Shown piece after piece: positions 1 through 64,000 of a stretch of DNA of 64,000 nt. The notes under the pieces were generated by a model that searched no databases, was not told where the DNA came from, and saw only the letters and a program-made list of their open reading frames with translations. The translations under genes were made by a program, and so were the position numbers. The stretch comes from Nocardioidaceae bacterium (GTDB lineage Bacteria > Actinomycetota > Actinomycetes > Propionibacteriales > Nocardioidaceae), in contig WQZX01000006.1 of NCBI GenBank assembly GCA_009780515.1, positions 1 through 64,000 on the forward strand, given 5' to 3'. Positions within the stretch are counted from its first letter, which is position 1. Each line of letters begins with the position of its first letter.

Positions 1-77
1 ACGAGGTGTCCTTTGCTCGGCGTCGAATCGTGTGTGTGAGAACTCCGATTCTCCCGCCCAGCAAGGGCATTCTCGTC

Positions 78-311
78 CTACGCCACGCTCACACCGGCAA
101 CCTCATCGGTGGATCCGGGCTGATTCGAGGGGCGCTTGACCTCCTTGCGGAGCTGGAAATCGATGGGGTACGGCGCTCTGGCGTAGTCGACCAGGGCGGA
201 GGCGAATCCGGCCTCGACAAAGTGCGCAAGGAACTTCTCGCTGACGGTCCGGTCGTAGCGAAGGTCTCCGAAGTCGACCATGTTCGAGCTCCGTTCTCTT
301 GATGGATTCAC
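78..311 (-). CDS. hypothetical protein (short, possibly a fragment)
   Basis: ORF MNPSRERSSNMVDFGDLRYDRTVSEKFLAHFVEAG...; non-repetitive protein-like composition; no recognised family. Confidence 0.35.
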   Translation of the reverse strand: MNPSRERSSNMVDFGDLRYDRTVSEKFLAHFVEAGFASALVDYARAPYPIDFQLRKEVKRPSNQPGSTDEVAGVSVA

Positions 312-500
312 GCTACTTGACGGCGAGGGGCGGTCCGCCGCTCGATGTTCAGGCCGGCGATGCGTGCTTCGTTCTTCATGGCGCTGACCGTGCTCCCTGG
401 CTCCGACGCTTCCCGTCGCCGCACGCTATGCGCATAGGGCGTCGCTGGGGCGGGAATTGGCGGTCCGGTAGCCCGGAAGGACCATGAGAGTTGACCTGAT

Positions 501-824
501 GTGTCGGGGGCAACCGACACGATGCGACTCGTGATAGCAACAGCAATCGCGGATACCGACACCTCGACTGTCTGCCTAGGGGCCCCGCCCGAGTGGCAGT
601 GCGACAGCCTTTTCGCCGACTACGACAACGGCGCTGTCGGCATTCTCGTAGCGCCCATCGAGCCCGGGGACGAGGCAGGACGTCGACGGTGCCCGAACCC
701 CGCGCGCTGGCGACTCACATTCGATGCGCGGGACATCCGTGTGAGCCACAACCTCGTCGGCCTCAAGTGCGACGAGTGCAAGCAGTTCATGGATGGCGCA
801 TACATCGCGGCGCGCCGACTTTAG
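501..824 (+). CDS. hypothetical protein
   Basis: 107 aa ORF MSGATDTMRLVIATAIADTDTSTVCLGAPPEWQCDSLF... with protein-like composition; competes with overlapping frames. Confidence 0.35.
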   Translation: MSGATDTMRLVIATAIADTDTSTVCLGAPPEWQCDSLFADYDNGAVGILVAPIEPGDEAGRRRCPNPARWRLTFDARDIRVSHNLVGLKCDECKQFMDGAYIAARRL

Positions 825-974
825 ACCGCCCGAAGCGACAACTGTCGAGATGCAGTGACGGTTGACGAGGTGGCGAACCTTGGCGGACCGAGCCACGGCA
901 AGGTCATCGAGCAGAGTTCGGCGCGTGCGTGAGTAGTCGCGCGAGCTGACTGCCCGGGTCAGTAGCCTCGGCGG

Positions 975-1586
975 GTGTCACGAGTTGAGGTCGCGGCGGC
1001 GTACGACTCCCGTGCCGAGGAGTACGTCGAGAAGCTGGGATCGGTGCACCAGATGGCGGACCGAGATCGGCTCACGATCGAGGAGTGGCGCGACAGCACG
1101 GCAGGCGGGCTGCTGGACGCTGGGTGCGGTCCGGGGCACTGGACCGAGGTGCTGGCTGAGCATGGTCGCCGTGACGTAGTGGGGATCGACGGGTCCACTC
1201 GGTTCCTCGAGTCCGCACGGGAACGATTTCCGGGCAATCGGTTCGTCGTCGGCGACCTATCAGCGCTCCCGGTCACCTCGCGATCCCTCGGTGGCATCCT
1301 GGCCTGGTACTCGGTGATCCACACGCCGCCGGGAGAACTGCCCGAGATCCTCGACGAGTTCGCGCGCACCCTCGCGCCGGGAGGTTCGCTCCTGTTGGGC
1401 TTCTTCGCGGGCGAGCCCGGCGGCGCGTTCGACCATGCGGTGACGACGGCGTACTACTGGTCCGCGGTCGCGCTGACGGATCTGTTCCACCGATGCGGCT
1501 TCACGGTCGACCACGCAGAGACCCGCCGAGACCCCGACGTACGTCGCACTCACGGCGAGTTGCGTGCGACCCGAACGACGACTTGA
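975..1586 (+). CDS. class I SAM-dependent methyltransferase
   Basis: Motif I LLDAGCGPGHWTEVLAEHG, VVGIDGSTRFLESARERFP, and APGGSLLLGFF. Confidence 0.8.
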   Translation: MSRVEVAAAYDSRAEEYVEKLGSVHQMADRDRLTIEEWRDSTAGGLLDAGCGPGHWTEVLAEHGRRDVVGIDGSTRFLESARERFPGNRFVVGDLSALPVTSRSLGGILAWYSVIHTPPGELPEILDEFARTLAPGGSLLLGFFAGEPGGAFDHAVTTAYYWSAVALTDLFHRCGFTVDHAETRRDPDVRRTHGELRATRTTT

Positions 1587-1604
1587 GCGCATAGCCCCGT
1601 TCGC

Positions 1605-1805
1605 TCAACTCATCCGAGAGTGGACCTCGTCGAAGAGCTCGTTGAGCATCGCCTCCGCCCCCGGCGGCCCCAGCTCGGATCCGCCGAATCGGAAGACCTG
1701 ATACCCCGCGAGTTTGAGCCGTCGGTCCTCAACTGCATCGCGGAACAGCCTCTCGGGTCGCCCCAAAGAGTCCTGCCAGTAGGCACGTAGTAGGCAAGCA
1801 TCCAA
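1605..1805 (-). pseudogene. truncated nuclease/DUF559-like C-terminal fragment
   Basis: 66 aa ORF with ..EDRRLKLAGYQVFRFGGSEL.., resembling the C-terminus of restriction-endonuclease-fold proteins; no N-terminal part in frame upstream. Confidence 0.35.
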
Positions 1806-1806
1806 A

Positions 1807-1853
1807 ACGAAACATCTCCTGATCTGCGTCTGCGCAGGTCAGGAGATGTTTTC
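1807..1853 (-). terminator. inverted repeat downstream of tRNA-Val
   Basis: GAAACATCTCCTGA ... TCAGGAGATGTTTTC stem-loop just 3' of the minus-strand tRNA. Confidence 0.7.
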
Positions 1854-1860
1854 GTGACGG

Positions 1861-1932
1861 TGGGTGATACTGGGTTCGAACCAGTGACCTCTTCGGTGTG
1901 AACGAAGCGCGCTACCACTGCGCCAATCACCC
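1861..1932 (-). tRNA. tRNA-Val (anticodon CAC)
   Basis: Reverse complement GGGTGATTGGCGCAGTGGTAGCGCGCTTCGTTCACACCGAAGAGGTCACTGGTTCGAACCCAGTATCACCCA; loop TTCACAC. Confidence 0.92.
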
Positions 1933-1947
1933 GTGCGGTGGTCGAGA

Positions 1948-2622
1948 TTAGCGCATCGACACCGGGCGTTCACATTCGGGGCGGCGGAGGATGCCGAGGG
2001 TGATGAGCAGCTGTGCGGCGATGTAGGTCGCCATCACGGTGAAGGACTGGAGGGCCGGGAGGCCGGAGGTGAAGGCGTCGAGCGCGATGAGGGCGTCGGA
2101 GACGAAGAAGAGCGCGCCGCCGGCCCCGGCGAGCGGGTGAACGCCGGTGCTGGTGAGGGCCATCGCGGTGAGGCAGCCGCCGTACACGACGACGGCGGGG
2201 GTCATCGCGCCCGCTCCGGGCAGGCAGACGACGACGAGAGCGAGGAACGCGGCGAGGTAGGCCGCTGTCCAGCCACGGCGCCGGTGGAGGACGCTGTGGC
2301 GCCGGTAGGGCCAGAAGGCCGAGATGTAGGTGACCTGGGCGAGCAGGAAGCACGCGATCATCGCCAGGAACGCCGGGTCGCCGCCGAGAAGACGCGGGGC
2401 GGTGTCGCCGAGCCAGGAGAAGCCCAGGGCGAGCAGCAGCGCACGGACCAGGCGAGGGCGGGGCCCGAGGGTCGCCGCCAGCACGAAGAGCACCAGCGCC
2501 GGCATCAGCAGCACCTGGCTGGCGTCCGCCAGCGTGTGCGCGTGGACGAGCTGTGCCGTCAGGTGGACGACCGAGACGACGAGGTACGCCGCGAGCGCGA
2601 CTCGGGCGCGGGTGCTGGTCAC
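1948..2622 (-). CDS. lysoplasmalogenase (YhhN/TMEM86-like membrane protein)
   Basis: Multi-TM ORF with LGFSWLGDTAPRLL and FLLAQVTYISAFWPYRR, typical of YhhN family. Confidence 0.75.
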   Translation of the reverse strand: MTSTRARVALAAYLVVSVVHLTAQLVHAHTLADASQVLLMPALVLFVLAATLGPRPRLVRALLLALGFSWLGDTAPRLLGGDPAFLAMIACFLLAQVTYISAFWPYRRHSVLHRRRGWTAAYLAAFLALVVVCLPGAGAMTPAVVVYGGCLTAMALTSTGVHPLAGAGGALFFVSDALIALDAFTSGLPALQSFTVMATYIAAQLLITLGILRRPECERPVSMR

Positions 2623-3320
2623 CCGCGGATCATCTCGTGCTCACGGGTGCGCCACGTCTCGAGGACCCTGCGTGTCACAGGTCCCGGGACCGGCAGGTCG
2701 CGGTCGTCCCATCGGTGGACGGGCTGGACCGTCCGGATGCTCGAGGTCAGGAAGACCTCTTCGGCCGAAGCGCAGACCTCCAACGGCTCGTCGACCTCGC
2801 GGGCGCCGTACCAGTCGAGGACGAGGTGCCGGGTGACGCCGGGCAGGCAGCCGCTGGCGAGGGTCGGCGTGCGCAGCTCGCCGTCGACGACGTAGAAGAC
2901 ATTGGCGCCGGTGCCCTCGCAGACGTTGCCGGCCGCGTTCGCGAGCACGCACTCGCCGGCTCCGCGGGCGACGGCGTGCCGCAGCGCGACCACGTTGTCG
3001 GCGTACGCCGTGGTCTTGTGGCCTACGAGCGGTCCGTGCTCGTTCAGGCGCCACGGAGCGGTGACGACGGCGATGCTCTCGGCCGGCGGTGGCGTCGGTG
3101 CCGGTGTGATCGCGAGGTCGCCGCCGGCGGCGGTGACACGGACGCGTCCGAGGGGGAGTGGGTCGCGGGCGAGCACGTCGATCAGCCGCCGCCGAACGTC
3201 GGCGACGTCGAGCGTGGCGAGCCCCGTGGCCGCTGCGGAGCGCTCGAGCCGGGCGAGGTGGAGGTCGAGCGCGAACGGTTGCCCACCCACCACCCGGACG
3301 GTCTCGAACAGGGCCTGCAC
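2619..3320 (-). CDS. aminotransferase class IV (aminodeoxychorismate lyase-like)
   Basis: FETVRVVGGQPFALDLHLARLERSA..., KTTAYADNVVALRHAVARGAGECVLANAAGNVCEGTGANVF motif. Confidence 0.85.
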   Translation of the reverse strand: MQALFETVRVVGGQPFALDLHLARLERSAAATGLATLDVADVRRRLIDVLARDPLPLGRVRVTAAGGDLAITPAPTPPPAESIAVVTAPWRLNEHGPLVGHKTTAYADNVVALRHAVARGAGECVLANAAGNVCEGTGANVFYVVDGELRTPTLASGCLPGVTRHLVLDWYGAREVDEPLEVCASAEEVFLTSSIRTVQPVHRWDDRDLPVPGPVTRRVLETWRTREHEMIRG

Positions 3321-3444
3321 GCGGGCAACTCTAGGGTGACGACGCCCCGAACTCCGACCCCGTTTTGGTGGTCTCCTGGGGATCGGCTAGTGTTCTCAAC
3401 CGCACCGGCAAACCGGTCCGAAAGGGCCGAGAAGCAGGTGCGAT

Positions 3445-3517
<73 letters not shown>

Positions 3518-3563
3518 CTGAGTGGTCAGACCACTGGCTGACCCAGGCCAGGTAGACCACCGC

Positions 3564-3634
3564 GGTGGGTTGGCCGAGAGGCGAGGCAACGGACTGCAAA
3601 TCCGTGTACACGGGTTCAAATCCCGTACCCACCT
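3564..3634 (+). tRNA. tRNA-Cys (anticodon GCA)
   Basis: GGTGGGTTGGCCGAGAGGCGAGGCAACGGACTGCAAATCCGTGTACACGGGTTCAAATCCCGTACCCACCT. Confidence 0.95.
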
Positions 3635-3653
3635 CGCTACAACTCAACAGCTA

Positions 3654-3725
3654 GGGCGATTGGCGCAGCGGTAGCGCGCTTCCTTGACACGGAAGAGGTC
3701 ACTGGTTCAAACCCAGTATCGCCCA
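3654..3725 (+). tRNA. tRNA-Val (anticodon GAC)
   Basis: GGGCGATTGGCGCAGCGGTAGCGCGCTTCCTTGACACGGAAGAGGTCACTGGTTCAAACCCAGTATCGCCCA. Confidence 0.95.
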
Positions 3726-3731
3726 CCACCC

Positions 3732-3779
3732 AAAAAAGGCCCCGTGACCTGCAGGAATGCAGATCACGGGGCCTTTGAA
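3732..3779 (+). terminator. intrinsic-type terminator after the tRNA cluster
   Basis: AAAGGCCCCGTGACCTGCA...TGCAGATCACGGGGCCTTT inverted repeat. Confidence 0.8.
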
Positions 3780-4119
3780 ACTCACCGGCATGCTACGGAA
3801 TCGCTATCTCGACCCCGGGCACAAACGTCACAGCCGCCCCGCCCTCCGGAGAGAACGGAGCGGTCATGCGGTGCGCCAGGCCGGCCCGCTCAGATCAGTC
3901 CGCCTTGAGGTCGAGGGGCGGGTGGCCCTGACCGTTCTGGAATCGGGTGGTAGCGCGGGCCGGGCGGGTGGTGGCGTCACCGGATCAGCATCCACGAAAT
4001 GTCGGGCCGGCTCATCCGGATATACGGCCGCGGGGCCCTCTCGCCTCTGGGTAGAGTCTGCGCCAAGAGAGCGGCCCAGCCGTAGGGGTCGCCGTGCGAT
4101 CCCTAGATTGGTGGCTCCC

Positions 4120-6108
4120 GTGTCCGACATCTCGATCCTCATCCGCAACGACGCCGGAGAGGAGGAGCGGACCGTCGAGGCCGGCACCAGGGCCTGGCAG
4201 CTCTTCGCCGACGATCCCGACGTGGTCGCGGCTCGCGTCGGTGGCGCCTTGAAGGACCTGTCCTACGAGCTTGCCGCCGGTGACGCCGTCGAGTCGGTCG
4301 CCATCGGCAGCCCCGACGGGCTGGACATCCTGCGCCACTCGACCGCCCACGTCCTGGCCCAGGCAGTGCAGCAGGTCTTCCCGGACGCCAAGCTCGGCAT
4401 CGGCCCGCCGATCACCGACGGCTTCTACTACGACTTCGACGTCGAGAGCCCGTTCGTGCCCGAGGACCTCGCCAAGCTCGAGACGGCGATGCGCAAGATC
4501 ATCAAGGAGAACCAGCGCTTCGAGCGCCGGGTCACCAACGACGCGGACGCGCTGACCGAGCTCGCCGACGAGCCGTACAAGGTCGAGCTGATCGGCCTGA
4601 AGGGCTCCGGGAACGCGGAGGACGCAGCCGAGGGAGCCGGCGCCGAGGTCGGCGCCGGCGAGCTGACCATCTACGACAACATCAACCGCAAGGGCGAGGT
4701 CGCGTGGAAGGACCTCTGCCGCGGCCCGCACCTGCCGACCACCAAGCGCATCCCGGCGTTCAAGCTGATGCGGAGCGCGGCGGCGTACTGGCGCGGCGAC
4801 GAGAAGAACAAGCAGCTCCAGCGCATCTACGGCACCGCATGGCCGACCAAGGAGGAGCTCGAGGAGCACCTCCACCGCCTCGAGGAGGCCGAGAAGCGCG
4901 ACCACCGCAGGCTCGGCCGCGAGCTCGACCTCTTCAGCTTCCCCGACGAGATCGGCTCCGGCCTGCCCGTCTTCCATCCCAAGGGCGGTGTGATCAAGCG
5001 CGAGATGGAGGACTACGTCCGCCAGCGCCACATCGAGGAGGGCTTCTCGTACGTCGGCACGCCGCACATCACCAAGGACGGCGTCTTCCACACCAGCGGC
5101 CACCTGCCGTACTACGCCGACACGATGTTCCCGCCGATGGAGTTCGAGGGTGCGAACTACCAGCTCAAGGCGATGAACTGCCCGATGCACAACCTCATCT
5201 TCAGCAGCAGGGGCAGGTCCTACCGCGAGCTGCCGCTGCGGCTCTTCGAGTTCGGCCACGTCTACCGCTACGAGAAGTCCGGCGTCATCCACGGCCTGAC
5301 CCGCGTGCGCGGCTTCGCGCAGGACGACAGCCACTCCTACTGCACCCCGGAGCAGGCGCCCGACGAGGTCAAGCACCTGCTGGACTTCATGCTCAGCGTG
5401 CTGCGCGACTTCGGCCTCGACGACTTCTACCTCGAGCTCTCGACGCGCGACGACAGCAAGCCGGACAAGTTCGTCGGCTCCGACGAGGACTGGGCGACCG
5501 CGACCGAGATCCTGGAGAAGGTCGCCACCGAGTCCGGCCTCGACCTCGTGCCCGACCCGGGCGGCGCGGCCTTCTACGGCCCGAAGATCTCCGTCCAGGC
5601 CAAGGACGCCATCGGCCGCACCTGGCAGATGGGCACGGTCCAGTACGACTTCAACCAGCCCGCCCGCTTCGGGCTGGAGTACACCTCGTCCGACGGCTCG
5701 AAGCAGCAGCCGGTGATGATCCACTCCGCGAAGTTCGGCTCGATCGAGCGGTTCCTCGGCGTGCTCGTCGAGCACTACGCCGGTGCGTTCCCTCCCTGGC
5801 TCGCGCCGATCCAGGTCGAGGGCATCCCGATCGCCGAGCGCCACGCCGACTACCTGTACGACGTCGCGGCCCAGCTCAGGAAGCAGGGCATCCGCGTGGA
5901 GGTCGACGACTCCGACGACCGCATGCAGAAGAAGATCCGCAACGCGCAGCTGCAGAAGGTGCCGTTCATGGTCATCGCCGGCGACGCCGACGTGGAGGCA
6001 GGCGCGGTCAGCTTCCGCTATCGCGACGGCCGTCAGGACAACGGTGTGCCGATCGCCGAGGCGATCGAGCGAGTCGTCGCCGCCGTACGCTCCCGCGAAC
6101 AGGTGTGA
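4120..6108 (+). CDS. thrS: threonyl-tRNA synthetase
   Basis: TGS domain start [15 protein letters not shown]; catalytic [28 protein letters not shown]; the ORF is open further upstream, but GTG 4120 fits the N-terminus. Confidence 0.97.
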
Positions 6109-6115
6109 GGTCGTG

Positions 6116-7105
6116 ATGCGGCTCCGGGTCGGCGCGGCGGCCACCGTTGCGGCCGTCGCGCTGCTCGGCGGCTGCGCGCTGCCCGCGAGCATCACGGGCA
6201 AGGACCAGGCGGGGCCGCGGGCGCCGCTCAGCTCGGCCTCCGCGTCCGGCGACGGCGGGGGAGCCGGGGTGCCGTCGGACGCCAGCAGCCTGGCGTCTGC
6301 CGCGCAGGAGATGGCGACGCGCGACAACGGCACCGGCGCCCCGGCGGACTCACCCGGTGTTGTCACCGACCCGAGCGCCATGCTCGGCGGAGACATCAGC
6401 TGGCCCCAGTGCCCGCCGGGCATGGGCATTCCGCAGAAGCGCTCGACCGGGCAGCCGATGCCGCTGCCCGACGCCGAGTTCGTCGTCGTCGGTCTCACCG
6501 ACGGACCGGGCTTCGTGGCCAACCCGTGCCTCAAGTCGCAGGTCCAGTGGGTGAAGGTCCACCGGCTGCCGTTGTCGGCGTACTCCGTCGTCAGCTATCC
6601 CGACGCCAAGGACCTCGCCAAGTACGGCGCCGACGGACCCTACGACCCGTCCACGCTGCCCGGCAGGCTCAAGAATGTGGGCTACCAGGAGGCGACGTAC
6701 AACGTCGGCTCGATGGGGAGCGCGGGGCTGAACACCCCGCTGGTGTGGCTGGACGTCGAGAGCGTGCCCGACTTCGACTGGCCCGCGAACAACACCGCGA
6801 ACAACGCCGCCGTCGTGCAGGGCGAGGCACGCGGCTACAAGGAGGCCGGGTACGCCGTCGGCGTCTACGGCACCCCGACGATCTGGAAGGGCATCGTCGG
6901 CGGGCTCACGCTCGGCGGGAACGTCCCGGAGTGGCGTGCCGCGGGCCAGACCTCGCAGGCCGAGGCCACCATCAGGTGCGGCTCCGCGTGGTCCATCCAG
7001 GGCGGTCAGGGCGTCCTGGGACAGTGGGTGGAGGAGCGGCGCGATCGCAACCTCACCTGCCCGGGAGCCATGGGCGACCTGAGCAAGTGGTTCGATCGGG
7101 GCTGA
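6116..7105 (+). CDS. lipoprotein with GH25/DUF1906-like domain
   Basis: Lipobox ALLGGC; DISWPQCPPG..., TPLVWLDVESVPDFDWP; start chosen at MRLRVGAAATVAAVALLGGC. Confidence 0.65.
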   Translation: MRLRVGAAATVAAVALLGGCALPASITGKDQAGPRAPLSSASASGDGGGAGVPSDASSLASAAQEMATRDNGTGAPADSPGVVTDPSAMLGGDISWPQCPPGMGIPQKRSTGQPMPLPDAEFVVVGLTDGPGFVANPCLKSQVQWVKVHRLPLSAYSVVSYPDAKDLAKYGADGPYDPSTLPGRLKNVGYQEATYNVGSMGSAGLNTPLVWLDVESVPDFDWPANNTANNAAVVQGEARGYKEAGYAVGVYGTPTIWKGIVGGLTLGGNVPEWRAAGQTSQAEATIRCGSAWSIQGGQGVLGQWVEERRDRNLTCPGAMGDLSKWFDRG

Positions 7106-7152
7106 CCGCTCGGCGCGAGACAGGGGTACGACGACGCGGGGACGAGGGGACG

Positions 7153-7857
7153 ATGGTGGACGTGAAGCCGGATGGGCGCCAGCTGCGCTGGCGTGAGCAC
7201 AACGAGCAGCGCCGTCAGGCGATCGTGCAGGCCGCCGTCGAGGTGCTCGAGAGCCAGCAGCCGGGCGACGAGGCGCAGGTCCAGGCCGTCGCCGACCGCG
7301 CGGGCCTGAGCCGCACGGTGATCTACCGGCACTTCGAGGACCGCTCGGACCTCGACCGGGCCGTGCAGCGCTCCATCTGCGACCAGATCGGCCTCGAGCT
7401 GCTCTCCGCGCTCGCGATCGACGGCAAGCCCGACGAGATCGTCACCCAGGTCGTCAGCGCCTTCGTGCGCTGGACCGTCGCCCACCCGTCGCTGTTCCTG
7501 TTCGCCGACCGCGACCTCGTCGAGTGGGGGCCGAGCCCGATCGCCGAGGCGATGGAGCAGATCGCGGCCGGGATCGAGGACATCATCAGCACCGTCGTCG
7601 GCGCGCTCGGCGTGGAGCTGAGCCCCAACGACATGGCCGGCCTGGAGCCGTGGGTGTTCGCGATGATCGGCGGCGTCTTCGCGGCCGTACGACGCTGGCT
7701 CGGCCGACCCGAGCGCCGACCGGACACCGAGGGCTTCGTCGCGATGATGGCCGAGGTGATCTGGGTCCAGATCAACGGCATGGCGCTGTCGCGCGGGATC
7801 AGCCTCCCGGACCTGCCGGTCGCCGAGCTGCTCCAGCCGCTGAGTGGGGCGGAATGA
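7153..7857 (+). CDS. TetR/AcrR family transcriptional regulator
   Basis: N-terminal HTH RRQAIVQAAVEVLESQQ...VQAVADRAGLSRTVIYRHFEDRSDLDRAV. Confidence 0.85.
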   Translation: MVDVKPDGRQLRWREHNEQRRQAIVQAAVEVLESQQPGDEAQVQAVADRAGLSRTVIYRHFEDRSDLDRAVQRSICDQIGLELLSALAIDGKPDEIVTQVVSAFVRWTVAHPSLFLFADRDLVEWGPSPIAEAMEQIAAGIEDIISTVVGALGVELSPNDMAGLEPWVFAMIGGVFAAVRRWLGRPERRPDTEGFVAMMAEVIWVQINGMALSRGISLPDLPVAELLQPLSGAE

Positions 7858-8378
7858 CCGACCCCGACGGCCTGGAGCGCCTGTGGACGCCCTACCGGAT
7901 GGCCTACGTCCGTGGTGTCGAGGAGCCTGTCGCGGGCCCTCCGAAGCCCGAGTGCCCGTTCTGCCGCATCACGCCCGACCCGGCGACATCGGTCGACGAC
8001 GGGCTCGTCGTCCATCGCGGCAGCACGTGCTTCGCCGTACTGAACCTGTATCCGTACAACCCGGGCCACCTGATGGTGCTGCCCTACCGCCACGTCGCGG
8101 ACCTGACCGACCTCGACGACGACGAGACCGACGAGCTGACCGCGCTCACCAAGGAGGCGCTGCGCACGATCCGCGGCGTGTCCTCGCCGGACGCGTTCAA
8201 CGTGGGCATCAACCTCGGGTCGGCGGCCGGGGGGTCGCTGGCGGCGCACCTGCACCAGCACGTCGTGCCGCGGTGGACCGGTGACGCGAACTTCATGACC
8301 GTCACGGGCGGTACCAAGACGCTCCCGCAGCTGCTCGAGAGCACCCGCGATCTCCTGATGGACGCCTGGGGCCGGTAG
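7854..8378 (+). CDS. HIT family protein
   Basis: CPFCRI, LNLYPYNPGHLMVLPYRHV, HLHQHVVPRW (HIT motif); ATGA overlap with previous gene. Confidence 0.92.
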   Translation: MTDPDGLERLWTPYRMAYVRGVEEPVAGPPKPECPFCRITPDPATSVDDGLVVHRGSTCFAVLNLYPYNPGHLMVLPYRHVADLTDLDDDETDELTALTKEALRTIRGVSSPDAFNVGINLGSAAGGSLAAHLHQHVVPRWTGDANFMTVTGGTKTLPQLLESTRDLLMDAWGR

Positions 8379-8388
8379 CCTCCTGCGA

Positions 8389-9102
8389 GTGCTCGAACGG
8401 TTCCGCGCCTTCTGGACCAAACTGTGGGCCCCCGTCGCCCATCTGCTGATCCGGCTCGGGGTGACCCCCAACATGGTCACCTTCGTCGGCACGCTCGGCG
8501 TGTCCGCGGCCGCGCTGGTCTTCTTCCCGACCGGACACCTGCTGATCGGCGTGCTGGTGATCACCGTGTTCGTGTTCAGCGACCTCATCGACGGCTACAT
8601 GGCCCGTACGACGGGACAGGTCTCGTCGTTCGGGTCGTTCTGGGACTCCACGCTCGACCGGATCGGCGACGCCGCGATCTTCGGCGGGCTCGCCCTGTAC
8701 TTCGCCGGGCCGGGGGACAGCTACCTCTACCTGTGCGTGAGCCTCTACCTGCTCGTGACCGGCAACGTCACGTCGTACGCCCGGGCCAAGGCGGAGTCGC
8801 TCGGCATGGACGCCAAGGGCGGCCTGGCCGAGCGCGCCGACCGCCTCGTCTCGACGCTGGTGATGACCGGCCTCGGCGCGCTGCTGGGCCTGCCGATCCT
8901 GATGTACGTCACGCTGTGGGCGCTCGCCGCGGCCAGCACCTACACGGTGTTCTTCCGCGTGCTCAAGGTCTACCGGCAGGCGATCGCGCGCGACACCGAG
9001 CGGCGCCTCGTCGAGGTCACCGCGGCGGCCGGCGCCGACGCCGTCGTCATCGAGGCCGTCGTCGAGCCGACCCACGATGCGGACGGCCGCCCCGAAGCCT
9101 GA
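8389..9102 (+). CDS. pgsA: CDP-alcohol phosphatidyltransferase (phosphatidylinositol phosphate synthase-like)
   Basis: [30 protein letters not shown] matches D-x2-DG-x2-AR-x8-G-x3-D-x3-D. Confidence 0.88.
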
Positions 9103-9133
9103 TCGACGCCGCTCGCGCCGTAGAATCGGCGCT

Positions 9134-10039
9134 ATGAGCGAGCAGCACACCGCCGAGAGCGGCACCGGTACGTCCCGAGTCAAGCGCGGCATGGCCGAGA
9201 TGCTCAAGGGCGGCGTGATCATGGACGTGGTCACGCCCGACCAGGCCAAGATCGCCGAGGACGCCGGAGCTGTCGCGGTGATGGCCCTCGAGCGCGTGCC
9301 CGCCGACATCCGGGCCCAGGGCGGCGTCTCGCGCGCCAGCGACCCGGACATGATCGACGGCATCATCGAGGCCGTCTCGATCCCGGTCATGGCCAAGGCG
9401 CGCATCGGCCACTTCGTGGAGGCGCAGGTGCTGCAGAGCCTCGGTGTCGACTACATCGACGAGTCCGAGGTGCTCACGCCGGTCGACTACGCCAACCACA
9501 TCGACAAGTGGGCCTTCACGGTGCCCTTCGTGTGCGGTGCCACCAACCTCGGCGAGGCGCTGCGTCGCATCACCGAGGGCGCGGCCATGATCCGCTCCAA
9601 GGGCGAGGCCGGCACCGGTGACGCCTCCAACGCGGTGACGCACATGCGCACCCTGCGCCAGGAGATCCGCCGGCTGACCGTCCTCAACGAGGACGAGCTG
9701 TACGTCGCCGCCAAGGAGCTGCAGGCGCCGTACGAGCTGGTCAAGGAGGTCGCCGCTGCCGGCAAGCTCCCGGTCGTGCTGTTCACCGCCGGCGGCCTCG
9801 CCACCCCGGCCGACGCCGCGATGATGATGCAGCTCGGCGCCGAGGGCGTCTTCGTCGGCTCCGGGATCTTCAAGTCCGGCAACCCGGCCCAGCGCGCCGA
9901 GGCCATCGTGAAGGCCACGACCTTCTACGACGACCCCGACGTGATCGCGAAGGTCTCCCGCGGTCTCGGTGAGGCCATGGTCGGCATCAACGTCGACGAG
10001 ATCCCGCAGCCCCACCGCCTCGCTGAGCGCGGCTGGTAG
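9134..10039 (+). CDS. pdxS: pyridoxal 5'-phosphate synthase subunit PdxS
   Basis: [56 protein letters not shown]. Confidence 0.97.
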
Positions 10040-10058
10040 CTCAGCGACTCCCGTCGCC

Positions 10059-10091
10059 ACCGGGTCCGCAGCCTACGGCTGCGGACCCGGT
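10059..10091 (+). terminator. terminator-type hairpin after pdxS
   Basis: Perfect 15-bp arms ACCGGGTCCGCAGCC-TAC-GGCTGCGGACCCGGT. Confidence 0.75.
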
Positions 10092-10176
10092 CCCATTTCG
10101 GGTCTCGACGAGCCGTGGAGCGGGTCACGGTAGGCGCTCGCGGCGGTTCGTGCAGAGGAACAGGAGATCCTTTTCC

Positions 10177-10277
10177 TTGGGACTTCGGTCCCCGGACCGG
10201 TTTGGCAAAATCCCAGGTGGAATGGGCACAAAGTCCCGCATTCCACCACGCGCCCCGACCCCGCGCGCCTAGCGTCG
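10177..10277 (+). promoter_or_regulatory. putative operator/promoter region: GGGAC-N4-GTCCC box, second GTCCC box, TAGCGT -10
   Basis: GGGACTTCGGTCCC (10179-10192), GGGCACAAAGTCCC (10224-10237), GCGCGCCTAGCGTCG (10263-10277); same architecture at 14281-14377. Confidence 0.6.
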
Positions 10278-10352
10278 GCCTCGCTCCAGACGCCCCAAGG
10301 CGTCCCAACAATCGACGTTTCCGGCTCGGCGGGACGGAACGGGGATTCACCG

Positions 10353-10931
10353 ATGAAGAAGACCACCAAGGGCGCCATCGCAGCGTCCGGCGCCGCTGTC
10401 CTGCTGATGGGCGGCGCAGGCACCCTCGCCTACTGGACCGGCTCGCAGACCGTTGCCGGCACCTCCATCACCTCGGGTGAGCTCAAGCTCGGCGCGCCGT
10501 CGTGCGGCGGCTGGGTGTACGACGGAACGTCCACCAGCGTCACCAATTTCGTCCCTGGCGACGTCGTGTCCGAGACCTGCACCTTCGGCATCACCGCGAT
10601 CGGCGACAACCTGAGCGCCAAGGTCACCGCGCCTGCGTCGGTGTCGCGAAGCGGCACCGACCCGACATCCGCCTCGGCGACCGTCGCCGCGACCTATTCG
10701 CTCAGCGGCGCGGGTGGTGCCAGCGGGGCGATCCTGGACAAAGACACCATCACGTCCGCCGACAACGCCAAGACCCTGACTGCCGTCATCAAGGTCAGCT
10801 TCCCGTTCGGCACCGACGAGAGCGCGTCGAAGACTGTCAACGCGAACGACACCCAGAGCTGGACGGCCTCGCTCGACGACCTCACGGTCAGCCTCACGCA
10901 GATCCAGACCGCGGCCAACCCGGCTACCTGA
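10353..10931 (+). CDS. exported protein with alternate (SipW-type) signal peptide, RER_14450-like
   Basis: MKKTTKGAIAASGAAVLLMGGAGTLAYWTGSQTVAGTSITSGELKL signal region. Confidence 0.85.
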   Translation: MKKTTKGAIAASGAAVLLMGGAGTLAYWTGSQTVAGTSITSGELKLGAPSCGGWVYDGTSTSVTNFVPGDVVSETCTFGITAIGDNLSAKVTAPASVSRSGTDPTSASATVAATYSLSGAGGASGAILDKDTITSADNAKTLTAVIKVSFPFGTDESASKTVNANDTQSWTASLDDLTVSLTQIQTAANPAT

Positions 10932-10979
10932 GCAGTCGCGATCTGATCTCGTCATCGGATGAAGGACGGGTCGACTCCC

Positions 10980-11672
10980 ATGAAGGTGCTCGGTTGGCTG
11001 GGACAGGTCATGTCCTGGTTGGTGATCCTGTGTGTGGCGTTGGTGCTGGCGGTCGCGGTCATAGTGCCGCGGCTCGCCGGCGCCACGCCGTACACGGTGC
11101 TCACCGGATCGATGCGACCGCACTATCCGCCAGGAACCCTGGTGGTCGTGAAGCCGGTCGATGCCGACACCCTGTCGGTGGGCCAGGTGGCGACCTACCA
11201 GATCCAGTCGGGGGAGCCCGCCGTGGCGACCCACCGGATCGTTGCGATCGGCACCACGCTCACCGGGCAGCACGTGTTCACCTTCAAAGGTGACGCCAAT
11301 CCTTCGCCGGACCCAGCGCCGGTTCAGCCGGCGCAGATCCGCGGCCAGCTCTGGTACGCCGTGCCGTACCTGGGCTACGCCAACAACGTGCTCACCGGTC
11401 ACCAGCGGCAGGTCGCCGTGGTGATCGTGGCCGGGCTGCTCATCGGGTACGCCGTCCTCATGTTCGCCGGTGCCCTCCGGGACCGGCGGCGGAGGCGGCG
11501 GCCCGGGAGCGGCGGCGATCCGGAGCGGCTGCCGGCACGGCCGGCCCACGTGGCCGCCGTACCGGAGACGACGCCGCTGCTGGTCATGGGCGGGGGAGTC
11601 GTCACCTTCCTGCTCGCCTCGGGCCTGATCGGGCTGGTCCACCGCCGATCGGTGGCCAGGCTGCACGGCTAG
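10980..11672 (+). CDS. signal peptidase I, SipW/ER-type (S26B)
   Basis: YTVLTGSMRPHYPPGTLVVV, VATHRIVAI, FKGDANPSPD; Ser-His type (His in place of catalytic Lys). Confidence 0.88.
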   Translation: MKVLGWLGQVMSWLVILCVALVLAVAVIVPRLAGATPYTVLTGSMRPHYPPGTLVVVKPVDADTLSVGQVATYQIQSGEPAVATHRIVAIGTTLTGQHVFTFKGDANPSPDPAPVQPAQIRGQLWYAVPYLGYANNVLTGHQRQVAVVIVAGLLIGYAVLMFAGALRDRRRRRRPGSGGDPERLPARPAHVAAVPETTPLLVMGGGVVTFLLASGLIGLVHRRSVARLHG

Positions 11673-11707
11673 CCGCCCGCCTCACCCACACCTTCTCCTC
11701 CCATCGA

Positions 11708-12406
11708 ATGACGCCGAAGGAGCCATCCGTCGTGATCCGTCGTCTCGTCGCCTGCCTGGCGGCCGCCCTCGCGGTGGTCGTCGGCGCGCAGCCGGCGCAC
11801 GCGGCGGCTCCCGATATCGGCTTCAGCCCCGACGGCGTGCACTGGTCGTCGAAGCTCACCCAGCCGTTGTTCGACGATGCGGTGCGCTGGGTTCCGGGTG
11901 ACTCGCGGCAGGCCTCCTTCTACGTCCGCGACCAGGGGCCGACCGACGGCGACATGGTCGTCGACGTGGTCGCGGGCGACGCGCACCAGCTGCTCTCCTC
12001 GGGCGACGTGACGATCGCCGCACGTGTCGGCTCCGGCGGCTGGGTCGACGTGCACGCGGGCAAGACCCGCGTGACCCCGGCCGTCCTGGGCATCGCGCGC
12101 TCCGCCGCCGATCGGGTCACGGTGCGGGTGGCGCTGGCTCCCTCGGCCACCGTGGGCGAGGACCTGAAGACCTCGTTCCACCTCCAGGTGACGATGTTCC
12201 AAGGTGGCGTCGAGGGCATCCACCTGCACAACGGCCACGGCAACGGCGGCAACGGGCAGGGGGCGAGCGGCGTCGGCGGCGCGGGATCGGGCCTGCCGAA
12301 CACCGGGTCGCCGGTGGCCGTCGGCTGGATCTGGCTCGCCGCCGGGCTCATCGGGGCCGGCCTCGCGCTCGTCGTACGACGGAAGCGGGAGGTGCGCCAT
12401 GACTGA
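11708..12406 (+). CDS. cell-wall-anchored protein with LPXTG-type sorting signal
   Basis: N-terminal Sec signal (..AQPAHAAAP) and C-terminal LPNTG-hydrophobic segment-RRKRE. Confidence 0.75.
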   Translation: MTPKEPSVVIRRLVACLAAALAVVVGAQPAHAAAPDIGFSPDGVHWSSKLTQPLFDDAVRWVPGDSRQASFYVRDQGPTDGDMVVDVVAGDAHQLLSSGDVTIAARVGSGGWVDVHAGKTRVTPAVLGIARSAADRVTVRVALAPSATVGEDLKTSFHLQVTMFQGGVEGIHLHNGHGNGGNGQGASGVGGAGSGLPNTGSPVAVGWIWLAAGLIGAGLALVVRRKREVRHD

Positions 12407-12983
12407 GACCAGATCCACCTGGTTCGGCCGCGGCCGCACGCGGGCTCTGCTGTCCGCGGGACTCCTGCTCGGTGCCGGCGCGGTCGCCACGTCGGCGTAC
12501 TGGACCTCGTCGGCGAAGGTCACCGGCACCACCATCACCGCCGGCGCGATGAACATCGACCTGGCGAACGACGTCGCCGTGAAGCCCGAGACCTACACGT
12601 GGTCGGGCCTGAACCTCGCCGGCATGACGGCCGGCTCGACCGCGGCCGCGGTGCTGAAGGTTTCCAACAACTCCACCGGCGCGCTGACCTTCTCCTACCG
12701 CGTTCAGGCGGCTGCGACCAACGCCTCGGGCCTGGGCGGTGCGCTCAGGCTGACGGTGCTGAGCGGCGGCACCGTCAGCGGATCGACCTGCACCGGCGGC
12801 ACCGCCATCGGCTCGGGCGGCGCGACGCTGAACGGCTTCGACCAGCCGGCCGCGGCCGACCTGGCGCCCGGGCAGTCGGCGAGCCTCTGCGTGCAGGTGG
12901 GCCTCCCGACCGGTACGGGCGTCGCGGCAGGCTCCACGTCGACCGTCACCTTCACCTTCCCCGCGACGCAGGTGCACTCATGA
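12399..12983 (+). CDS. exported protein with alternate (SipW-type) signal peptide
   Basis: RALLSAGLLLGAGAVATSAYWTSSAKVTGTTITAGAMNIDL; translationally coupled to 11708-12406 (ATGACTGA). Confidence 0.82.
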   Translation: MTETRSTWFGRGRTRALLSAGLLLGAGAVATSAYWTSSAKVTGTTITAGAMNIDLANDVAVKPETYTWSGLNLAGMTAGSTAAAVLKVSNNSTGALTFSYRVQAAATNASGLGGALRLTVLSGGTVSGSTCTGGTAIGSGGATLNGFDQPAAADLAPGQSASLCVQVGLPTGTGVAAGSTSTVTFTFPATQVHS

Positions 12984-14254
12984 GCAGGATCGTTCGGATC
13001 GCACGCGAGGCAGCCCTCTGGACCGGTGGGCTGCTGGGCGCGCTCTGCCTGGTCTCGCTGCTCGCGGGATGGGTGCTCCACGTGACGCCGCTGGTCTTCG
13101 CGTCCGGGTCGATGACGCCGTCGTACGGCGTGGGCTCGCTGGGCATCGCCCACCAGGAGGCGGCGTCCGACATCAGGGTCGGCGACGTCGTCAGCGTCGT
13201 CAACGACCAGGGCCTGCGGGTCACCCACCGGGTCGTCGCGGTCGCGCACCAGGGCGGCGACGCCGTGCTGACGCTGCGGGGCGACGCCAACAACACGCCC
13301 GACGGCCAGACCTATCGCGTCGCCTCGGCACCCCGTGTGGTCCTCGACGTCCCGTACGCCGGCTACGTGCTCAACACCGTCGCCAGCCCGTACGGCGTGG
13401 CCGTCGCTGCGGCCGGTGTGATGGGGCTGCTGCTCCTCGCCTTCGGCGGATCGGCCGGATCGGCCAACCGCCGCCGCGTCCGCACCCTCGTGCCCGTCGG
13501 CGTCGTGTCGGCGCTGGTCGTCGGGGGAGTCGCCGGCGCGAGCGGCGCCGCACCGTGGGCCTTCACCTCGGCCTACTGGACCGACTCCGCGACCGCCACC
13601 GTCGACGCGAGCGTCGCCGGCTCCGTCGACACGACGCCGCCGACGCTGAGCAGCCCGACGCCGGCGGACGGTGCCTACGACACGGCCTGGTCGAACCTCG
13701 GGTGCGGCGGCACGTCGCAGCTCTGCGTCAACGCGACCGACGTCGGGTCGGGCGTCGGCACGGTCACCGTCCAGATGTTGCGGACAGGCACGGTCCAGCA
13801 GTGCTGGAACGGATCGGTCTTCGTCAGCGGAACCGCATGCGCGGCGCGGTCGATGTCCGTCGCCGCGGGCAGCCAGTACGCCTCCAGCGGTCTCGCCTCC
13901 GGGATCATGGTGCTGGGGACCTACCAGGCGAACTTCACCGCGACCGACGTCGCCGGCAACCAGTCCACGCTCTCGGTCGGCTTCAGCGTCGGCCCGGTCA
14001 TCAGCAGCTGCACGCGCAACACCTCGAGCGGGGCGATCACCATCAGTTGGAGCCCGGTCGCCGGTGCGACGTCGTACAGCGCGCAGAGCTCGTCGCCCGG
14101 CGTCGGCTCCAACGCCAACCCGCCGGTCACGCTGAACGTCGGCAAGAACGCGTCCGGCACGGTCCAGGTGACCGCTGTCGGTCCGACGGGCCAGGTGACC
14201 TCGGCGGGGTGGACGTACAGCGGCGGCGGCTCCAACCAGACCTGTCACTCGTGA
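12980..14254 (+). CDS. fusion: SipW/ER-type signal peptidase + internal alternate signal peptide + Ig/FnIII-like secreted region
   Basis: ASGSMTPSYGVGS, VTHRVVAV, LRGDANNTPD (peptidase); then RRRVRTLVPVGVVSALVVGGVAGASGAAPWAFTSAYWTDSATATV; then DTTPPTLSSPTPADG... and FnIII-like ITISWSPVAGATSYSAQ. Confidence 0.82.
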   Translation: MSRIVRIAREAALWTGGLLGALCLVSLLAGWVLHVTPLVFASGSMTPSYGVGSLGIAHQEAASDIRVGDVVSVVNDQGLRVTHRVVAVAHQGGDAVLTLRGDANNTPDGQTYRVASAPRVVLDVPYAGYVLNTVASPYGVAVAAAGVMGLLLLAFGGSAGSANRRRVRTLVPVGVVSALVVGGVAGASGAAPWAFTSAYWTDSATATVDASVAGSVDTTPPTLSSPTPADGAYDTAWSNLGCGGTSQLCVNATDVGSGVGTVTVQMLRTGTVQQCWNGSVFVSGTACAARSMSVAAGSQYASSGLASGIMVLGTYQANFTATDVAGNQSTLSVGFSVGPVISSCTRNTSSGAITISWSPVAGATSYSAQSSSPGVGSNANPPVTLNVGKNASGTVQVTAVGPTGQVTSAGWTYSGGGSNQTCHS

Positions 14255-14280
14255 GTCCGGACAGGGCCTCCTAGTCATTC

Positions 14281-14377
14281 GGGACCAGGGTCCCGGGCGC
14301 GTTCGGTCGGACCTGGGCCGAGGAGGGCAGAAGTCCCGGCATTAGCGACTTTTCGGTCAGATGCGCGCCTAGCGTCG
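14281..14377 (+). promoter_or_regulatory. putative operator/promoter region paralogous to 10177-10277
   Basis: GGGACCAGGGTCCC (14281-14294), GGGCAGAAGTCCC (14325-14337), GCGCGCCTAGCGTCG (14363-14377). Confidence 0.6.
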
Positions 14378-14432
14378 CGAGTGTCGACGCGGATCTGCCG
14401 CGCGATCGTCACTTCCTACGGGGGCACCAACG

Positions 14433-15098
14433 ATGAGCAAGACCGAATCGCCCGCGACCAAGCACCGGAGCCGTCGCCGCCACCTCGCACCGCTGATGTG
14501 GGCCAGCGGCGCCGTCGCCGCGGTGCTGCTGGTCCTGGGCGTCAACGGCACCCTGTCGGACTGGGCGACCGCGAAGATCACCAACGACACCAACACGGTG
14601 AAGGCGGCCGACTCGGTGATCCTGCAGGAGTCCGGCCCGAACAGCGCGGTGTGCAACTCGACCGACTCCGCCGACGCGTCCAACGAGTACACCTGCTCCA
14701 CCATCAACAAGTACGGCGGCACCGCCACGCCGCTCGAGCCCGGTGACGACCAGAGCGTCACGGTCACCATGACGAACACCGGCACCGCGTCCGGCTCGCT
14801 GACGCTCAAGCCGAGTGCGTGCGGCATGACCGGCGGCAGCCCCACGGCGAGCTCCAGCATCTGCGCCGTCGCGACCGTCACCGTCAGCTGCACCTCGCCG
14901 TCCGCCCTCGACACCACCGCCACGCCGGCCACACTCGACGACTTCACCGGCGGCGGCGCGCAGTCGGTTGCGACGCTGGACGCCGGCGCCTCGACCGACT
15001 GCACCTTCGACGTGGCGCTGCCCAGCGACGCCTCGCCGCAGATCGCCGGTCAGGTCGCCTCGCAGCCCCTGGTCTGGACGCTGACGGCGACCCCCTGA
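14433..15098 (+). CDS. SipW-type exported protein, six-Cys paralog 1
   Basis: [65 protein letters not shown] shared with the next gene. Confidence 0.75.
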   Translation: MSKTESPATKHRSRRRHLAPLMWASGAVAAVLLVLGVNGTLSDWATAKITNDTNTVKAADSVILQESGPNSAVCNSTDSADASNEYTCSTINKYGGTATPLEPGDDQSVTVTMTNTGTASGSLTLKPSACGMTGGSPTASSSICAVATVTVSCTSPSALDTTATPATLDDFTGGGAQSVATLDAGASTDCTFDVALPSDASPQIAGQVASQPLVWTLTATP

Positions 15099-15101
15099 TC
15101 C

Positions 15102-15809
15102 ATGGCCCCCAAGCACGCGTCTCGGGGGCGGGCTCGCCGTCGTGGACGCCGGCGCCGGCCCGGACCGGGAGCGATCCTGGTCGGCGCCTGCGGCCTCGCC
15201 GCGGCGATGCTGACGCTCAGCGTCGACGGAACCCTGTCGGACTGGTCGACGGCGATCATCGGCAACAGCACCGACACGGTCGCCACGGCCGCGGCCGTGA
15301 TCCTGCAGGAGGTCGGGCCCGACGGCACCGCCGCCCACACGTCCCAGACCTGCCGCTCCAGCGACGGCGCGTCCAACTCCGCCACCTGCTCGACGATCAA
15401 CAAGTACGGCGGCACCAGCTCGCCGCTGGTGCCCGGCGGCAGCCAGGCCACCGACGTCACCTTCACCAACCTCGGTGCGGCCGACGCGTCGAGCTTCGTG
15501 CTCACCCCGGGCACCTGCGCGTCGTCCCCGTCGACCGGAACGCCGACCCCGAACAACCTGTGCACGACCGACCTGACGGTCGCGATCAGCTGCTCGGGCG
15601 GCTCGACGTACGCCGCCGGGTCGGCCTGGACCGACCTCGTCCGTGGCGCCGGTCCCGCGGGCACCATCCCCACGCTCACCCACGCGGCGGGCCTGGCGGC
15701 GGGCGCGTCGGCGACCTGCCGCTTCACCGTCGCCCTGCCCTCGGGCGCCTCCGTGCTCGACCAGGGCGTGACCGTCAGCCAGCCCCTCACCTGGACCCTG
15801 GACAAGTGA
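15102..15809 (+). CDS. SipW-type exported protein, six-Cys paralog 2
   Basis: GTLSDWSTAIIGNSTDTVATAAAVILQEVGPDG; TCSTINKYGGTSSPLVPGG; same Cys layout as the preceding protein. Confidence 0.75.
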   Translation: MAPKHASRGRARRRGRRRRPGPGAILVGACGLAAAMLTLSVDGTLSDWSTAIIGNSTDTVATAAAVILQEVGPDGTAAHTSQTCRSSDGASNSATCSTINKYGGTSSPLVPGGSQATDVTFTNLGAADASSFVLTPGTCASSPSTGTPTPNNLCTTDLTVAISCSGGSTYAAGSAWTDLVRGAGPAGTIPTLTHAAGLAAGASATCRFTVALPSGASVLDQGVTVSQPLTWTLDK

Positions 15810-17152
15810 CCCGGCCCCGTCACCGGCGACCATCTCGCGGCCCCGGCCGCTGGGTGGTCGCCGTGGCGGGCACGGCCCTGCTCGGCCTCGCGTGGGGAAC
15901 CTCCGGGACGCTGTCGTCCTGGACCGCCGGTCAGGTCCTGGACTCCACCGACACCGCGGGGACCGGCGGCATCGCCGTCACCCACGCCTACGGCAGCACC
16001 TGCGTCGGAGCGATGCGTACGGCGTCCCAGGCCTGCGCCGCGTCCCTCACCCCGGCCACGGCACTGCCGGCGACGTCCGTGACCGACTCGATCACCAACG
16101 ACAGCGGCCGGTCGATCACCCAGAGCGTCACCGCGAGGTCGTGCGCCCCCGTCCAGCTCGCCGACTCCGCGACGTCCACGAACCCGCTGCTGCCGCGCAA
16201 CGACATCGCCTTCAGCCCTGGCGGCGGTCCGGGATCGGTGAGCGGGAGCGGCGCGGTGGCGCTCGGCACGACGGGCTACGCCACCGACACCACCGCGCAG
16301 ACGGTGGGCGGCACTCCCGGCGGTCTCATCTCCCTCGTCGAGTACGACTACGGCTACGGGGTGTGGTTCAAGACGACCGCGACCACCGGCCGGCTCTTCG
16401 GCCTCGCGTCGAACCCGAGCAACACCTCGTCCACCTCGACCACGACCTACGACCGGACGCTCTCGCTGTCCGCAGGCAAGCTGGTCTTCGCGGCCGCCGG
16501 TGCGCCTGCGGTGACGAGCTCGGGGACCGTCAACGACGGCAGCTGGCACTACGCCTACGTGTCGCTCACGTCCAGCGCCATCACGCTGGTCCTCGGCCTG
16601 ACGGTCACGACCAAGGACACCGTCTACGTCGACGGCAGCTCGGTCGGCAGCGCCTCGGGCTCGAGCTCGCTGAGCACGCCGACCGGCTACTGGAGCGTCG
16701 GCGGCGGGTTCGCCGGCTCGCTGTCCGGCTTCGCCGACTACAACGGCACGAGCTCGCCGACCAGCCCGCCCGCATCGCCGTACTCCGGCGCGACCGACGT
16801 GTGGCCGCTCAACGACAGCGGCTACTCGACGTACGCCGGGACGATGCCGACCGGGATGACCACTCCGTGCGCGCGGGTCGCCGCCGCGCTCACCTTCGCC
16901 AGCCCCTCCGCCGGCACCGGGATGGTCGGGCTCGGCACGCTGGCCTCCACGACCTACCCGATCGCCGCTCCCGCCGCGGGCGCGACGCAGACGATGACGA
17001 TCACGACCAGCCAGGGGCCGGGCTACACCTCCGACCTGGCGGGGCTGCACCTCTACGTCCCGCTGGTCTTCAGCTACGGCACCAGCCCGGCCACGGGCTG
17101 GACGCTGATGATGCAGTGGGCGGGCGACGCGAGGGACGTGGTGATCGCATGA
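15806..17152 (+). CDS. SipW-type exported protein with LamG/concanavalin-like domain
   Basis: [22 protein letters not shown] signal region; [14 protein letters not shown]...[11 protein letters not shown]...[22 protein letters not shown] LamG-like; GTG start overlaps previous stop. Confidence 0.72.
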
Positions 17153-17988
17153 GCGAGTCGCGGTTCCTGAGGATGCTCAGCTGGGCGCTGCTCGCGCTGC
17201 TGGTCGGCGGGATCGCCTGGGCCGGCATCTGGCGTCTCGAGGGCGGTCGCTGGGAGCGGGTCGAGACCGCGTCCATGGGATCGGTCGCGCCGGTGAACAC
17301 CCTGCTGTGGGTGGAGCCGGCCAGGTTCTCCGACCTCAGGGTCGGCGACTTCATCACGTTCCACCCGCCCGGTCACCCCGACGTGACCTACAGCCACCGC
17401 GTCCACGTCATCAACCCCGACGGCACGATCGGCACCAAGGGCGAGATCACCCCGCCGGACCCGTGGACGATCACGAGCAAGGACCTCGTCGGCAAGGTGG
17501 TCATGCGCTGGAAGGGCGTGGGCTGGCTGGTCGTCGCCGCGCCCTTGCTGCTGGTCGGGGGACTCCTGCTCTGGCTGGCCGTCTGGCGCATCCGCGAGCC
17601 GCGCTGGCGGCTGCCGACCACCGTCGTCGGTGCGGCCCTGATCCTCAGCCTGGCGATCGTGGTCTACCGCCCGCTGATCCAGGCCGAGCAGCTGGGCTTC
17701 AGCTCGGTGCCGGGCGGGGCGCGGGCGACGTACGTCTCGACGGGGCTGCTGCCGGTGCGGCTGCAGGCCTACCGCGGCGAGCACGCGGACCTCGGCGACG
17801 GGCACGTCGGCACGGTCCTGGTCACCCAGCGCGACGGCAACGGCCGCTACGGCATCACCATGCGCCCGCACATCCCGCCCTGGTGGTGGCTGGTGCTCGT
17901 CCTGGCGTGCTTCGTGCCGGCGCTGTGGACCCTCGTCGTCGGGCTGCCGTCCGAGGTCGAGCCGAAGAGGCGCAGGGCCGCCTCGTAG
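17149..17988 (+). CDS. S26 signal peptidase-like membrane protein (divergent)
   Basis: [54 protein letters not shown] overlap with previous gene; several TM segments. Confidence 0.7.
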
Positions 17989-17999
17989 GCTTGGCGTTC

Positions 18000-18575
18000 G
18001 TGCCAGCGATCGGAGTCTTCGCCCTGCAGGGGGACGTGCGCGAGCACCTCCATGCCCTCACCGAGCTCGGTGCCGACGCGTTCGCCGTACGGCGCCCCGA
18101 GGAGCTCGAGCGCTGCGACGGACTGGTGGTCCCGGGCGGCGAGTCCACCACGATGTGGAAGCTCGCCCGGACCTTCGACCTGCTCGAGCCGATGCGGGCC
18201 CGGATCAAGGCCGGCATGCCGGCGCTCGGCACCTGCGCGGGCATGATCATGCTCGCCGACCGCATCGTCGGCGGAATGCCCGACCAGGAGACGGTCGGCG
18301 GCCTCGACGTGACCGTACGACGCAACGCGTTCGGCCGGCAGGTCGACTCGTTCGAGACCCAGCTGGCCGTCGTCGGCCTCGACGACCCGGTGCACGCGGT
18401 GTTCATCCGCGCGCCGTGGGTCGAGCAGACCGGTCCGGACGTCGAGGTCCTCGCCTCGGCGATGGACCACCCCGTCGCCGTACGGCAGGGGCGGCTGCTG
18501 GCGACGTCGTTCCACCCCGAGGTCGACGGTGACCGCCGGATCCACCGCCTCTTCCTCGATCTGGTGCCCGGATAG
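18000..18575 (+). CDS. pdxT: pyridoxal 5'-phosphate synthase glutaminase subunit PdxT
   Basis: [54 protein letters not shown]. Confidence 0.95.
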
Positions 18576-18624
18576 GATTGTCCGGTTCGGTAACGAAGCA
18601 GGGAAGTCAGGGAACGAGGGACTG

Positions 18625-19392
18625 ATGTCGGGCCACTCCAAGTGGGCAACCACGAAGCACAAGAAGGCCGTGATCGACGCGAAGCGCGGCAAGCTCTTCG
18701 CCAAGCTCATCAAGAACATCGAGATCGCCGCCAAGATGGGTGGTCCCGACCCGTCCGGCAACCCCACGCTGTACGACGCCATCCAGAAGGCGAAGAAGCA
18801 GTCGGTTCCGAACAAGAACATCGACTCCGCGGTCAAGCGCGGCGGTGGTCTCGAGGGTGGCGGCGTCGACTACGAGACGATCATGTACGAGGTCTACGGC
18901 CCTCAGGGCGTCGCGATCCTGATCGAGTGCCTCACCGACAACCGCAACCGTGCCGCGATGGAGGTCCGCACCGCGGTCACCCGCAACGGCGGCACCATGG
19001 CCGACCCCGGCTCGGTCTCGCGGCTGTTCAACCGCAAGGGCGTCGTCGTGGTGCAGAAGAGCCAGGAGGGCAAGGAGGTCGACGAGGACGCCGTCCTCGA
19101 GGCCACCCTCGACGCGGGCGCCGAGGAGGTCAACGACCAGGGCGAGAGCTTCGAGATCCAGTCCGAGGCCGGTGACGTCGTCGCCGTACGCACCGCTCTG
19201 CAGAACGCCGGCATCGACTACGACTCCGCCGACGTCCAGTTCGTGGCCAGCATGGACATCCCCGTCGCCGAGCCCGACGCCGCAGCCAAGGTCTTCCGCC
19301 TCGTCGACGCGGTCGACGACCTCGACGACGTGCAGAACGTCTTCAGCAACGCCGACATCCCCGACGAGGTCCTGGAGACCATCGACGCCTGA
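18625..19392 (+). CDS. yebC: YebC/PmpR family protein
   Basis: [40 protein letters not shown]. Confidence 0.96.
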
Positions 19393-19484
19393 CGAGAGGG
19401 CCGATCCCCTCGAATCCGGTGCTGCGACTGCGGATCGGGTCTAGCGTCTGTCGACCAGCGCGCTCCACGGGTCAGGGGAATGCC

Positions 19485-20020
19485 ATGCGCTCTCGAATCA
19501 TCGCCGCGTGGGTAGCGGCTCTGCTCGCCACGGCCGTGCTGGGCCCACGACGGCGCCTGCGCATGCGTTCGGAGAGGTGTACGTGCACGATCCGAGCGGC
19601 GATCGTGCCCAAGCCACTCAGGCTCGACGCGACGCGCTCGACATCACCGCTTGGTCGGTGGTCGACGCAGGACCCTGGGTGGTCGTGCACATCCACTTCA
19701 GGAATCTCGTGCTTCCGCCCGGCAAGAACTCCTGCCGCTTCGAGTACTTCGCGGGGCGCGCCATCCCGCGCAACCTGGTCGACGACGAGTTCTTCCTGCG
19801 GGCGGACGGCACGATGGACAACGCGATGGCCGGGTACGCCGCCGTGTCGGCGCATGCGTCGCCGGCGCGGGATGTGGCCACGATCGTCACTCCGCGTCGT
19901 GTGCTGCCTGACAGGATCACGACCTACGACGTCGGTTCGGACGGAACCTGTGCTGACGGTCATCTCTCGGTCGGCTGGGACGACAGCGCTCAGCGACGGT
20001 GGTTGCGCATCCGTCGCTGA
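19485..20020 (+). pseudogene. small secreted protein gene split by an apparent -1 frameshift
   Basis: Signal peptide MRSRIIAAWVAALLATAVLG in one frame; mature part PTTAPAHAFGEVYVHDPSGDRAQATQ... in another; one extra C in CCC 19544-19546 would join them. Confidence 0.65.
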
Positions 20021-20093
20021 GCCCGCGTGTCGCCCCTCCGTCGTGACGTGACTCATCTACTCTGCGAACAGACGTTCGATACGGAGGTGGCAT

Positions 20094-20663
20094 GTGCGCG
20101 TGCTCGGGATCGATCCCGGCCTGACCCGCTGCGGTCTGGGCGTGGTCGAGGGCGACGTCGGCCGGCCGCTGTCGCTGGTCGACGTGGGCGTCGTACGCAC
20201 GTCGGCGCACATCGCCGTGCCCGATCGGCTCGTGACCATCGAGCGCGGGATCGACGCGTGGCTCGACGAGCACCGGCCCGACCGGGTGGCGATCGAGCGG
20301 ATCTTCGCGCGCTCCGACGTCTCCACGATCATGGGCACGGCGCAGGCTGCGGGCATCGCGATGGTCTGCGCCGCACGGCGCGGGCTGCCCGTCGCGCTGC
20401 ACACGCCCAGCGAGGTCAAGGCGGCGGTGTCGGGCAGCGGTCGTGCCGACAAGGCGCAGGTCGGGGCCATGGTGACCCGCATCCTCCGCCTCGAGGCGAT
20501 GCCGAAGCCCGCCGACGCCGCCGACGCGCTCGCGCTGGCCATCACCCACATCTGGCGTGGGGGCGCCCAGGCGCGCATCGACCAGGCGCTCGCCAGGTCT
20601 CGACCGGCTCGACCGGCCCGACCGGCCTCGCCCGAGGCTCGTTCGACGATGGGAGCACGATGA
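20094..20663 (+). CDS. ruvC: crossover junction endodeoxyribonuclease RuvC
   Basis: [20 protein letters not shown]...[26 protein letters not shown] start. Confidence 0.96.
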
Positions 20664-21259
20664 TCGCGTTCGTCCGTGGCAAGGTCGCCGGGCTGACCCT
20701 CAGCAGCGCCGTCGTCGAGGTCGGGGGAGTCGGGCTCGAGCTGATGTGCACGCCCGGCACGCTCGCCGGGCTGCGCACCGGCCAGGAGGCCACGCTGCCG
20801 ACGAGCATGGTGGTCCGCGAGGACTCCCTGACCCTGTTCGGCTTCGCCGACGAGGACGAGAAGACGATCTTCGAGCTGGTCCAGACGGCCTCCGGCGTGG
20901 GCCCGAAGCTGGCCCAGGCGATCGTCGCGGTGCTGTCGCCCGACGGCGTGCGCACCGCCATCGCGGGTGAGGACGTCAAGACGCTGACCAAGGTCCCCGG
21001 CATCGGCCAGAAGGGCGCGCAGCGGATCATCCTCGAGCTCAAGGACCGGATCGGAGCGCCGGTCGGCGCCGGCGGCCGGCAGCCCGTCGCGGCGGCGGCC
21101 GAGCCGTGGCGCGACCAGGTGCTCCAGGGCCTGACCGGCCTCGGCTACAACGCCAAGGACGCGGAGAAGGCGGTCGAGGCCGTGGCGGACGAGGCCGCGT
21201 CCGGCGTACCCAACGTCAGCGCGCTGCTGCGCTCGGCGCTGCGCGCCCTGGCAAGGTAG
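20660..21259 (+). CDS. ruvA: Holliday junction helicase subunit RuvA
   Basis: [25 protein letters not shown]...[21 protein letters not shown]. Confidence 0.96.
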
Positions 21260-21263
21260 TCCG

Positions 21264-22343
<1,080 letters not shown>

Positions 22344-22430
22344 CCCCGTCGACGTACGGATCGCTGGCTAGACTTGCGCGTCGGTCCGACCGCCGACGTA
22401 GAAGTCCAACCCAGGAAGAGGTCCTCGTTC

Positions 22431-22844
22431 GTGAAGCAGATCGTGCCGTGGCTCTGGATCCTTGCGATCGCGATCGTCTTCTGGCTCCTCTTCGTGCGGC
22501 CCGCGAGCCGTCGGCAGGCCGAGACGGCGAAGCTCCAGCGCAGCATCGAGGTCGGTGACGAGGTCGTCCTGACCTCGGGCGTCTTCGGGAGGGTCGTGGA
22601 GCTCACCGACGACCACGTCGGCGTCGAGATCGCCGCGGGCGTCGTGATCCGGGTGCTCCGGGGCGCGATCGGCTCCAAGCTCGACCGCGACGCCGAGCGC
22701 GCCGACGACCAGACCGACGACCAGACCGACGACCAGACCGACGACCAGACCGACGAGGGCGGCGACACGCCCGCAGCCGCCGACGACACGGCCGCGACGG
22801 CCGACACCACCGACGACCCCGACGTCGTCGACGGAGAGGACTGA
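22431..22844 (+). CDS. yajC: preprotein translocase subunit YajC
   Basis: VKQIVPWLWILAIAIVFWLLFVRPASRRQAETAKLQRSIEVGDEVVLTSGVFGRV. Confidence 0.9.
   Translation: MKQIVPWLWILAIAIVFWLLFVRPASRRQAETAKLQRSIEVGDEVVLTSGVFGRVVELTDDHVGVEIAAGVVIRVLRGAIGSKLDRDAERADDQTDDQTDDQTDDQTDEGGDTPAAADDTAATADTTDDPDVVDGED
22704..22754 (+). repeat. 12-bp in-frame tandem repeat (GACGACCAGACC x4) in yajC
   Basis: Four perfect copies read directly; encodes DDQT x4. Confidence 0.95.
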
Positions 22845-22848
22845 ACCC

Positions 22849-24672
22849 ATGGCGGCCCGACGCCCCCGACCCGGTCGGACCCTTGTGATCTTCTTCCTCG
22901 GCATCGCCGTGCTCTACGGACTCGTGGCCCTGGCCGGGATCTCCGGCAACGGCAAGGGCTCCACGTGGAAGCCCGCGCTCGGCCTCGACCTCGAGGGCGG
23001 CACCCAGATCACCCTGCGGGCGACGAAGACGCCGACCAAGGCCAACCTCGACGAGGCCCAGCGGATCATCGACCAGCGCATCAACAGCTCGGGCGTCTCC
23101 GAGGCGACGGTCACCACCCAGGGCAACTCCGACATCGTGGTGTCGATCCCGAAGTCGACCAGCAACGCCGACCAGCTCGAGGCGACCGCCAAGCGCCAGG
23201 CCGTGCTGCGGTTCCGCCTCGTCGCCTGTGGTCCGAACGGCGGCGACCCGTGCTCCTCGGCCGTGAGCCAGGGGGCGGGACAGTCCGCCGGAGCGCCGGT
23301 TGCGCCCACCGCGCCGGCCGGCAACCCGCGGCCCGCGCCTGCTTTCGGCAAGGTCGCGGGCAAGCCGAAGAAGCCGTCGGCGACCACGACTGCGAAGTCC
23401 TCCGCACCGAAGGCGACCACGAGCGCTCAGCCCAAGGCGACGTCGTCCGCCTCCGCGCCGGCAACGGCAGGTGCCGGCACGACGTCGGGCTCCAGCTCCG
23501 ATCCGAACTCGGCGCAGGCGGCGATGGCGTGGGCCGCATCCCCTGATGCTGCCTCGATCGCCGCCTTCCAGAAGTACACCTGCAACAACGACGGTGTCCT
23601 GCTCGGATCCGACGGCAAGCCCGCCAACCTGCCCGACGTGCCCTCCAAGCCGCTGATCACCTGCGGCGCGCCCGGCACCGACTCGGCCGGGGGGCCGTAC
23701 CTCCTGTCCCCGTCGGTCGTCGAGGGCCGCGAGCTCACCGACGCGTCGGCCGGCATCCCGACGGGCCAGCTCGGGTGGGTCGTCAACCTGACCATGGGCA
23801 ACGACACGAGCAAGGCGTACCCGCCCGGCAGCCCCGGCGCCCAGGACGACTTCGCCACGATCAGCGGCAAGCTGCACGGCACCAACAAGCAGTTCGCCAT
23901 CGTGCTCGACGGCAAGGTGATCTCGGCCCCCACGTTCAACGCCGTGATCAACGACGGCAAGTCGCAGATCTCCGGCAGCTTCAGCGAGACGTCCGCGACC
24001 TCGCTCGCCACCAGCCTCAAGTACGGCGCCCTGCCGATCGCCTTCGGGCAGCCGACGGTCGTCACGGTGGGTCCGTCCCTCGCGGGCAACCAGCTGCACG
24101 CGGGCATGCTGGCCGGGGCGATCGGTCTCGCCCTGGTCATGCTCTACTGCCTGCTCTACTACCGCGGCCTCGGTGGCGTCGTGGTCGCGTCGCTGTTCGT
24201 GGCGGCGTCCATCACCTACGCGATGGTGCTGCTGCTCGGCCAGACGGCCGGCTTCACGCTCACGCTGCCCGGCATCGCGGGTCTGATCATCGCCGTCGGC
24301 ATCACAGCGGACTCGTTCGTCATCTTCTTCGAACGCATGCGTGACGAGATGCGTGAAGGCAAGTCGATGCGGGTCGCGGTCGAGTCCGGCTGGCACCGCG
24401 CTCGCATCACGCGACTCGCCGCGAACACGGTCTCGGTGCTCTCGGCCCTGGTCCTCTACATCTTCGCCAGCGGCGAGGTGAAGGGCTTCGGTTTCGCGCT
24501 CGGCCTCTCGACCATCGTCGACCTCGCCGTGCTGTTCTGGTTCACCAAGCCGATGGTGTCCTACCTCGCGCAGTTCAAGGCGTTCAACTCCGGCCGCAAG
24601 TGGTCCGGCCTCAGCAAGGAGACCCTCGGCATGGACTCGCCGCGAACCCGCACCGCAGGAGGGGAGGCCTGA
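22849..24672 (+). CDS. secD: protein translocase subunit SecD
   Basis: GLDLEGGTQITLRAT, FSETSATSLATSLKYGALPIAF; Ala/Ser/Thr/Lys-rich linker ~aa 165-215. Confidence 0.95.
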   Translation: MAARRPRPGRTLVIFFLGIAVLYGLVALAGISGNGKGSTWKPALGLDLEGGTQITLRATKTPTKANLDEAQRIIDQRINSSGVSEATVTTQGNSDIVVSIPKSTSNADQLEATAKRQAVLRFRLVACGPNGGDPCSSAVSQGAGQSAGAPVAPTAPAGNPRPAPAFGKVAGKPKKPSATTTAKSSAPKATTSAQPKATSSASAPATAGAGTTSGSSSDPNSAQAAMAWAASPDAASIAAFQKYTCNNDGVLLGSDGKPANLPDVPSKPLITCGAPGTDSAGGPYLLSPSVVEGRELTDASAGIPTGQLGWVVNLTMGNDTSKAYPPGSPGAQDDFATISGKLHGTNKQFAIVLDGKVISAPTFNAVINDGKSQISGSFSETSATSLATSLKYGALPIAFGQPTVVTVGPSLAGNQLHAGMLAGAIGLALVMLYCLLYYRGLGGVVVASLFVAASITYAMVLLLGQTAGFTLTLPGIAGLIIAVGITADSFVIFFERMRDEMREGKSMRVAVESGWHRARITRLAANTVSVLSALVLYIFASGEVKGFGFALGLSTIVDLAVLFWFTKPMVSYLAQFKAFNSGRKWSGLSKETLGMDSPRTRTAGGEA

Positions 24673-25916
24673 TGGGCAAGATGTCCCGGCTGGGCAACGA
24701 CCTCTACCAGGGTCGCAAGTCCATCAACTTCGTCGGCAAGCCATGGCTCTGGTACGCCGTCTCCGTCGTCCTCGTCGCCCTGGCCCTGAGCGCGATCGCC
24801 TTCAAGGGCCTCAACTTCGGCGTCGAGTTCACCGGCGGCTCGTCCATCACGGACAACGTCGGATCCGGCAACGCCACCCAGGCCAACGCGGACAAGCTCG
24901 CGTCGACGATCGGCGGCGCGTCGATCGCCAATGCGGCGAACCCGACGGTCACGACCGCCGGCGACAAGGCCCTCATCGTCCAGACCCAGAACCTGACCAC
25001 CGCGCAGAACGACGCGGTCGACAAGCTGATCACCCAGCAGTTCCCCCAGGTGCAGGCGAGCGACATCTCCAAGAGCGACATCGGCCCCAGCTGGGGCAAG
25101 GAGGTCGCCGACCGCGCTGGTCTCGGTGTCGCGATCTTCCTGGTGCTGGTGGTCATCTTCATCTGGGCGTACTTCCGAGAATGGAAGATGTCGGCCGCCG
25201 CGATCGTCGCGCTGGTCCACGACTGCGGCCTCACGATCGGCGTCTACGCGCTCTCGGGCTTCGAGGTCACTCCCGCGGCCGTCACCGGCCTGCTGGCGAT
25301 CCTGGGCTTCTCCCTCTACGACACGGTGGTCGTCTTCGACAAGATCAAGGAGAACACCACCAAGCTCCGCAAGAAGACCCAGTCGTACGGCGACGCGGCC
25401 AACCTCGCGGTCAACCAGACCCTCGTCCGGTCGATCAACACCTCGATCGTGGCGCTCATCCCGATCGGCGCGATCCTCTGGGTCAGCGCCGTACAGCTCG
25501 GCGCCAGCACGCTGAAGGACCTGGCGCTCGCGCAGTTCGTCGGCATGGGTGCCGGCGTGTACTCCTCGATCATGCTCGCGCCCCGGGTGATCGTGCACCT
25601 CAAGGGCCGCGAGTCGGAGGTGAAGGCGCAGAACAAGCGTGCGGCGAAGGCCAAGGCGAAGGCCTCGGTCGACCCCTACGCCTCGGTGCCCGCGTTCGCC
25701 GAGGACATGCCGGTCCAGAGCCCCGAGCCCGATGCGCCGGATGCCGGCGAGGACTACCAGGGCTACGAGACGCCGAAGACCCCGCGTCCTGAGCCGAGGA
25801 CCTCGCCGATGGGCAAGGGCCGCACGCTGCCCGAGCAGCACCGCCCCGTCGGCGAGAGCAGCTCGTCGGGTCGCAACCAGCCGCAGCGCAACACCCGCTC
25901 GCAGCGCGGGAAGTAG
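24672..25916 (+). CDS. secF: protein translocase subunit SecF
   Basis: FKGLNFGVEFTGGSSI...YDTVVVFDKIKENTTKL...NQTLVRSINTSIVAL. Confidence 0.95.
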   Translation: MGKMSRLGNDLYQGRKSINFVGKPWLWYAVSVVLVALALSAIAFKGLNFGVEFTGGSSITDNVGSGNATQANADKLASTIGGASIANAANPTVTTAGDKALIVQTQNLTTAQNDAVDKLITQQFPQVQASDISKSDIGPSWGKEVADRAGLGVAIFLVLVVIFIWAYFREWKMSAAAIVALVHDCGLTIGVYALSGFEVTPAAVTGLLAILGFSLYDTVVVFDKIKENTTKLRKKTQSYGDAANLAVNQTLVRSINTSIVALIPIGAILWVSAVQLGASTLKDLALAQFVGMGAGVYSSIMLAPRVIVHLKGRESEVKAQNKRAAKAKAKASVDPYASVPAFAEDMPVQSPEPDAPDAGEDYQGYETPKTPRPEPRTSPMGKGRTLPEQHRPVGESSSSGRNQPQRNTRSQRGK

Positions 25917-25924
25917 CCCTCGAC

Positions 25925-26470
25925 ATGGTGGCCGACCCGGTGACCGGCGTCCTCGAGCGGCTCGTGCGCGACGTCCCGGACTTCCCCGAGCCCGGGGTGC
26001 TGTTCAAGGACATCATGCCGCTGCTGGCCGACCACGAAGGCTTGCGGACCGTCGTCGACGCGCTGGCCGCGGTCGGTCGCGACCACGCCGGCGAGGTCGT
26101 GGTGGACAAGGTGATCGGGATGGAGTCGCGCGGCTTCATCCTGGGTGCGCCGGTCGCGCTTGCGCTGGGGGTCGGCTTCGTGCCGGCCCGCAAGCCCGGC
26201 AAGCTGCCGGGCGAGCGGCTGTCGGTCTCCTACGCCCTGGAGTACGGCGAGGCCACCCTCGAGATCCAGAAGGACGCCCTGCAGCAGGGCGAGCGGGTGC
26301 TCGTCGTCGACGACGTGCTCGCCACCGGCGGCACCGCCGCCGCCACCGCCGAGCTCGTACGACGGGCGGGCGCCCGGGTGGCCGCGATGGCGTTCCTCAT
26401 GGAGCTGTCGTTCCTGCGCGGCCGCGAGGCCGTGGCCGGCGAGCAGGTCACCGCTCTGCTGACGGTCTGA
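25925..26470 (+). CDS. apt: adenine phosphoribosyltransferase
   Basis: DFPEPGVLFKDIMPLLAD, IGMESRGFILGAPVALALGVGFVPARKPGKLPGE, VLVVDDVLATGGT. Confidence 0.94.
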   Translation: MVADPVTGVLERLVRDVPDFPEPGVLFKDIMPLLADHEGLRTVVDALAAVGRDHAGEVVVDKVIGMESRGFILGAPVALALGVGFVPARKPGKLPGERLSVSYALEYGEATLEIQKDALQQGERVLVVDDVLATGGTAAATAELVRRAGARVAAMAFLMELSFLRGREAVAGEQVTALLTV

Positions 26471-26529
26471 CCGCCTCCGCTGCCTCACGGGCCGGTGCCC
26501 TCGGCGTGGTGCGTCACTAGACTGGACCA

Positions 26530-28794
26530 ATGACCGAGGAACGCACCGCCCCGAGACCCTCGGCGGTGCGTGCCCGGCTGGCTCGGATGGGCAGCCGCAA
26601 CAGCGTCAACCCGGTGCTCGAGTCGCTGTTCCGCGCCGTACGCGCCAACCACCCGAAGGCCGATCTCGCGCTCCTCGAGCGTGCGTACACGACAGCCGAG
26701 CGGCTGCACGGCGATCAGATGCGCAAGAGCGGCGACCCGTACATCACCCACCCGCTCGCCGTCACGACGATCCTGGCCGGCATCGGGATGACCGAGACCA
26801 CGCTGGTGGCCGCCCTCCTGCACGACACGGTCGAGGACACGCCGTACACGCTGGAGCAGTGCCGCAAGGACTTCGGCGACGAGGTGGCACAGCTCGTCGA
26901 CGGCGTCACCAAGCTCGACAAGGTCGTGTACGGCGACAGCGCCGACGCCGAGACCATCCGCAAGATGATCGTCGCGATGTCGCGCGACATCCGGGTGCTC
27001 GTGATCAAGCTGGCCGATCGGCTGCACAACATGCGCACCCTGCGGTTCGTGAAGCCGTCCACGCAGGAGCGCAAGGCCCGCGAGACGCTCGACATCTACG
27101 CCCCGCTGGCCCATCGGCTCGGCATGAACACGATCAAGTGGGAGCTCGAGGACCTCGCGTTCGCGACGCTGCACCCCAAGATCTACGACGAGATCGTGCG
27201 GATGGTCGCCGAGCGGGCGCCGTCGCGCGACAGCTTCCTCGCCGAGGTGATCAACCAGGTCGAGGCCGACCTCCGCGAGGCGAAGATCAAGGCGACCGTG
27301 ACCGGTCGGCCGAAGCACTACTATTCGATCTACCAGAAGATGATCGTCGGCGGCCGCGACTTCTCCGACATCTACGACCTGGTCGGCATCCGCATCCTGG
27401 TCGAGCAGGACCGCGACTGCTACGGCGTCCTGGGCGTGCTGCACTCCCGCTGGAACCCGGTCCTGGGCCGGTTCAAGGACTACGTCGCGATGCCGAAGTT
27501 CAACATGTACCAGTCGCTGCACACGACGGTCATCGGTCCGCAGGGCAAGCCGGTGGAGATGCAGATCCGCACCTTCGCGATGCACCGCCGCGCGGAGTAC
27601 GGCGTCGCGGCGCACTGGAAGTACAAGGAGGACGGCCGCAACGGCCAGGACACCGACAAGCGCGGCGACCTGGACGACATGTCGTGGGTGCGCCAGCTGC
27701 TCGACTGGCAGAACGAGGTCGAGGACCCGGGGGAGTTCCTGGAGTCGCTGCGCTTCGAGATCAACCAGACCGAGACCTACGTGTTCACCCCGCGCGGCGA
27801 CGTCATCGCGCTGCCGAGCGGCTCGACCCCGGTCGACTTCGCGTACGCCGTACACACCGAGGTCGGGCACCACACCATCGGCGCCCGGGTCAACGGCCGG
27901 CTGGTGCCGCTGGAGTCCCAGCTGGAGAACGGCGACGTGGTCGAGGTCTTCACCTCCAAGGCGCCGACCGCCGGGCCGTCGCAGGACTGGCTGTCGTTCG
28001 TGAAGTCGCAGCGGGCGCGCTCGAAGATCCGCCAGTGGTTCACCAAGGAGCGTCGCGAGGAGGCGATCGACCACGGCAAGGACGCGATCGCCAAGCTGAT
28101 GCGCAAGGAGGGCCTGCCGCTCAAGCGCCTGCTGTCGCACGACTCGCTGTCCCAGGCCGCCGAGCAGTTCAAGCTCGCCGACGTCTCCGCCCTGTACGCC
28201 GCCGTCGGCGAGGGCAACCTGGGTGCGCAGACGGTGGTCCGCAAGGTCATCGAGATGCACGGCGGCGACCAGGGCGCGCAGGAGGATCTCGCCGAGGCCG
28301 TCACGATCACCGGCCGGCGCGGTCGTCCACGGGTCGCGAGCGGCGGCGACGTCGGGGTCATCGTCAAGGGTGCGCCGGACGTCTGGGTGAAGCTCGCGAA
28401 GTGCTGCACCCCCGTCCCTCCCGACGACATCCTGGGCTTCGTGACCAAGGGCGGTGGAGTCTCGGTGCACCGCAAGGACTGCACCAACGCCGCCAGCCTG
28501 CTCGGTCAGCCCGAGAAGGTCCTCGACGTCGAGTGGGCGCCCACCGGCCAGTCGACGTTCCTGGTCAACATCCAGGTCGAGGCGCTGGACCGCTCCCGGC
28601 TGCTCTCGGACATCACGCTGGTGCTCTCCGACGCCCACCTGAGCCTGATCTCGGCCAACCTCGCCACCTCCCGCGACCGGGTCGCCAAGATCCGGTTCAC
28701 CTTCGAGATGGCCGACTCCAAGCACCTCGACAACGTGCTGAACGCCGTACGGTCGGTGCCGGGGGTGTTCGACGTCTACCGGGTGACCGCCTGA
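26530..28794 (+). CDS. relA: bifunctional (p)ppGpp synthetase/hydrolase
   Basis: HD domain [11 protein letters not shown], synthetase [13 protein letters not shown]...[13 protein letters not shown] and ACT regions. Confidence 0.96.
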
Positions 28795-28795
28795 C

Positions 28796-28854
28796 CCGCG
28801 AGGCGTCACCTTTCCACGCCCCAGGCGTCAGGTCTCCACGGTCGAGACGTCACC
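28796..28854 (-). repeat. array of ~2.7 copies of a 22-bp repeat (TGACGCCTnGnGCGTGGAnAnn family)
   Basis: Minus-strand reading TGACGTCTCGACCGTGGAGACC / TGACGCCTGGGGCGTGGAAAGG / TGACGCCTCGCGG.. Confidence 0.85.
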
Positions 28855-29767
28855 AACGGCGCGGCGAGTACGTCGGAACCAGCGCGGCCCGCACCTGCCG
28901 GAGCCACTGGTCGAGTCGCGCCGGCGCGAAGTCACCCTTGCGTACGACGATCACCGTCCAGTGATTCTCACGCAGCCACCCCCGGCGGTCCTCGTCGTGC
29001 TGCACCTGCTCCGGCGTCCGTTCGTGCGCATCGAACCCGTCGTACTCGATGCAGACGCGGTGGGCGACGTACGCGAAGTCGAGGCGGTACGTCGGGACGC
29101 CCGCGATCACGATCCAGTGCTGCGGCTCAGGCGCGGGCAGTCCGAAGTCGCGGATCGCGAGGAGCGTCCACGCCTCTCGTGGTGATTCGAGGCGATCGTC
29201 CACCAAGGGGATCAGCTGGCGCAGCTGGATCACGCCGCGACGACCTCGGAAGCGGGCCAGCTGTCCGGCCAGCAGGCGGGGGTCGACGGCGTGGGCGCGG
29301 GCGAGGCCGCAGAGGGCTGCGTACGCCTCGCGGCGCCGGAGGTTGCAGCCGAGATCCAGCGCCGTCCGGACCGGAGTCGTGCAGGCGATGCCGTCGACGT
29401 CGACGACGTCCGTCGCGCGGAGATCACGAGAGCCGCCGCGGCACACGCGCTGGCGGGAGCGTGTGCCACCGCGCAGGACGCAGATCTCGACCTGCGGCCC
29501 GGTCGCGAGCTCGGCGGTGGTGTAGCAGTCGACCCCGAGCAACCAGGCAGCGGTTCGGTCCACGATCACCTGGTTGGCGCCTACGACCAGCCGCAGCGCC
29601 GCGACGCGGAGATCGAGGGAGTCCTCGACGGTCGCGTCGACGTACACGTTGCGAAGGATGCGGCGTACGCCGCCGTGCGCGAGGAGCCGGTCGAGTCGTC
29701 CCCTGCTCAGGCCGACGTCGGGCAGCTGACGGGTGGTGAACGGGCGACCCGAACCGACGAGTTCCAT
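28850..29767 (-). CDS. DUF559 / Vsr-fold nuclease-like protein with N-terminal AbiEi-like wHTH region
   Basis: C-terminal YRLDFAYVAHRVCIEYDGFDAHERTPEQVQHDEDRRGWLRENHWTVIVVRKGD; N-terminal RQLPDVGLSRGRLDRLLAHGGVRRILRNVYV; start chosen at MELVGSGRP because the longer ORF runs into the repeat array. Confidence 0.72.
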   Translation of the reverse strand: MELVGSGRPFTTRQLPDVGLSRGRLDRLLAHGGVRRILRNVYVDATVEDSLDLRVAALRLVVGANQVIVDRTAAWLLGVDCYTTAELATGPQVEICVLRGGTRSRQRVCRGGSRDLRATDVVDVDGIACTTPVRTALDLGCNLRRREAYAALCGLARAHAVDPRLLAGQLARFRGRRGVIQLRQLIPLVDDRLESPREAWTLLAIRDFGLPAPEPQHWIVIAGVPTYRLDFAYVAHRVCIEYDGFDAHERTPEQVQHDEDRRGWLRENHWTVIVVRKGDFAPARLDQWLRQVRAALVPTYSPRRW

Positions 29768-29837
29768 GACGTGAGGCTGCCGCGCGGCGGGACCAGGAGC
29801 CAGGGCCCGGTGCCTGCCTGTGGATAACCCGCGCTCA

Positions 29838-29942
29838 AGTGACGCCTCGGGCGTGCAGACCTGACGCCTCAAGCGTGGAGAGGTGACGCCTCGGGCGTGC
29901 AGACCTGACGCCTCGGGCGTGGAGAGGTGACGCCTCGGTCAG
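29838..29942 (+). repeat. array of ~4.7 copies of the 22-bp repeat
   Basis: TGACGCCTCGGGCGTGCAGACC / TGACGCCTCAAGCGTGGAGAGG / TGACGCCTCGGGCGTGCAGACC / TGACGCCTCGGGCGTGGAGAGG / TGACGCCTCGGTCAGG. Confidence 0.95.
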
Positions 29943-31165
29943 GAGAAGTCGGCAGAGGCCCGCTTGGCCATCTCCAGGAACGACCGGCGGCCCTCGAGGT
30001 TGTCCTCGAGCTCACGGACCCGCTTGGCGTCACCGGCGGCTCGAGCCTTGTCCAGCTTGGCCTCGGCCTCGGCGATGGCGGCCTCGAGCTTGGCGACCAT
30101 GTCGTCGGCACGGGCGGACTTCTCGGGGTCGGTGCGCTTCCACTTGTCGTCCTCGACCTTCCGGATCGCCTGCTCGACGGCACGCATGCGGCCCTCGAGC
30201 TCCTTGATCCGGTCGCGCGGCACCTTGCCGGCGGCGTCCCAGCGGTCGGCGAGGTCGCGGAAGGCGGCCTTGGCGGCGGCGAGGTCGGTGACGGGCACGA
30301 GCTTCTCGGCCTCGACCAGCAGCTGCTCCTTCACCGTGGCGTTGGCGGCGAACTCCTCGTCGAGCGCGGAGTTGGCGGCGTCGCGTGCGCCGAAGAAGGT
30401 GTCCTGCGCGCCGCGGAAGCGGGCCCAGAGCTGGTCGTCGATGCCCTTGGGCGCCGGGCCGGCGGCCTTCCACTGCCGCATCAGCTCGCGGTAGCGGCCG
30501 GCGGTCGGGCCCCAGTCGGTCGAGTCGGCGATCTTCTCGGCCTCGGTCGCCAAGCGCTCCTTGACCACCTGGGCGTCGGCCCGCTTGGCGTCCTGCTCGG
30601 CGAAGTGCGCCTTGCGCGCCTTGGTGTACGCCGAGCGCGCGGACGAGAACCGCTTCCAGAGCGCGTCGTCCACGGCGCGCTCGAGCCGCGGCAGCTGCTT
30701 CCACTGCTCGAGCAGCTCGCGCAGCCGGTTCGCGCCGCCCCGCCAGTCGCGCCCGCCGGCGATCTTCTCGGCCTCGGCGGCCAGGCGCTCCTTGGCCTCG
30801 CGCGACTCGGTGCTGCGCTGCGCCTTCTCGGCCTTGCGGGTCTCGCGCTGGGTTGCGATCACGGGACCCAGCTCATCGAGGCGTGCCGCGAGCGCGGCGA
30901 GATCGCCGACGGCGTTGGCGTCGGTCACCTGCTCGCGCACGGTCTTGATCGCGGCGGTCGCCTCCTCGGGCGACAGCAGCGCCGACGAGACCCGCTTGTG
31001 CAGCAGGTCCACCTCGAGCGCGAGCGCGTCGTACCGCTTGGTGTAGAAGGACAGAGCCTCGTCGGCCGTCACGTCCGGCACCTGTCCGACGGCCCTCTCG
31101 CCGTCGCCCGTCTTGACGTAGACGGTGCCGTCAGTGTCGACGCGTCCCCAGTCGGAGGTAGTCAC
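29939..31165 (-). CDS. DUF349 domain-containing protein
   Basis: Repeated ~75-aa modules (AEAEKIAGGRDWRGGANRLRELLEQWKQLPRLER..LWKRFSSARSAYTKAR); start VTTSDWGRVDTDGTVYV. Confidence 0.85.
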   Translation of the reverse strand: MTTSDWGRVDTDGTVYVKTGDGERAVGQVPDVTADEALSFYTKRYDALALEVDLLHKRVSSALLSPEEATAAIKTVREQVTDANAVGDLAALAARLDELGPVIATQRETRKAEKAQRSTESREAKERLAAEAEKIAGGRDWRGGANRLRELLEQWKQLPRLERAVDDALWKRFSSARSAYTKARKAHFAEQDAKRADAQVVKERLATEAEKIADSTDWGPTAGRYRELMRQWKAAGPAPKGIDDQLWARFRGAQDTFFGARDAANSALDEEFAANATVKEQLLVEAEKLVPVTDLAAAKAAFRDLADRWDAAGKVPRDRIKELEGRMRAVEQAIRKVEDDKWKRTDPEKSARADDMVAKLEAAIAEAEAKLDKARAAGDAKRVRELEDNLEGRRSFLEMAKRASADFS

Positions 31166-31211
31166 AGTGGGCAATGCTAGTGCGACCCGATGCGGCCGAT
31201 AGGCTGGGTCG

Positions 31212-31925
31212 GTGCTGATCGCCGGCTTCCCCGCAGGACCGTGGGGCACGAACTGTTACGTCGCCGCGACCGCCGCCGGTGCCGAGTGCGTCGTGATCGA
31301 CCCCGGCAAGGACGCCGCCGATGGCGTCGCGGAGGTCGTCCGCGAGCACCGGCTCAAGCCGGTCGCGGTGCTGCTCACCCACGGCCACGTCGACCACATG
31401 TGGAGCGTCGCCCCCGTCGCCGGCACGTACGACGCCACCGCGTGGATCCACCCCGCCGACCGTCACCTGCTGACCGATCCCGTGGCCGGTCTGTCGGCCG
31501 AGTCGGCCGGCATGCTGCTGGGCGGCAAGTACGAGTTCACCGAGCCGGACGACGTCCAGGAGCTCGGCGACGGAACGGTCCTCGAGCTGGCCGGCCTGAA
31601 CTTCACCGTCGACCACGCGCCCGGCCACACCGAGGGATCGGTGATGTTCCGGTCGCCGTACGCCTCGGCGGACATCTCCGAGGTCATGTTCTCCGGCGAC
31701 GTCCTGTTCCAGGGCTCGATCGGCCGCACGGACCTGCCCGGCGGCGACCACGCGACGATGCTGGAGAGCCTGCGCACCAAGGTGCTGCCGCTCGACGACG
31801 CCATCGCCGTCCTGCCCGGTCACGGTGGTCAGACCTCGATCGGCCAGGAGCGCGCCACCAACCCGTTCCTGCTCGACCTGATCGCGCCCGGCAGCAGCCA
31901 CGGCGCACCGACGCGAGGTCTGTGA
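31212..31925 (+). CDS. MBL-fold metallo-hydrolase (glyoxalase II-like)
   Basis: [47 protein letters not shown]. Confidence 0.92.
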
Positions 31926-31927
31926 GC

Positions 31928-33184
31928 ATGGGCGACACCATCTCGGCGCCCAAGGGCGTCCCGGAGTACCTCCCGCCCGAGTCGGCGACCTGGCTGGCCG
32001 TCAAGGAGGCGCTCGCGCGCCCCGCGACGCTCGCGGGCTACGGCTACATCGAGCTGCCGATCTTCGAGGACACCTCGCTCTACGTCCGCGGGGTGGGGGA
32101 GTCGACCGACGTCGTCTCCAAGGAGATGTACACCTTCAACGACCGTGGCGACCGCTCGCTGACGCTGCGACCCGAGGGCACCGCCGGCGTCATGCGCAGC
32201 GTGATCGAGCACCGCCTCGACCGCGGGCAGCTCCCCGTCAAGCTCTGGTACGCCGGTCCCTTCTTCCGCGCCGAGCGCCCGCAGCACGGCCGCTACCGGC
32301 AGCTGCAGCAGTTCGGCCTGGAGGCGATCGGCTCCGACGACCCTGCCCTCGACGCCGAGGTCGTGGCCATCGCCGATGCCGGCTTCCGGAGCCTCGGGCT
32401 CACCGGCTACCGTCTCGAGATCACCAGCCTGGGCTGCAGGGAGTGCCGCCCGGCGTACCGCGCGCGACTGGTGGCCTTCCTCGACGGGCTCGACCTCGAC
32501 GAGGCGACCCGCGAGCGCGCGCACATCAACCCGCTGCGCGTCCTCGACGACAAGCGGCCCGAGGTCATCGCGCAGCTCGCGGGTGCGCCGCTGATGCTCG
32601 ACCACCTGTGCGCCGCCTGCGCCGAGCACTTCGCGGCGGTCACCGGTCTGCTGGACGCGCACGGCGTCGCCTACGTCGTGAACCCACGCATGGTCCGCGG
32701 CCTCGACTACTACACGCGCACCACCTTCGAGTTCGTCCACGACGGACTCGGCGCCCAGTCCGGCATCGGCGGCGGCGGCAGGTACGACGGCCTGATGACC
32801 GAGCTCGGCGGCCAGGAGCTGTCCGGCATCGGCTTCGGCCTCGGGCTCGACCGCACCTTCCTGGCCTGCCAGGCCGAGGGCCTGCAGGTCGGCCCCGCCA
32901 GCCCCCTCGACGTGTACGTCGTCCCGCTCGGCGCCGCGCGCGAGCGCGCCCCGATGCTGGTGGCCGAGCTGCGCGCGGCGGGCCTGCGCACCGACCAGGT
33001 GTACGGCGAGCGCGGCCTGAAGGGCGCGATGAAGCAGGCTGACCGCAGCGGTGCGCCGTACGTCGTCGTGGTGGGCGAGCGCGACCTGGCCGAGGGCGTG
33101 GCGCAGGTGAAGTCGATGGACACCGGCGACCAGGTCGCCGTACCTCTGGACGAAGTCGTGAACCACTTGAAGGAGAAGCAGTGA
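31928..33184 (+). CDS. hisS: histidyl-tRNA synthetase
   Basis: [67 protein letters not shown]. Confidence 0.96.
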
Positions 33185-34953
33185 TCCGCTCCCATGACGC
33201 CGGCACCCTCCGTGCCGGCGACACCGGCCAGACCGTCACCCTCGCCGGGTGGGTGGCCAACCGCCGCGACCACGGTGGAGTGGCGTTCATCGACCTTCGT
33301 GACGCCAGCGGCGTCGTACAGGTGGTGATCCGGGACGAGGACGTCGCGCACAGCCTGCGCGCCGAGTACTGCCTGAAGATCGTCGGCGAGGTCACCGGAC
33401 GCGGCGCGGAGCGCGAGAACCCGAACCTGCCCACGGGCGCGATCGAGGTCGTCGCGAGCGACGTCGAGGTGCTCAGCGCCGCTGCACCGCTGCCGTTCCC
33501 GATCTCCGACCACGTCGAGGTCGGCGAGGAGGCGCGGCTCAGGCACCGCTACCTCGACCTGCGCCGCACCGGCCCGGGCAGCGCGCTGCGCCTGCGCAGC
33601 AGGGTCAACAAGGCCGCGCGCGACGTCCTCGACGCGAACTCCTTCGTCGAGATCGAGACCCCGACGCTGACCCGCAGCACCCCCGAGGGCGCGCGCGACT
33701 TCCTGGTGCCGGCCCGCCTCGCGCCCGGCAGCTGGTACGCCCTGCCGCAGAGCCCGCAGCTGTTCAAGCAGCTGCTGATGGTCGCCGGCATGGAGCGCTA
33801 CTTCCAGATCGCGCGCTGCTACCGCGACGAGGACTTCCGCGCCGACCGCCAGCCGGAGTTCACCCAGCTCGACGTCGAGATGAGCTTCGTCGACCAGGAC
33901 GACGTCATCGCGCTGGCCGAGCAGATCCTGACCGCGCTGTGGAAGCTCGTCGGCCACGACATCACCACCCCCGTCCCGCGCATGACCTACGCCGACGCGA
34001 TGGCCCGCTACGGCTCCGACAAGCCCGACCTGCGCATGGGCCAGGAGCTCGTCGAGTGCACGGACTACTTCAAGGACACGCCGTTCCGGGTCTTCCAGGC
34101 GCCGTACGTCAGCGCGGTGGTCATGCCCGGAGGAGCGAGCCAGCCGCGCAAGCAGCTCGACGCCTGGCAGGAGTGGGCCAAGCAGCGCGGTGCCCGCGGC
34201 CTCGCCTACGTCTTGGTCCAGGAGGACGGCGAGCTCGGTGGCCCGGTCGCCAAGAACCTCTCCGAGCAGGAGAAGGCCGGCTTGGCCGCCCACGTCGGCG
34301 CACAGCCGGGTGACTGCGTCTTCTTCGCGGCGGGGGAGACCAAGCCCAGCCGCGCCCTCCTCGGCGCCGCCCGCCTCGAGATCGGCCGCCGCTGCGGACT
34401 GATCGACGAGGCGGCGTGGGCGTTCGTGTGGATCGTCGACGCCCCGCTGCTCGAGCCGGCCGCGGACGCGGTCGCCTCGGGCGACGTCGCGGTCGGCAGC
34501 GGCGCCTGGACCGCCGTGCACCACGCGTTCACCAGCCCGCAGGAGCCGGAGACCTTCGCTCAGGACCCCGGCAACGCGCTGGCCTGGGCCTACGACGTCG
34601 TCTGCAACGGCAACGAGATCGGCGGCGGCTCGATCCGCATCCACCGCGAGGACGTGCAGAAGCGCGTGTTCGAGCTGATGGGGATCGACGAGCAGCAGGC
34701 CGAGGAGAAGTTCGGCTTCCTGCTCGAGGCGTTCAAGTACGGCGCCCCGCCGCACGGCGGCATCGCCTTCGGGTGGGACCGCATCGTCGCGCTGCTCGCC
34801 GGCACCGACTCGATCCGTGAGGTCATCGCGTTCCCGAAGTCCGGGGGCGGCTACGACCCGCTCACCGCCGCGCCCGCTCCGATCACGCCCGAGCAGCGCA
34901 AGGAAGCCGGTGTGGACGCCAAGCCGACGAAGGATGTCCCGCCCGTGAGTTGA
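33181..34953 (+). CDS. aspS: aspartyl-tRNA synthetase
   Basis: [74 protein letters not shown]. Confidence 0.96.
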
Positions 34954-35131
34954 TCGACTGCAAGGTCGATCCCGCAGCCGCCGGTGCGCCGGATGCCTGG
35001 TCGTGTCCAGATCGTTACTCGATGGTGATTCCGTGAACGACCGGAACGGCATACCGTCGCCTCCAGTGCCCGTCTCGGGCCATCAACGGAGAGGCGCCGG
35101 CGTCCTCTCTCGCCTTTCGTCTGGAGGACGT

Positions 35132-36961
35132 ATGCGGAAAATCATGGGACGTCTGGTCCCGGCCGTAGCAGTCGCATCGGTGGCAGCGGTAGCGCTTGCC
35201 GGCTGCGGCTCGAAGAGCACGGGACTGGTGGAGAGCTCCACGGTCACCTTCTCCTACAACGGCCCGGTCACCTCGCTCTGGGAGGGAACTGCCAACCAGT
35301 ACTCGACCTACAACGCGAACGTCGCCGCGCTGACCAACACCGGCTTCAACTACTACGGCCTCAAGAACGGCACGCCGTCGCTGGTGAAGAACACCAACTT
35401 CGGCTCCTACTCCGAGGTGTCCAAGAGCCCGCTGACGCTGAAGCTTCACGTCAACAAGGGCGTGACCTGGAGCGACGGCGCGCAGGTCGACGCCGCCGAC
35501 ATCCTCCTCTCGTGGGCGTCGGGCCTGTCGAAGTACAACAACCCGAAGGGCCCGGTCAACTTCAACGCGGTCGGCGCCTACGCCGGCACCGGTCTCGACC
35601 TGCTCAACACTCCCAAGGTCGACCCCGACGGTCTCGGGATGACCGTCAGCTTCAAGAAGCCGTACGTCGACTGGGAGGTCTCCGTCGGGTCCACCGTCAA
35701 CGGCCTGTCCCCGGGCCTGCCGGCGCACATCGCCTACGAGCTCGCCTTCCCGAGCTTCAAGGGCAGCGCGACCCAGGCCGACGCCGCGGTCCAGAAGGCG
35801 ATCCTGACCGGTGACCAGGCCACCATGGCCAAGCTCGGCAAGGTCTGGGCGAACTCCTGGAACGTCTCCTCGATGCCGAGCGACAAGCGACTGCTGGTCA
35901 GCGACGGCCCGTACGTCGTCAGCGGCTTCCAGAAGAACCAGTCGATCAGCTTCAAGCGTCGCGACGACTTCACCGGTGAGCCGAAGAAGCCCGCGATCCA
36001 GAACCTCACGCTCCGGTTCATCACCGACGCGACCTCGCAGGTCCAGGCGCTGCAGAACGGCGAGGTCCAGATGATCCAGGGCCAGCCGAGCACCGACACG
36101 GTGGCCGCGGTGAACAAGCTCAACAACGTTCACGTGGACACCTTCGCGGGCTCCTCCTACGAGCACGTCGACCTGAACATGAAGGTCGGCAACGGCACGT
36201 TCGACCCGGCGACGTACGGCGGCGGTGCCGCGGGTGCCAAGAAGGCGCTGATGGTCCGCCAGGCGTTCCTCAAGGCGCTGCCCCGCCAGGAGATCATCGA
36301 CAAGCTGATCAAGCCGCTCCAGCCGGACGCCAAGATCGACGACTCGAGCCTGTTCCTCCCCGGGACGCCCGCCTACACCAAGGACGTCGCGACGAACGGC
36401 ACGAAGGCCTACGACAAGACCGACGTCGCCGGTGCGAAGGCGCTGCTGAAGAAGGCCGGCGTCAGCAACCCGACGGTCCGGTTCACCTACCCGAACGACA
36501 ACCCGCGTCGGGTGAGCGAGTACCAGCTGATCCAGGCCTCCGAGCAGCAGGCGGGCTTCAACATCAAGCCGGTCGCCATGACGACGGCGAAGTACTTCCC
36601 GTTCCTCGAGGGCGGCGGCTACGACGCCTCGATCTTCGCCTGGCAGTTCACCAGCCTCGCGTACACCGGCAACCAGGCGGCGTACACGAGCACCGGTGGC
36701 GAGAACTTCAACCACTACTCCAACCCGCAGTCGGACAAGCTCTGGGGCCAGATCGCCTCGAGCACCGGCACGGCTGACCAGACCAACGCCCTCATGGCCA
36801 AGGTCGACAAGAACCTGGTCACCGACGCCGCCACGATGCCGCTGTTCCAGTTCCCGGAGATGTCGGCCTGGTCGACGAAGCTCTCCGGCGTCTCGGACAA
36901 CCCCATCGCCAGCGGGATGAACACGCTGTGGGACCCGTGGGACTGGACGGTCGCCAAGTAG
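35132..36961 (+). CDS. peptide ABC transporter substrate-binding lipoprotein (SBP family 5)
   Basis: Lipobox ALAGCG; SPLTLKLHVNKGVTWSDGAQVDAADILLSW; followed by permease genes. Confidence 0.9.
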   Translation: MRKIMGRLVPAVAVASVAAVALAGCGSKSTGLVESSTVTFSYNGPVTSLWEGTANQYSTYNANVAALTNTGFNYYGLKNGTPSLVKNTNFGSYSEVSKSPLTLKLHVNKGVTWSDGAQVDAADILLSWASGLSKYNNPKGPVNFNAVGAYAGTGLDLLNTPKVDPDGLGMTVSFKKPYVDWEVSVGSTVNGLSPGLPAHIAYELAFPSFKGSATQADAAVQKAILTGDQATMAKLGKVWANSWNVSSMPSDKRLLVSDGPYVVSGFQKNQSISFKRRDDFTGEPKKPAIQNLTLRFITDATSQVQALQNGEVQMIQGQPSTDTVAAVNKLNNVHVDTFAGSSYEHVDLNMKVGNGTFDPATYGGGAAGAKKALMVRQAFLKALPRQEIIDKLIKPLQPDAKIDDSSLFLPGTPAYTKDVATNGTKAYDKTDVAGAKALLKKAGVSNPTVRFTYPNDNPRRVSEYQLIQASEQQAGFNIKPVAMTTAKYFPFLEGGGYDASIFAWQFTSLAYTGNQAAYTSTGGENFNHYSNPQSDKLWGQIASSTGTADQTNALMAKVDKNLVTDAATMPLFQFPEMSAWSTKLSGVSDNPIASGMNTLWDPWDWTVAK

Positions 36962-36985
36962 ACAACTGAATTGACCCACGACGAC

Positions 36986-37020
36986 GCGGGGGCGCCGATG
37001 CCTAGCACCGGCGCCCCCGT
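36986..37020 (+). terminator. GC-rich hairpin between SBP gene and permease gene (attenuator/mRNA stabiliser)
   Basis: CGGGGGCGCCG...CGGCGCCCCCG. Confidence 0.6.
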
Positions 37021-37047
37021 GTCCCGCGCGATTCAGAAAGGCAATCG

Positions 37048-38580
37048 ATGCTGACGTTCCTGCTGCGCCGGCTGGCCGCCTCCCTGGTGGTCCTGCTGGT
37101 CGCCTCGTACGTCGTGTACGTCATCACCTGCTTCTCCGGTGACCCCCTCCAGGACCTGCGGCAGAGCACCTCGCCCAACAAGGCGGGGCTGATCGCACAG
37201 CGCACCGCGCTGATGCACCTCGACGTCTCGCCGTTCCTGCGCTACTTCATCTGGTTCGGCGGCCTGCTCAAGGGCTTCACCGGCCACTTCACGCTCGGCG
37301 TCACCTCCGGCGGCCAGGCGGTCACCGGACAGCTGACCGCCGCGGTCGGCTCGACGTTCCAGCTGGTCACCGGTGCGACGCTGATCGCGATCGTGATCGG
37401 TGTGGCGCTCGGCGTCGTCACCGCGCTGCGCCAGTACACCGCGTTCGACTACGGCACGACCATGATGGCGTTCGTCTTCTTCTCCCTGCCGAGCTTCTGG
37501 CTCGCGGTGCTGCTGAAGGAGTACCTCGCGATCGACTTCAACAACTTCCTCGGCCACCCCGTGGTCCCGCCGGTGGTCATCGCCATCGTCGCCCTCGTCG
37601 CGGGCGTGGTGGCGTGGAGCATCACCGAGCGCGGGCGCAGCAGATGGTGGTTCGTCGGGGGGACGATGGTGGTCATCGCAGCGTTCCTGACCTTCATCTC
37701 CCTGACCCACTGGCTCGACAACCCGGGTCTGACCATCGGCGGTGTCGCGGTGCTCGGCGTGGCCACTGCGTTCGGCGTCTCCTACCTCACCGCGGGCAAG
37801 GAGAACAAGCGCTCGCTGTACGCCGCCCTGACGACCGCCCTGGTGGGCGTCGTGCTCTACTACCCGCTCGAGTGGACCGTCTTCTCGTCCATGTCGATGC
37901 CGCTCTTCCTGTTCCTCGGAGTGGTCGCGATCGCGGTCGGCGCGCTGGTCGGCTGGCTGTGGGGCGGTCCCGACCGGCGGGTTTCGATGCGGACCGGCGG
38001 GGTCGTCGCCTTCCTGACCGCCGGCTACATCGCGGTCGACCGCTTCATGCAGGACTGGAACACCTACGTCAACAGCACCTACGTCAACGGTCGTCCGATC
38101 GCGACGATCGGATCGCAGACGCCGAACTTCGACGGTGACTTCTGGTTCACCTACATCGACCGGATCACCCACCTCGCGCTGCCGACGATCTCGCTCGCGC
38201 TGATCTCGCTGGCCGGGTACAGCCGGTACGCCCGGGCGAGCATGCTGGACGTGATGAACCAGGACTACATCCGCACGGCCCGGTCCAAGGGCCTCACAGA
38301 GCGTGCCGTCGTCATGCGTCACGCCTTCCGCAACGCGCTGATCCCGGTGGTCACGATCGTGACCCTCGACTTCGGCGCCCTGATCAGCGGCGCGATCGTC
38401 ACCGAGAACGTCTTCAGCTTCCAGGGCATGGGCGACCTCTTCATCGCCGGTGTGACCGCCGTGGATCCGAACACAATCATGGGGGTGTTCCTGGTGACAG
38501 GAATCTGGGCCATCGCCTTCAACGTGATCGCCGACGTGCTCTACTCGGCGCTCGACCCGCGGATCCGGGTGACGTCATGA
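37048..38580 (+). CDS. peptide ABC transporter permease (OppB/DppB-like, enlarged)
   Basis: MLTFLLRRLAASLVVLLVASYVVYV; EAA-type YSRYARASMLDVMNQDYIRTARSKGLTERAVVMRHAFRNALIPVVT; 510 aa. Confidence 0.9.
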   Translation: MLTFLLRRLAASLVVLLVASYVVYVITCFSGDPLQDLRQSTSPNKAGLIAQRTALMHLDVSPFLRYFIWFGGLLKGFTGHFTLGVTSGGQAVTGQLTAAVGSTFQLVTGATLIAIVIGVALGVVTALRQYTAFDYGTTMMAFVFFSLPSFWLAVLLKEYLAIDFNNFLGHPVVPPVVIAIVALVAGVVAWSITERGRSRWWFVGGTMVVIAAFLTFISLTHWLDNPGLTIGGVAVLGVATAFGVSYLTAGKENKRSLYAALTTALVGVVLYYPLEWTVFSSMSMPLFLFLGVVAIAVGALVGWLWGGPDRRVSMRTGGVVAFLTAGYIAVDRFMQDWNTYVNSTYVNGRPIATIGSQTPNFDGDFWFTYIDRITHLALPTISLALISLAGYSRYARASMLDVMNQDYIRTARSKGLTERAVVMRHAFRNALIPVVTIVTLDFGALISGAIVTENVFSFQGMGDLFIAGVTAVDPNTIMGVFLVTGIWAIAFNVIADVLYSALDPRIRVTS

Positions 38581-39707
38581 GCGATCACGACTCGCGCGGC
38601 TCCCACGAGTCCAACCCGCTGGACGTCGTACCCATGGGCGGCGGCATCGGTGGCGGCATGGCGCACATGGAGGCAGCAGGAGCGCACGAGGGCGTCGAGA
38701 ACGCCATCGAACTCAAGGAGGTCGAGGGCCTCAGCCAGGGGCGCATCATCCTGCGGAGGTTCCTGCACCACCGCGGCGCGATGATCTCGCTCATCATCCT
38801 GGTGGCGCTGCTCCTCCTTGCGTACAGCAGCATCGGCTTCAAGGTGTTCGGGTTGCAGATCCCGGGGTGGTGGAAGTACCAATACACCGACATCACGAAC
38901 AACTCGAACAACCTGCACCCGACGCTGTCGCTCTGGCCGCCCCGCTTCGGCGCGCACCCGTTCGGCCAGGACGAGATCGGCCACGACGTCTTCGCCGAGA
39001 CCATGCGTGGCGTGCAGCAGTCGTTCATGATCATCGTCGTCATCGGCGTCGTGTCGACAGCGATAGGTGTCGTCGTCGGCGCGGTCGCGGGCTACTTCGG
39101 TGGGCTCATCGACGCGCTGCTTATGCGCCTGACCGACATGTTCATCATCGTGCCGCTCATCATCCTGGCCGCGGTCATCGGTCACTACGCGGCCGGTGCC
39201 GGCCCCTTCGTGCTGGCGGTGCTCCTCGGTGTGCTGGTGTGGACATCGCTGGCGCGACTGGTGCGCGGCGAGGTGCTGACGCTGAGGTCGCGGGAGTTCG
39301 TCGAGGCCGCGAAGGTCGCAGGCGCGTCGCACCGGCGGATCATCTTCAAGCACATCCTGCCGAACGCGGCCGGCGTCATCATCGTCTCGATGACGCTGAC
39401 GATGGCTGCGGCGATCCTGCTCGAGGCAGCGCTCGGCTACCTTGGTCTCGGCGTGCAGCTGCCCGACATCTCGCTGGGCTCGCTGATCAGCACCTACGAG
39501 TCCTCGTTCGGCACCCGTCCGTGGCTGTTCTGGTACACGGGCACGTTCATCCTCGTCATCGCGCTCACGGTGAACTTCATCGGCGACGGCCTGCGCGACG
39601 CCTTCGACCCGCGTCAGCGGCGCAAGCTCAGCCGCAGGGCCAAGCAGGAGGCATCGAGTTCTCGGCCGGCCGCGCTCATCGAGACGATGAACAAGGCGGG
39701 GCAGTAG
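38577..39707 (+). CDS. peptide ABC transporter permease (OppC/DppC-like)
   Basis: HPFGQDEIGHDVFAETMRG; VLTLRSREFVEAAKVAGASHRRIIFKHILPNAAGVIIV. Confidence 0.92.
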   Translation: MSDHDSRGSHESNPLDVVPMGGGIGGGMAHMEAAGAHEGVENAIELKEVEGLSQGRIILRRFLHHRGAMISLIILVALLLLAYSSIGFKVFGLQIPGWWKYQYTDITNNSNNLHPTLSLWPPRFGAHPFGQDEIGHDVFAETMRGVQQSFMIIVVIGVVSTAIGVVVGAVAGYFGGLIDALLMRLTDMFIIVPLIILAAVIGHYAAGAGPFVLAVLLGVLVWTSLARLVRGEVLTLRSREFVEAAKVAGASHRRIIFKHILPNAAGVIIVSMTLTMAAAILLEAALGYLGLGVQLPDISLGSLISTYESSFGTRPWLFWYTGTFILVIALTVNFIGDGLRDAFDPRQRRKLSRRAKQEASSSRPAALIETMNKAGQ

Positions 39708-39740
39708 GTGATGGCCGACTCGTCGGAGGCTCGGTTGCTG

Positions 39741-40346
39741 TCAGCGCGCGAACGCGGTCAGCAGCATGCTGAGGCACAGGCCGGCCAGGAGGACGCCCAG
39801 CTCGGCGCGGTGCCACGTCGTGACCACGCGGCCGTCGTCGGCGGGCAGGCGCCCGTCGTCACGCAGCTCCAGGCCCCGGCGTACGTGGTAGGCCGCGACG
39901 CCGGACTCGGAGTGCGGCAGGTCGCCGATCCCGATCGTGCGTCCCGGTCCGTACGTCGACCCGGGCAGGTGCTCGGCGGGCTGCTGGCGACCACGGATCG
40001 CGCTGAGCGCTCCCGGCGCGGGCGCCGCCCACGCGCCGAAGCTGCCCGACTCCGTCACCAGCGTGAGGTTGTACCTCGTCTCGACCTCGTGGATCGCGGA
40101 CCAGGCGACCACGCGGGTCCGGGCGACGTTACGCAGGCGTACGTCGCGATCCTCGATCACCACGGCCGGGGCCCAGAACACCATCCACATCGCGTAGCCG
40201 GCGAGCAGGAGCCACGGCGCATAGGCGACGTCCTCGCTCACGCTGCGTGTCGCTACCAGCAGGACGAGGCTGGCAGCGCAGACGAGCCAGACGGCCACCG
40301 TGAGCGCCAGACCGAACGGCGGGCGCAGCGTCACGCGGGATTCCAC
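39741..40346 (-). CDS. PH domain-containing membrane protein
   Basis: Two N-terminal TM helices then VVIEDRDVRLRNVARTRVVAWSAIHEVE.., typical bacterial PH (bPH) layout. Confidence 0.65.
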   Translation of the reverse strand: MESRVTLRPPFGLALTVAVWLVCAASLVLLVATRSVSEDVAYAPWLLLAGYAMWMVFWAPAVVIEDRDVRLRNVARTRVVAWSAIHEVETRYNLTLVTESGSFGAWAAPAPGALSAIRGRQQPAEHLPGSTYGPGRTIGIGDLPHSESGVAAYHVRRGLELRDDGRLPADDGRVVTTWHRAELGVLLAGLCLSMLLTAFAR

Positions 40347-40387
40347 CGCGACATCGTGACACAGGCCGACACGAAGGGATCACCACG

Positions 40388-42061
40388 ATGACCTCCGAGC
40401 GAACCGCGGGCCGCGGCCCGGTGCTCAAGATCGAGAACCTGGGCGTCGACTTCTGGGTCGACGGCACCTGGTACCCCGCGGCCACGGGCATGAACTACGA
40501 GGTCCAGCCCGGCGAGGTGCTGGCGATCGTCGGCGAGTCCGGTTCGGGCAAGAGCTCCAGCTCGATGGCCCTGCTGGGGCTGCTGCCGCCGAACGGCCGC
40601 GTCAACGGCCGGATCGAGTTCAAGGGACGCGACATCTCGGCGGTCTCCGCGTCGCAGCTGCGCAAGATCCGCGGCGAGGAGATCGCGGTCATCTTCCAGG
40701 AGCCGATGACGGCCCTGAACCCCGTGTACACGATCGGGGCGCAGATCATCGAGATGCTGCGCACCCACAAGGGCATGGTGCCCGCCGACGCCCGTGCCCG
40801 GACGCTCGAGCTGCTCGAGCTGGTCGAGATGCCGCAGCCGGAGGTGTCGATCGACAAGTACCCCCACCAGCTCTCCGGCGGCCAGCGCCAGCGCGCGATG
40901 ATCGCGATGGCGGTGTCGTGCGAGCCGGCGCTCCTGATCGCGGACGAGCCGACGACGGCGCTCGACGTCACCGTGCAGGCCGAGATCCTCGACCTGATGC
41001 GCGACCTGAGGCACAAGGTGGACAGCGCGATCGTGCTGATCACCCACGATATGGGCGTCGTGGCCGACATGGCCGACCGGATCATCGTCATGAAGGACGG
41101 CGTGATCGTCGAGGCCGGCGACGTGCACACCGTCTTCAGCAGCCCCTCGCACGAGTACACGGAGAAGCTGCTCGCCGCGGTGCCCAAGCTGAGCGTCGAG
41201 ATCGACGCGGCCGAGGCCGAGGAGGCGCGGGTCTCGGCCGAGAAGCCGATCCTCACCTTCGAGGACGTCGTGATCGAGTACCCCAAGCGCGGCCGCATCC
41301 CGGCGTTCCGCGCCGTCGACGGAGTGTCCTTCGAGATCCGTGCCGGCGAGGTCGTCGCACTGGTCGGCGAGTCGGGCTCGGGCAAGACCACCATCGGTCG
41401 CGCGGCCATCGGGCTGCTCCCGGTCCACTCGGGCACGCTGGAGGTCAACGGCACGAACATCGCCGGGGCCAAGGAGAAGGTCCTACGCGACGTACGCCGC
41501 GACGCCGGCATCGTGTTCCAGGACCCGGGATCCTCGCTCAACCCGCGCCTGCCGATCGGCGAGTCGATCGGCGAGCCCATCATGCTCGCGGGCAAGGCGA
41601 AGGGCGCCGAGCTGCAGAAGCGGGTGGAGACGCTGCTCGACGAGGTCGAGCTGCCGCGCTCCTACCGCAACCGATACCCCCACGAGCTCTCCGGCGGTCA
41701 GCGGCAACGTGTGGGCATCGCCCGCGCCCTCGCGCTGCGGCCGCCGCTGCTGATCGCCGACGAGCCGACGTCGGCGCTCGACGTCTCGGTGCAGGCCCGC
41801 TTCCTCGACCTGCTCCAGGGGCTCCAGGAGCAGCTGCGGTTCGCATGCCTGTTCATCACCCACGACCTCGCGGTCGTCGACGTCCTCGCCCACCGCGTGC
41901 TGGTGATGCACAAGGGCGTCCTGGTCGAGCAGGGCGTCAAGGATCAGGTCCTCCGCCGTCCGAAGGACCCCTACACGCAGCGTCTCATCGCGGCCGTCCC
42001 GGTGCCCGACCCCGTCGTCCAGCGCGAGAGGCGCGAGCTCCGGGCCGCCGGCCGTCAGTGA
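40388..42061 (+). CDS. dipeptide ABC transporter ATP-binding protein (OppD-OppF fusion)
   Basis: Two Walker A ([18 protein letters not shown]) and two LSGGQRQR signatures. Confidence 0.95.
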
Positions 42062-42083
42062 GCCCGTCGATAGGCTCGTCGGC

Positions 42084-43439
42084 GTGGAAGGACTCTTCGA
42101 GGTCGAGCCCGGTACGCCGACCGGCGGGTCGCTGAGCGACGCGACCCACGACGCCGCGCCGCTCGCCGTACGCATGCGGCCGCGGACGCTGGACGAGCTG
42201 GTCGGTCAGTCGCAGCTGAAGGCGGCGGGGTCGCCGCTGCGCCAGCTGGTCGAGGACGACCGCGCGCTCTCGCTGCTGCTGTGGGGACCTCCGGGCACGG
42301 GCAAGACCACGATCGCGAGCATCATCAGCCGCCAGACCGGTCGCCGGTTCGTGGAGATCTCGGCCGTCGCGGCCGGTGTGAAGGAGGTGCGGTCGGCGAT
42401 CGACTCCGCCCGTGCGGCGCTGGTCTCGGGCGGTCAGCAGACGGTGCTGTTCGTCGACGAGGTCCACCGGTTCAGCAAGGCCCAGCAGGACGCGCTGCTG
42501 CCGGGTGTCGAGAACCGCTGGGTCACGCTGGTCGCCGCGACGACCGAGAACCCGAGCTTCAGCGTCATCTCGCCGCTGCTGTCGCGCAGCCTGCTGCTGC
42601 GGCTGGAGTCGCTGACCGACGATGACGTCGCCGGCGTCCTCGACCGGGCGGTGACCGACGAGCGCGGGCTCGCGGGCGAGGTCGTCCTGGCCGACGACGC
42701 CCGCGAGCACATCGTCCGGCTCGCCGGGGGAGACGCCCGACGAGCGCTCACCTACCTCGAGGCCGCCGCGGGCGCGGTCTCGACAGGCTCGACCACCGAG
42801 GTCCCGGTGATCACGGTCGAGACGGCCGAGGCGGCTGCCGACCAGGCAGCCGTTCGCTACGACCGGGACGGCGACCAGCACTACGACGTCATCAGCGCGT
42901 TCATCAAGTCGGTCCGGGGGAGCGACGCCGACGCGGCGCTGCACTACCTGGCCCGGATGCTCGAGGCGGGGGAGGACCCGCGCTTCATCGCGAGACGGCT
43001 GATGATCCTCGCCAGCGAGGACATCGGCCTGGCCGATCCGACCGCGCTGCAGACCGCGGTCGCCGCCGCCCAGACGGTGCAGCTCATCGGCCTTCCGGAG
43101 GGCCAGCTCACGCTCGCCCACGCGACGATCGCGCTCGCGGTCGCGCCCAAGTCCAACGCCGTCACGACCGCGATCGGCGCGGCCGTCGCCGACGTACGCG
43201 CCGGGAGGATCGGGCACGTGCCGCCGCACCTTCGCGACGCGCACTACGCCGGGGCGAAGAAGCTGGGGCACGGCGACGGGTACGTCTACAGCCACGACGC
43301 GCCGTACGGCGTGGCCGAGCAGCAGTACCTCCCCGACGTGCTCGCGGACACCCGCTACTACCAGCCGACCGAGCTCGGCAACGAGGCCACCGTCAAGCAG
43401 CGCTGGGAGCGGGTGCGGGCGATCATCCGTGGTCAGTAG
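42084..43439 (+). CDS. rarA: replication-associated recombination protein RarA
   Basis: [52 protein letters not shown]. Confidence 0.93.
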
Positions 43440-43461
43440 CGAGCCATTAGGCTTGTCGACC

Positions 43462-44001
43462 GTGACGCCCGAGCTCGTCGTACCGACCGCCCTCGCCGTC
43501 CTCGCCGTCCTGGTCCTCGTCGGGCTGGTCGGCGCGGTGGCTCTCCTGGTGCTGGCCGTACGCCGGACGCGCGAGCGCACCGACGCCCTGCTGGCCGGGG
43601 CGGCGACCGATGCCGACGAGCTGCGCGAGCAGCTCACCCACATCGAGGAGCAGCTGCGCGCCCAGGCTGCGGCCGTGGAGCGCGCAGGTCTGGCCGACCG
43701 GCCCCCGGTGCTGGTCGACGACCGCGAGTTCATCATCACCGAGCTCGGTCGTGAGCGGCCGCTGGTGCCGGGCATCCCGGCGCCGCAGTTCGTGGACACG
43801 CTGCTGCGGGAGAGCCTGGTCCGCACCGCGTCCCTGGCCGCCGGCCTGCGTCATGCGCTCTCGCCCGAGATCCGCAACCGGATCCGCTTCGAGATGAAGC
43901 GCGAGGTCAAGCGCTCGCGCAAGCAGCGTCGTGCCGAGGCACGCCTGGCCCGTCGTGAGTGGGAGGCCCGCCAGCGGGCCGGGATCGAGCTCACCGGATG
44001 A
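43462..44001 (+). CDS. hypothetical membrane-anchored coiled-coil protein
   Basis: N-terminal TM segment, DADELREQLTHIEEQLRAQAAAVERAG, basic C-terminus; GTG start. Confidence 0.7.
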   Translation: MTPELVVPTALAVLAVLVLVGLVGAVALLVLAVRRTRERTDALLAGAATDADELREQLTHIEEQLRAQAAAVERAGLADRPPVLVDDREFIITELGRERPLVPGIPAPQFVDTLLRESLVRTASLAAGLRHALSPEIRNRIRFEMKREVKRSRKQRRAEARLARREWEARQRAGIELTG

Positions 44002-44296
44002 GGCGCGGCTTCTGGTTCGGCGCCGGTGTCGCGGCGGGGGTCTACGGCATGGTCCGCGCGCGGCGGGTCGCGGAGGCGTTCACCCCCGACGGCATGCGTG
44101 ACCGGGTCAAGGCCGCGGGGCTCGGCGCCCGGATGCTGCGCGACGAGATGGCCCAGGGCACGGCCGATGCCGAAACGGGGTTGCGGGAGCGCTACGGTCT
44201 CCCGTCCCCTGGTGAGGGACACCCGCAGCTCCCCGCCCCGCAGCACGACCGCAGAGCGCTCCCGAGCGACCGAGACCAGCACGACAAGGACGATCG

Positions 44297-44300
<4 letters not shown>
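43998..44300 (+). CDS. hypothetical protein (DUF6167-like, alaS-linked)
   Basis: MRRGFWFGAGVAAGVYGMVRARRVAEAFTPDGMRDRVKAAGLG; ATGA overlaps on both sides. Confidence 0.7.
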
Positions 44301-46974
<2,674 letters not shown>

Positions 46975-46975
<1 letters not shown>

Positions 46976-47457
46976 TGCGCCTCGGCGTGCGACTCGCCGT
47001 CGATCCGGGCGATGCCCGGATCGGGGTCGCCCGCAGCGACCCCTCGGGCACGCTGGCGACCCCGGTCGAGACCGTCCGCCGCGGCAAGGGCGACGTACGA
47101 CGCCTGGCGCGCCTGGTGCGCGACGAGAGCGCGATCGAGGTCGTGGTCGGCCTGCCGCGGTCGCTCGGCGGCCACGACACACCCTCGACCCGGAAGGCGC
47201 GCGACCTGGCCGCGCAGCTGGCCGCGAGGATCGCCCCGGTGCCGGTGCGGCTGCTCGACGAGCGTCTGACCACCGTGACCGCGGAGGCTATGCTGCGCGA
47301 TCAGCGCAAGGGCGCCAGCCGGCGTGCGGTGATCGACCAGGCAGCAGCCATGGTGATCCTGCAGCAGGCGCTGGAGAGCGAGCGGGCCACGGGCGACCCG
47401 CCCGGTGAGCTGGTGACCGTCGTAGCAGCCGAGGAGGCCGAGGTAGCCGATGAGTGA
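46975..47457 (+). CDS. ruvX: Holliday junction resolvase RuvX (YqgF)
   Basis: AVDPGDARIGVARSDPSGTLATPVETV, VVGLPRSLGGHDTPSTRKAR, LLDERLTTVTAE. Confidence 0.94.
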
Positions 47458-48583
47458 CGACTCGATCCTGTCCGACCTGGGCGCCGGATCCGGACATCAC
47501 GACCACCGTGGACCGCGCCGACGACGCCCCAGCGGCTGCATGCCGCTGCTGCTGGTCGCGCTGGTGGTGCTCGCCGTGGTCGTCTTCGGTGCGGTGAAGG
47601 GCATCGACCACGTGAAGTCGTGGCTCGCGGGCCCGGCCGACTACCAGGGTCCGGGCGAGGGTCGGGTGACCTTCACGATCAGCAAGGGCGAGACCGTGTC
47701 CGAGATGGGCGCGGACCTGCAGAAGCTCGACGTCGTGGAGTCGGAGAAGGCGTTCGTGCACGCCGCGTCCGGCAACCCGGCCGCGACCGGCATCCAGCCC
47801 GGCAGCTACCAGCTCAAGCACAAGATGGCGGCCGCGGACGCGGTCGACGTCCTGGTCAACCCCAAGAACATGGTCCAGGACGCGGTCACGATCCCCGAGG
47901 GCAAGCGCACGACCGACGTCGTCGACCTGATCGTCGAGCACACGCACTTCTCCAAGGCGTCGGTGGAGAAGGTGCTCACCCACCCGACCGGGCTGGGCCT
48001 GCCGTCCTACGCCCACGGCAGCCCGGAGGGCTACCTCTTCCCCGCGACGTACGACGTCCAGCCGGGCGAGACCCCGAAGAGCCTGATCAGGCAGATGGTC
48101 GCCAAGTGGCGCGAGGAGGCGGACTCGATCCACCTCGAGAGCGCCGCGCGGGCCGTCAACCTCGACCCCGACCAGGTGATCACGGTGGCGAGCATCCTGG
48201 AGTTCGAGGCGCAGCGCACCCAGGACTACCCGAAGGTGGCCCGCGCGATCTACAACCGGCTCAAGGCCGGCATGCCGCTGCAGTCCGACGCGACGGTGTC
48301 CTACGCCAACGGCACCAGCAACCAGATCTGGACCAGCGCCGCGCAGCGCGGCAGCGACTCGGCGTACAACACCTACAAGCACAAGGGGCTGCCGCCGGGA
48401 CCGATCGGCAACCCGGGCATGGCCACGATCAAGGCGGCGCTGCACCCGGCCAAGGGGCCGTGGCTCTACTGGGTCGTGGTGAACCTGCGCACCGGGGAGA
48501 CCGACTTCGCCACGACGTACGCCCAGCACCAGCGGCAGGTCGCGAAGCTCAACGCCTACTGCAAGACCTCCTCGGCCTGCTGA
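47450..48583 (+). CDS. mltG: endolytic transglycosylase MltG
   Basis: LEGYLFPATYDV-type PEGYLFPATYDVQPGETP, ASILEFEAQRTQDYPKVARAIYNRLKAGMPLQSDATVSYA. Confidence 0.93.
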   Translation: MSDDSILSDLGAGSGHHDHRGPRRRRPSGCMPLLLVALVVLAVVVFGAVKGIDHVKSWLAGPADYQGPGEGRVTFTISKGETVSEMGADLQKLDVVESEKAFVHAASGNPAATGIQPGSYQLKHKMAAADAVDVLVNPKNMVQDAVTIPEGKRTTDVVDLIVEHTHFSKASVEKVLTHPTGLGLPSYAHGSPEGYLFPATYDVQPGETPKSLIRQMVAKWREEADSIHLESAARAVNLDPDQVITVASILEFEAQRTQDYPKVARAIYNRLKAGMPLQSDATVSYANGTSNQIWTSAAQRGSDSAYNTYKHKGLPPGPIGNPGMATIKAALHPAKGPWLYWVVVNLRTGETDFATTYAQHQRQVAKLNAYCKTSSAC

Positions 48584-49407
48584 TGGCCGCTGCGACGAGG
48601 TGCGCGGTCGTCGGCGACCCGGTCGACCACTCGCTGTCGCCGGTGCTGCACCGCGCGGGCTATGCCGCGCTCGGCCTCGACGGCTGGACCTACGACGCGG
48701 TGCAGGTGCCGGCGGGCGGGCTGGCCGCGATGGTCGCCGGCCTGGGGCCCGAGTGGCGGGGCCTGTCGGTGACGGCCCCTCTCAAGCGCGAGGCGCTCGC
48801 CACGGCGGTGTCGTCGACCGACCGGGCGGGGCTCGCCGGGGGAGCGAACACACTGGTGCGCGGCGACTCCGGCGCCGGCTGGGCGGGCGACAACACCGAC
48901 CTGCCGGGCGCGGTCGAGGCGATCCGCGAGCGGTGGAGCGCGCCGGTCGGCGATGCGCTCGTCCTCGGCGGCGGGGCGACCGCGGCGAGCGTCGGGCTCG
49001 CGCTGGTCGAGCTCGGCGTCGAGCGCCTGCGGCTGGCCGTGCGGGACCCCGGCCGAGCGGCCGAGGCGCTGTCGGCGCTGATGGCCCACCCCAGGGCGCC
49101 CGAGGTCTCCGTGACCCACCTGACCGACGCGCGCGGCGGCGACCTCGTCGTCTCGACGATCCCGGCGGCCGCCCAGACGCCCGAGCTGGTCCAGCGCCTC
49201 GACAGCGCGCCGGTGCTGTTCGAGGTCACCTACAACACCTGGCCGACGCCGCTGGTCGCCGCGGCCGAGCGCCGGGGCGCGGTCGTCGTCTCCGGTCTCG
49301 ACCTGCTCGTCCACCAGGCGGTCCTGCAGTTCGAGATGTTCACCGGCCGGCGGGGCCCGCTCGGGGCCATGCGTGCTGCCGGGGAGGCCGCGCTAGCCGT
49401 CCGCTGA
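48583..49407 (+). CDS. aroE: shikimate dehydrogenase
   Basis: CAVVGDPVDHSLSPVLHRAGYAALGLD, GLSVTAPLKREAL, GGGATAASVG. Confidence 0.93.
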   Translation: MAAATRCAVVGDPVDHSLSPVLHRAGYAALGLDGWTYDAVQVPAGGLAAMVAGLGPEWRGLSVTAPLKREALATAVSSTDRAGLAGGANTLVRGDSGAGWAGDNTDLPGAVEAIRERWSAPVGDALVLGGGATAASVGLALVELGVERLRLAVRDPGRAAEALSALMAHPRAPEVSVTHLTDARGGDLVVSTIPAAAQTPELVQRLDSAPVLFEVTYNTWPTPLVAAAERRGAVVVSGLDLLVHQAVLQFEMFTGRRGPLGAMRAAGEAALAVR

Positions 49408-49408
49408 C

Positions 49409-49434
49409 AGCCTTCCTTACCGGTAAGGAAGGCT
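49409..49434. other. perfect 26-bp palindrome (terminator hairpin or operator)
   Basis: AGCCTTCCTTACCGGTAAGGAAGGCT, read directly. Confidence 0.9.
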
Positions 49435-49488
49435 CGTCGTCGGCACTGTCGGCGCGCGACCCGGCGGCTCGGACGCTAGGTTCGGCGC

Positions 49489-50196
49489 ATGCAGTGGGAC
49501 CCGGCCGCCGGAGCGGCGTGTGCCGTCGCGGGGGGCGTGCTCGGCCTGCTCGTGCCCCGGATCATCGCGGCGGTCCCGGAGCCCGAGCCCGACCCGGAGG
49601 AGAAGGCGGGGGACTTCCCCGACAAGATCCCGTACGCCGACCTGGCCCGTCGCCCGCGGCTCGGACCGTGGTGCGCCGTGGCCTGCGCGGTCGCCGGCGC
49701 ACTCATGGGCGTCGCGCTCGGGTGGTCCTGGGCGCTCGGGTGGCTGGTCTTCCTGCTGCCGGTCGGCGCCGCCCTGGCGGTGATCGACCTCTCGACGTGG
49801 TACCTCCCGACGCGCATCATCGCGCCCTCGTACGCGGTCGTGGCGGTGCTCGTCTGCGTGGCGGCCGGGGTGCTGCAGAACGTCCACGTGGTCGTCTACG
49901 CGGCGGTCGGCTTCCTCGGGCTGGGCGCCTACTACGGCCTGATGTGGCTGATCAGCCCGCGCATCATGGCCTTCGGCGACGTACGTCTCGGCGGCCTGCT
50001 CGGACTCGCTCTCGGCCCGTTCGGGCTCGTGACGGTGCTGGCGTCGGTGTTCCTGGCGGCCGTCGTCGGAGCGGTGGCCATCGTGCCGATGCGGCTGAGC
50101 GGGCACAGCATCGCCCGGCGGATGCCGTTCGGGCCGTTCCTCCTCATCGGGGCGGTGCTCGCCGTCGTGGTGGGCCAGGTCCTGGTCACTGGGTAG
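49489..50196 (+). CDS. prepilin peptidase (A24 family)
   Basis: AVIDLSTWYLPTRII and MAFGDVRLGGLLGLALG (GxGD-type aspartyl motifs), multi-TM. Confidence 0.85.
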   Translation: MQWDPAAGAACAVAGGVLGLLVPRIIAAVPEPEPDPEEKAGDFPDKIPYADLARRPRLGPWCAVACAVAGALMGVALGWSWALGWLVFLLPVGAALAVIDLSTWYLPTRIIAPSYAVVAVLVCVAAGVLQNVHVVVYAAVGFLGLGAYYGLMWLISPRIMAFGDVRLGGLLGLALGPFGLVTVLASVFLAAVVGAVAIVPMRLSGHSIARRMPFGPFLLIGAVLAVVVGQVLVTG

Positions 50197-50206
50197 CGTC
50201 GGAGTC

Positions 50207-51226
50207 ATGCGCGCTGTCGTCTACTCCGAGACCGGTCCGTCCTCCGTCCTGCGGCTCGTCGACCGCGAGGTGCCCGAGCCGGGGCCGGGCGAGCTGCGGG
50301 TGCGCCTGGTGCGCGCCGGCGTGAACCCGACCGACTGGAAGTTCCGTGCCGGCGGCACCTACGCCGAGCTGCCGTACGACGAGATCACGCCCGGCCAGGA
50401 CGGCGCGGGTGTCGTCGAGGCGGTGGGCGAGGGTGTCCTGGGCTTCGCGGTCGAGGACCGCGTGTGGCTGATGCTGGCCCAGCACGGCCGGCCCTACGGC
50501 ACGGCCGCCGAGCAGGTCGTCGTACCTGCGGAGAACGCGGTGCACCTCCCCGTCGGCGCGTCGTACGAGCTCGGGGCCTCGCTGGGTGTGCCCGCGGTGA
50601 CGGCCCACCGGGCGCTGACCTCGGGCGACGTCACCCGGCTGGCGCCGGGTGCGCTGGACGGTCGCACGGTCCTGGTCCACGGCGGCGCGGGAGCCGTCGG
50701 CAACGCCGCGATCCAGCTGGCGCGGTGGGCGGGCGCGACGGTCCTCACCACGGTGAGCAGCGACGAGAAGGCCGCGCTCGCGATCGCCGCCGGTGCGCAC
50801 CAGACCGTCAACTACAAGGTCGGCGATCCCGCCGCCGAGATCGAGGCGCTCGCGCCGGACGGCGTCGACCTCGTCGTGGACGTCGCCCCCGCGGTCAACA
50901 ACGACCTCGATCGGCGGGTGCTGCGCGTGCACGGCACCGTCGCGATCTACGCCAACAACGGCGGCGACGAGCTGACCATGCCCGTGCGGGAGACCTTCTC
51001 CAAGAACCTCCGCTACCAGTTCGTGCTGCTGTACACGCTCGCCCCCGAGCTCCTGCGCGCCGCCGCGGAGGACATCACCGCCGCGATCGAGGTCGGTGCC
51101 CTGCGCGTGGGCGAGGATGCCGGCGTACCGCTGCACCACCACGCGCTGGACGACGCCGCCGCGGCCCACGACGCGGTCGAGCAGGGTGCCGTCGGCAAGG
51201 TCCTGCTCGACCTGGACCACGACTGA
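50207..51226 (+). CDS. zinc-binding-dehydrogenase family / quinone oxidoreductase
   Basis: [72 protein letters not shown]. Confidence 0.9.
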
Positions 51227-51258
51227 GCCGTGCGCGTCGCCATGGGAGGATTGCGCCC

Positions 51259-52437
51259 ATGTTGCGCTGGCTGACCGCGGGGGAGTCGCACGGTCCCTCC
51301 CTGGTCGCGATCCTCGAGGGCATGCCCGCCCACGTCGAGGTCACGACCCATGACATCTCCGACTCGCTCGCCCGGCGCCGGCTCGGCTACGGCCGCGGCG
51401 CGCGGATGAAGTTCGAGCAGGACGAGGTCACGCTGGTCGGCGGGGTGCGGCACGGCCGGACGCAGGGCGGGCCGGTGGCGATCGAGATCGGCAACACCGA
51501 GTGGCCGCGCTGGGAGAAGGTCATGTCGGCCGACCCGGTCGACCCCGACGAGCTCGCGACGATGGCCCGCAACGCGCCGCTGACCCGGCCGCGCCCCGGC
51601 CACGCCGACTTCACCGGCATGCAGAAGTACGACTTCGACGACGCCCGTCCGCTCCTGGAGCGCGCGTCGGCCCGCGAGACCGCGGCGCGCGTCGCGCTCG
51701 GCCGCGTCGCCAGCAACTTCCTGGAGCAGGCCACCGGCGCCAGCATCGTCTCCCACGTGATCGAGCTCGGCGGCATCCGTACGCCGACCCGCGACCTGCC
51801 CACGCCCGACGACGTCGAGCGTCTCGACGCCGACCCGGTGCGCTGCCTCGACCCCGAAGGCAGCAGGCAGATGGTCGAGCGGATCGACCAGGCGCACAAG
51901 GACGGCGACACCCTCGGCGGCGTCGTGGAGGTGGTCGTCCACGGCCTGCCGCCGGGCCTGGGGTCGCACGTCCACTGGGACCGCCGCCTCGACTCGCGCC
52001 TCGCCGGCGCCCTGATGGGCATCCAGGCGATCAAGGGCGTCGAGCTCGGCGACGGCTTCGAGGTCGCCGCGACACCGGGCAGCCTGGCGCACGACGAGAT
52101 CGTCCCGACCGAGGACGGCGTGCGTCGTACCAGCGGTCGCAGCGGCGGCACCGAGGGCGGCATGTCGACCGGTGAGGTGCTGCGGGTGCGCGCGGCGATG
52201 AAGCCGATCGCGACCGTCCCGCGGGCGCTGCGCACCGTCGACGTCGCCACCGGCGAGGCCGCCGTCGCCCACCACCAGCGCTCCGACGTCTGTGCCGTCC
52301 CGGCCGCCGGCATCGTCGCCGAGGCGATGGTCGCCCTGGTGCTGGCTGACGCCGTGACCGAGAAGTTCGGCGGCGACTCGCTCGGCGAGACCGCCCGCAA
52401 CGTGCGGTCCTACCTCGACAACCTGCGCTACCGGTGA
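51259..52437 (+). CDS. aroC: chorismate synthase
   Basis: [54 protein letters not shown]. Confidence 0.97.
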
Positions 52438-52455
52438 TCGGGCGGTGACCCGCCG

Positions 52456-52977
52456 GTGACCGGCCCGAAGGTCGTCCTCGTCGGCCCGATGGGGGCCGGC
52501 AAGTCCACCGTCGCGGCCATCCTGGCCGACCGGTGGGGGCTGCCGGCCCGCGACACGGACACCGACGTCGAGGTGGCCCAGCGACGCTCGATCCAGGAGA
52601 TCTTCGTCGACGACGGCGAGGCGGCCTTCCGAGCGCTCGAGCGTGCGGCCGTGGCCGACGCGCTCGCCGAGCACGACGGCGTGCTGAGCCTGGGTGGTGG
52701 CGCGGTCCTCGCGCCGGAGACGCGCCAGCTGCTGGCCGGCCACACGGTGGTCTTCCTCAGGGTCGGGCTGGCCAACGCGGTGAAGCGGGTCGGCCTCGGC
52801 GAGAGCCGTCCGGTGCTCAACCAGGCGATCGGCGGCGTACGCACCCGGGTCAAGGCGCTGCTCGACGAGCGCACCCCGATCTACGAGTCGGTCGCCTCGA
52901 TCTCGGTCGACACCGACGGCCGATCGCCGGAGGACGTGGCCGCCGAGATCGCCGAGCGGATCGGCGAGCTCGCCTGA
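52456..52977 (+). CDS. aroK: shikimate kinase
   Basis: VVLVGPMGAGKSTVAAILADRWGLPARDTD, LSLGGGAVLAP. Confidence 0.94.
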   Translation: MTGPKVVLVGPMGAGKSTVAAILADRWGLPARDTDTDVEVAQRRSIQEIFVDDGEAAFRALERAAVADALAEHDGVLSLGGGAVLAPETRQLLAGHTVVFLRVGLANAVKRVGLGESRPVLNQAIGGVRTRVKALLDERTPIYESVASISVDTDGRSPEDVAAEIAERIGELA

Positions 52978-53006
52978 CGGGTGGGCGGTGCCCCGGCCCT
53001 GGTGGT

Positions 53007-53128
53007 GGGTCGTGTGCCTGACACATCGGGATTCGGGGGTGTGGGGCACACGACCCCCGCCAGCCCGGGCGTGGTGGTGGGTCGTGTGCCCCACACATCG
53101 CCCAGACGATGCATGAGGCACACGACCC
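53007..53128. repeat. two tandem 50-bp dyads built from a GGGTCGTGTGCCnnACACATCG unit in alternating orientation
   Basis: GGGTCGTGTGCC 53007-53018 / GGCACACGACCC 53045-53056; GGGTCGTGTGCC 53079-53090 / GGCACACGACCC 53117-53128. Confidence 0.95.
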
Positions 53129-53261
53129 GGCCCCGCCCGCCGCCCGCGCCCGGCCCGCCTCGCTCCAGCCGCGCGATGCCGAGCACACGAGCCGCCGCGT
53201 GCACGACGCGGCCTCGGGCCCGCTCCGGAGCCGCATCGGCGCGCACCACTAGGCTCGCCGC

Positions 53262-54377
53262 ATGGATCCTGCCGACTCGACCGTCCTGCACGTCGGCGGC
53301 GCGAGCCCGTACGACGTGGTCGTCGGCCGTGGCCTCGCCGCACGCCTCCCCGGGCTGCTGGGCGACGAGGTCCAGCGGGTCGCCTTCCTGTACGCCGCCG
53401 AGCTGGCCGAGCTGGCCCAGCCGGTGCTCGACGTGCTGCGCCCGGCGTACGACGTGCTGGCGCTGGGGCTGCCGAGCGGCGAGCAGGCGAAGTCGGCCGA
53501 GGTCGTCGCGCAGTGCTGGGACGCGTTGGGGGAGTCGGGCCTCACCCGCTCCGACGCCGTGGTGACCTTCGGTGGTGGAGCGACCACCGATGTGGGCGGC
53601 TTCGTGGCGGCGACCTGGCTGCGCGGGGTGCGGGTCGTGCACGTGCCGACCACGCTGCTGGCGATGGTCGACGCGGCGGTGGGCGGCAAGACCGGCATCA
53701 ACACGGGTGCCGGCAAGAACCTGGTCGGCTCGTTCCACGAGCCGGCCGGTGTGCTGGTCGACCTCGACACCCTGCTCACGCTGCCGCGCGAGGAGCTCGT
53801 GGCCGGCATGGGCGAGGTCGTCAAGTGCGGCTTCATCTCCGATCCGGAGATCCTCGACCTCGTCGAGAAGGACCCTGCCGCGGCGACGGATCCCACCGGC
53901 CCGGTGCTGCCCGAGCTCGTACGACGCGCCATCCGGGTCAAGGTCGACGTCGTGGTCGCCGACCTCAAGGAGACCGCCGGCACCGACAGCGGGGGCGGCC
54001 ACCCGGGCCGCGAGGTGCTCAACTACGGCCACACCATGGGCCACGCGATCGAGCGCGCCGAGGGCTACACGATGCGCCACGGCGAGGCGGTCGCGATCGG
54101 CTGCTGCTACGTCGCCGAGCTGGCTCGTCGTACCGGCCACATCGACGACGCGCTCGCCGCCCGGCACCGGGCCGCGTTCGAGAGCGTGGGGCTGCCGACG
54201 ACGTACTCCGGCGCGGACTTCGAGGATCTCCTCGCCGCGATGCGCGTCGACAAGAAGTCCCGTGGCAACACGCTGCGCTTCGTCGTGCTCGACGAGCTGG
54301 CGAGACCGGTCGTGCTCAGCGGTCCGGCCGAGGACGACCTGCGCGCGGCGTACGACGTGATGGGAGGCGCGCGATGA
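53262..54377 (+). CDS. aroB: 3-dehydroquinate synthase
   Basis: GGGATTDVGGFVAATWLRGVRVVHVPTTLLAMVDAAVGGKTGINT. Confidence 0.96.
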   Translation: MDPADSTVLHVGGASPYDVVVGRGLAARLPGLLGDEVQRVAFLYAAELAELAQPVLDVLRPAYDVLALGLPSGEQAKSAEVVAQCWDALGESGLTRSDAVVTFGGGATTDVGGFVAATWLRGVRVVHVPTTLLAMVDAAVGGKTGINTGAGKNLVGSFHEPAGVLVDLDTLLTLPREELVAGMGEVVKCGFISDPEILDLVEKDPAAATDPTGPVLPELVRRAIRVKVDVVVADLKETAGTDSGGGHPGREVLNYGHTMGHAIERAEGYTMRHGEAVAIGCCYVAELARRTGHIDDALAARHRAAFESVGLPTTYSGADFEDLLAAMRVDKKSRGNTLRFVVLDELARPVVLSGPAEDDLRAAYDVMGGAR

Positions 54378-54808
54378 CGAGGACGGTGTGGGTGCTCAAC
54401 GGCCCGAACCTCGGCCGTCTCGGCCGCCGTCAGGCGGAGATCTACGGCGCGACGACGTACGCCGAGCTGGCACATCTCTGCGTCGAGTGGGGGAGCGAGC
54501 TCGGGCTCGAGGTGGAGGTGCGCCACACAAACCACGAGGGCGACCTCATCGACTGGCTGAACCAGGCCGCCGACGACGAGATCCCGGTGGTGCTCAACGC
54601 CGCCGCGTGGACCCACTACTCCCTCGCCCTGTACGACGCCTGCGCCCAGCTCACCGCGCCGCTGGTCGAGGTCCACATCTCCGAGCCCAAGCAGCGGCCC
54701 GAGGAGTTCCGCCACACGTCGTACGTCGAGCCGCACGCCGTCGCCACGATCAGCGGGCAGGGCATCGACGGCTACCGGCAGGCGCTGGAGCTCATCGCCC
54801 GTCGCTGA
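54374..54808 (+). CDS. aroQ: 3-dehydroquinate dehydratase, type II
   Basis: VWVLNGPNLGRLGRRQAEIYG, VEVRHTNHEGDLIDWLNQA, VVLNAAAWTHYSLALYDA, VEVHISEP. Confidence 0.95.
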   Translation: MTRTVWVLNGPNLGRLGRRQAEIYGATTYAELAHLCVEWGSELGLEVEVRHTNHEGDLIDWLNQAADDEIPVVLNAAAWTHYSLALYDACAQLTAPLVEVHISEPKQRPEEFRHTSYVEPHAVATISGQGIDGYRQALELIARR

Positions 54809-54940
54809 TCGGACCTGATCGGGTCGGTCGGGCCAGTGGTGCGGGCCGTCCACGTGCGGTCCGTCGTCGCGGCAAGGCCCCCGCGGGGAGGCGGCCCGGG
54901 CAGCATCGCCCGTGCCGGGCGGCATCGCCCAGACCCGACG

Positions 54941-55510
54941 TCAGGCGAGCGTGAAGGTCGGGCGCGGCTCCGCCGTACGACGCAGCCGGGTCAGCCCGCG
55001 ATGGCGCGCGACCCGCACGGCGGTGACGCTCATCCCGAGCGCCGTGGCGGTCTGGGCCGCGTCCAGGCCGGCCACCTCCATCGCGGCGAGCACGTCCGCC
55101 TCGCGCGGGGACAGGCTGGCGAGCTGGCGGCGTACCCAGTCGGTCGCCGCGACCTCGTCGGCGACACCGGCGACCACGCCCCACGTCTCGGGCGCCACGG
55201 AGGTGTCGGTGGGATCGGTGCCGCGGCGGGCGCTGCGCCTGCGCGCGTTGAGGGTGAGGTTGCGGGCGATGCCGAAGGGCCAGCCGGCGAACGCGTCGCC
55301 GTCGCCGGAGAAGTCGGCGATCGACTGCGCGGCGACCAGCCACGCCTCCGCGACGATGTCCTCGGCGGCGACGGCGACGTCCCCGCTGGGGCGTGACCGC
55401 AGCCAGACGAGCAGCCGCCCGGTGACGGCCTCGTAGAGGTCGCTCCAGGCGGCGGGGTCACCCCGGCGGGCGCGCTCTACCGGGTCGTCCGGATCGGTGG
55501 TCGTCGTCAC
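54941..55510 (-). CDS. RNA polymerase sigma factor, sigma-70/ECF family
   Basis: Region 2 DLYEAVTGRLLVWLRSR..AEDIVAEAWLVAAQSI.., region 4 LSPREADVLAAMEVAGLDAAQTATALGMSVTAVRVARHRGLTRL; GTG start. Confidence 0.88.
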   Translation of the reverse strand: MTTTTDPDDPVERARRGDPAAWSDLYEAVTGRLLVWLRSRPSGDVAVAAEDIVAEAWLVAAQSIADFSGDGDAFAGWPFGIARNLTLNARRRSARRGTDPTDTSVAPETWGVVAGVADEVAATDWVRRQLASLSPREADVLAAMEVAGLDAAQTATALGMSVTAVRVARHRGLTRLRRTAEPRPTFTLA

Positions 55511-56103
55511 TGGCCGTCCTGGCCCGAGCCGTTCCTGTTCTCGCCCTGGTTGCCCTGGCCTCCCTGGCCGTCCTGGCCGCCGCCCTGGCCGTCCTGGTTG
55601 CCTTGGGTCGACCCGCCGCCGGTGCCGCTTCGGCCCGGACCGCCCGAGTCGGCGTGGCCTCCCTGCGTCGTGGGCTGGTGGCCGCTGTCGTGCCGCGGAG
55701 TCCCGGCCGTCGACGTGGGAGGCGGGGCGGTCCAGCGGCCGCCCGGGGCGACGTAGGCCGGCGTGCCGGCGGTGCGCGACGAGCTGCCGGTAGGCACCGA
55801 GCGGGCGTGGTGCGGCGCAGCCGGCGTACTGGGCGGCGTGGACGGTGCGTCCGAGGTCGACACAGACGTGGCCGGTGCCGGAGCGTGGCCGCCGTGCGAG
55901 CCGCCGAGGAAGGCCGCCGTCGCCGCACCCGCGCCGGTCACCACGACTACCGCCGCGGCCGTGGCAACCGTGGCCAGCCAGCGTGGTCGCACGAGGGCCG
56001 CCGGGTTCGACTGCAGCGCGAGCGCGCCGAGGCGCTCGGCGAAGACCGGATCGGCCGGTGTCGCCGGGATGGGGACCGAGAGGTCGGGTGCGGGCTGCTG
56101 CAT
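55507..56103 (-). CDS. membrane protein in anti-sigma position with Gly/Gln/Asn-rich C-terminal tail
   Basis: 4-nt overlap with sigma gene; one TM (WLATVATAAAVVVVTGAGAATAAFLGG); low-complexity GGGSTQGNQDGQGGGQDGQGGQGNQ. Confidence 0.65.
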   Translation of the reverse strand: MQQPAPDLSVPIPATPADPVFAERLGALALQSNPAALVRPRWLATVATAAAVVVVTGAGAATAAFLGGSHGGHAPAPATSVSTSDAPSTPPSTPAAPHHARSVPTGSSSRTAGTPAYVAPGGRWTAPPPTSTAGTPRHDSGHQPTTQGGHADSGGPGRSGTGGGSTQGNQDGQGGGQDGQGGQGNQGENRNGSGQDGQ

Positions 56104-56168
56104 CGTGTTCCTGCCGTGGGAAGCGCGGCCCGCCCAGACTAGTCCGGGCGGGCCGACCCCCAGTCCTG

Positions 56169-56765
56169 TCAGTTCTGGCTGTTGCCGTCGCCGGAGCCCG
56201 AGCCGCTCTGGCTGTTGCCGTCGCCCGAGCCCGAGCCGCCCTGGCTGTCGTCGTCGCCGGAGCCCGAGCCGCCCTGGCTGTCGTCGTCGCCCGAGCCCGA
56301 GCCGCCCTGGCTGTCGCCGTCCTGGCTGTCGCCGGAGCCGGAGGGGTGCTGGGTGGTGTGGTGCGGGGCCTGGTGGTGCGCGGCAGGGGCAGGCGCGGAG
56401 CCGCCTTGGTCGTTGCCGTCCTCACCCTGGTCGTCGGACCCGGCGCCCGTGCCCTGGTCGTTGTTGCCGTCGGCGCCCGGGGCGGTGCTGGGGTCAGGGT
56501 TGTCGCCCTCGGTGTCCTGCGGCGCGGGGTTGTCGCCCTCGGTGTCCTCCGGCGCGGGGGTGTCCCCCTCGGTGTCAGCAGGGCCGTTGCCCTGGTCGTC
56601 TCCCGGCGCTGCGGTGGGTGTGGTGGTGGCGGTGGGGACCGTGGTGCTCGGGGCCGGCTGGCGCGACGGGGTGGCGGCCTGGACCGCGTACGCGCCGCCG
56701 AGAGTGCCGATGAGGATCGCGGTCGTGCCGGCGGCGACCTGGAAGGCGGAGAGCTTGCGCATCAT
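56169..56765 (-). CDS. secreted, acidic, repeat-rich disordered protein
   Basis: Signal MMRKLSAFQVAAGTTAILIGTLGGAYAVQAA; DTEGD(N/T)PAPxD and DSQGGSGSGDD repeats. Confidence 0.65.
   Translation of the reverse strand: MMRKLSAFQVAAGTTAILIGTLGGAYAVQAATPSRQPAPSTTVPTATTTPTAAPGDDQGNGPADTEGDTPAPEDTEGDNPAPQDTEGDNPDPSTAPGADGNNDQGTGAGSDDQGEDGNDQGGSAPAPAAHHQAPHHTTQHPSGSGDSQDGDSQGGSGSGDDDSQGGSGSGDDDSQGGSGSGDGNSQSGSGSGDGNSQN
56173..56335 (-). repeat. ~33-bp tandem repeat encoding DSQGGSGSGDD
   Basis: Four degenerate copies of CTGGCTGT(T/C)G(C/T)CGTCGCC(G/C)GAGCCCGAGCCGC(C). Confidence 0.88.
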
Positions 56766-57019
56766 GACTCCTGAGACAGTCGTGAGTGGAGTTGGACGGA
56801 TTGCGGCGGACGGCTCGTCGGGCTGCCTGCCTCATGAGCCACATGTCGCCTGCGGCGCCGGGCATTACATCGGTTTCAGAACTTCGGTCACGGCCGTCTA
56901 GACTCGGTCGCCGCCCGGTACGCCGGGCGGACCGATCACGCGCGGGCGCACCCGCGACGTACTTCTTCATACTTCGCCGGCAACCTTCCGGCACGCGAGC
57001 GATAGGGCGAGACACGAGC

Positions 57020-57586
57020 ATGGCAACCACGAACGACCTGAAGAACGGCTTGGTGCTCAACCTGGAGGGCCAGCTCTGGCAGGTGGTGGAGTTCCAGCAC
57101 GTCAAGCCCGGCAAGGGTCCTGCGTTCGTGCGCACCAAGCTCAAGAACGTCGAGTCGGGCAAGAACGTCGACAAGACCTTCAACGCCGGCACCAAGGTCG
57201 AGACCGCGACCGTCGACAAGCGCACGATGCAGTACCTCTACAACGACGGCTCCAACTACGTCTTCATGGACGTGCAGACCTACGACCAGATCGAGGTCGC
57301 CCCCGAGCTCGTCGGCGACGCCGCGAACTTCATGCTCGAGAACACCGAGGTCATCATCGCGACCAACGAGGGTCGCGTGCTCTTCATCGAGCTGCCCGCG
57401 TCGGTCGAGCTGACCATCACCTACACCGAGCCGGGCGTGATGGGCGACTCCGCGACGGGTCGCACCAAGCCGGCGACGCTCGAGACCGGTGCCGAGATCC
57501 AGGTCCCGCTGTTCATCGAGAACGGCGAGAAGATCAAGGTCGACACCCGCGAGGGCGGCTCCTACCTGAGCCGAGTCAAGGGCTGA
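57020..57586 (+). CDS. efp: elongation factor P
   Basis: [44 protein letters not shown]. Confidence 0.97.
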
Positions 57587-57990
57587 TGGCTGCTCGTTCC
57601 AAGGCCCGTCGGCGCGCGCTCGACGTCCTCTACTCCGCCGACCTGCGCGGTGAGACGGGCGTCGAGGCGCTCGCCCGGGTCTCCACCGAGGGCGAGGCGC
57701 CGTCCAACCCCTACACCGAGGTGCTGGTGCGGGGCGTGAGCGAGCACGTCGCCGGCATCGACGAGATGCTCGAGCAGTACTCCCAGGGCTGGACCCTCGC
57801 GCGGATGCCCGCCGTCGACCGCAACGTGCTGCGCATCGGCGCCTTCGAGGTCATGTACGCCGACGACGTGCCCGACCCGGTCGCGGTCAGCGAGGCGTTG
57901 GCGCTCGTGCAGGAGCTCTCGACCGACGAGTCGCCGGCGTTCGTCAACGGTGTCCTCGGCGCGATCGTCCGGAGCAAGCAGACCGCTTGA
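57586..57990 (+). CDS. nusB: transcription antitermination factor NusB
   Basis: ARSKARRRALDVLYSADLRG...RMPAVDRNVLRIGAFEVMYADDVP...FVNGVLGAIV. Confidence 0.95.
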   Translation: MAARSKARRRALDVLYSADLRGETGVEALARVSTEGEAPSNPYTEVLVRGVSEHVAGIDEMLEQYSQGWTLARMPAVDRNVLRIGAFEVMYADDVPDPVAVSEALALVQELSTDESPAFVNGVLGAIVRSKQTA

Positions 57991-58013
57991 CGCCATCGGC
58001 GTAGGGTCGGTGC

Positions 58014-59387
58014 ATGGCGGACTCAGCCGAGGTCGATCTGGTCGTGGTGGGTCTCGGGCCGGGCGGCGAGCACGCCGCCGCCGAGCTCGCCGGAGCCGGC
58101 CTGGAGGTGGTCGGGGTCGACCGTCGGCTGGTGGGCGGCGAGTGTCCGTACTACGGCTGCATCCCGTCGAAGATGATGCTGCGCGCGGCCGGGCTGCTCG
58201 CCGAGGCGAGGCGGGTGCCCGGCACGGCCGGCAGCGTCGAGGTCATCCCGTCCTGGAGCCAGGTCGCGCGCCGGATCCGCGACGAGGCCACCGACGACTG
58301 GGACGACGCGGTCGCGGTCGAGCGGCTGCAGAAGGCGGGCGCGCGGTTCGTTCGCGGCACCGGTCGCCTCGCCGGCCCCGGGCGCGTCGTGGTCGCGACC
58401 GACGAGGGTGAGCAGGAGATCCGCGTACGCCGCGGAGTCGTGCTCAACACCGGCACCGAGCCGGCGATCCCGCCGATCGACGGCCTCGCCGGCACGCCGT
58501 ACTGGACCAACCGCGAGGCGGTCCGCGTCACGCGGCTGCCGCGCAGCCTGGTCGTGCTCGGCGGCGGCGCGATCGGCTGCGAGCTCGCGCAGGCGTTCGC
58601 CCGGTTCGGCGTACGCGTCACGATCGTGGAGGCCGGCGAGCGGATCCTCGGGCCGGAGGAGCCGGAGTCGAGCGAGGTGCTGGCCGCCGCGCTCGCGCGT
58701 GACGGGATCGAGGTGCGAACAGGCGTGGCCGCGCGCTCGGTCCGCCACGACGGCGGCTTCCACCTCGCGCTGGACGGCGGTGAGTCGATCTCGGCCGACG
58801 AGCTGCTGGTCGCCGTCGGCCGCACCAGCAACCTGCGCGACATCGGCCTCGAGACGGTCGGTCTGGACCCCGGTGTCCGCTTCCTCGATCCCGACGAGCG
58901 GATGCGTGTCGGCGAGGGTGTCTGGGCGATCGGGGATATCACCGGCAAGGGAGCGTTCACCCACATGTCGATGTACCAGGCCGACGTCGCCGTCCGCGAC
59001 CTGCTCGGCCGCGAGGGTGCGCCTGCCGACTACCGCGCGGTCGGACGCGTCACCTTCACCGACCCCGAGATCGGCTCGGTCGGCATGACCGAGCGGCAGG
59101 CACGCGATGCGGGCCTCCGCGTCCAGGTCGGCACGACCGACCTGGCGACGTCCAGCAGGGGCTGGCTGCACGTGCCGGGCGGCGCCGGCGTCGTGAAGCT
59201 GGTCGCCGACGCCGACCGCGGCATCCTGGTCGGCGGTACGACGGCCGGCCCGTCGGGTGGCGAGATGCTCGGCTGGCTGGCGACCGCCGTCCATGCCGAG
59301 GTGCCGGTCGCGACGCTGCGCTCGATGCACTTCGCGTACCCCACCTTCCACCGGGCCATCGAGCCCGCCCTCGACGCGCTCGCCTGA
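58014..59387 (+). CDS. FAD-dependent pyridine nucleotide-disulfide oxidoreductase (dihydrolipoyl dehydrogenase/MerA-like)
   Basis: VVVGLGPGGEHAAAELAGAG, redox motif GGECPYYGCIPSK, VVLGGGAIGCELAQAFARFG, VWAIGDITGKGAFTHMSMYQ. Confidence 0.9.
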   Translation: MADSAEVDLVVVGLGPGGEHAAAELAGAGLEVVGVDRRLVGGECPYYGCIPSKMMLRAAGLLAEARRVPGTAGSVEVIPSWSQVARRIRDEATDDWDDAVAVERLQKAGARFVRGTGRLAGPGRVVVATDEGEQEIRVRRGVVLNTGTEPAIPPIDGLAGTPYWTNREAVRVTRLPRSLVVLGGGAIGCELAQAFARFGVRVTIVEAGERILGPEEPESSEVLAAALARDGIEVRTGVAARSVRHDGGFHLALDGGESISADELLVAVGRTSNLRDIGLETVGLDPGVRFLDPDERMRVGEGVWAIGDITGKGAFTHMSMYQADVAVRDLLGREGAPADYRAVGRVTFTDPEIGSVGMTERQARDAGLRVQVGTTDLATSSRGWLHVPGGAGVVKLVADADRGILVGGTTAGPSGGEMLGWLATAVHAEVPVATLRSMHFAYPTFHRAIEPALDALA

Positions 59388-59466
59388 GCGGTGCGACCGC
59401 CTGGGATTGCGGATCGGCTCGCTCGGGTAGGTTGGTGCCGCCGTCCACCCTGCTCGGAGGTGCCAG

Positions 59467-60987
59467 GTGACTGATCCCGCTGAACCCGTCGGCCGCGACG
59501 ACACGTCGGACCGGCTCTACACACCCGAAGAGCTCGAGGAGTTCGCCCGCCGGCAGCTCGACGCCGCCCGTCACGGCGAGGACGTCGACCCCCTGACCGA
59601 CCCGATCCAGCCGGGCGCGGCGGAGCAGGCGGCCGCGGTCGCTGCTGCGCCGCCGAGCCAGCCGCCGGCGACGCCTGCCCGGGGCACGCAGTCCCCGGTG
59701 GCGCAGGACCAGCAGCCGCGTGGCCCGCGTCCGACCGCGCCGCCCCCGGGGTTCACCACGGGTGAGCACACGCTGATCCGTGAGCCTTCCGCCGGCCAGG
59801 CCCCACCGACGTCCCAGCCGACGTCCCCGCCGACGTCCCAGTGGGTGTCGCCGTCGTTCGCGCCGTCCTCGGCGCCGGTCGCGGGGCCGTCGTCCCCTCC
59901 GCCGGCCCAGGAGCCCGCCGCGCCCGCCTCGGCTCCCACCCCGGCCCCGCAGCCGTCCCCCGCGCCGGCTCCGCAGGCGCAGCCGCAGCAGCCCGCTCCG
60001 CCGGCCCAGTCCGAGACGGTCCCGTCGGCCCAGCCCGACGAGCCGCGACGCTTCATGTCGGCCACCGACTTCCTCGACCGCCGCGACAGCAACGCCGAGC
60101 TCGGCCCGGCGACCTGGGGCTGGCGGGGCAGGGTCGGGCGCTGGAGCGGCGGGCTGGTCCGCCCCAGGATGGGCCCGGCCGAGCAGTCGTTCAACGCCGA
60201 CCGCGCGCTGATCCAGAAGGACTTCGACGGCCCGCGCACGATCGCCTTCGTCAACCCCAAGGGCGGCGCCGCGAAGACGACGGGCGTCCTCGCCGCCGGC
60301 TTCACCTTCGGCACGGTCCGCGGTGGCGGCGTGGTCGCGTGGGACAACAACGAGACGCGCGGGACGCTGGGCATCCGCGGCGCTCGCAGCGCCCACCGCA
60401 ACACCACCCGCGAGCTGCTGGAGGACCTCGAGAGGTTCAAGGACGTCTACCAGTCGCGCATCGGCGACCTCGGCGCGTTCGTCCGCTCGCAGGGCGACGC
60501 GCACTTCGACGTGCTTGCCTCCGACGAGCGCCCCGACGTCACCGGCCAGATCCACGCCAAGGACTTCGGCGAGGTCCACAGGCTGCTGGAGCGCTTCTAC
60601 CGGATCATCCTGGTCGACACCGGCAACAACATGCGCGCCGAGAACTGGCTCGCCGCGGCCGAGGCCGCCGATCTCCTGGTCGTGACCAGCACGGTGCGCG
60701 AGGACACCGGCTACAGCGGCCTGTGGATGCTGGACGCCCTCCAGGACGCGGGCTACGCCAACCTCAAGCACAAGACCGTGACGGTGCTCTCCGACCCCAG
60801 CGACAAGGTGGACAGCCGTCTGGCCGCCGACCTCACCCAGGTCTACGAGCAGCGCACCCGCGACGTCTTCCGCGTCCCCTACGACCCCGCCCTCGTCGCT
60901 GGTGGCGTGATCCCCTACGCCCAGCTCTCCGAGCCGACCCAACGCGCATGGCTGCGTGCCTGCGCCGGGATCGCCTCCGCCCTCTGA
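59467..60987 (+). CDS. ParA/MinD-family ATPase with long Pro/Ala-rich N-terminal region
   Basis: Deviant Walker A FVNPKGGAAKTTGVLAAGF; IILVDTGNNMRAENWLAAAEAADLLVVTSTVREDTG; ~190 aa disordered N-terminus. Confidence 0.85.
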   Translation: MTDPAEPVGRDDTSDRLYTPEELEEFARRQLDAARHGEDVDPLTDPIQPGAAEQAAAVAAAPPSQPPATPARGTQSPVAQDQQPRGPRPTAPPPGFTTGEHTLIREPSAGQAPPTSQPTSPPTSQWVSPSFAPSSAPVAGPSSPPPAQEPAAPASAPTPAPQPSPAPAPQAQPQQPAPPAQSETVPSAQPDEPRRFMSATDFLDRRDSNAELGPATWGWRGRVGRWSGGLVRPRMGPAEQSFNADRALIQKDFDGPRTIAFVNPKGGAAKTTGVLAAGFTFGTVRGGGVVAWDNNETRGTLGIRGARSAHRNTTRELLEDLERFKDVYQSRIGDLGAFVRSQGDAHFDVLASDERPDVTGQIHAKDFGEVHRLLERFYRIILVDTGNNMRAENWLAAAEAADLLVVTSTVREDTGYSGLWMLDALQDAGYANLKHKTVTVLSDPSDKVDSRLAADLTQVYEQRTRDVFRVPYDPALVAGGVIPYAQLSEPTQRAWLRACAGIASAL

Positions 60988-61018
60988 GGCCCGCAGGCCC
61001 GGAAGTTCGCCGCCCGGC

Positions 61019-61071
61019 CACGATCGGGGAGGATCCGATCAGAGGGGTTGATCTGATCCTCCCCGATCGTG
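61019..61071 (+). terminator. strong hairpin after ParA-like gene
   Basis: CACGATCGGGGAGGATCcGATCA...TGATCtGATCCTCCCCGATCGTG. Confidence 0.8.
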
Positions 61072-61109
61072 CGTGTCCGGTTGATCTGGATCGACCGGGG
61101 CGTGTGCGG

Positions 61110-61646
61110 CTACATCCCACACATCCACCACCCGCTGCCGAGGTCGATAGGCGCGCGGCAGATCATGCCCCGCATGTCCAACCCATCCGGGCTGCGGTCC
61201 GGGGAGTAGAAGTAGCCACCGGCGTCGTCAGGCATGCCCTCCCACTGGGGAAAGAACCACGCGATGTGCGAGCCGGCCTCTTCGCCTTCCGTGTCGCCGT
61301 CGACGGTCAGCCACATGAGCGCGATCGGCAGGCGAGAGCGGTCGGCGCCGCTGGGCGGCATGGCGTGTACGCCGGCCTCGAACGCCTTGCGGTGAACCTC
61401 GAACCATGCACGCGGTGCTGCGGCGCACCAGTTGAGCAAGACCACGCACAACGCGAGGGTGATGGTGGTTGAGAGAAGCCGCGAGGGTCGTCCGAGGAGG
61501 CAGCCGAACAGCCAGGTCGCTCCGATCATGATCAGCCAGAACACCGCAGAGACCACCAGGGAGAGCTGCGTTCCGCCGAACGGGATCGGTAGCGTCGCAG
61601 TCGCGATGCCGCAGACCCAGATGCCCATTACCGCGCAGAAGATCAA
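61110..61646 (-). CDS. hypothetical membrane protein
   Basis: Three hydrophobic N-terminal segments, then a soluble region; no family recognised. Confidence 0.55.
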   Translation of the reverse strand: MIFCAVMGIWVCGIATATLPIPFGGTQLSLVVSAVFWLIMIGATWLFGCLLGRPSRLLSTTITLALCVVLLNWCAAAPRAWFEVHRKAFEAGVHAMPPSGADRSRLPIALMWLTVDGDTEGEEAGSHIAWFFPQWEGMPDDAGGYFYSPDRSPDGLDMRGMICRAPIDLGSGWWMCGM

Positions 61647-61828
61647 GGTCCGCAGTCCGCTGCCGGTCGATCGCCGGCGTCCCGCGGGCGTCTCGACGGC
61701 CGGTGCACTCGCTTCACATCACCGCTTCCGGGCGCTCAGGGACCCATCCTTGCGCACTCTCGCATCGGCCTGCCGGACGTGGGTACCTAGAGGTCGACCG
61801 ACGAAGTCCGACCGACGAAGGAGACACC

Positions 61829-61999
61829 GTGGGTACCGACGACAAGCTGAAGAACACGGCCGAGGAGAAGCTGGGCGAGGCCAAGGAGGCCATGGGCAAG
61901 GCCACCGACGACGAGGACATGCAGTCGGAGGGCAAGGCCGACCAGATGAAGGGCAGCCTCAAGCAGGCCGGCGAGAAGGTGAAGGACGCCTTCAAGTGA
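61829..61999 (+). CDS. CsbD family stress-response protein
   Basis: VGTDDKLKNTAEEKLGEAKEAMGKATDDEDMQSEGKADQMKGSLKQAGEKVKDAFK; GTG start. Confidence 0.9.
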   Translation: MGTDDKLKNTAEEKLGEAKEAMGKATDDEDMQSEGKADQMKGSLKQAGEKVKDAFK

Positions 62000-62020
62000 G
62001 CCGCTGAGCAGCGCTCGCGA

Positions 62021-62052
62021 CGAGGGGCCCAACCGGCACGGGTGGGCCCCTC
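62021..62052 (+). terminator. terminator after CsbD gene
   Basis: GAGGGGCCCAACC-ggcacg-GGTGGGCCCCTC. Confidence 0.75.
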
Positions 62053-62105
62053 GTCCATGTCCGGACCACCCGCTTCCGTACGACGACTTCGGGTACCGAC
62101 CGGGC

Positions 62106-63080
62106 ATGACGAACTTCGGCTACACCCTGATGACCGAGCAGAGCGGCCCGCGCGAGCTCGTCGCCTACGCGCAGCAGGCGGAGCGGATCGGGTTCGACTT
62201 CGAGGTGTGCAGCGACCACTTCTCGCCGTGGCTGACCGCGCAGGGCCACGCGCCGTACGCCTGGTCGGTCCTGGGCGCGGTGGCGCAGGCGACGGAGCGG
62301 GTGGGTCTGATGACCTACGTGACCTGTCCGACCACGCGCTACCACCCGGTCGTCGTGGCGCAGAAGGCGGCGACGCTGGCCCAGCTCTCCGACGACCGGT
62401 TCACGCTGGGCCTGGGCGCGGGGGAGCGGCTCAACGAGCACGTCGTCGGGGCCGGGTGGCCCGGCGTCGACGTACGCCACGACATGCTCGTGGAGGCGAT
62501 CGGGATCATCCGCTGCCTGCTCGACGGCGAGACGGTCGACCACCGCGGCGAGTTCTTCGACGTCGACGCCGCCCGGCTGTGGGACCTGCCCGAGCGCCCC
62601 CTCGAGATCGGTACGGCGGTCGGCGGCTCGCGCGCGATCGCGACCCTCGCACCGCTCGCCGACCACCTCATCGCGGTCGAGCCCTCCGAGGACATCGTGG
62701 GCGAGTGGAACGCGACCGATGGCGCGCCGCAGATCGGCGAGCCGGCGCGGGCGATCGGTCAGGCGCCGATCTGCTGGGCTCCGACCGAGGAGGAGGCGCG
62801 CGAGCTCGCGCACGAGGAGTTCCGGTGGTTCGGCGGCGGGTGGCGCGTCAACGCGGACATCCCGACGCCGGCCGGCTTCGACGCGGCCAGCCAGTTCGTG
62901 CGCCCCGACGACGTCGCGTCGTCCATCCCGTGCGGCCCGGACGTCGACGCCCTCGCCGACGCGCTGCGCGCCTACACCCGCGCGGGCTTCACCGATGTCG
63001 CGCTGGTGCAGGTCGGGGATCGCTTCCAGCAGCAGTTCCTGGAGGAGGCGGCCGGCCCGTTGCTGGAGAGGCTGCGCTGA
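62106..63080 (+). CDS. F420-dependent LLM-class oxidoreductase (TIGR03557-like)
   Basis: FGYTLMTEQSGPRELVAYAQQAERIGFDFEVCSDHFSPWLTAQGHAPYAWSVLGAVAQATERVGLMTYVTCPTTRYHP. Confidence 0.9.
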   Translation: MTNFGYTLMTEQSGPRELVAYAQQAERIGFDFEVCSDHFSPWLTAQGHAPYAWSVLGAVAQATERVGLMTYVTCPTTRYHPVVVAQKAATLAQLSDDRFTLGLGAGERLNEHVVGAGWPGVDVRHDMLVEAIGIIRCLLDGETVDHRGEFFDVDAARLWDLPERPLEIGTAVGGSRAIATLAPLADHLIAVEPSEDIVGEWNATDGAPQIGEPARAIGQAPICWAPTEEEARELAHEEFRWFGGGWRVNADIPTPAGFDAASQFVRPDDVASSIPCGPDVDALADALRAYTRAGFTDVALVQVGDRFQQQFLEEAAGPLLERLR

Positions 63081-63164
63081 GCCATGTCTCCCGGTACGGC
63101 GCCGGAGATGGAGGCACGGCCCGGTCGGTCTGACCCGAGCGGGTAGGGTGAGTCGCGACGTACG

Positions 63165-63205
63165 ACACCTTTAACGAGCCGTCCCGTGAGGCGGAGAAGG
63201 AGTCA
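63165..63205 (+). promoter_or_regulatory. PyrR-binding leader element upstream of pyrR
   Basis: CACCTTTAACGAGCCGTCCCGTGAGGCGGAGAAGGAGTC matches the actinobacterial PyrR leader pattern. Confidence 0.72.
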
Positions 63206-63210
63206 GGCCG

Positions 63211-63762
63211 ATGACCGACGCCGCGACGGACCCGCCCCCGGGACGAGTCGTCCTCGACGACGACGACATCTCGCGGGCGCTGACCCGCATCTCGCACGAG
63301 ATCCTCGAGCGCAACCGCGGCGCCGAGGACCTCCTGCTGCTCGGCCTGCACACGCGCGGCGTCCCGCTCGCGCACCGCATCGCCGAGAAGATCGCCGAGG
63401 TCGAGGGGCACCCCGTGGCGACGGGGTCGCTCGACGTGACGATGTACCGCGACGACCTGCGCTCGCACCCGACCCGCAGCCCGCACAAGACCGACCTGCC
63501 CGCGGGCGGGATCGACGCCAAGACGCTCGTGCTCGTCGACGACGTGCTGTTCTCAGGGCGCACCATCCGCGCCGCGCTCGACGCGCTGTCCGACCTCGGC
63601 CGGCCCGCCGTCGTACGGCTGGCGGTGCTGGTGGACCGCGGCCACCGCGAGCTGCCGATCCGTGCCGACCACGTCGGCAAGAACCTTCCGACCGCGCGGG
63701 CCGAGCGGGTCAACCTGCGCCTGGTCGAGACCGACGGCAAGGACGAGGTGACCATCCAGTGA
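63211..63762 (+). CDS. pyrR: bifunctional pyr operon regulator/uracil phosphoribosyltransferase
   Basis: [63 protein letters not shown]. Confidence 0.95.
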
Positions 63763-63823
63763 ACACCCCACGCTGTTCTTCTCCTCCGCTTCGCTCCCCC
63801 GAACAACACCGAGGGGACCCCGT

Positions 63824-64000
63824 ATGAGCCGCCACCTGCTCAGCATCGACGACGTCGACGCGGCGGAGATCGAGAGGATCTTCGCGACCGCGGGGGAGAT
63901 GCACGACGTGCAGAGGCGGGCGGTCAAGAAGCTGCCGGCGCTGCGCGGGCGCACCGTCATCAACCTGTTCTTCGAGGACTCCACCCGCACGCGCTCGAGC
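63824..64000 (+). CDS. pyrB: aspartate carbamoyltransferase, partial (runs off window end)
   Basis: HLLSIDDVDAAEIERIFATAGEMH...GRTVINLFFEDSTRTRSS. Confidence 0.92.
   Translation, partial: MSRHLLSIDDVDAAEIERIFATAGEMHDVQRRAVKKLPALRGRTVINLFFEDSTRTRSS

Follow-up and report, generated by a model that had tools for sequence, protein, structure and literature searches.

A SipW-type export locus of two modules, with a peptidase-substrate fusion, between pdxS and pdxT of a Nocardioidaceae bacterium

SipW/TasA-type matrix assembly has been studied in Bacillota and archaea. In the Nocardioidaceae bacterium examined here, the interval between pdxS and pdxT (positions 10353-17988 of the window, the whole 64,000-nucleotide stretch that we analysed) encodes signal peptidases of the SipW type beside exported proteins with atypical signals, which raises the question of what such a set of genes makes at the cell surface. 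The exported proteins may be filament subunits, released for assembly by peptidases of their own. Alternatively, they may be exported by the same enzymes and act as monomers. Our literature search for SipW-type systems in Actinomycetota found no account, and accounts may still exist. The present system appears to be a variant of SipW/TasA-type export with two unusual features, namely a distinct pairing of peptidase and signal, and the fusion of a peptidase to a substrate.

Gene layout and signal code

The interval holds nine ORFs, all on the + strand, flanked by two genes outside the modules: pdxS upstream (9134..10039, +; PF01680 match C6:9173-9790, E 5.5e-105) and pdxT downstream (17991..18575, +; TIGR03800, 236 bits). 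The start of pdxT is TTG 17991 or GTG 18000, and the end of P9 lies 2 or 11 nt before it, depending on the start codon chosen. A preliminary description of this DNA had counted eight same-strand ORFs, missing P3, while the overlaps that it gave (12399/12406, 12980/12983, 15806/15809 and 17149/17152) are exact. Gene content in relatives splits the locus into module A (P1-P5) and module B (P6-P9); what had been described as one self-contained system is instead two separable modules, and a surface structure still appears probable from the likeness of the P1 fold to the TasA fibre. The ninth gene, the split into two modules and the fusion in P5 were all absent from that description.

Two module A enzymes, the SipW/ER-type P2 (10959..11672, +; S51, H92, D112, D118) and the SipW-type P5 (12980..14254, +; S44, H83, D102, D108), score 85.1 and 65.6 bits against TIGR02228, above its cut-off of 51.85. 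P9 (17149..17988, +; S42, H83, D104), the divergent ER-type peptidase of module B with an extra C-terminal domain flanked by TM segments, scores a sub-threshold 26.2; its homologues in genomes G193 and G207 do pass. These three are the only TIGR02228 matches in the 3.68 Mb genome, which elsewhere encodes two peptidases of the LepB type and gives six sortase matches over the cut-off. The His noticed earlier in place of the usual SPase I Lys is real, being invariant in the P2, P5 and P9 families, and a P2 profile matches human SEC11A/C at about 1e-14. In the tree, P9 and P5 branch as separate clades (100/100), distinct from P2, the placement of the long P5 branch being unsure.

We predicted the cleavage sites of six exported regions by alignment to TasA (GTWA|AFND). 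In module A, these would be A26|Y27-W28 in P1 (10353..10931, +; GAGTLA|YW), A33|Y34-W35 in P4 (12399..12983, +; ATSA|YW) and, internally, A198|Y199-W200 in P5 (FTSA|YWTD); in module B, S42|D43-W44 in P6 (14433..15098, +; NGTLS|DW), S46|D47-W48 in P7 (15102..15809, +; DGTLS|DW) and S37|S38-W39 in P8 (15806..17152, +; SGTLS|SW). Position P2' is Trp in all six, where TasA has Phe. The aromatic after the hydrophobic core, already pointed out for six atypical signals, is thus real, and the Trp is no chance feature: it recurs in 77/81 homologues of P1, 71/71 of P4 and 14/14 of P6/P7, and distant module B copies (L144, L146, L147) have F or Y there.

Family models cover one module's signals better than the other's. 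P1 belongs to both TIGR04089 (exp_by_SipW_III; 137.9 bits, cut-off 60) and TIGR04088 (cognate_SipW; 23.8 bits, cut-off 19), and P4 to TIGR04088 (26.1 bits); P6-P8 belong to neither, and they and the internal site of the window's P5 do not reach the TIGR04088 cut-off. The expected link to SipW-cognate families was therefore borne out by a search with TIGR02228, TIGR04088 and TIGR04089 for P2, P5, P1 and P4, but not for P9, P6, P7 and P8, the TLSxW signals lying outside TIGR04088. Both substrate models name a signal, not a function, and no family model covers the GTL[SA]xW signals of module B. P6 exceeds the cut-off of no NCBIfam or Pfam family, P7 is its paralogue (46% identical in alignment), and P8, which has homologues in module B loci, contains a LamG-like domain (Laminin_G_2, E 0.0023, under the curated cut-off).

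SipW cuts TasA, in which P2' is Phe and P2 is Trp, whereas LepB, whose cleavage is impaired by an aromatic P2', does so very poorly (PMC10269814). In the fibre, F29 of TasA is a donor-strand residue (PMC9674648). Together, the LepB and F29 data suggest that the aromatic after the core is tied both to the choice of peptidase and to assembly, and the present locus allows a test of whether this residue is conserved as signal-peptidase code and donor-strand plug at once.

Fold, wall anchoring and proposed assembly

We compared an AF2 model of P1 (pLDDT 82) with known structures using Foldseek. Its top PDB match was the TasA fibre 8aur (E 9e-3, probability 0.95, TM 0.34), and the next matches were largely Fim/Pap donor-strand pilins. 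Since the TM-scores are low, the likeness to TasA is suggestive only; a search of the P1 profile against PDB sequences gave nothing significant and matched no TasA chain. At most, the model hints at a TasA-like beta-sandwich. Chaperone-usher pilins (FimG, FimA, PapA), which are among those next matches, share the donor-strand principle, but here, in a Gram-positive setting, there is no usher or periplasmic chaperone, and the analogy concerns mechanism only. The AF2 model of P7 was poor and was left out of all claims on fold.

P3 (11708..12406, +) differs from the other exported proteins in having an ordinary AxA Sec signal and an LPNTG sorting signal, with NF058582 at 29.0 (cut-off 27) and TIGR01167 at 18.4 (cut-off 15.9). 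The LPXTG motif, TM segment and basic tail score above the curated threshold, and sortases are present in the genome. In hhalign, the match between mature P3 and mature P1 begins only at residue 16 (93%); P3 therefore keeps the P1-like domain and lacks the donor segment. Among 41 P3-like proteins, 18 have the LPXTG motif, including most Nocardioidaceae copies and no Rhodococcus copies. These features would suit P3 as an acceptor-only base bound to the wall.

We propose that in each module a dedicated ER-type (Ser-His) peptidase removes signals ill-suited to general signal peptidases, which should handle them badly because of the Trp at P2'. The freed N-terminus would bear the counterpart of TasA F29, the aromatic residue inserted into the following subunit of the fibre; cleavage would thus yield a donor strand and allow the subunits to polymerise. 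In module A, P2 (and P5) would process P1 and P4; the Ig-like cargo of P5, cut by P5 itself or by P2, would become a TapA-like initiator able only to donate; and P3, with its normal signal, would be fixed to the wall by sortase as the base that only accepts. In module B, P9 would process P6, P7 and the LamG-like P8. Overall, we assign a probability of roughly 0.6 to the reading that dedicated peptidases free aromatic-tipped donor strands, which polymerise on a sortase-anchored base, in two modules of the SipW/TasA kind.

It is also conceivable that dedicated export is real and that its products are monomeric Ig-like or LamG-like adhesins, surface-bound or secreted, that form no polymers. The LamG-like domain of P8 and the Ig-like tails of P5 would fit this, as would the weak fold match of P1 to TasA and the profile comparison of mature P6/P7 with P1, which found little or no similarity by hhalign, a program whose E-values here refer to a single comparison and are uncalibrated. 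However, P1 is a TIGR04089 member with a SipW-cognate signal, its top structural matches are donor-strand subunits, Trp is kept at the donor-strand position, and P3 retains the domain without just the donor part. We therefore consider monomeric adhesins an unlikely outcome, if one to be taken seriously.

Polymerisation on an anchored base, the reading that we prefer, has a close parallel in tapA-sipW-tasA of B. subtilis, where a dedicated SipW peptidase meets a T-x-A|x-aromatic signal, the Ig-type initiator TapA adjoins SipW, and the subunit has the fold tentatively suggested for P1. Unlike that operon, the present locus has several peptidases, an initiator-like domain fused to a peptidase, a P1-like protein with an LPXTG anchor motif and another module that uses a different type of signal. 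The excerpted account of B. cereus sipW-tasA/calY with CapP (PMC13082335) describes a similar combination of SipW-processed camelysins and an accessory assembly protein, but assembly there is sortase-independent and the excerpt mentions no peptidase fusion. In C. perfringens sipW-bsaABCRSD, SipW is likewise needed for secretion and polymerisation of the filament protein (PMC7395162), although the operon has one SipW gene and polymerisation proceeds without sortase.

Peptidase-substrate fusion and peptidase pairing

P5 is composed, in order, of a catalytic domain, a second TM segment, a basic loop, a third TM segment, the motif T-x-A|x-[FWY]-T-D and an Ig/Fn3-like sequence. In homologue alignments, the third TM segment (residues 169-187) and the internal alternate signal, up to A198|Y199-W200 and D202, occupy 13484..13582 (+). 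Across a 78-row alignment drawn from loci of Nocardioidaceae, Nocardiaceae/Gordoniaceae, Micrococcaceae and Microbacteriaceae, cleavage position P1 of the internal site is Ala in 76/76 aligned sequences, P3 is Thr in 63 and P2' is aromatic in 61; the copies without an aromatic P2', about a fifth, come mostly from one Rhodococcus/Williamsia lineage. A strict regular expression for the motif found 48/84, a figure lowered partly by wrong TM calls and non-matching variants. The catalytic residues and A198 are invariant in 56 homologues, and in four of these 56 TIGR04088 matches at the internal site (E up to 0.01); a TIGR04088 match within a TIGR02228 protein independently confirms the internal signal. 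Judged from these alignments, four families of actinobacteria have conserved the peptidase-substrate fusion.

In B. subtilis, where tapA and sipW overlap, TapA is an Ig domain that has AFHDI as its donor N-terminus and donates but cannot accept a strand (PMC10151520). By analogy, P5 looks like TapA and SipW merged into one protein. A bolder form of our reading, in which P5 would be a polyprotein that processes itself to release a TapA-like filament initiator, and the GTL[SA]xW signals and P9 would form an orthogonal pair, giving two insulated filament lines per cell, is tentative, and we hold it at somewhat less than even odds. If our overall reading is right, the locus would contribute a third and so far uncatalogued pairing of peptidase and signal with co-inherited parts, a naturally occurring fusion of peptidase and substrate that couples nucleation with secretion, and an acceptor anchored to the wall.

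The pairing of P9 with its substrates was assessed across 200 Nocardioides genomes, with thresholds of E < 1e-30 for P9 and E < 1e-29 for P6/P7. P9 was found in 21 genomes and P6/P7 in 20, all 20 of them within those 21 (hypergeometric 1e-26, ignoring kinship), and the genes are adjacent or close together in genomes carrying both. The remaining genome, G167, has P9 and no substrate detected within 15 kb. The suggestion that peptidases are matched to neighbouring substrates thus holds strongly for P9 and the TLSxW proteins (20/20 versus 20/21 genomes, adjacent genes), and their pairing, as a prediction from co-inheritance, is well supported.

We also considered whether P2 or LepB-type enzymes might do all the processing, leaving P5 and P9 with structural or regulatory roles. 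P9 does fall under the TIGR02228 cut-off, and B. subtilis SipW has been reported to be bifunctional, according to a title cited in PMC13082335. Yet neither the P5 nor the P9 family shows variation at the catalytic Ser, His or Asp, P9 occurs with its substrates in genomes G020 and G108 with no other SipW-type peptidase detectable, and loci L133 and L134 contain minimal substrate-P9 pairs, all of which makes processing by P2 or LepB alone quite improbable.

History of the pdxS-pdxT site and upstream elements

Module A is found widely among Actinomycetota, with 380 of 429 pattern matches confirmed, and in Nocardioides, Pimelobacter, Aeromicrobium and Marmoricola it lies at the same pdxS-pdxT site. 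It occurs alone in most Nocardioides, Rhodococcus, Williamsia, Gordonia, Arthrobacter, Glutamicibacter and Rathayibacter loci. Module B is found at pdxS-pdxT without module A in G048, G020, G105, G108 and G114, and elsewhere in other genomes; both modules are present in the window, Root240, Root682, Pimelobacter simplex 3E and several others. Independent inheritance of modules A and B is the best explanation of their distribution.

Of 49 Nocardioides genomes, 16 have these modules between pdxS and pdxT, 19 have other genes there, 13 have nothing in the gap and one lacks pdxT. This mixed occupancy marks the gap as an insertion hot spot, and the synteny expected for a fixed backbone was not seen, even with the same site used in several genera. 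The P2 tree groups largely by family (5 label changes versus 30 when shuffled), and GC is 71.8%, against 70-71% in the flanks, with GC3 at 0.90-0.98. Given the shared site in Aeromicrobium, Marmoricola and Pimelobacter, the grouping of P2 by family and the native GC, we view the locus as old and patchily kept. Recent arrival of the block at this site as a mobile module, in line with the acquisition proposed in the preliminary description and with the patchy presence (16/49, with 13 empty sites), is rejected as very improbable on those same three grounds.

In the window, both modules are preceded by a GGGAC-N4-GTCCC palindrome, followed after 82-84 nt by an identical element, GCGCGCCTAGCGTCG. 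Sequence comparison placed GGGACTTCGGTCCC, followed by GCGCGCCTAGCGTCG 84 nt on, upstream of P1 (10179..10277, no strand assigned), and GGGACCAGGGTCCC, followed by GCGCGCCTAGCGTCG 82 nt on, upstream of P6 (14281..14377, no strand assigned). A search of the locus against Rfam gave no match, no sigma-70 consensus promoters were found, and there are no further exact copies of the palindrome or of GCGCGCCTAGCGTCG within the 64 kb. The palindrome is a possible operator or RNA hairpin. In 1.45 Mb of related loci, 6/7 exact palindromes lie upstream of P1 or P6, and one more lies upstream of P1 in L142, a locus outside the discovery set.

A palindrome upstream of both modules

The palindrome GGGAC-N4-GTCCC has just two exact copies in the 64 kb window, one before P1 and one before P6, the first genes of modules A and B, respectively. 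The sequence GCGCGCCTAGCGTCG also has just two exact copies in the window, each lying 82-84 nt downstream of one palindrome; the paired elements are at 10179-10277 upstream of P1 and at 14281-14377 upstream of P6. Across related loci, six of seven exact palindromes were likewise found upstream of P1 or P6. This palindrome, which resembles the DosR box, may be an operator or an RNA hairpin.

The pdxS-pdxT interval as an insertion site

The space between pdxS and pdxT is a hot spot for insertions in Nocardioides: in 19 of 49 genomes (loci L019-L037) it is occupied by other genes, often on the opposite strand. Three Aeromicrobium loci (L088, L108, and L129) carry module A twice in tandem between pdxS and pdxT.

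Variation in module content

Module B is expanded at two related loci: L018 (genome G020; 2046-7708) encodes one P9 signal peptidase and five TLxxW proteins, its putative substrates, and L148 (7377-10791) has two P9 genes together with two or more TLxxW proteins. At L141, we found an orphan P9-type peptidase (7304-8206) with no TLxxW substrate within 15 kb; it adjoins a gene that by eye resembles iron-dependent alcohol dehydrogenase/maleylacetate reductase.

The P3-like gene of Rhodococcus loci (e.g., L062, L074, and L113) lacks the LPXTG motif and encodes GSLGS-type tails. It adjoins module A on the opposite strand.

Follow-up and report, generated by a model that had tools for sequence, protein, structure and literature searches.

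For dispersed REP-type repeats, the dedicated partner enzymes that are known are the RAYT proteins; none is known for other REP classes, and the spread of such repeats is poorly understood (PMC3733652, PMC8266576). The locus analysed here lies in a window of 64,000 nucleotides (the whole stretch of DNA that was studied) and had been proposed to show a REP/RAYT-like layout built around a different enzyme. This description held: the repeats are dispersed and flank the enzyme gene, whereas neither an HUH enzyme nor a REP tag was found. As in REP/BIME (REPIN)-RAYT systems, the repeats are mostly intergenic, palindromic and present in tens of copies with sites at gene ends, one dedicated enzyme gene is flanked by the same repeat family (37 of 43 close homologs), copies lacking the gene go along with the enzyme within a genome, and inverted units are paired. 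Unlike a RAYT (TnpA-REP), the enzyme is an AbiEi-like/Vsr-like nuclease and not an HUH Y1 transposase of the IS200/IS605 type, and unlike REPs, the repeats form phased tandem arrays of 22 or 32 bp rather than single hairpins with a GTAG or CGTC tag.

The ends of Tn7 are inverted and built of repeated 22-bp sites, which are bound by TnsB and not by TnsA, a protein of the PD-(D/E)XK class. The locus resembles Tn7 in its inverted, repeated 22-bp sites and in the parallel with a nuclease of the TnsA class, but Foldseek matches to TnsA were insignificant (E 1.6-2.6), and no TnsB/C/D gene was seen at the nuclease locus. The catalytic fold is that of EDxHD (Vsr-like) homing endonucleases such as I-Bth0305I, with E198, D230, E241, H248 and D258 invariant; unlike those enzymes, the nuclease is associated with no intron or intein, each nuclease has multicopy repeats in place of a single cleavage site, and the repeats would spread, in contrast to single-site homing.

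The N-terminal fold is like that of the AbiEi antitoxins, such as Rv2827c and S. agalactiae AbiEi, which belong to type IV toxin-antitoxin systems. The DNA target of AbiEi is a pair of 23-bp inverted repeats, whose size matches the 22-bp unit found here, M. tuberculosis Rv2827c binds two pairs of 23-bp repeats with 10 bp of extra spacing, and AbiEi-type proteins autoregulate (PMC7319586). Unlike AbiE systems, the locus has no AbiEii/DUF1814 partner, its nuclease domain is fused, and its arrays, besides flanking the gene at either end, are dispersed in the genome. No equivalent system, and no paper dealing with both DUF559 and an inverted repeat, was found in the searchable open-access literature.

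The nuclease locus in the window

The features of the locus are as follows.

26530..28794, + strand: relA/spoT-type gene, left neighbour (ORF; RelA_SpoT, HD, TGS and ACT domains; its stop adjoins the left array)
28787-28852, - strand: left array, two full units and one partial unit running into the relA stop (unit scan and sequence)
28850..29767, - strand: nuclease gene, 305 aa (ORF; probable start ATG 29767; homologs start nearby)
28880..29185, - strand: Vsr/DUF559/MTES_1575-type nuclease domain, about residues 195-296 (Foldseek, Pfam, alignment)
29198..29767, - strand: AbiEi-like N-terminal part, about residues 1-190, presumed to bind the repeats (Foldseek, PADLOC, Pfam)
29818..29827, - strand: TTATCCACAG, DnaA-box-like motif between the right array and the nuclease start (motif count in homologs)
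29840-29938, + strand: right array, four full 22-bp units and one partial unit from 29928 (TRF and unit scan)
29939..31165, - strand: DUF349 gene, right neighbour (ORF, listed to 31249; DUF349 1.2e-52; its stop adjoins the right array)

Unit scan, TRF, shuffles and control positions confirmed that oppositely oriented arrays of a 22-bp unit, TGACGCCTCGGGCGTGNAGANN, lie on either side of the nuclease gene. In the right array the unit ends alternate between CC and GG, so that it doubles as a 44-bp repeat; TRF scored it 142 at period 22 and 186 at period 44. The right-array units at 29840, 29862, 29884 and 29906 and the partial unit at 29928 showed 0, 2, 0, 0 and 7 mismatches to the unit, and those of the left array (28831-28852, 28809-28830 and the partial 28787-28808) showed 3, 2 and 6, in agreement with the approximately 4.7 and 2.7 copies reported before. 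Two partial units aside, the best matches in the remainder of the window needed 5-7 mismatches. Pairing between the upstream and downstream flanks of the nuclease scored 40. The highest score among 30 dinucleotide shuffles was 17, and none of 486 control positions in the same window exceeded 29.

The coding ends also reach into the repeats, as had been noticed: the innermost left unit opens with the nuclease stop TGA (28852-28850), and the stop codon of the DUF349 gene (29941-29939) lies at the edge of the right array. Each array begins a few nucleotides past the stop codon of its neighbour, relA on the left and DUF349 on the right. Since these two genes are convergent and the arrays lie right behind their stops, the inversion around the nuclease amounts to the same orientation behind each neighbour. 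Elsewhere in the window, TRF reported a perfect 12-bp tandem repeat of 4.6 copies (22702-22756) and a 33-bp tandem repeat of 4.5 copies (56175-56321), and four tRNA genes, three of them clustered on the + strand, occupy 1861-3725.

The longest ORF of the nuclease gene begins at TTG 29872. An AlphaFold2 model built from an alignment of 37 homologs had a mean pLDDT of 92.5. The top Foldseek PDB match of the N-terminal part was the AbiEi antitoxin 6y8q (E 1.4e-4), and the nuclease domain matched the catalytic domain of I-Bth0305I (3r3p; TM 0.66 of that target, E 0.018). PADLOC assigned an AbiEi match to the nuclease (6.9e-8). On the window protein, Pfam DUF559 reached 20.3 bits against a curated cut-off of 20.6 and AbiEi_4 was weak and under its cut-off, and relatives matched DUF559 (5e-8), MTES_1575 (a Vsr-type REase; 1.3e-10) and AbiEi_4 (2.2e-9). 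The original prediction of an AbiEi-like N-terminus joined to a Vsr-type fold is thus supported by the model, by Foldseek and PADLOC, and by the Pfam matches of relatives. Twelve alignment columns were invariant in the 37 sequences, including S195, E198, Q216, D230, E241, H248, D258 and R261, so the nuclease active site appears to be under constraint, with residues that appear to be of the catalytic type.

The PADLOC AbiEi matches, together with the MTES_1575 Vsr-type domain, which has been described in conflict-system proteins (PMC3710099), would fit a defence or toxin-antitoxin-like locus, in which the nuclease would be directed against foreign DNA, with the arrays marking or buffering it on the host chromosome. 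However, no gene for a partner toxin or a methylase adjoins the nuclease, the neighbours being relA/spoT and DUF349. No defence system is known to include dispersed gene-less arrays, and we regard this explanation as very improbable.

Upstream of the nuclease, the heptamer TCCACAG, often inside TTATCCACAG, was present in 38 of 42 nuclease homologs (L057-L100) and downstream in none of the 42, against a background of 7 in 290 windows. Its distance to the start was mostly 48-61 or 81-86 nt, with larger values at genes whose start was probably placed too far downstream. The heptamer also occurs in a Kribbella-like clade (a name that is presumptive) whose nucleases are free of arrays, which makes it a feature of the nuclease gene and not of the arrays.

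Nuclease homologs and gene-less arrays in other genomes

In order to compare the locus across genomes, homologs of the nuclease and copies of its repeat were collected. A protein scan with one nuclease sequence returned one named relative, Nocardioides terrae, and from this match we infer that the compared genomes belong to Nocardioides. Inverted flanks scoring beyond the best of 30 dinucleotide shuffles were present at 37 of 43 close homologs and at 12 of 21 distant ones, and most nuclease loci had flank-pairing scores of 30-128, compared with the maximum of 29 at the 486 control positions of the window. The exceptions among the 43 were four loci of the Kribbella-like clade, the decayed locus L096, and L101, which is truncated on its 5' side. 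Since that clade has the nuclease and lacks arrays, arrays are not always needed by the nuclease. Close homologs lie mostly at junctions unrelated to relA-DUF349, yet they are flanked by inverted arrays, nearly all of them by their own; this bears out the association of the repeats with the nuclease family, and neither repeats that were common without such an association nor a gene fixed at one site in repeat-less relatives was encountered. In other families of the phylum, where about 28 homologs were sampled, roughly a third had inverted flanks and few had tandem arrays. The nuclease superfamily was present in 102 of 298 sampled Actinomycetota genomes.

Nuclease and repeat are paired lineage by lineage: the unit sequence differs from one nuclease lineage to the next, and the units have no tag in common. 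The arrays are phased, and among those scoring well the periods were quantised at 21-22 or 30-32 bp, two or three helical turns, with none in between. The period follows the nuclease tree (7 changes versus 17.4 when shuffled). By analogy, the 23-bp sites of AbiEi and the additional 10-bp spacing at Rv2827c sites may explain the 22- and 32-bp periods.

Gene-less arrays are dispersed through the genomes. That of the window carries further array loci on contigs C31, C40, C62, C66, C70 and C90. Searched as a pattern with at most one mismatch in 58 relatives, the window unit gave one match in each of two genomes only. The unit of the L064 nuclease was found in 71 copies in its own genome (G006) and in 0-6 copies in each of 36 others, the six copies in G001 resembling the related unit that G001 itself has; for the L070 nuclease, the unit was found in 89 copies in its own genome (G003) and in at most one in each of 36 others. 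Counting the repeats across genomes, as had been suggested, thus revealed that high copy numbers of each tested repeat are confined to the genome that encodes its cognate nuclease. In the sister species, 290 units were counted in G011 and 96 in G015.

Two further ideas concerning array structure were discarded. Perfect palindromes in the window's genome suggested that arms are homogenised in cis by fold-back copying; the identity comparison fails generally, arm identity being clearly higher within than between loci only in G000 (0.897 v 0.793) and not in G003 or G006. A general rule by which the element supplies the stop codon was ruled out, the flanking stops being TGA, TAA or TAG.

Array positions, junctions and enclosed genes

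Arrays usually begin a few nucleotides downstream of a stop codon. At 20 sites checked in G003 the polarity was always inward (20/20), and 10 of the 20 lay between convergent genes, with genes called approximately from third-position GC. Of 34 array ends in that genome, 14 start exactly 2 nt past a stop triplet, triplets being taken by letters so that a few may be chance. Some elements of G011 and G015 contain a hairpin at their centre, in which differences in one strand of the stem are compensated in the other (GAGTTGGCA/TGCCAACTC, GAGATGGCA/TGCCATCTC, GAGCTGGCA/TGCCAGCTC).

The relA-DUF349 junction was compared in 30 genomes, and array presence was found to vary: the junction is nearly empty (3-80 bp) in many relatives, filled by the nuclease in four including the window, and occupied by gene-less arrays in five. 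In three of four testable genomes the gene-less array best matched the flank of the resident nuclease; in the fourth it best matched the nuclease flank of a close relative, with that of its own genome second. With close homologs located elsewhere and the junction empty in many relatives, vertical inheritance at one fixed junction was rejected as the whole story. The junction looks as if it were a repeated insertion site. Genes of the AbiEi/DUF559 type occur in the relA-DUF349 region of several lineages with different arrays or none (L079, L082 and L084 of family f3, and L156, L160 and L176). At the distant homologs L156 and L176 (G002 and G034), which lie at the relA junction, no tandem arrays were found, so that reuse of the junction is not membership. 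At L163 and L175, in two genomes, the relA-DUF349 junction holds another palindromic repeat, of the GGTTGAGGAGCGAGCGCAGCGAGC...CTCGAAACC type.

Orthologous sites of the sister pair G011/G015 were filled in one species and empty in the other, conserved, or occupied by a different repeat family in each. The last situation applies to L305, L306 and L307 of G015 versus L289, L281 and L301 of G011, an apparent case of site reuse or overwriting.

These positions bear on the main alternative, which is that the protein is an AbiEi-like regulator that binds without mobilising anything: it would autoregulate at its own array, the dispersed arrays would serve as terminator or chromosome-organising sites produced by ordinary mutation, recombination and selection, and the nuclease domain would have another job. 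The repeat binding and autoregulation of AbiEi-type proteins (PMC7319586), the location of arrays at gene 3' ends, where convergent genes flank half of the sites in G003, and the compensated hairpins are all consistent with it. However, the nuclease-type residues are invariant, arrays lie on both sides of the gene, and units unrelated in sequence, which are dispersed in tens of copies in different species and can be missing at orthologous sites, would not easily arise if selection acted on regulation alone; hence we consider the regulator explanation unlikely.

Ordinary genes are enclosed by arms at L253 (1437-2571), L254 (1365-2459) and L317 (about 2102-3197); judged by reading their translations they are lipoprotein-like, endonuclease IV-like and DinB-like, and they are possible passengers. 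A nuclease for the second G015 repeat family (unit GCCGARWCTGYAGTTSTGGCG) was searched for and not found. Both observations would be expected if another enzyme spread the repeats and the nuclease gene merely preferred to insert into arrays. A passive hitch-hiker, however, should turn up in the arrays of any family, whereas array period and repeat change in step with the nuclease along the tree and gene-less arrays correspond to the flanks of the resident nuclease, which makes such hitch-hiking improbable, although less so than a defence role.

Proposed explanation and its significance

We therefore favour, as the probable explanation, a repeat-associated nuclease that binds its own phased arrays and probably propagates them; both the binding and the mobilisation of arrays by the nuclease are what we infer from the comparisons above. 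According to this proposal, the AbiEi-like part would occupy neighbouring 22-bp (or 32-bp) units along a single face of the helix, and DNA at or beside the arrays would be cut or nicked by the Vsr/homing-type domain. Repair or copying would then seed and extend arrays at new intergenic sites, and the nuclease gene and the gene-less arrays would spread jointly, as is thought for REP/BIME with RAYT transposases. Arrays might lie just past stop codons either because insertions there survive selection or because gene 3' ends are preferred. In the array loci compared we saw no transposition event, no target duplication and no exact insertion boundary, and we count against the proposal the sister-species sites with another family, the three ordinary genes enclosed by arms and the array-free Kribbella-like clade.

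A broader version, to which we give somewhat less than even credence, is that nucleases of the AbiEi-like/Vsr-like type, each paired with a helically phased repeat of its own, actively place new arrays at gene 3' ends and overwrite existing ones, taking along their own and sometimes other genes between the arms, without a known transposase.

What appears new here is that an enzyme of this class goes with this repeat architecture, and the function may prove convergent with that of REP/RAYT. If true, this would be a second, unrelated enzyme class with the REP/RAYT genomic signature and a convergent test case; because many cognate nuclease/repeat pairs occur in one genus, direct tests by exchange of specificities are possible. 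Some of the AbiEi/DUF559-type genes that are abundant but unexplained in Actinomycetota would thereby also gain a function.
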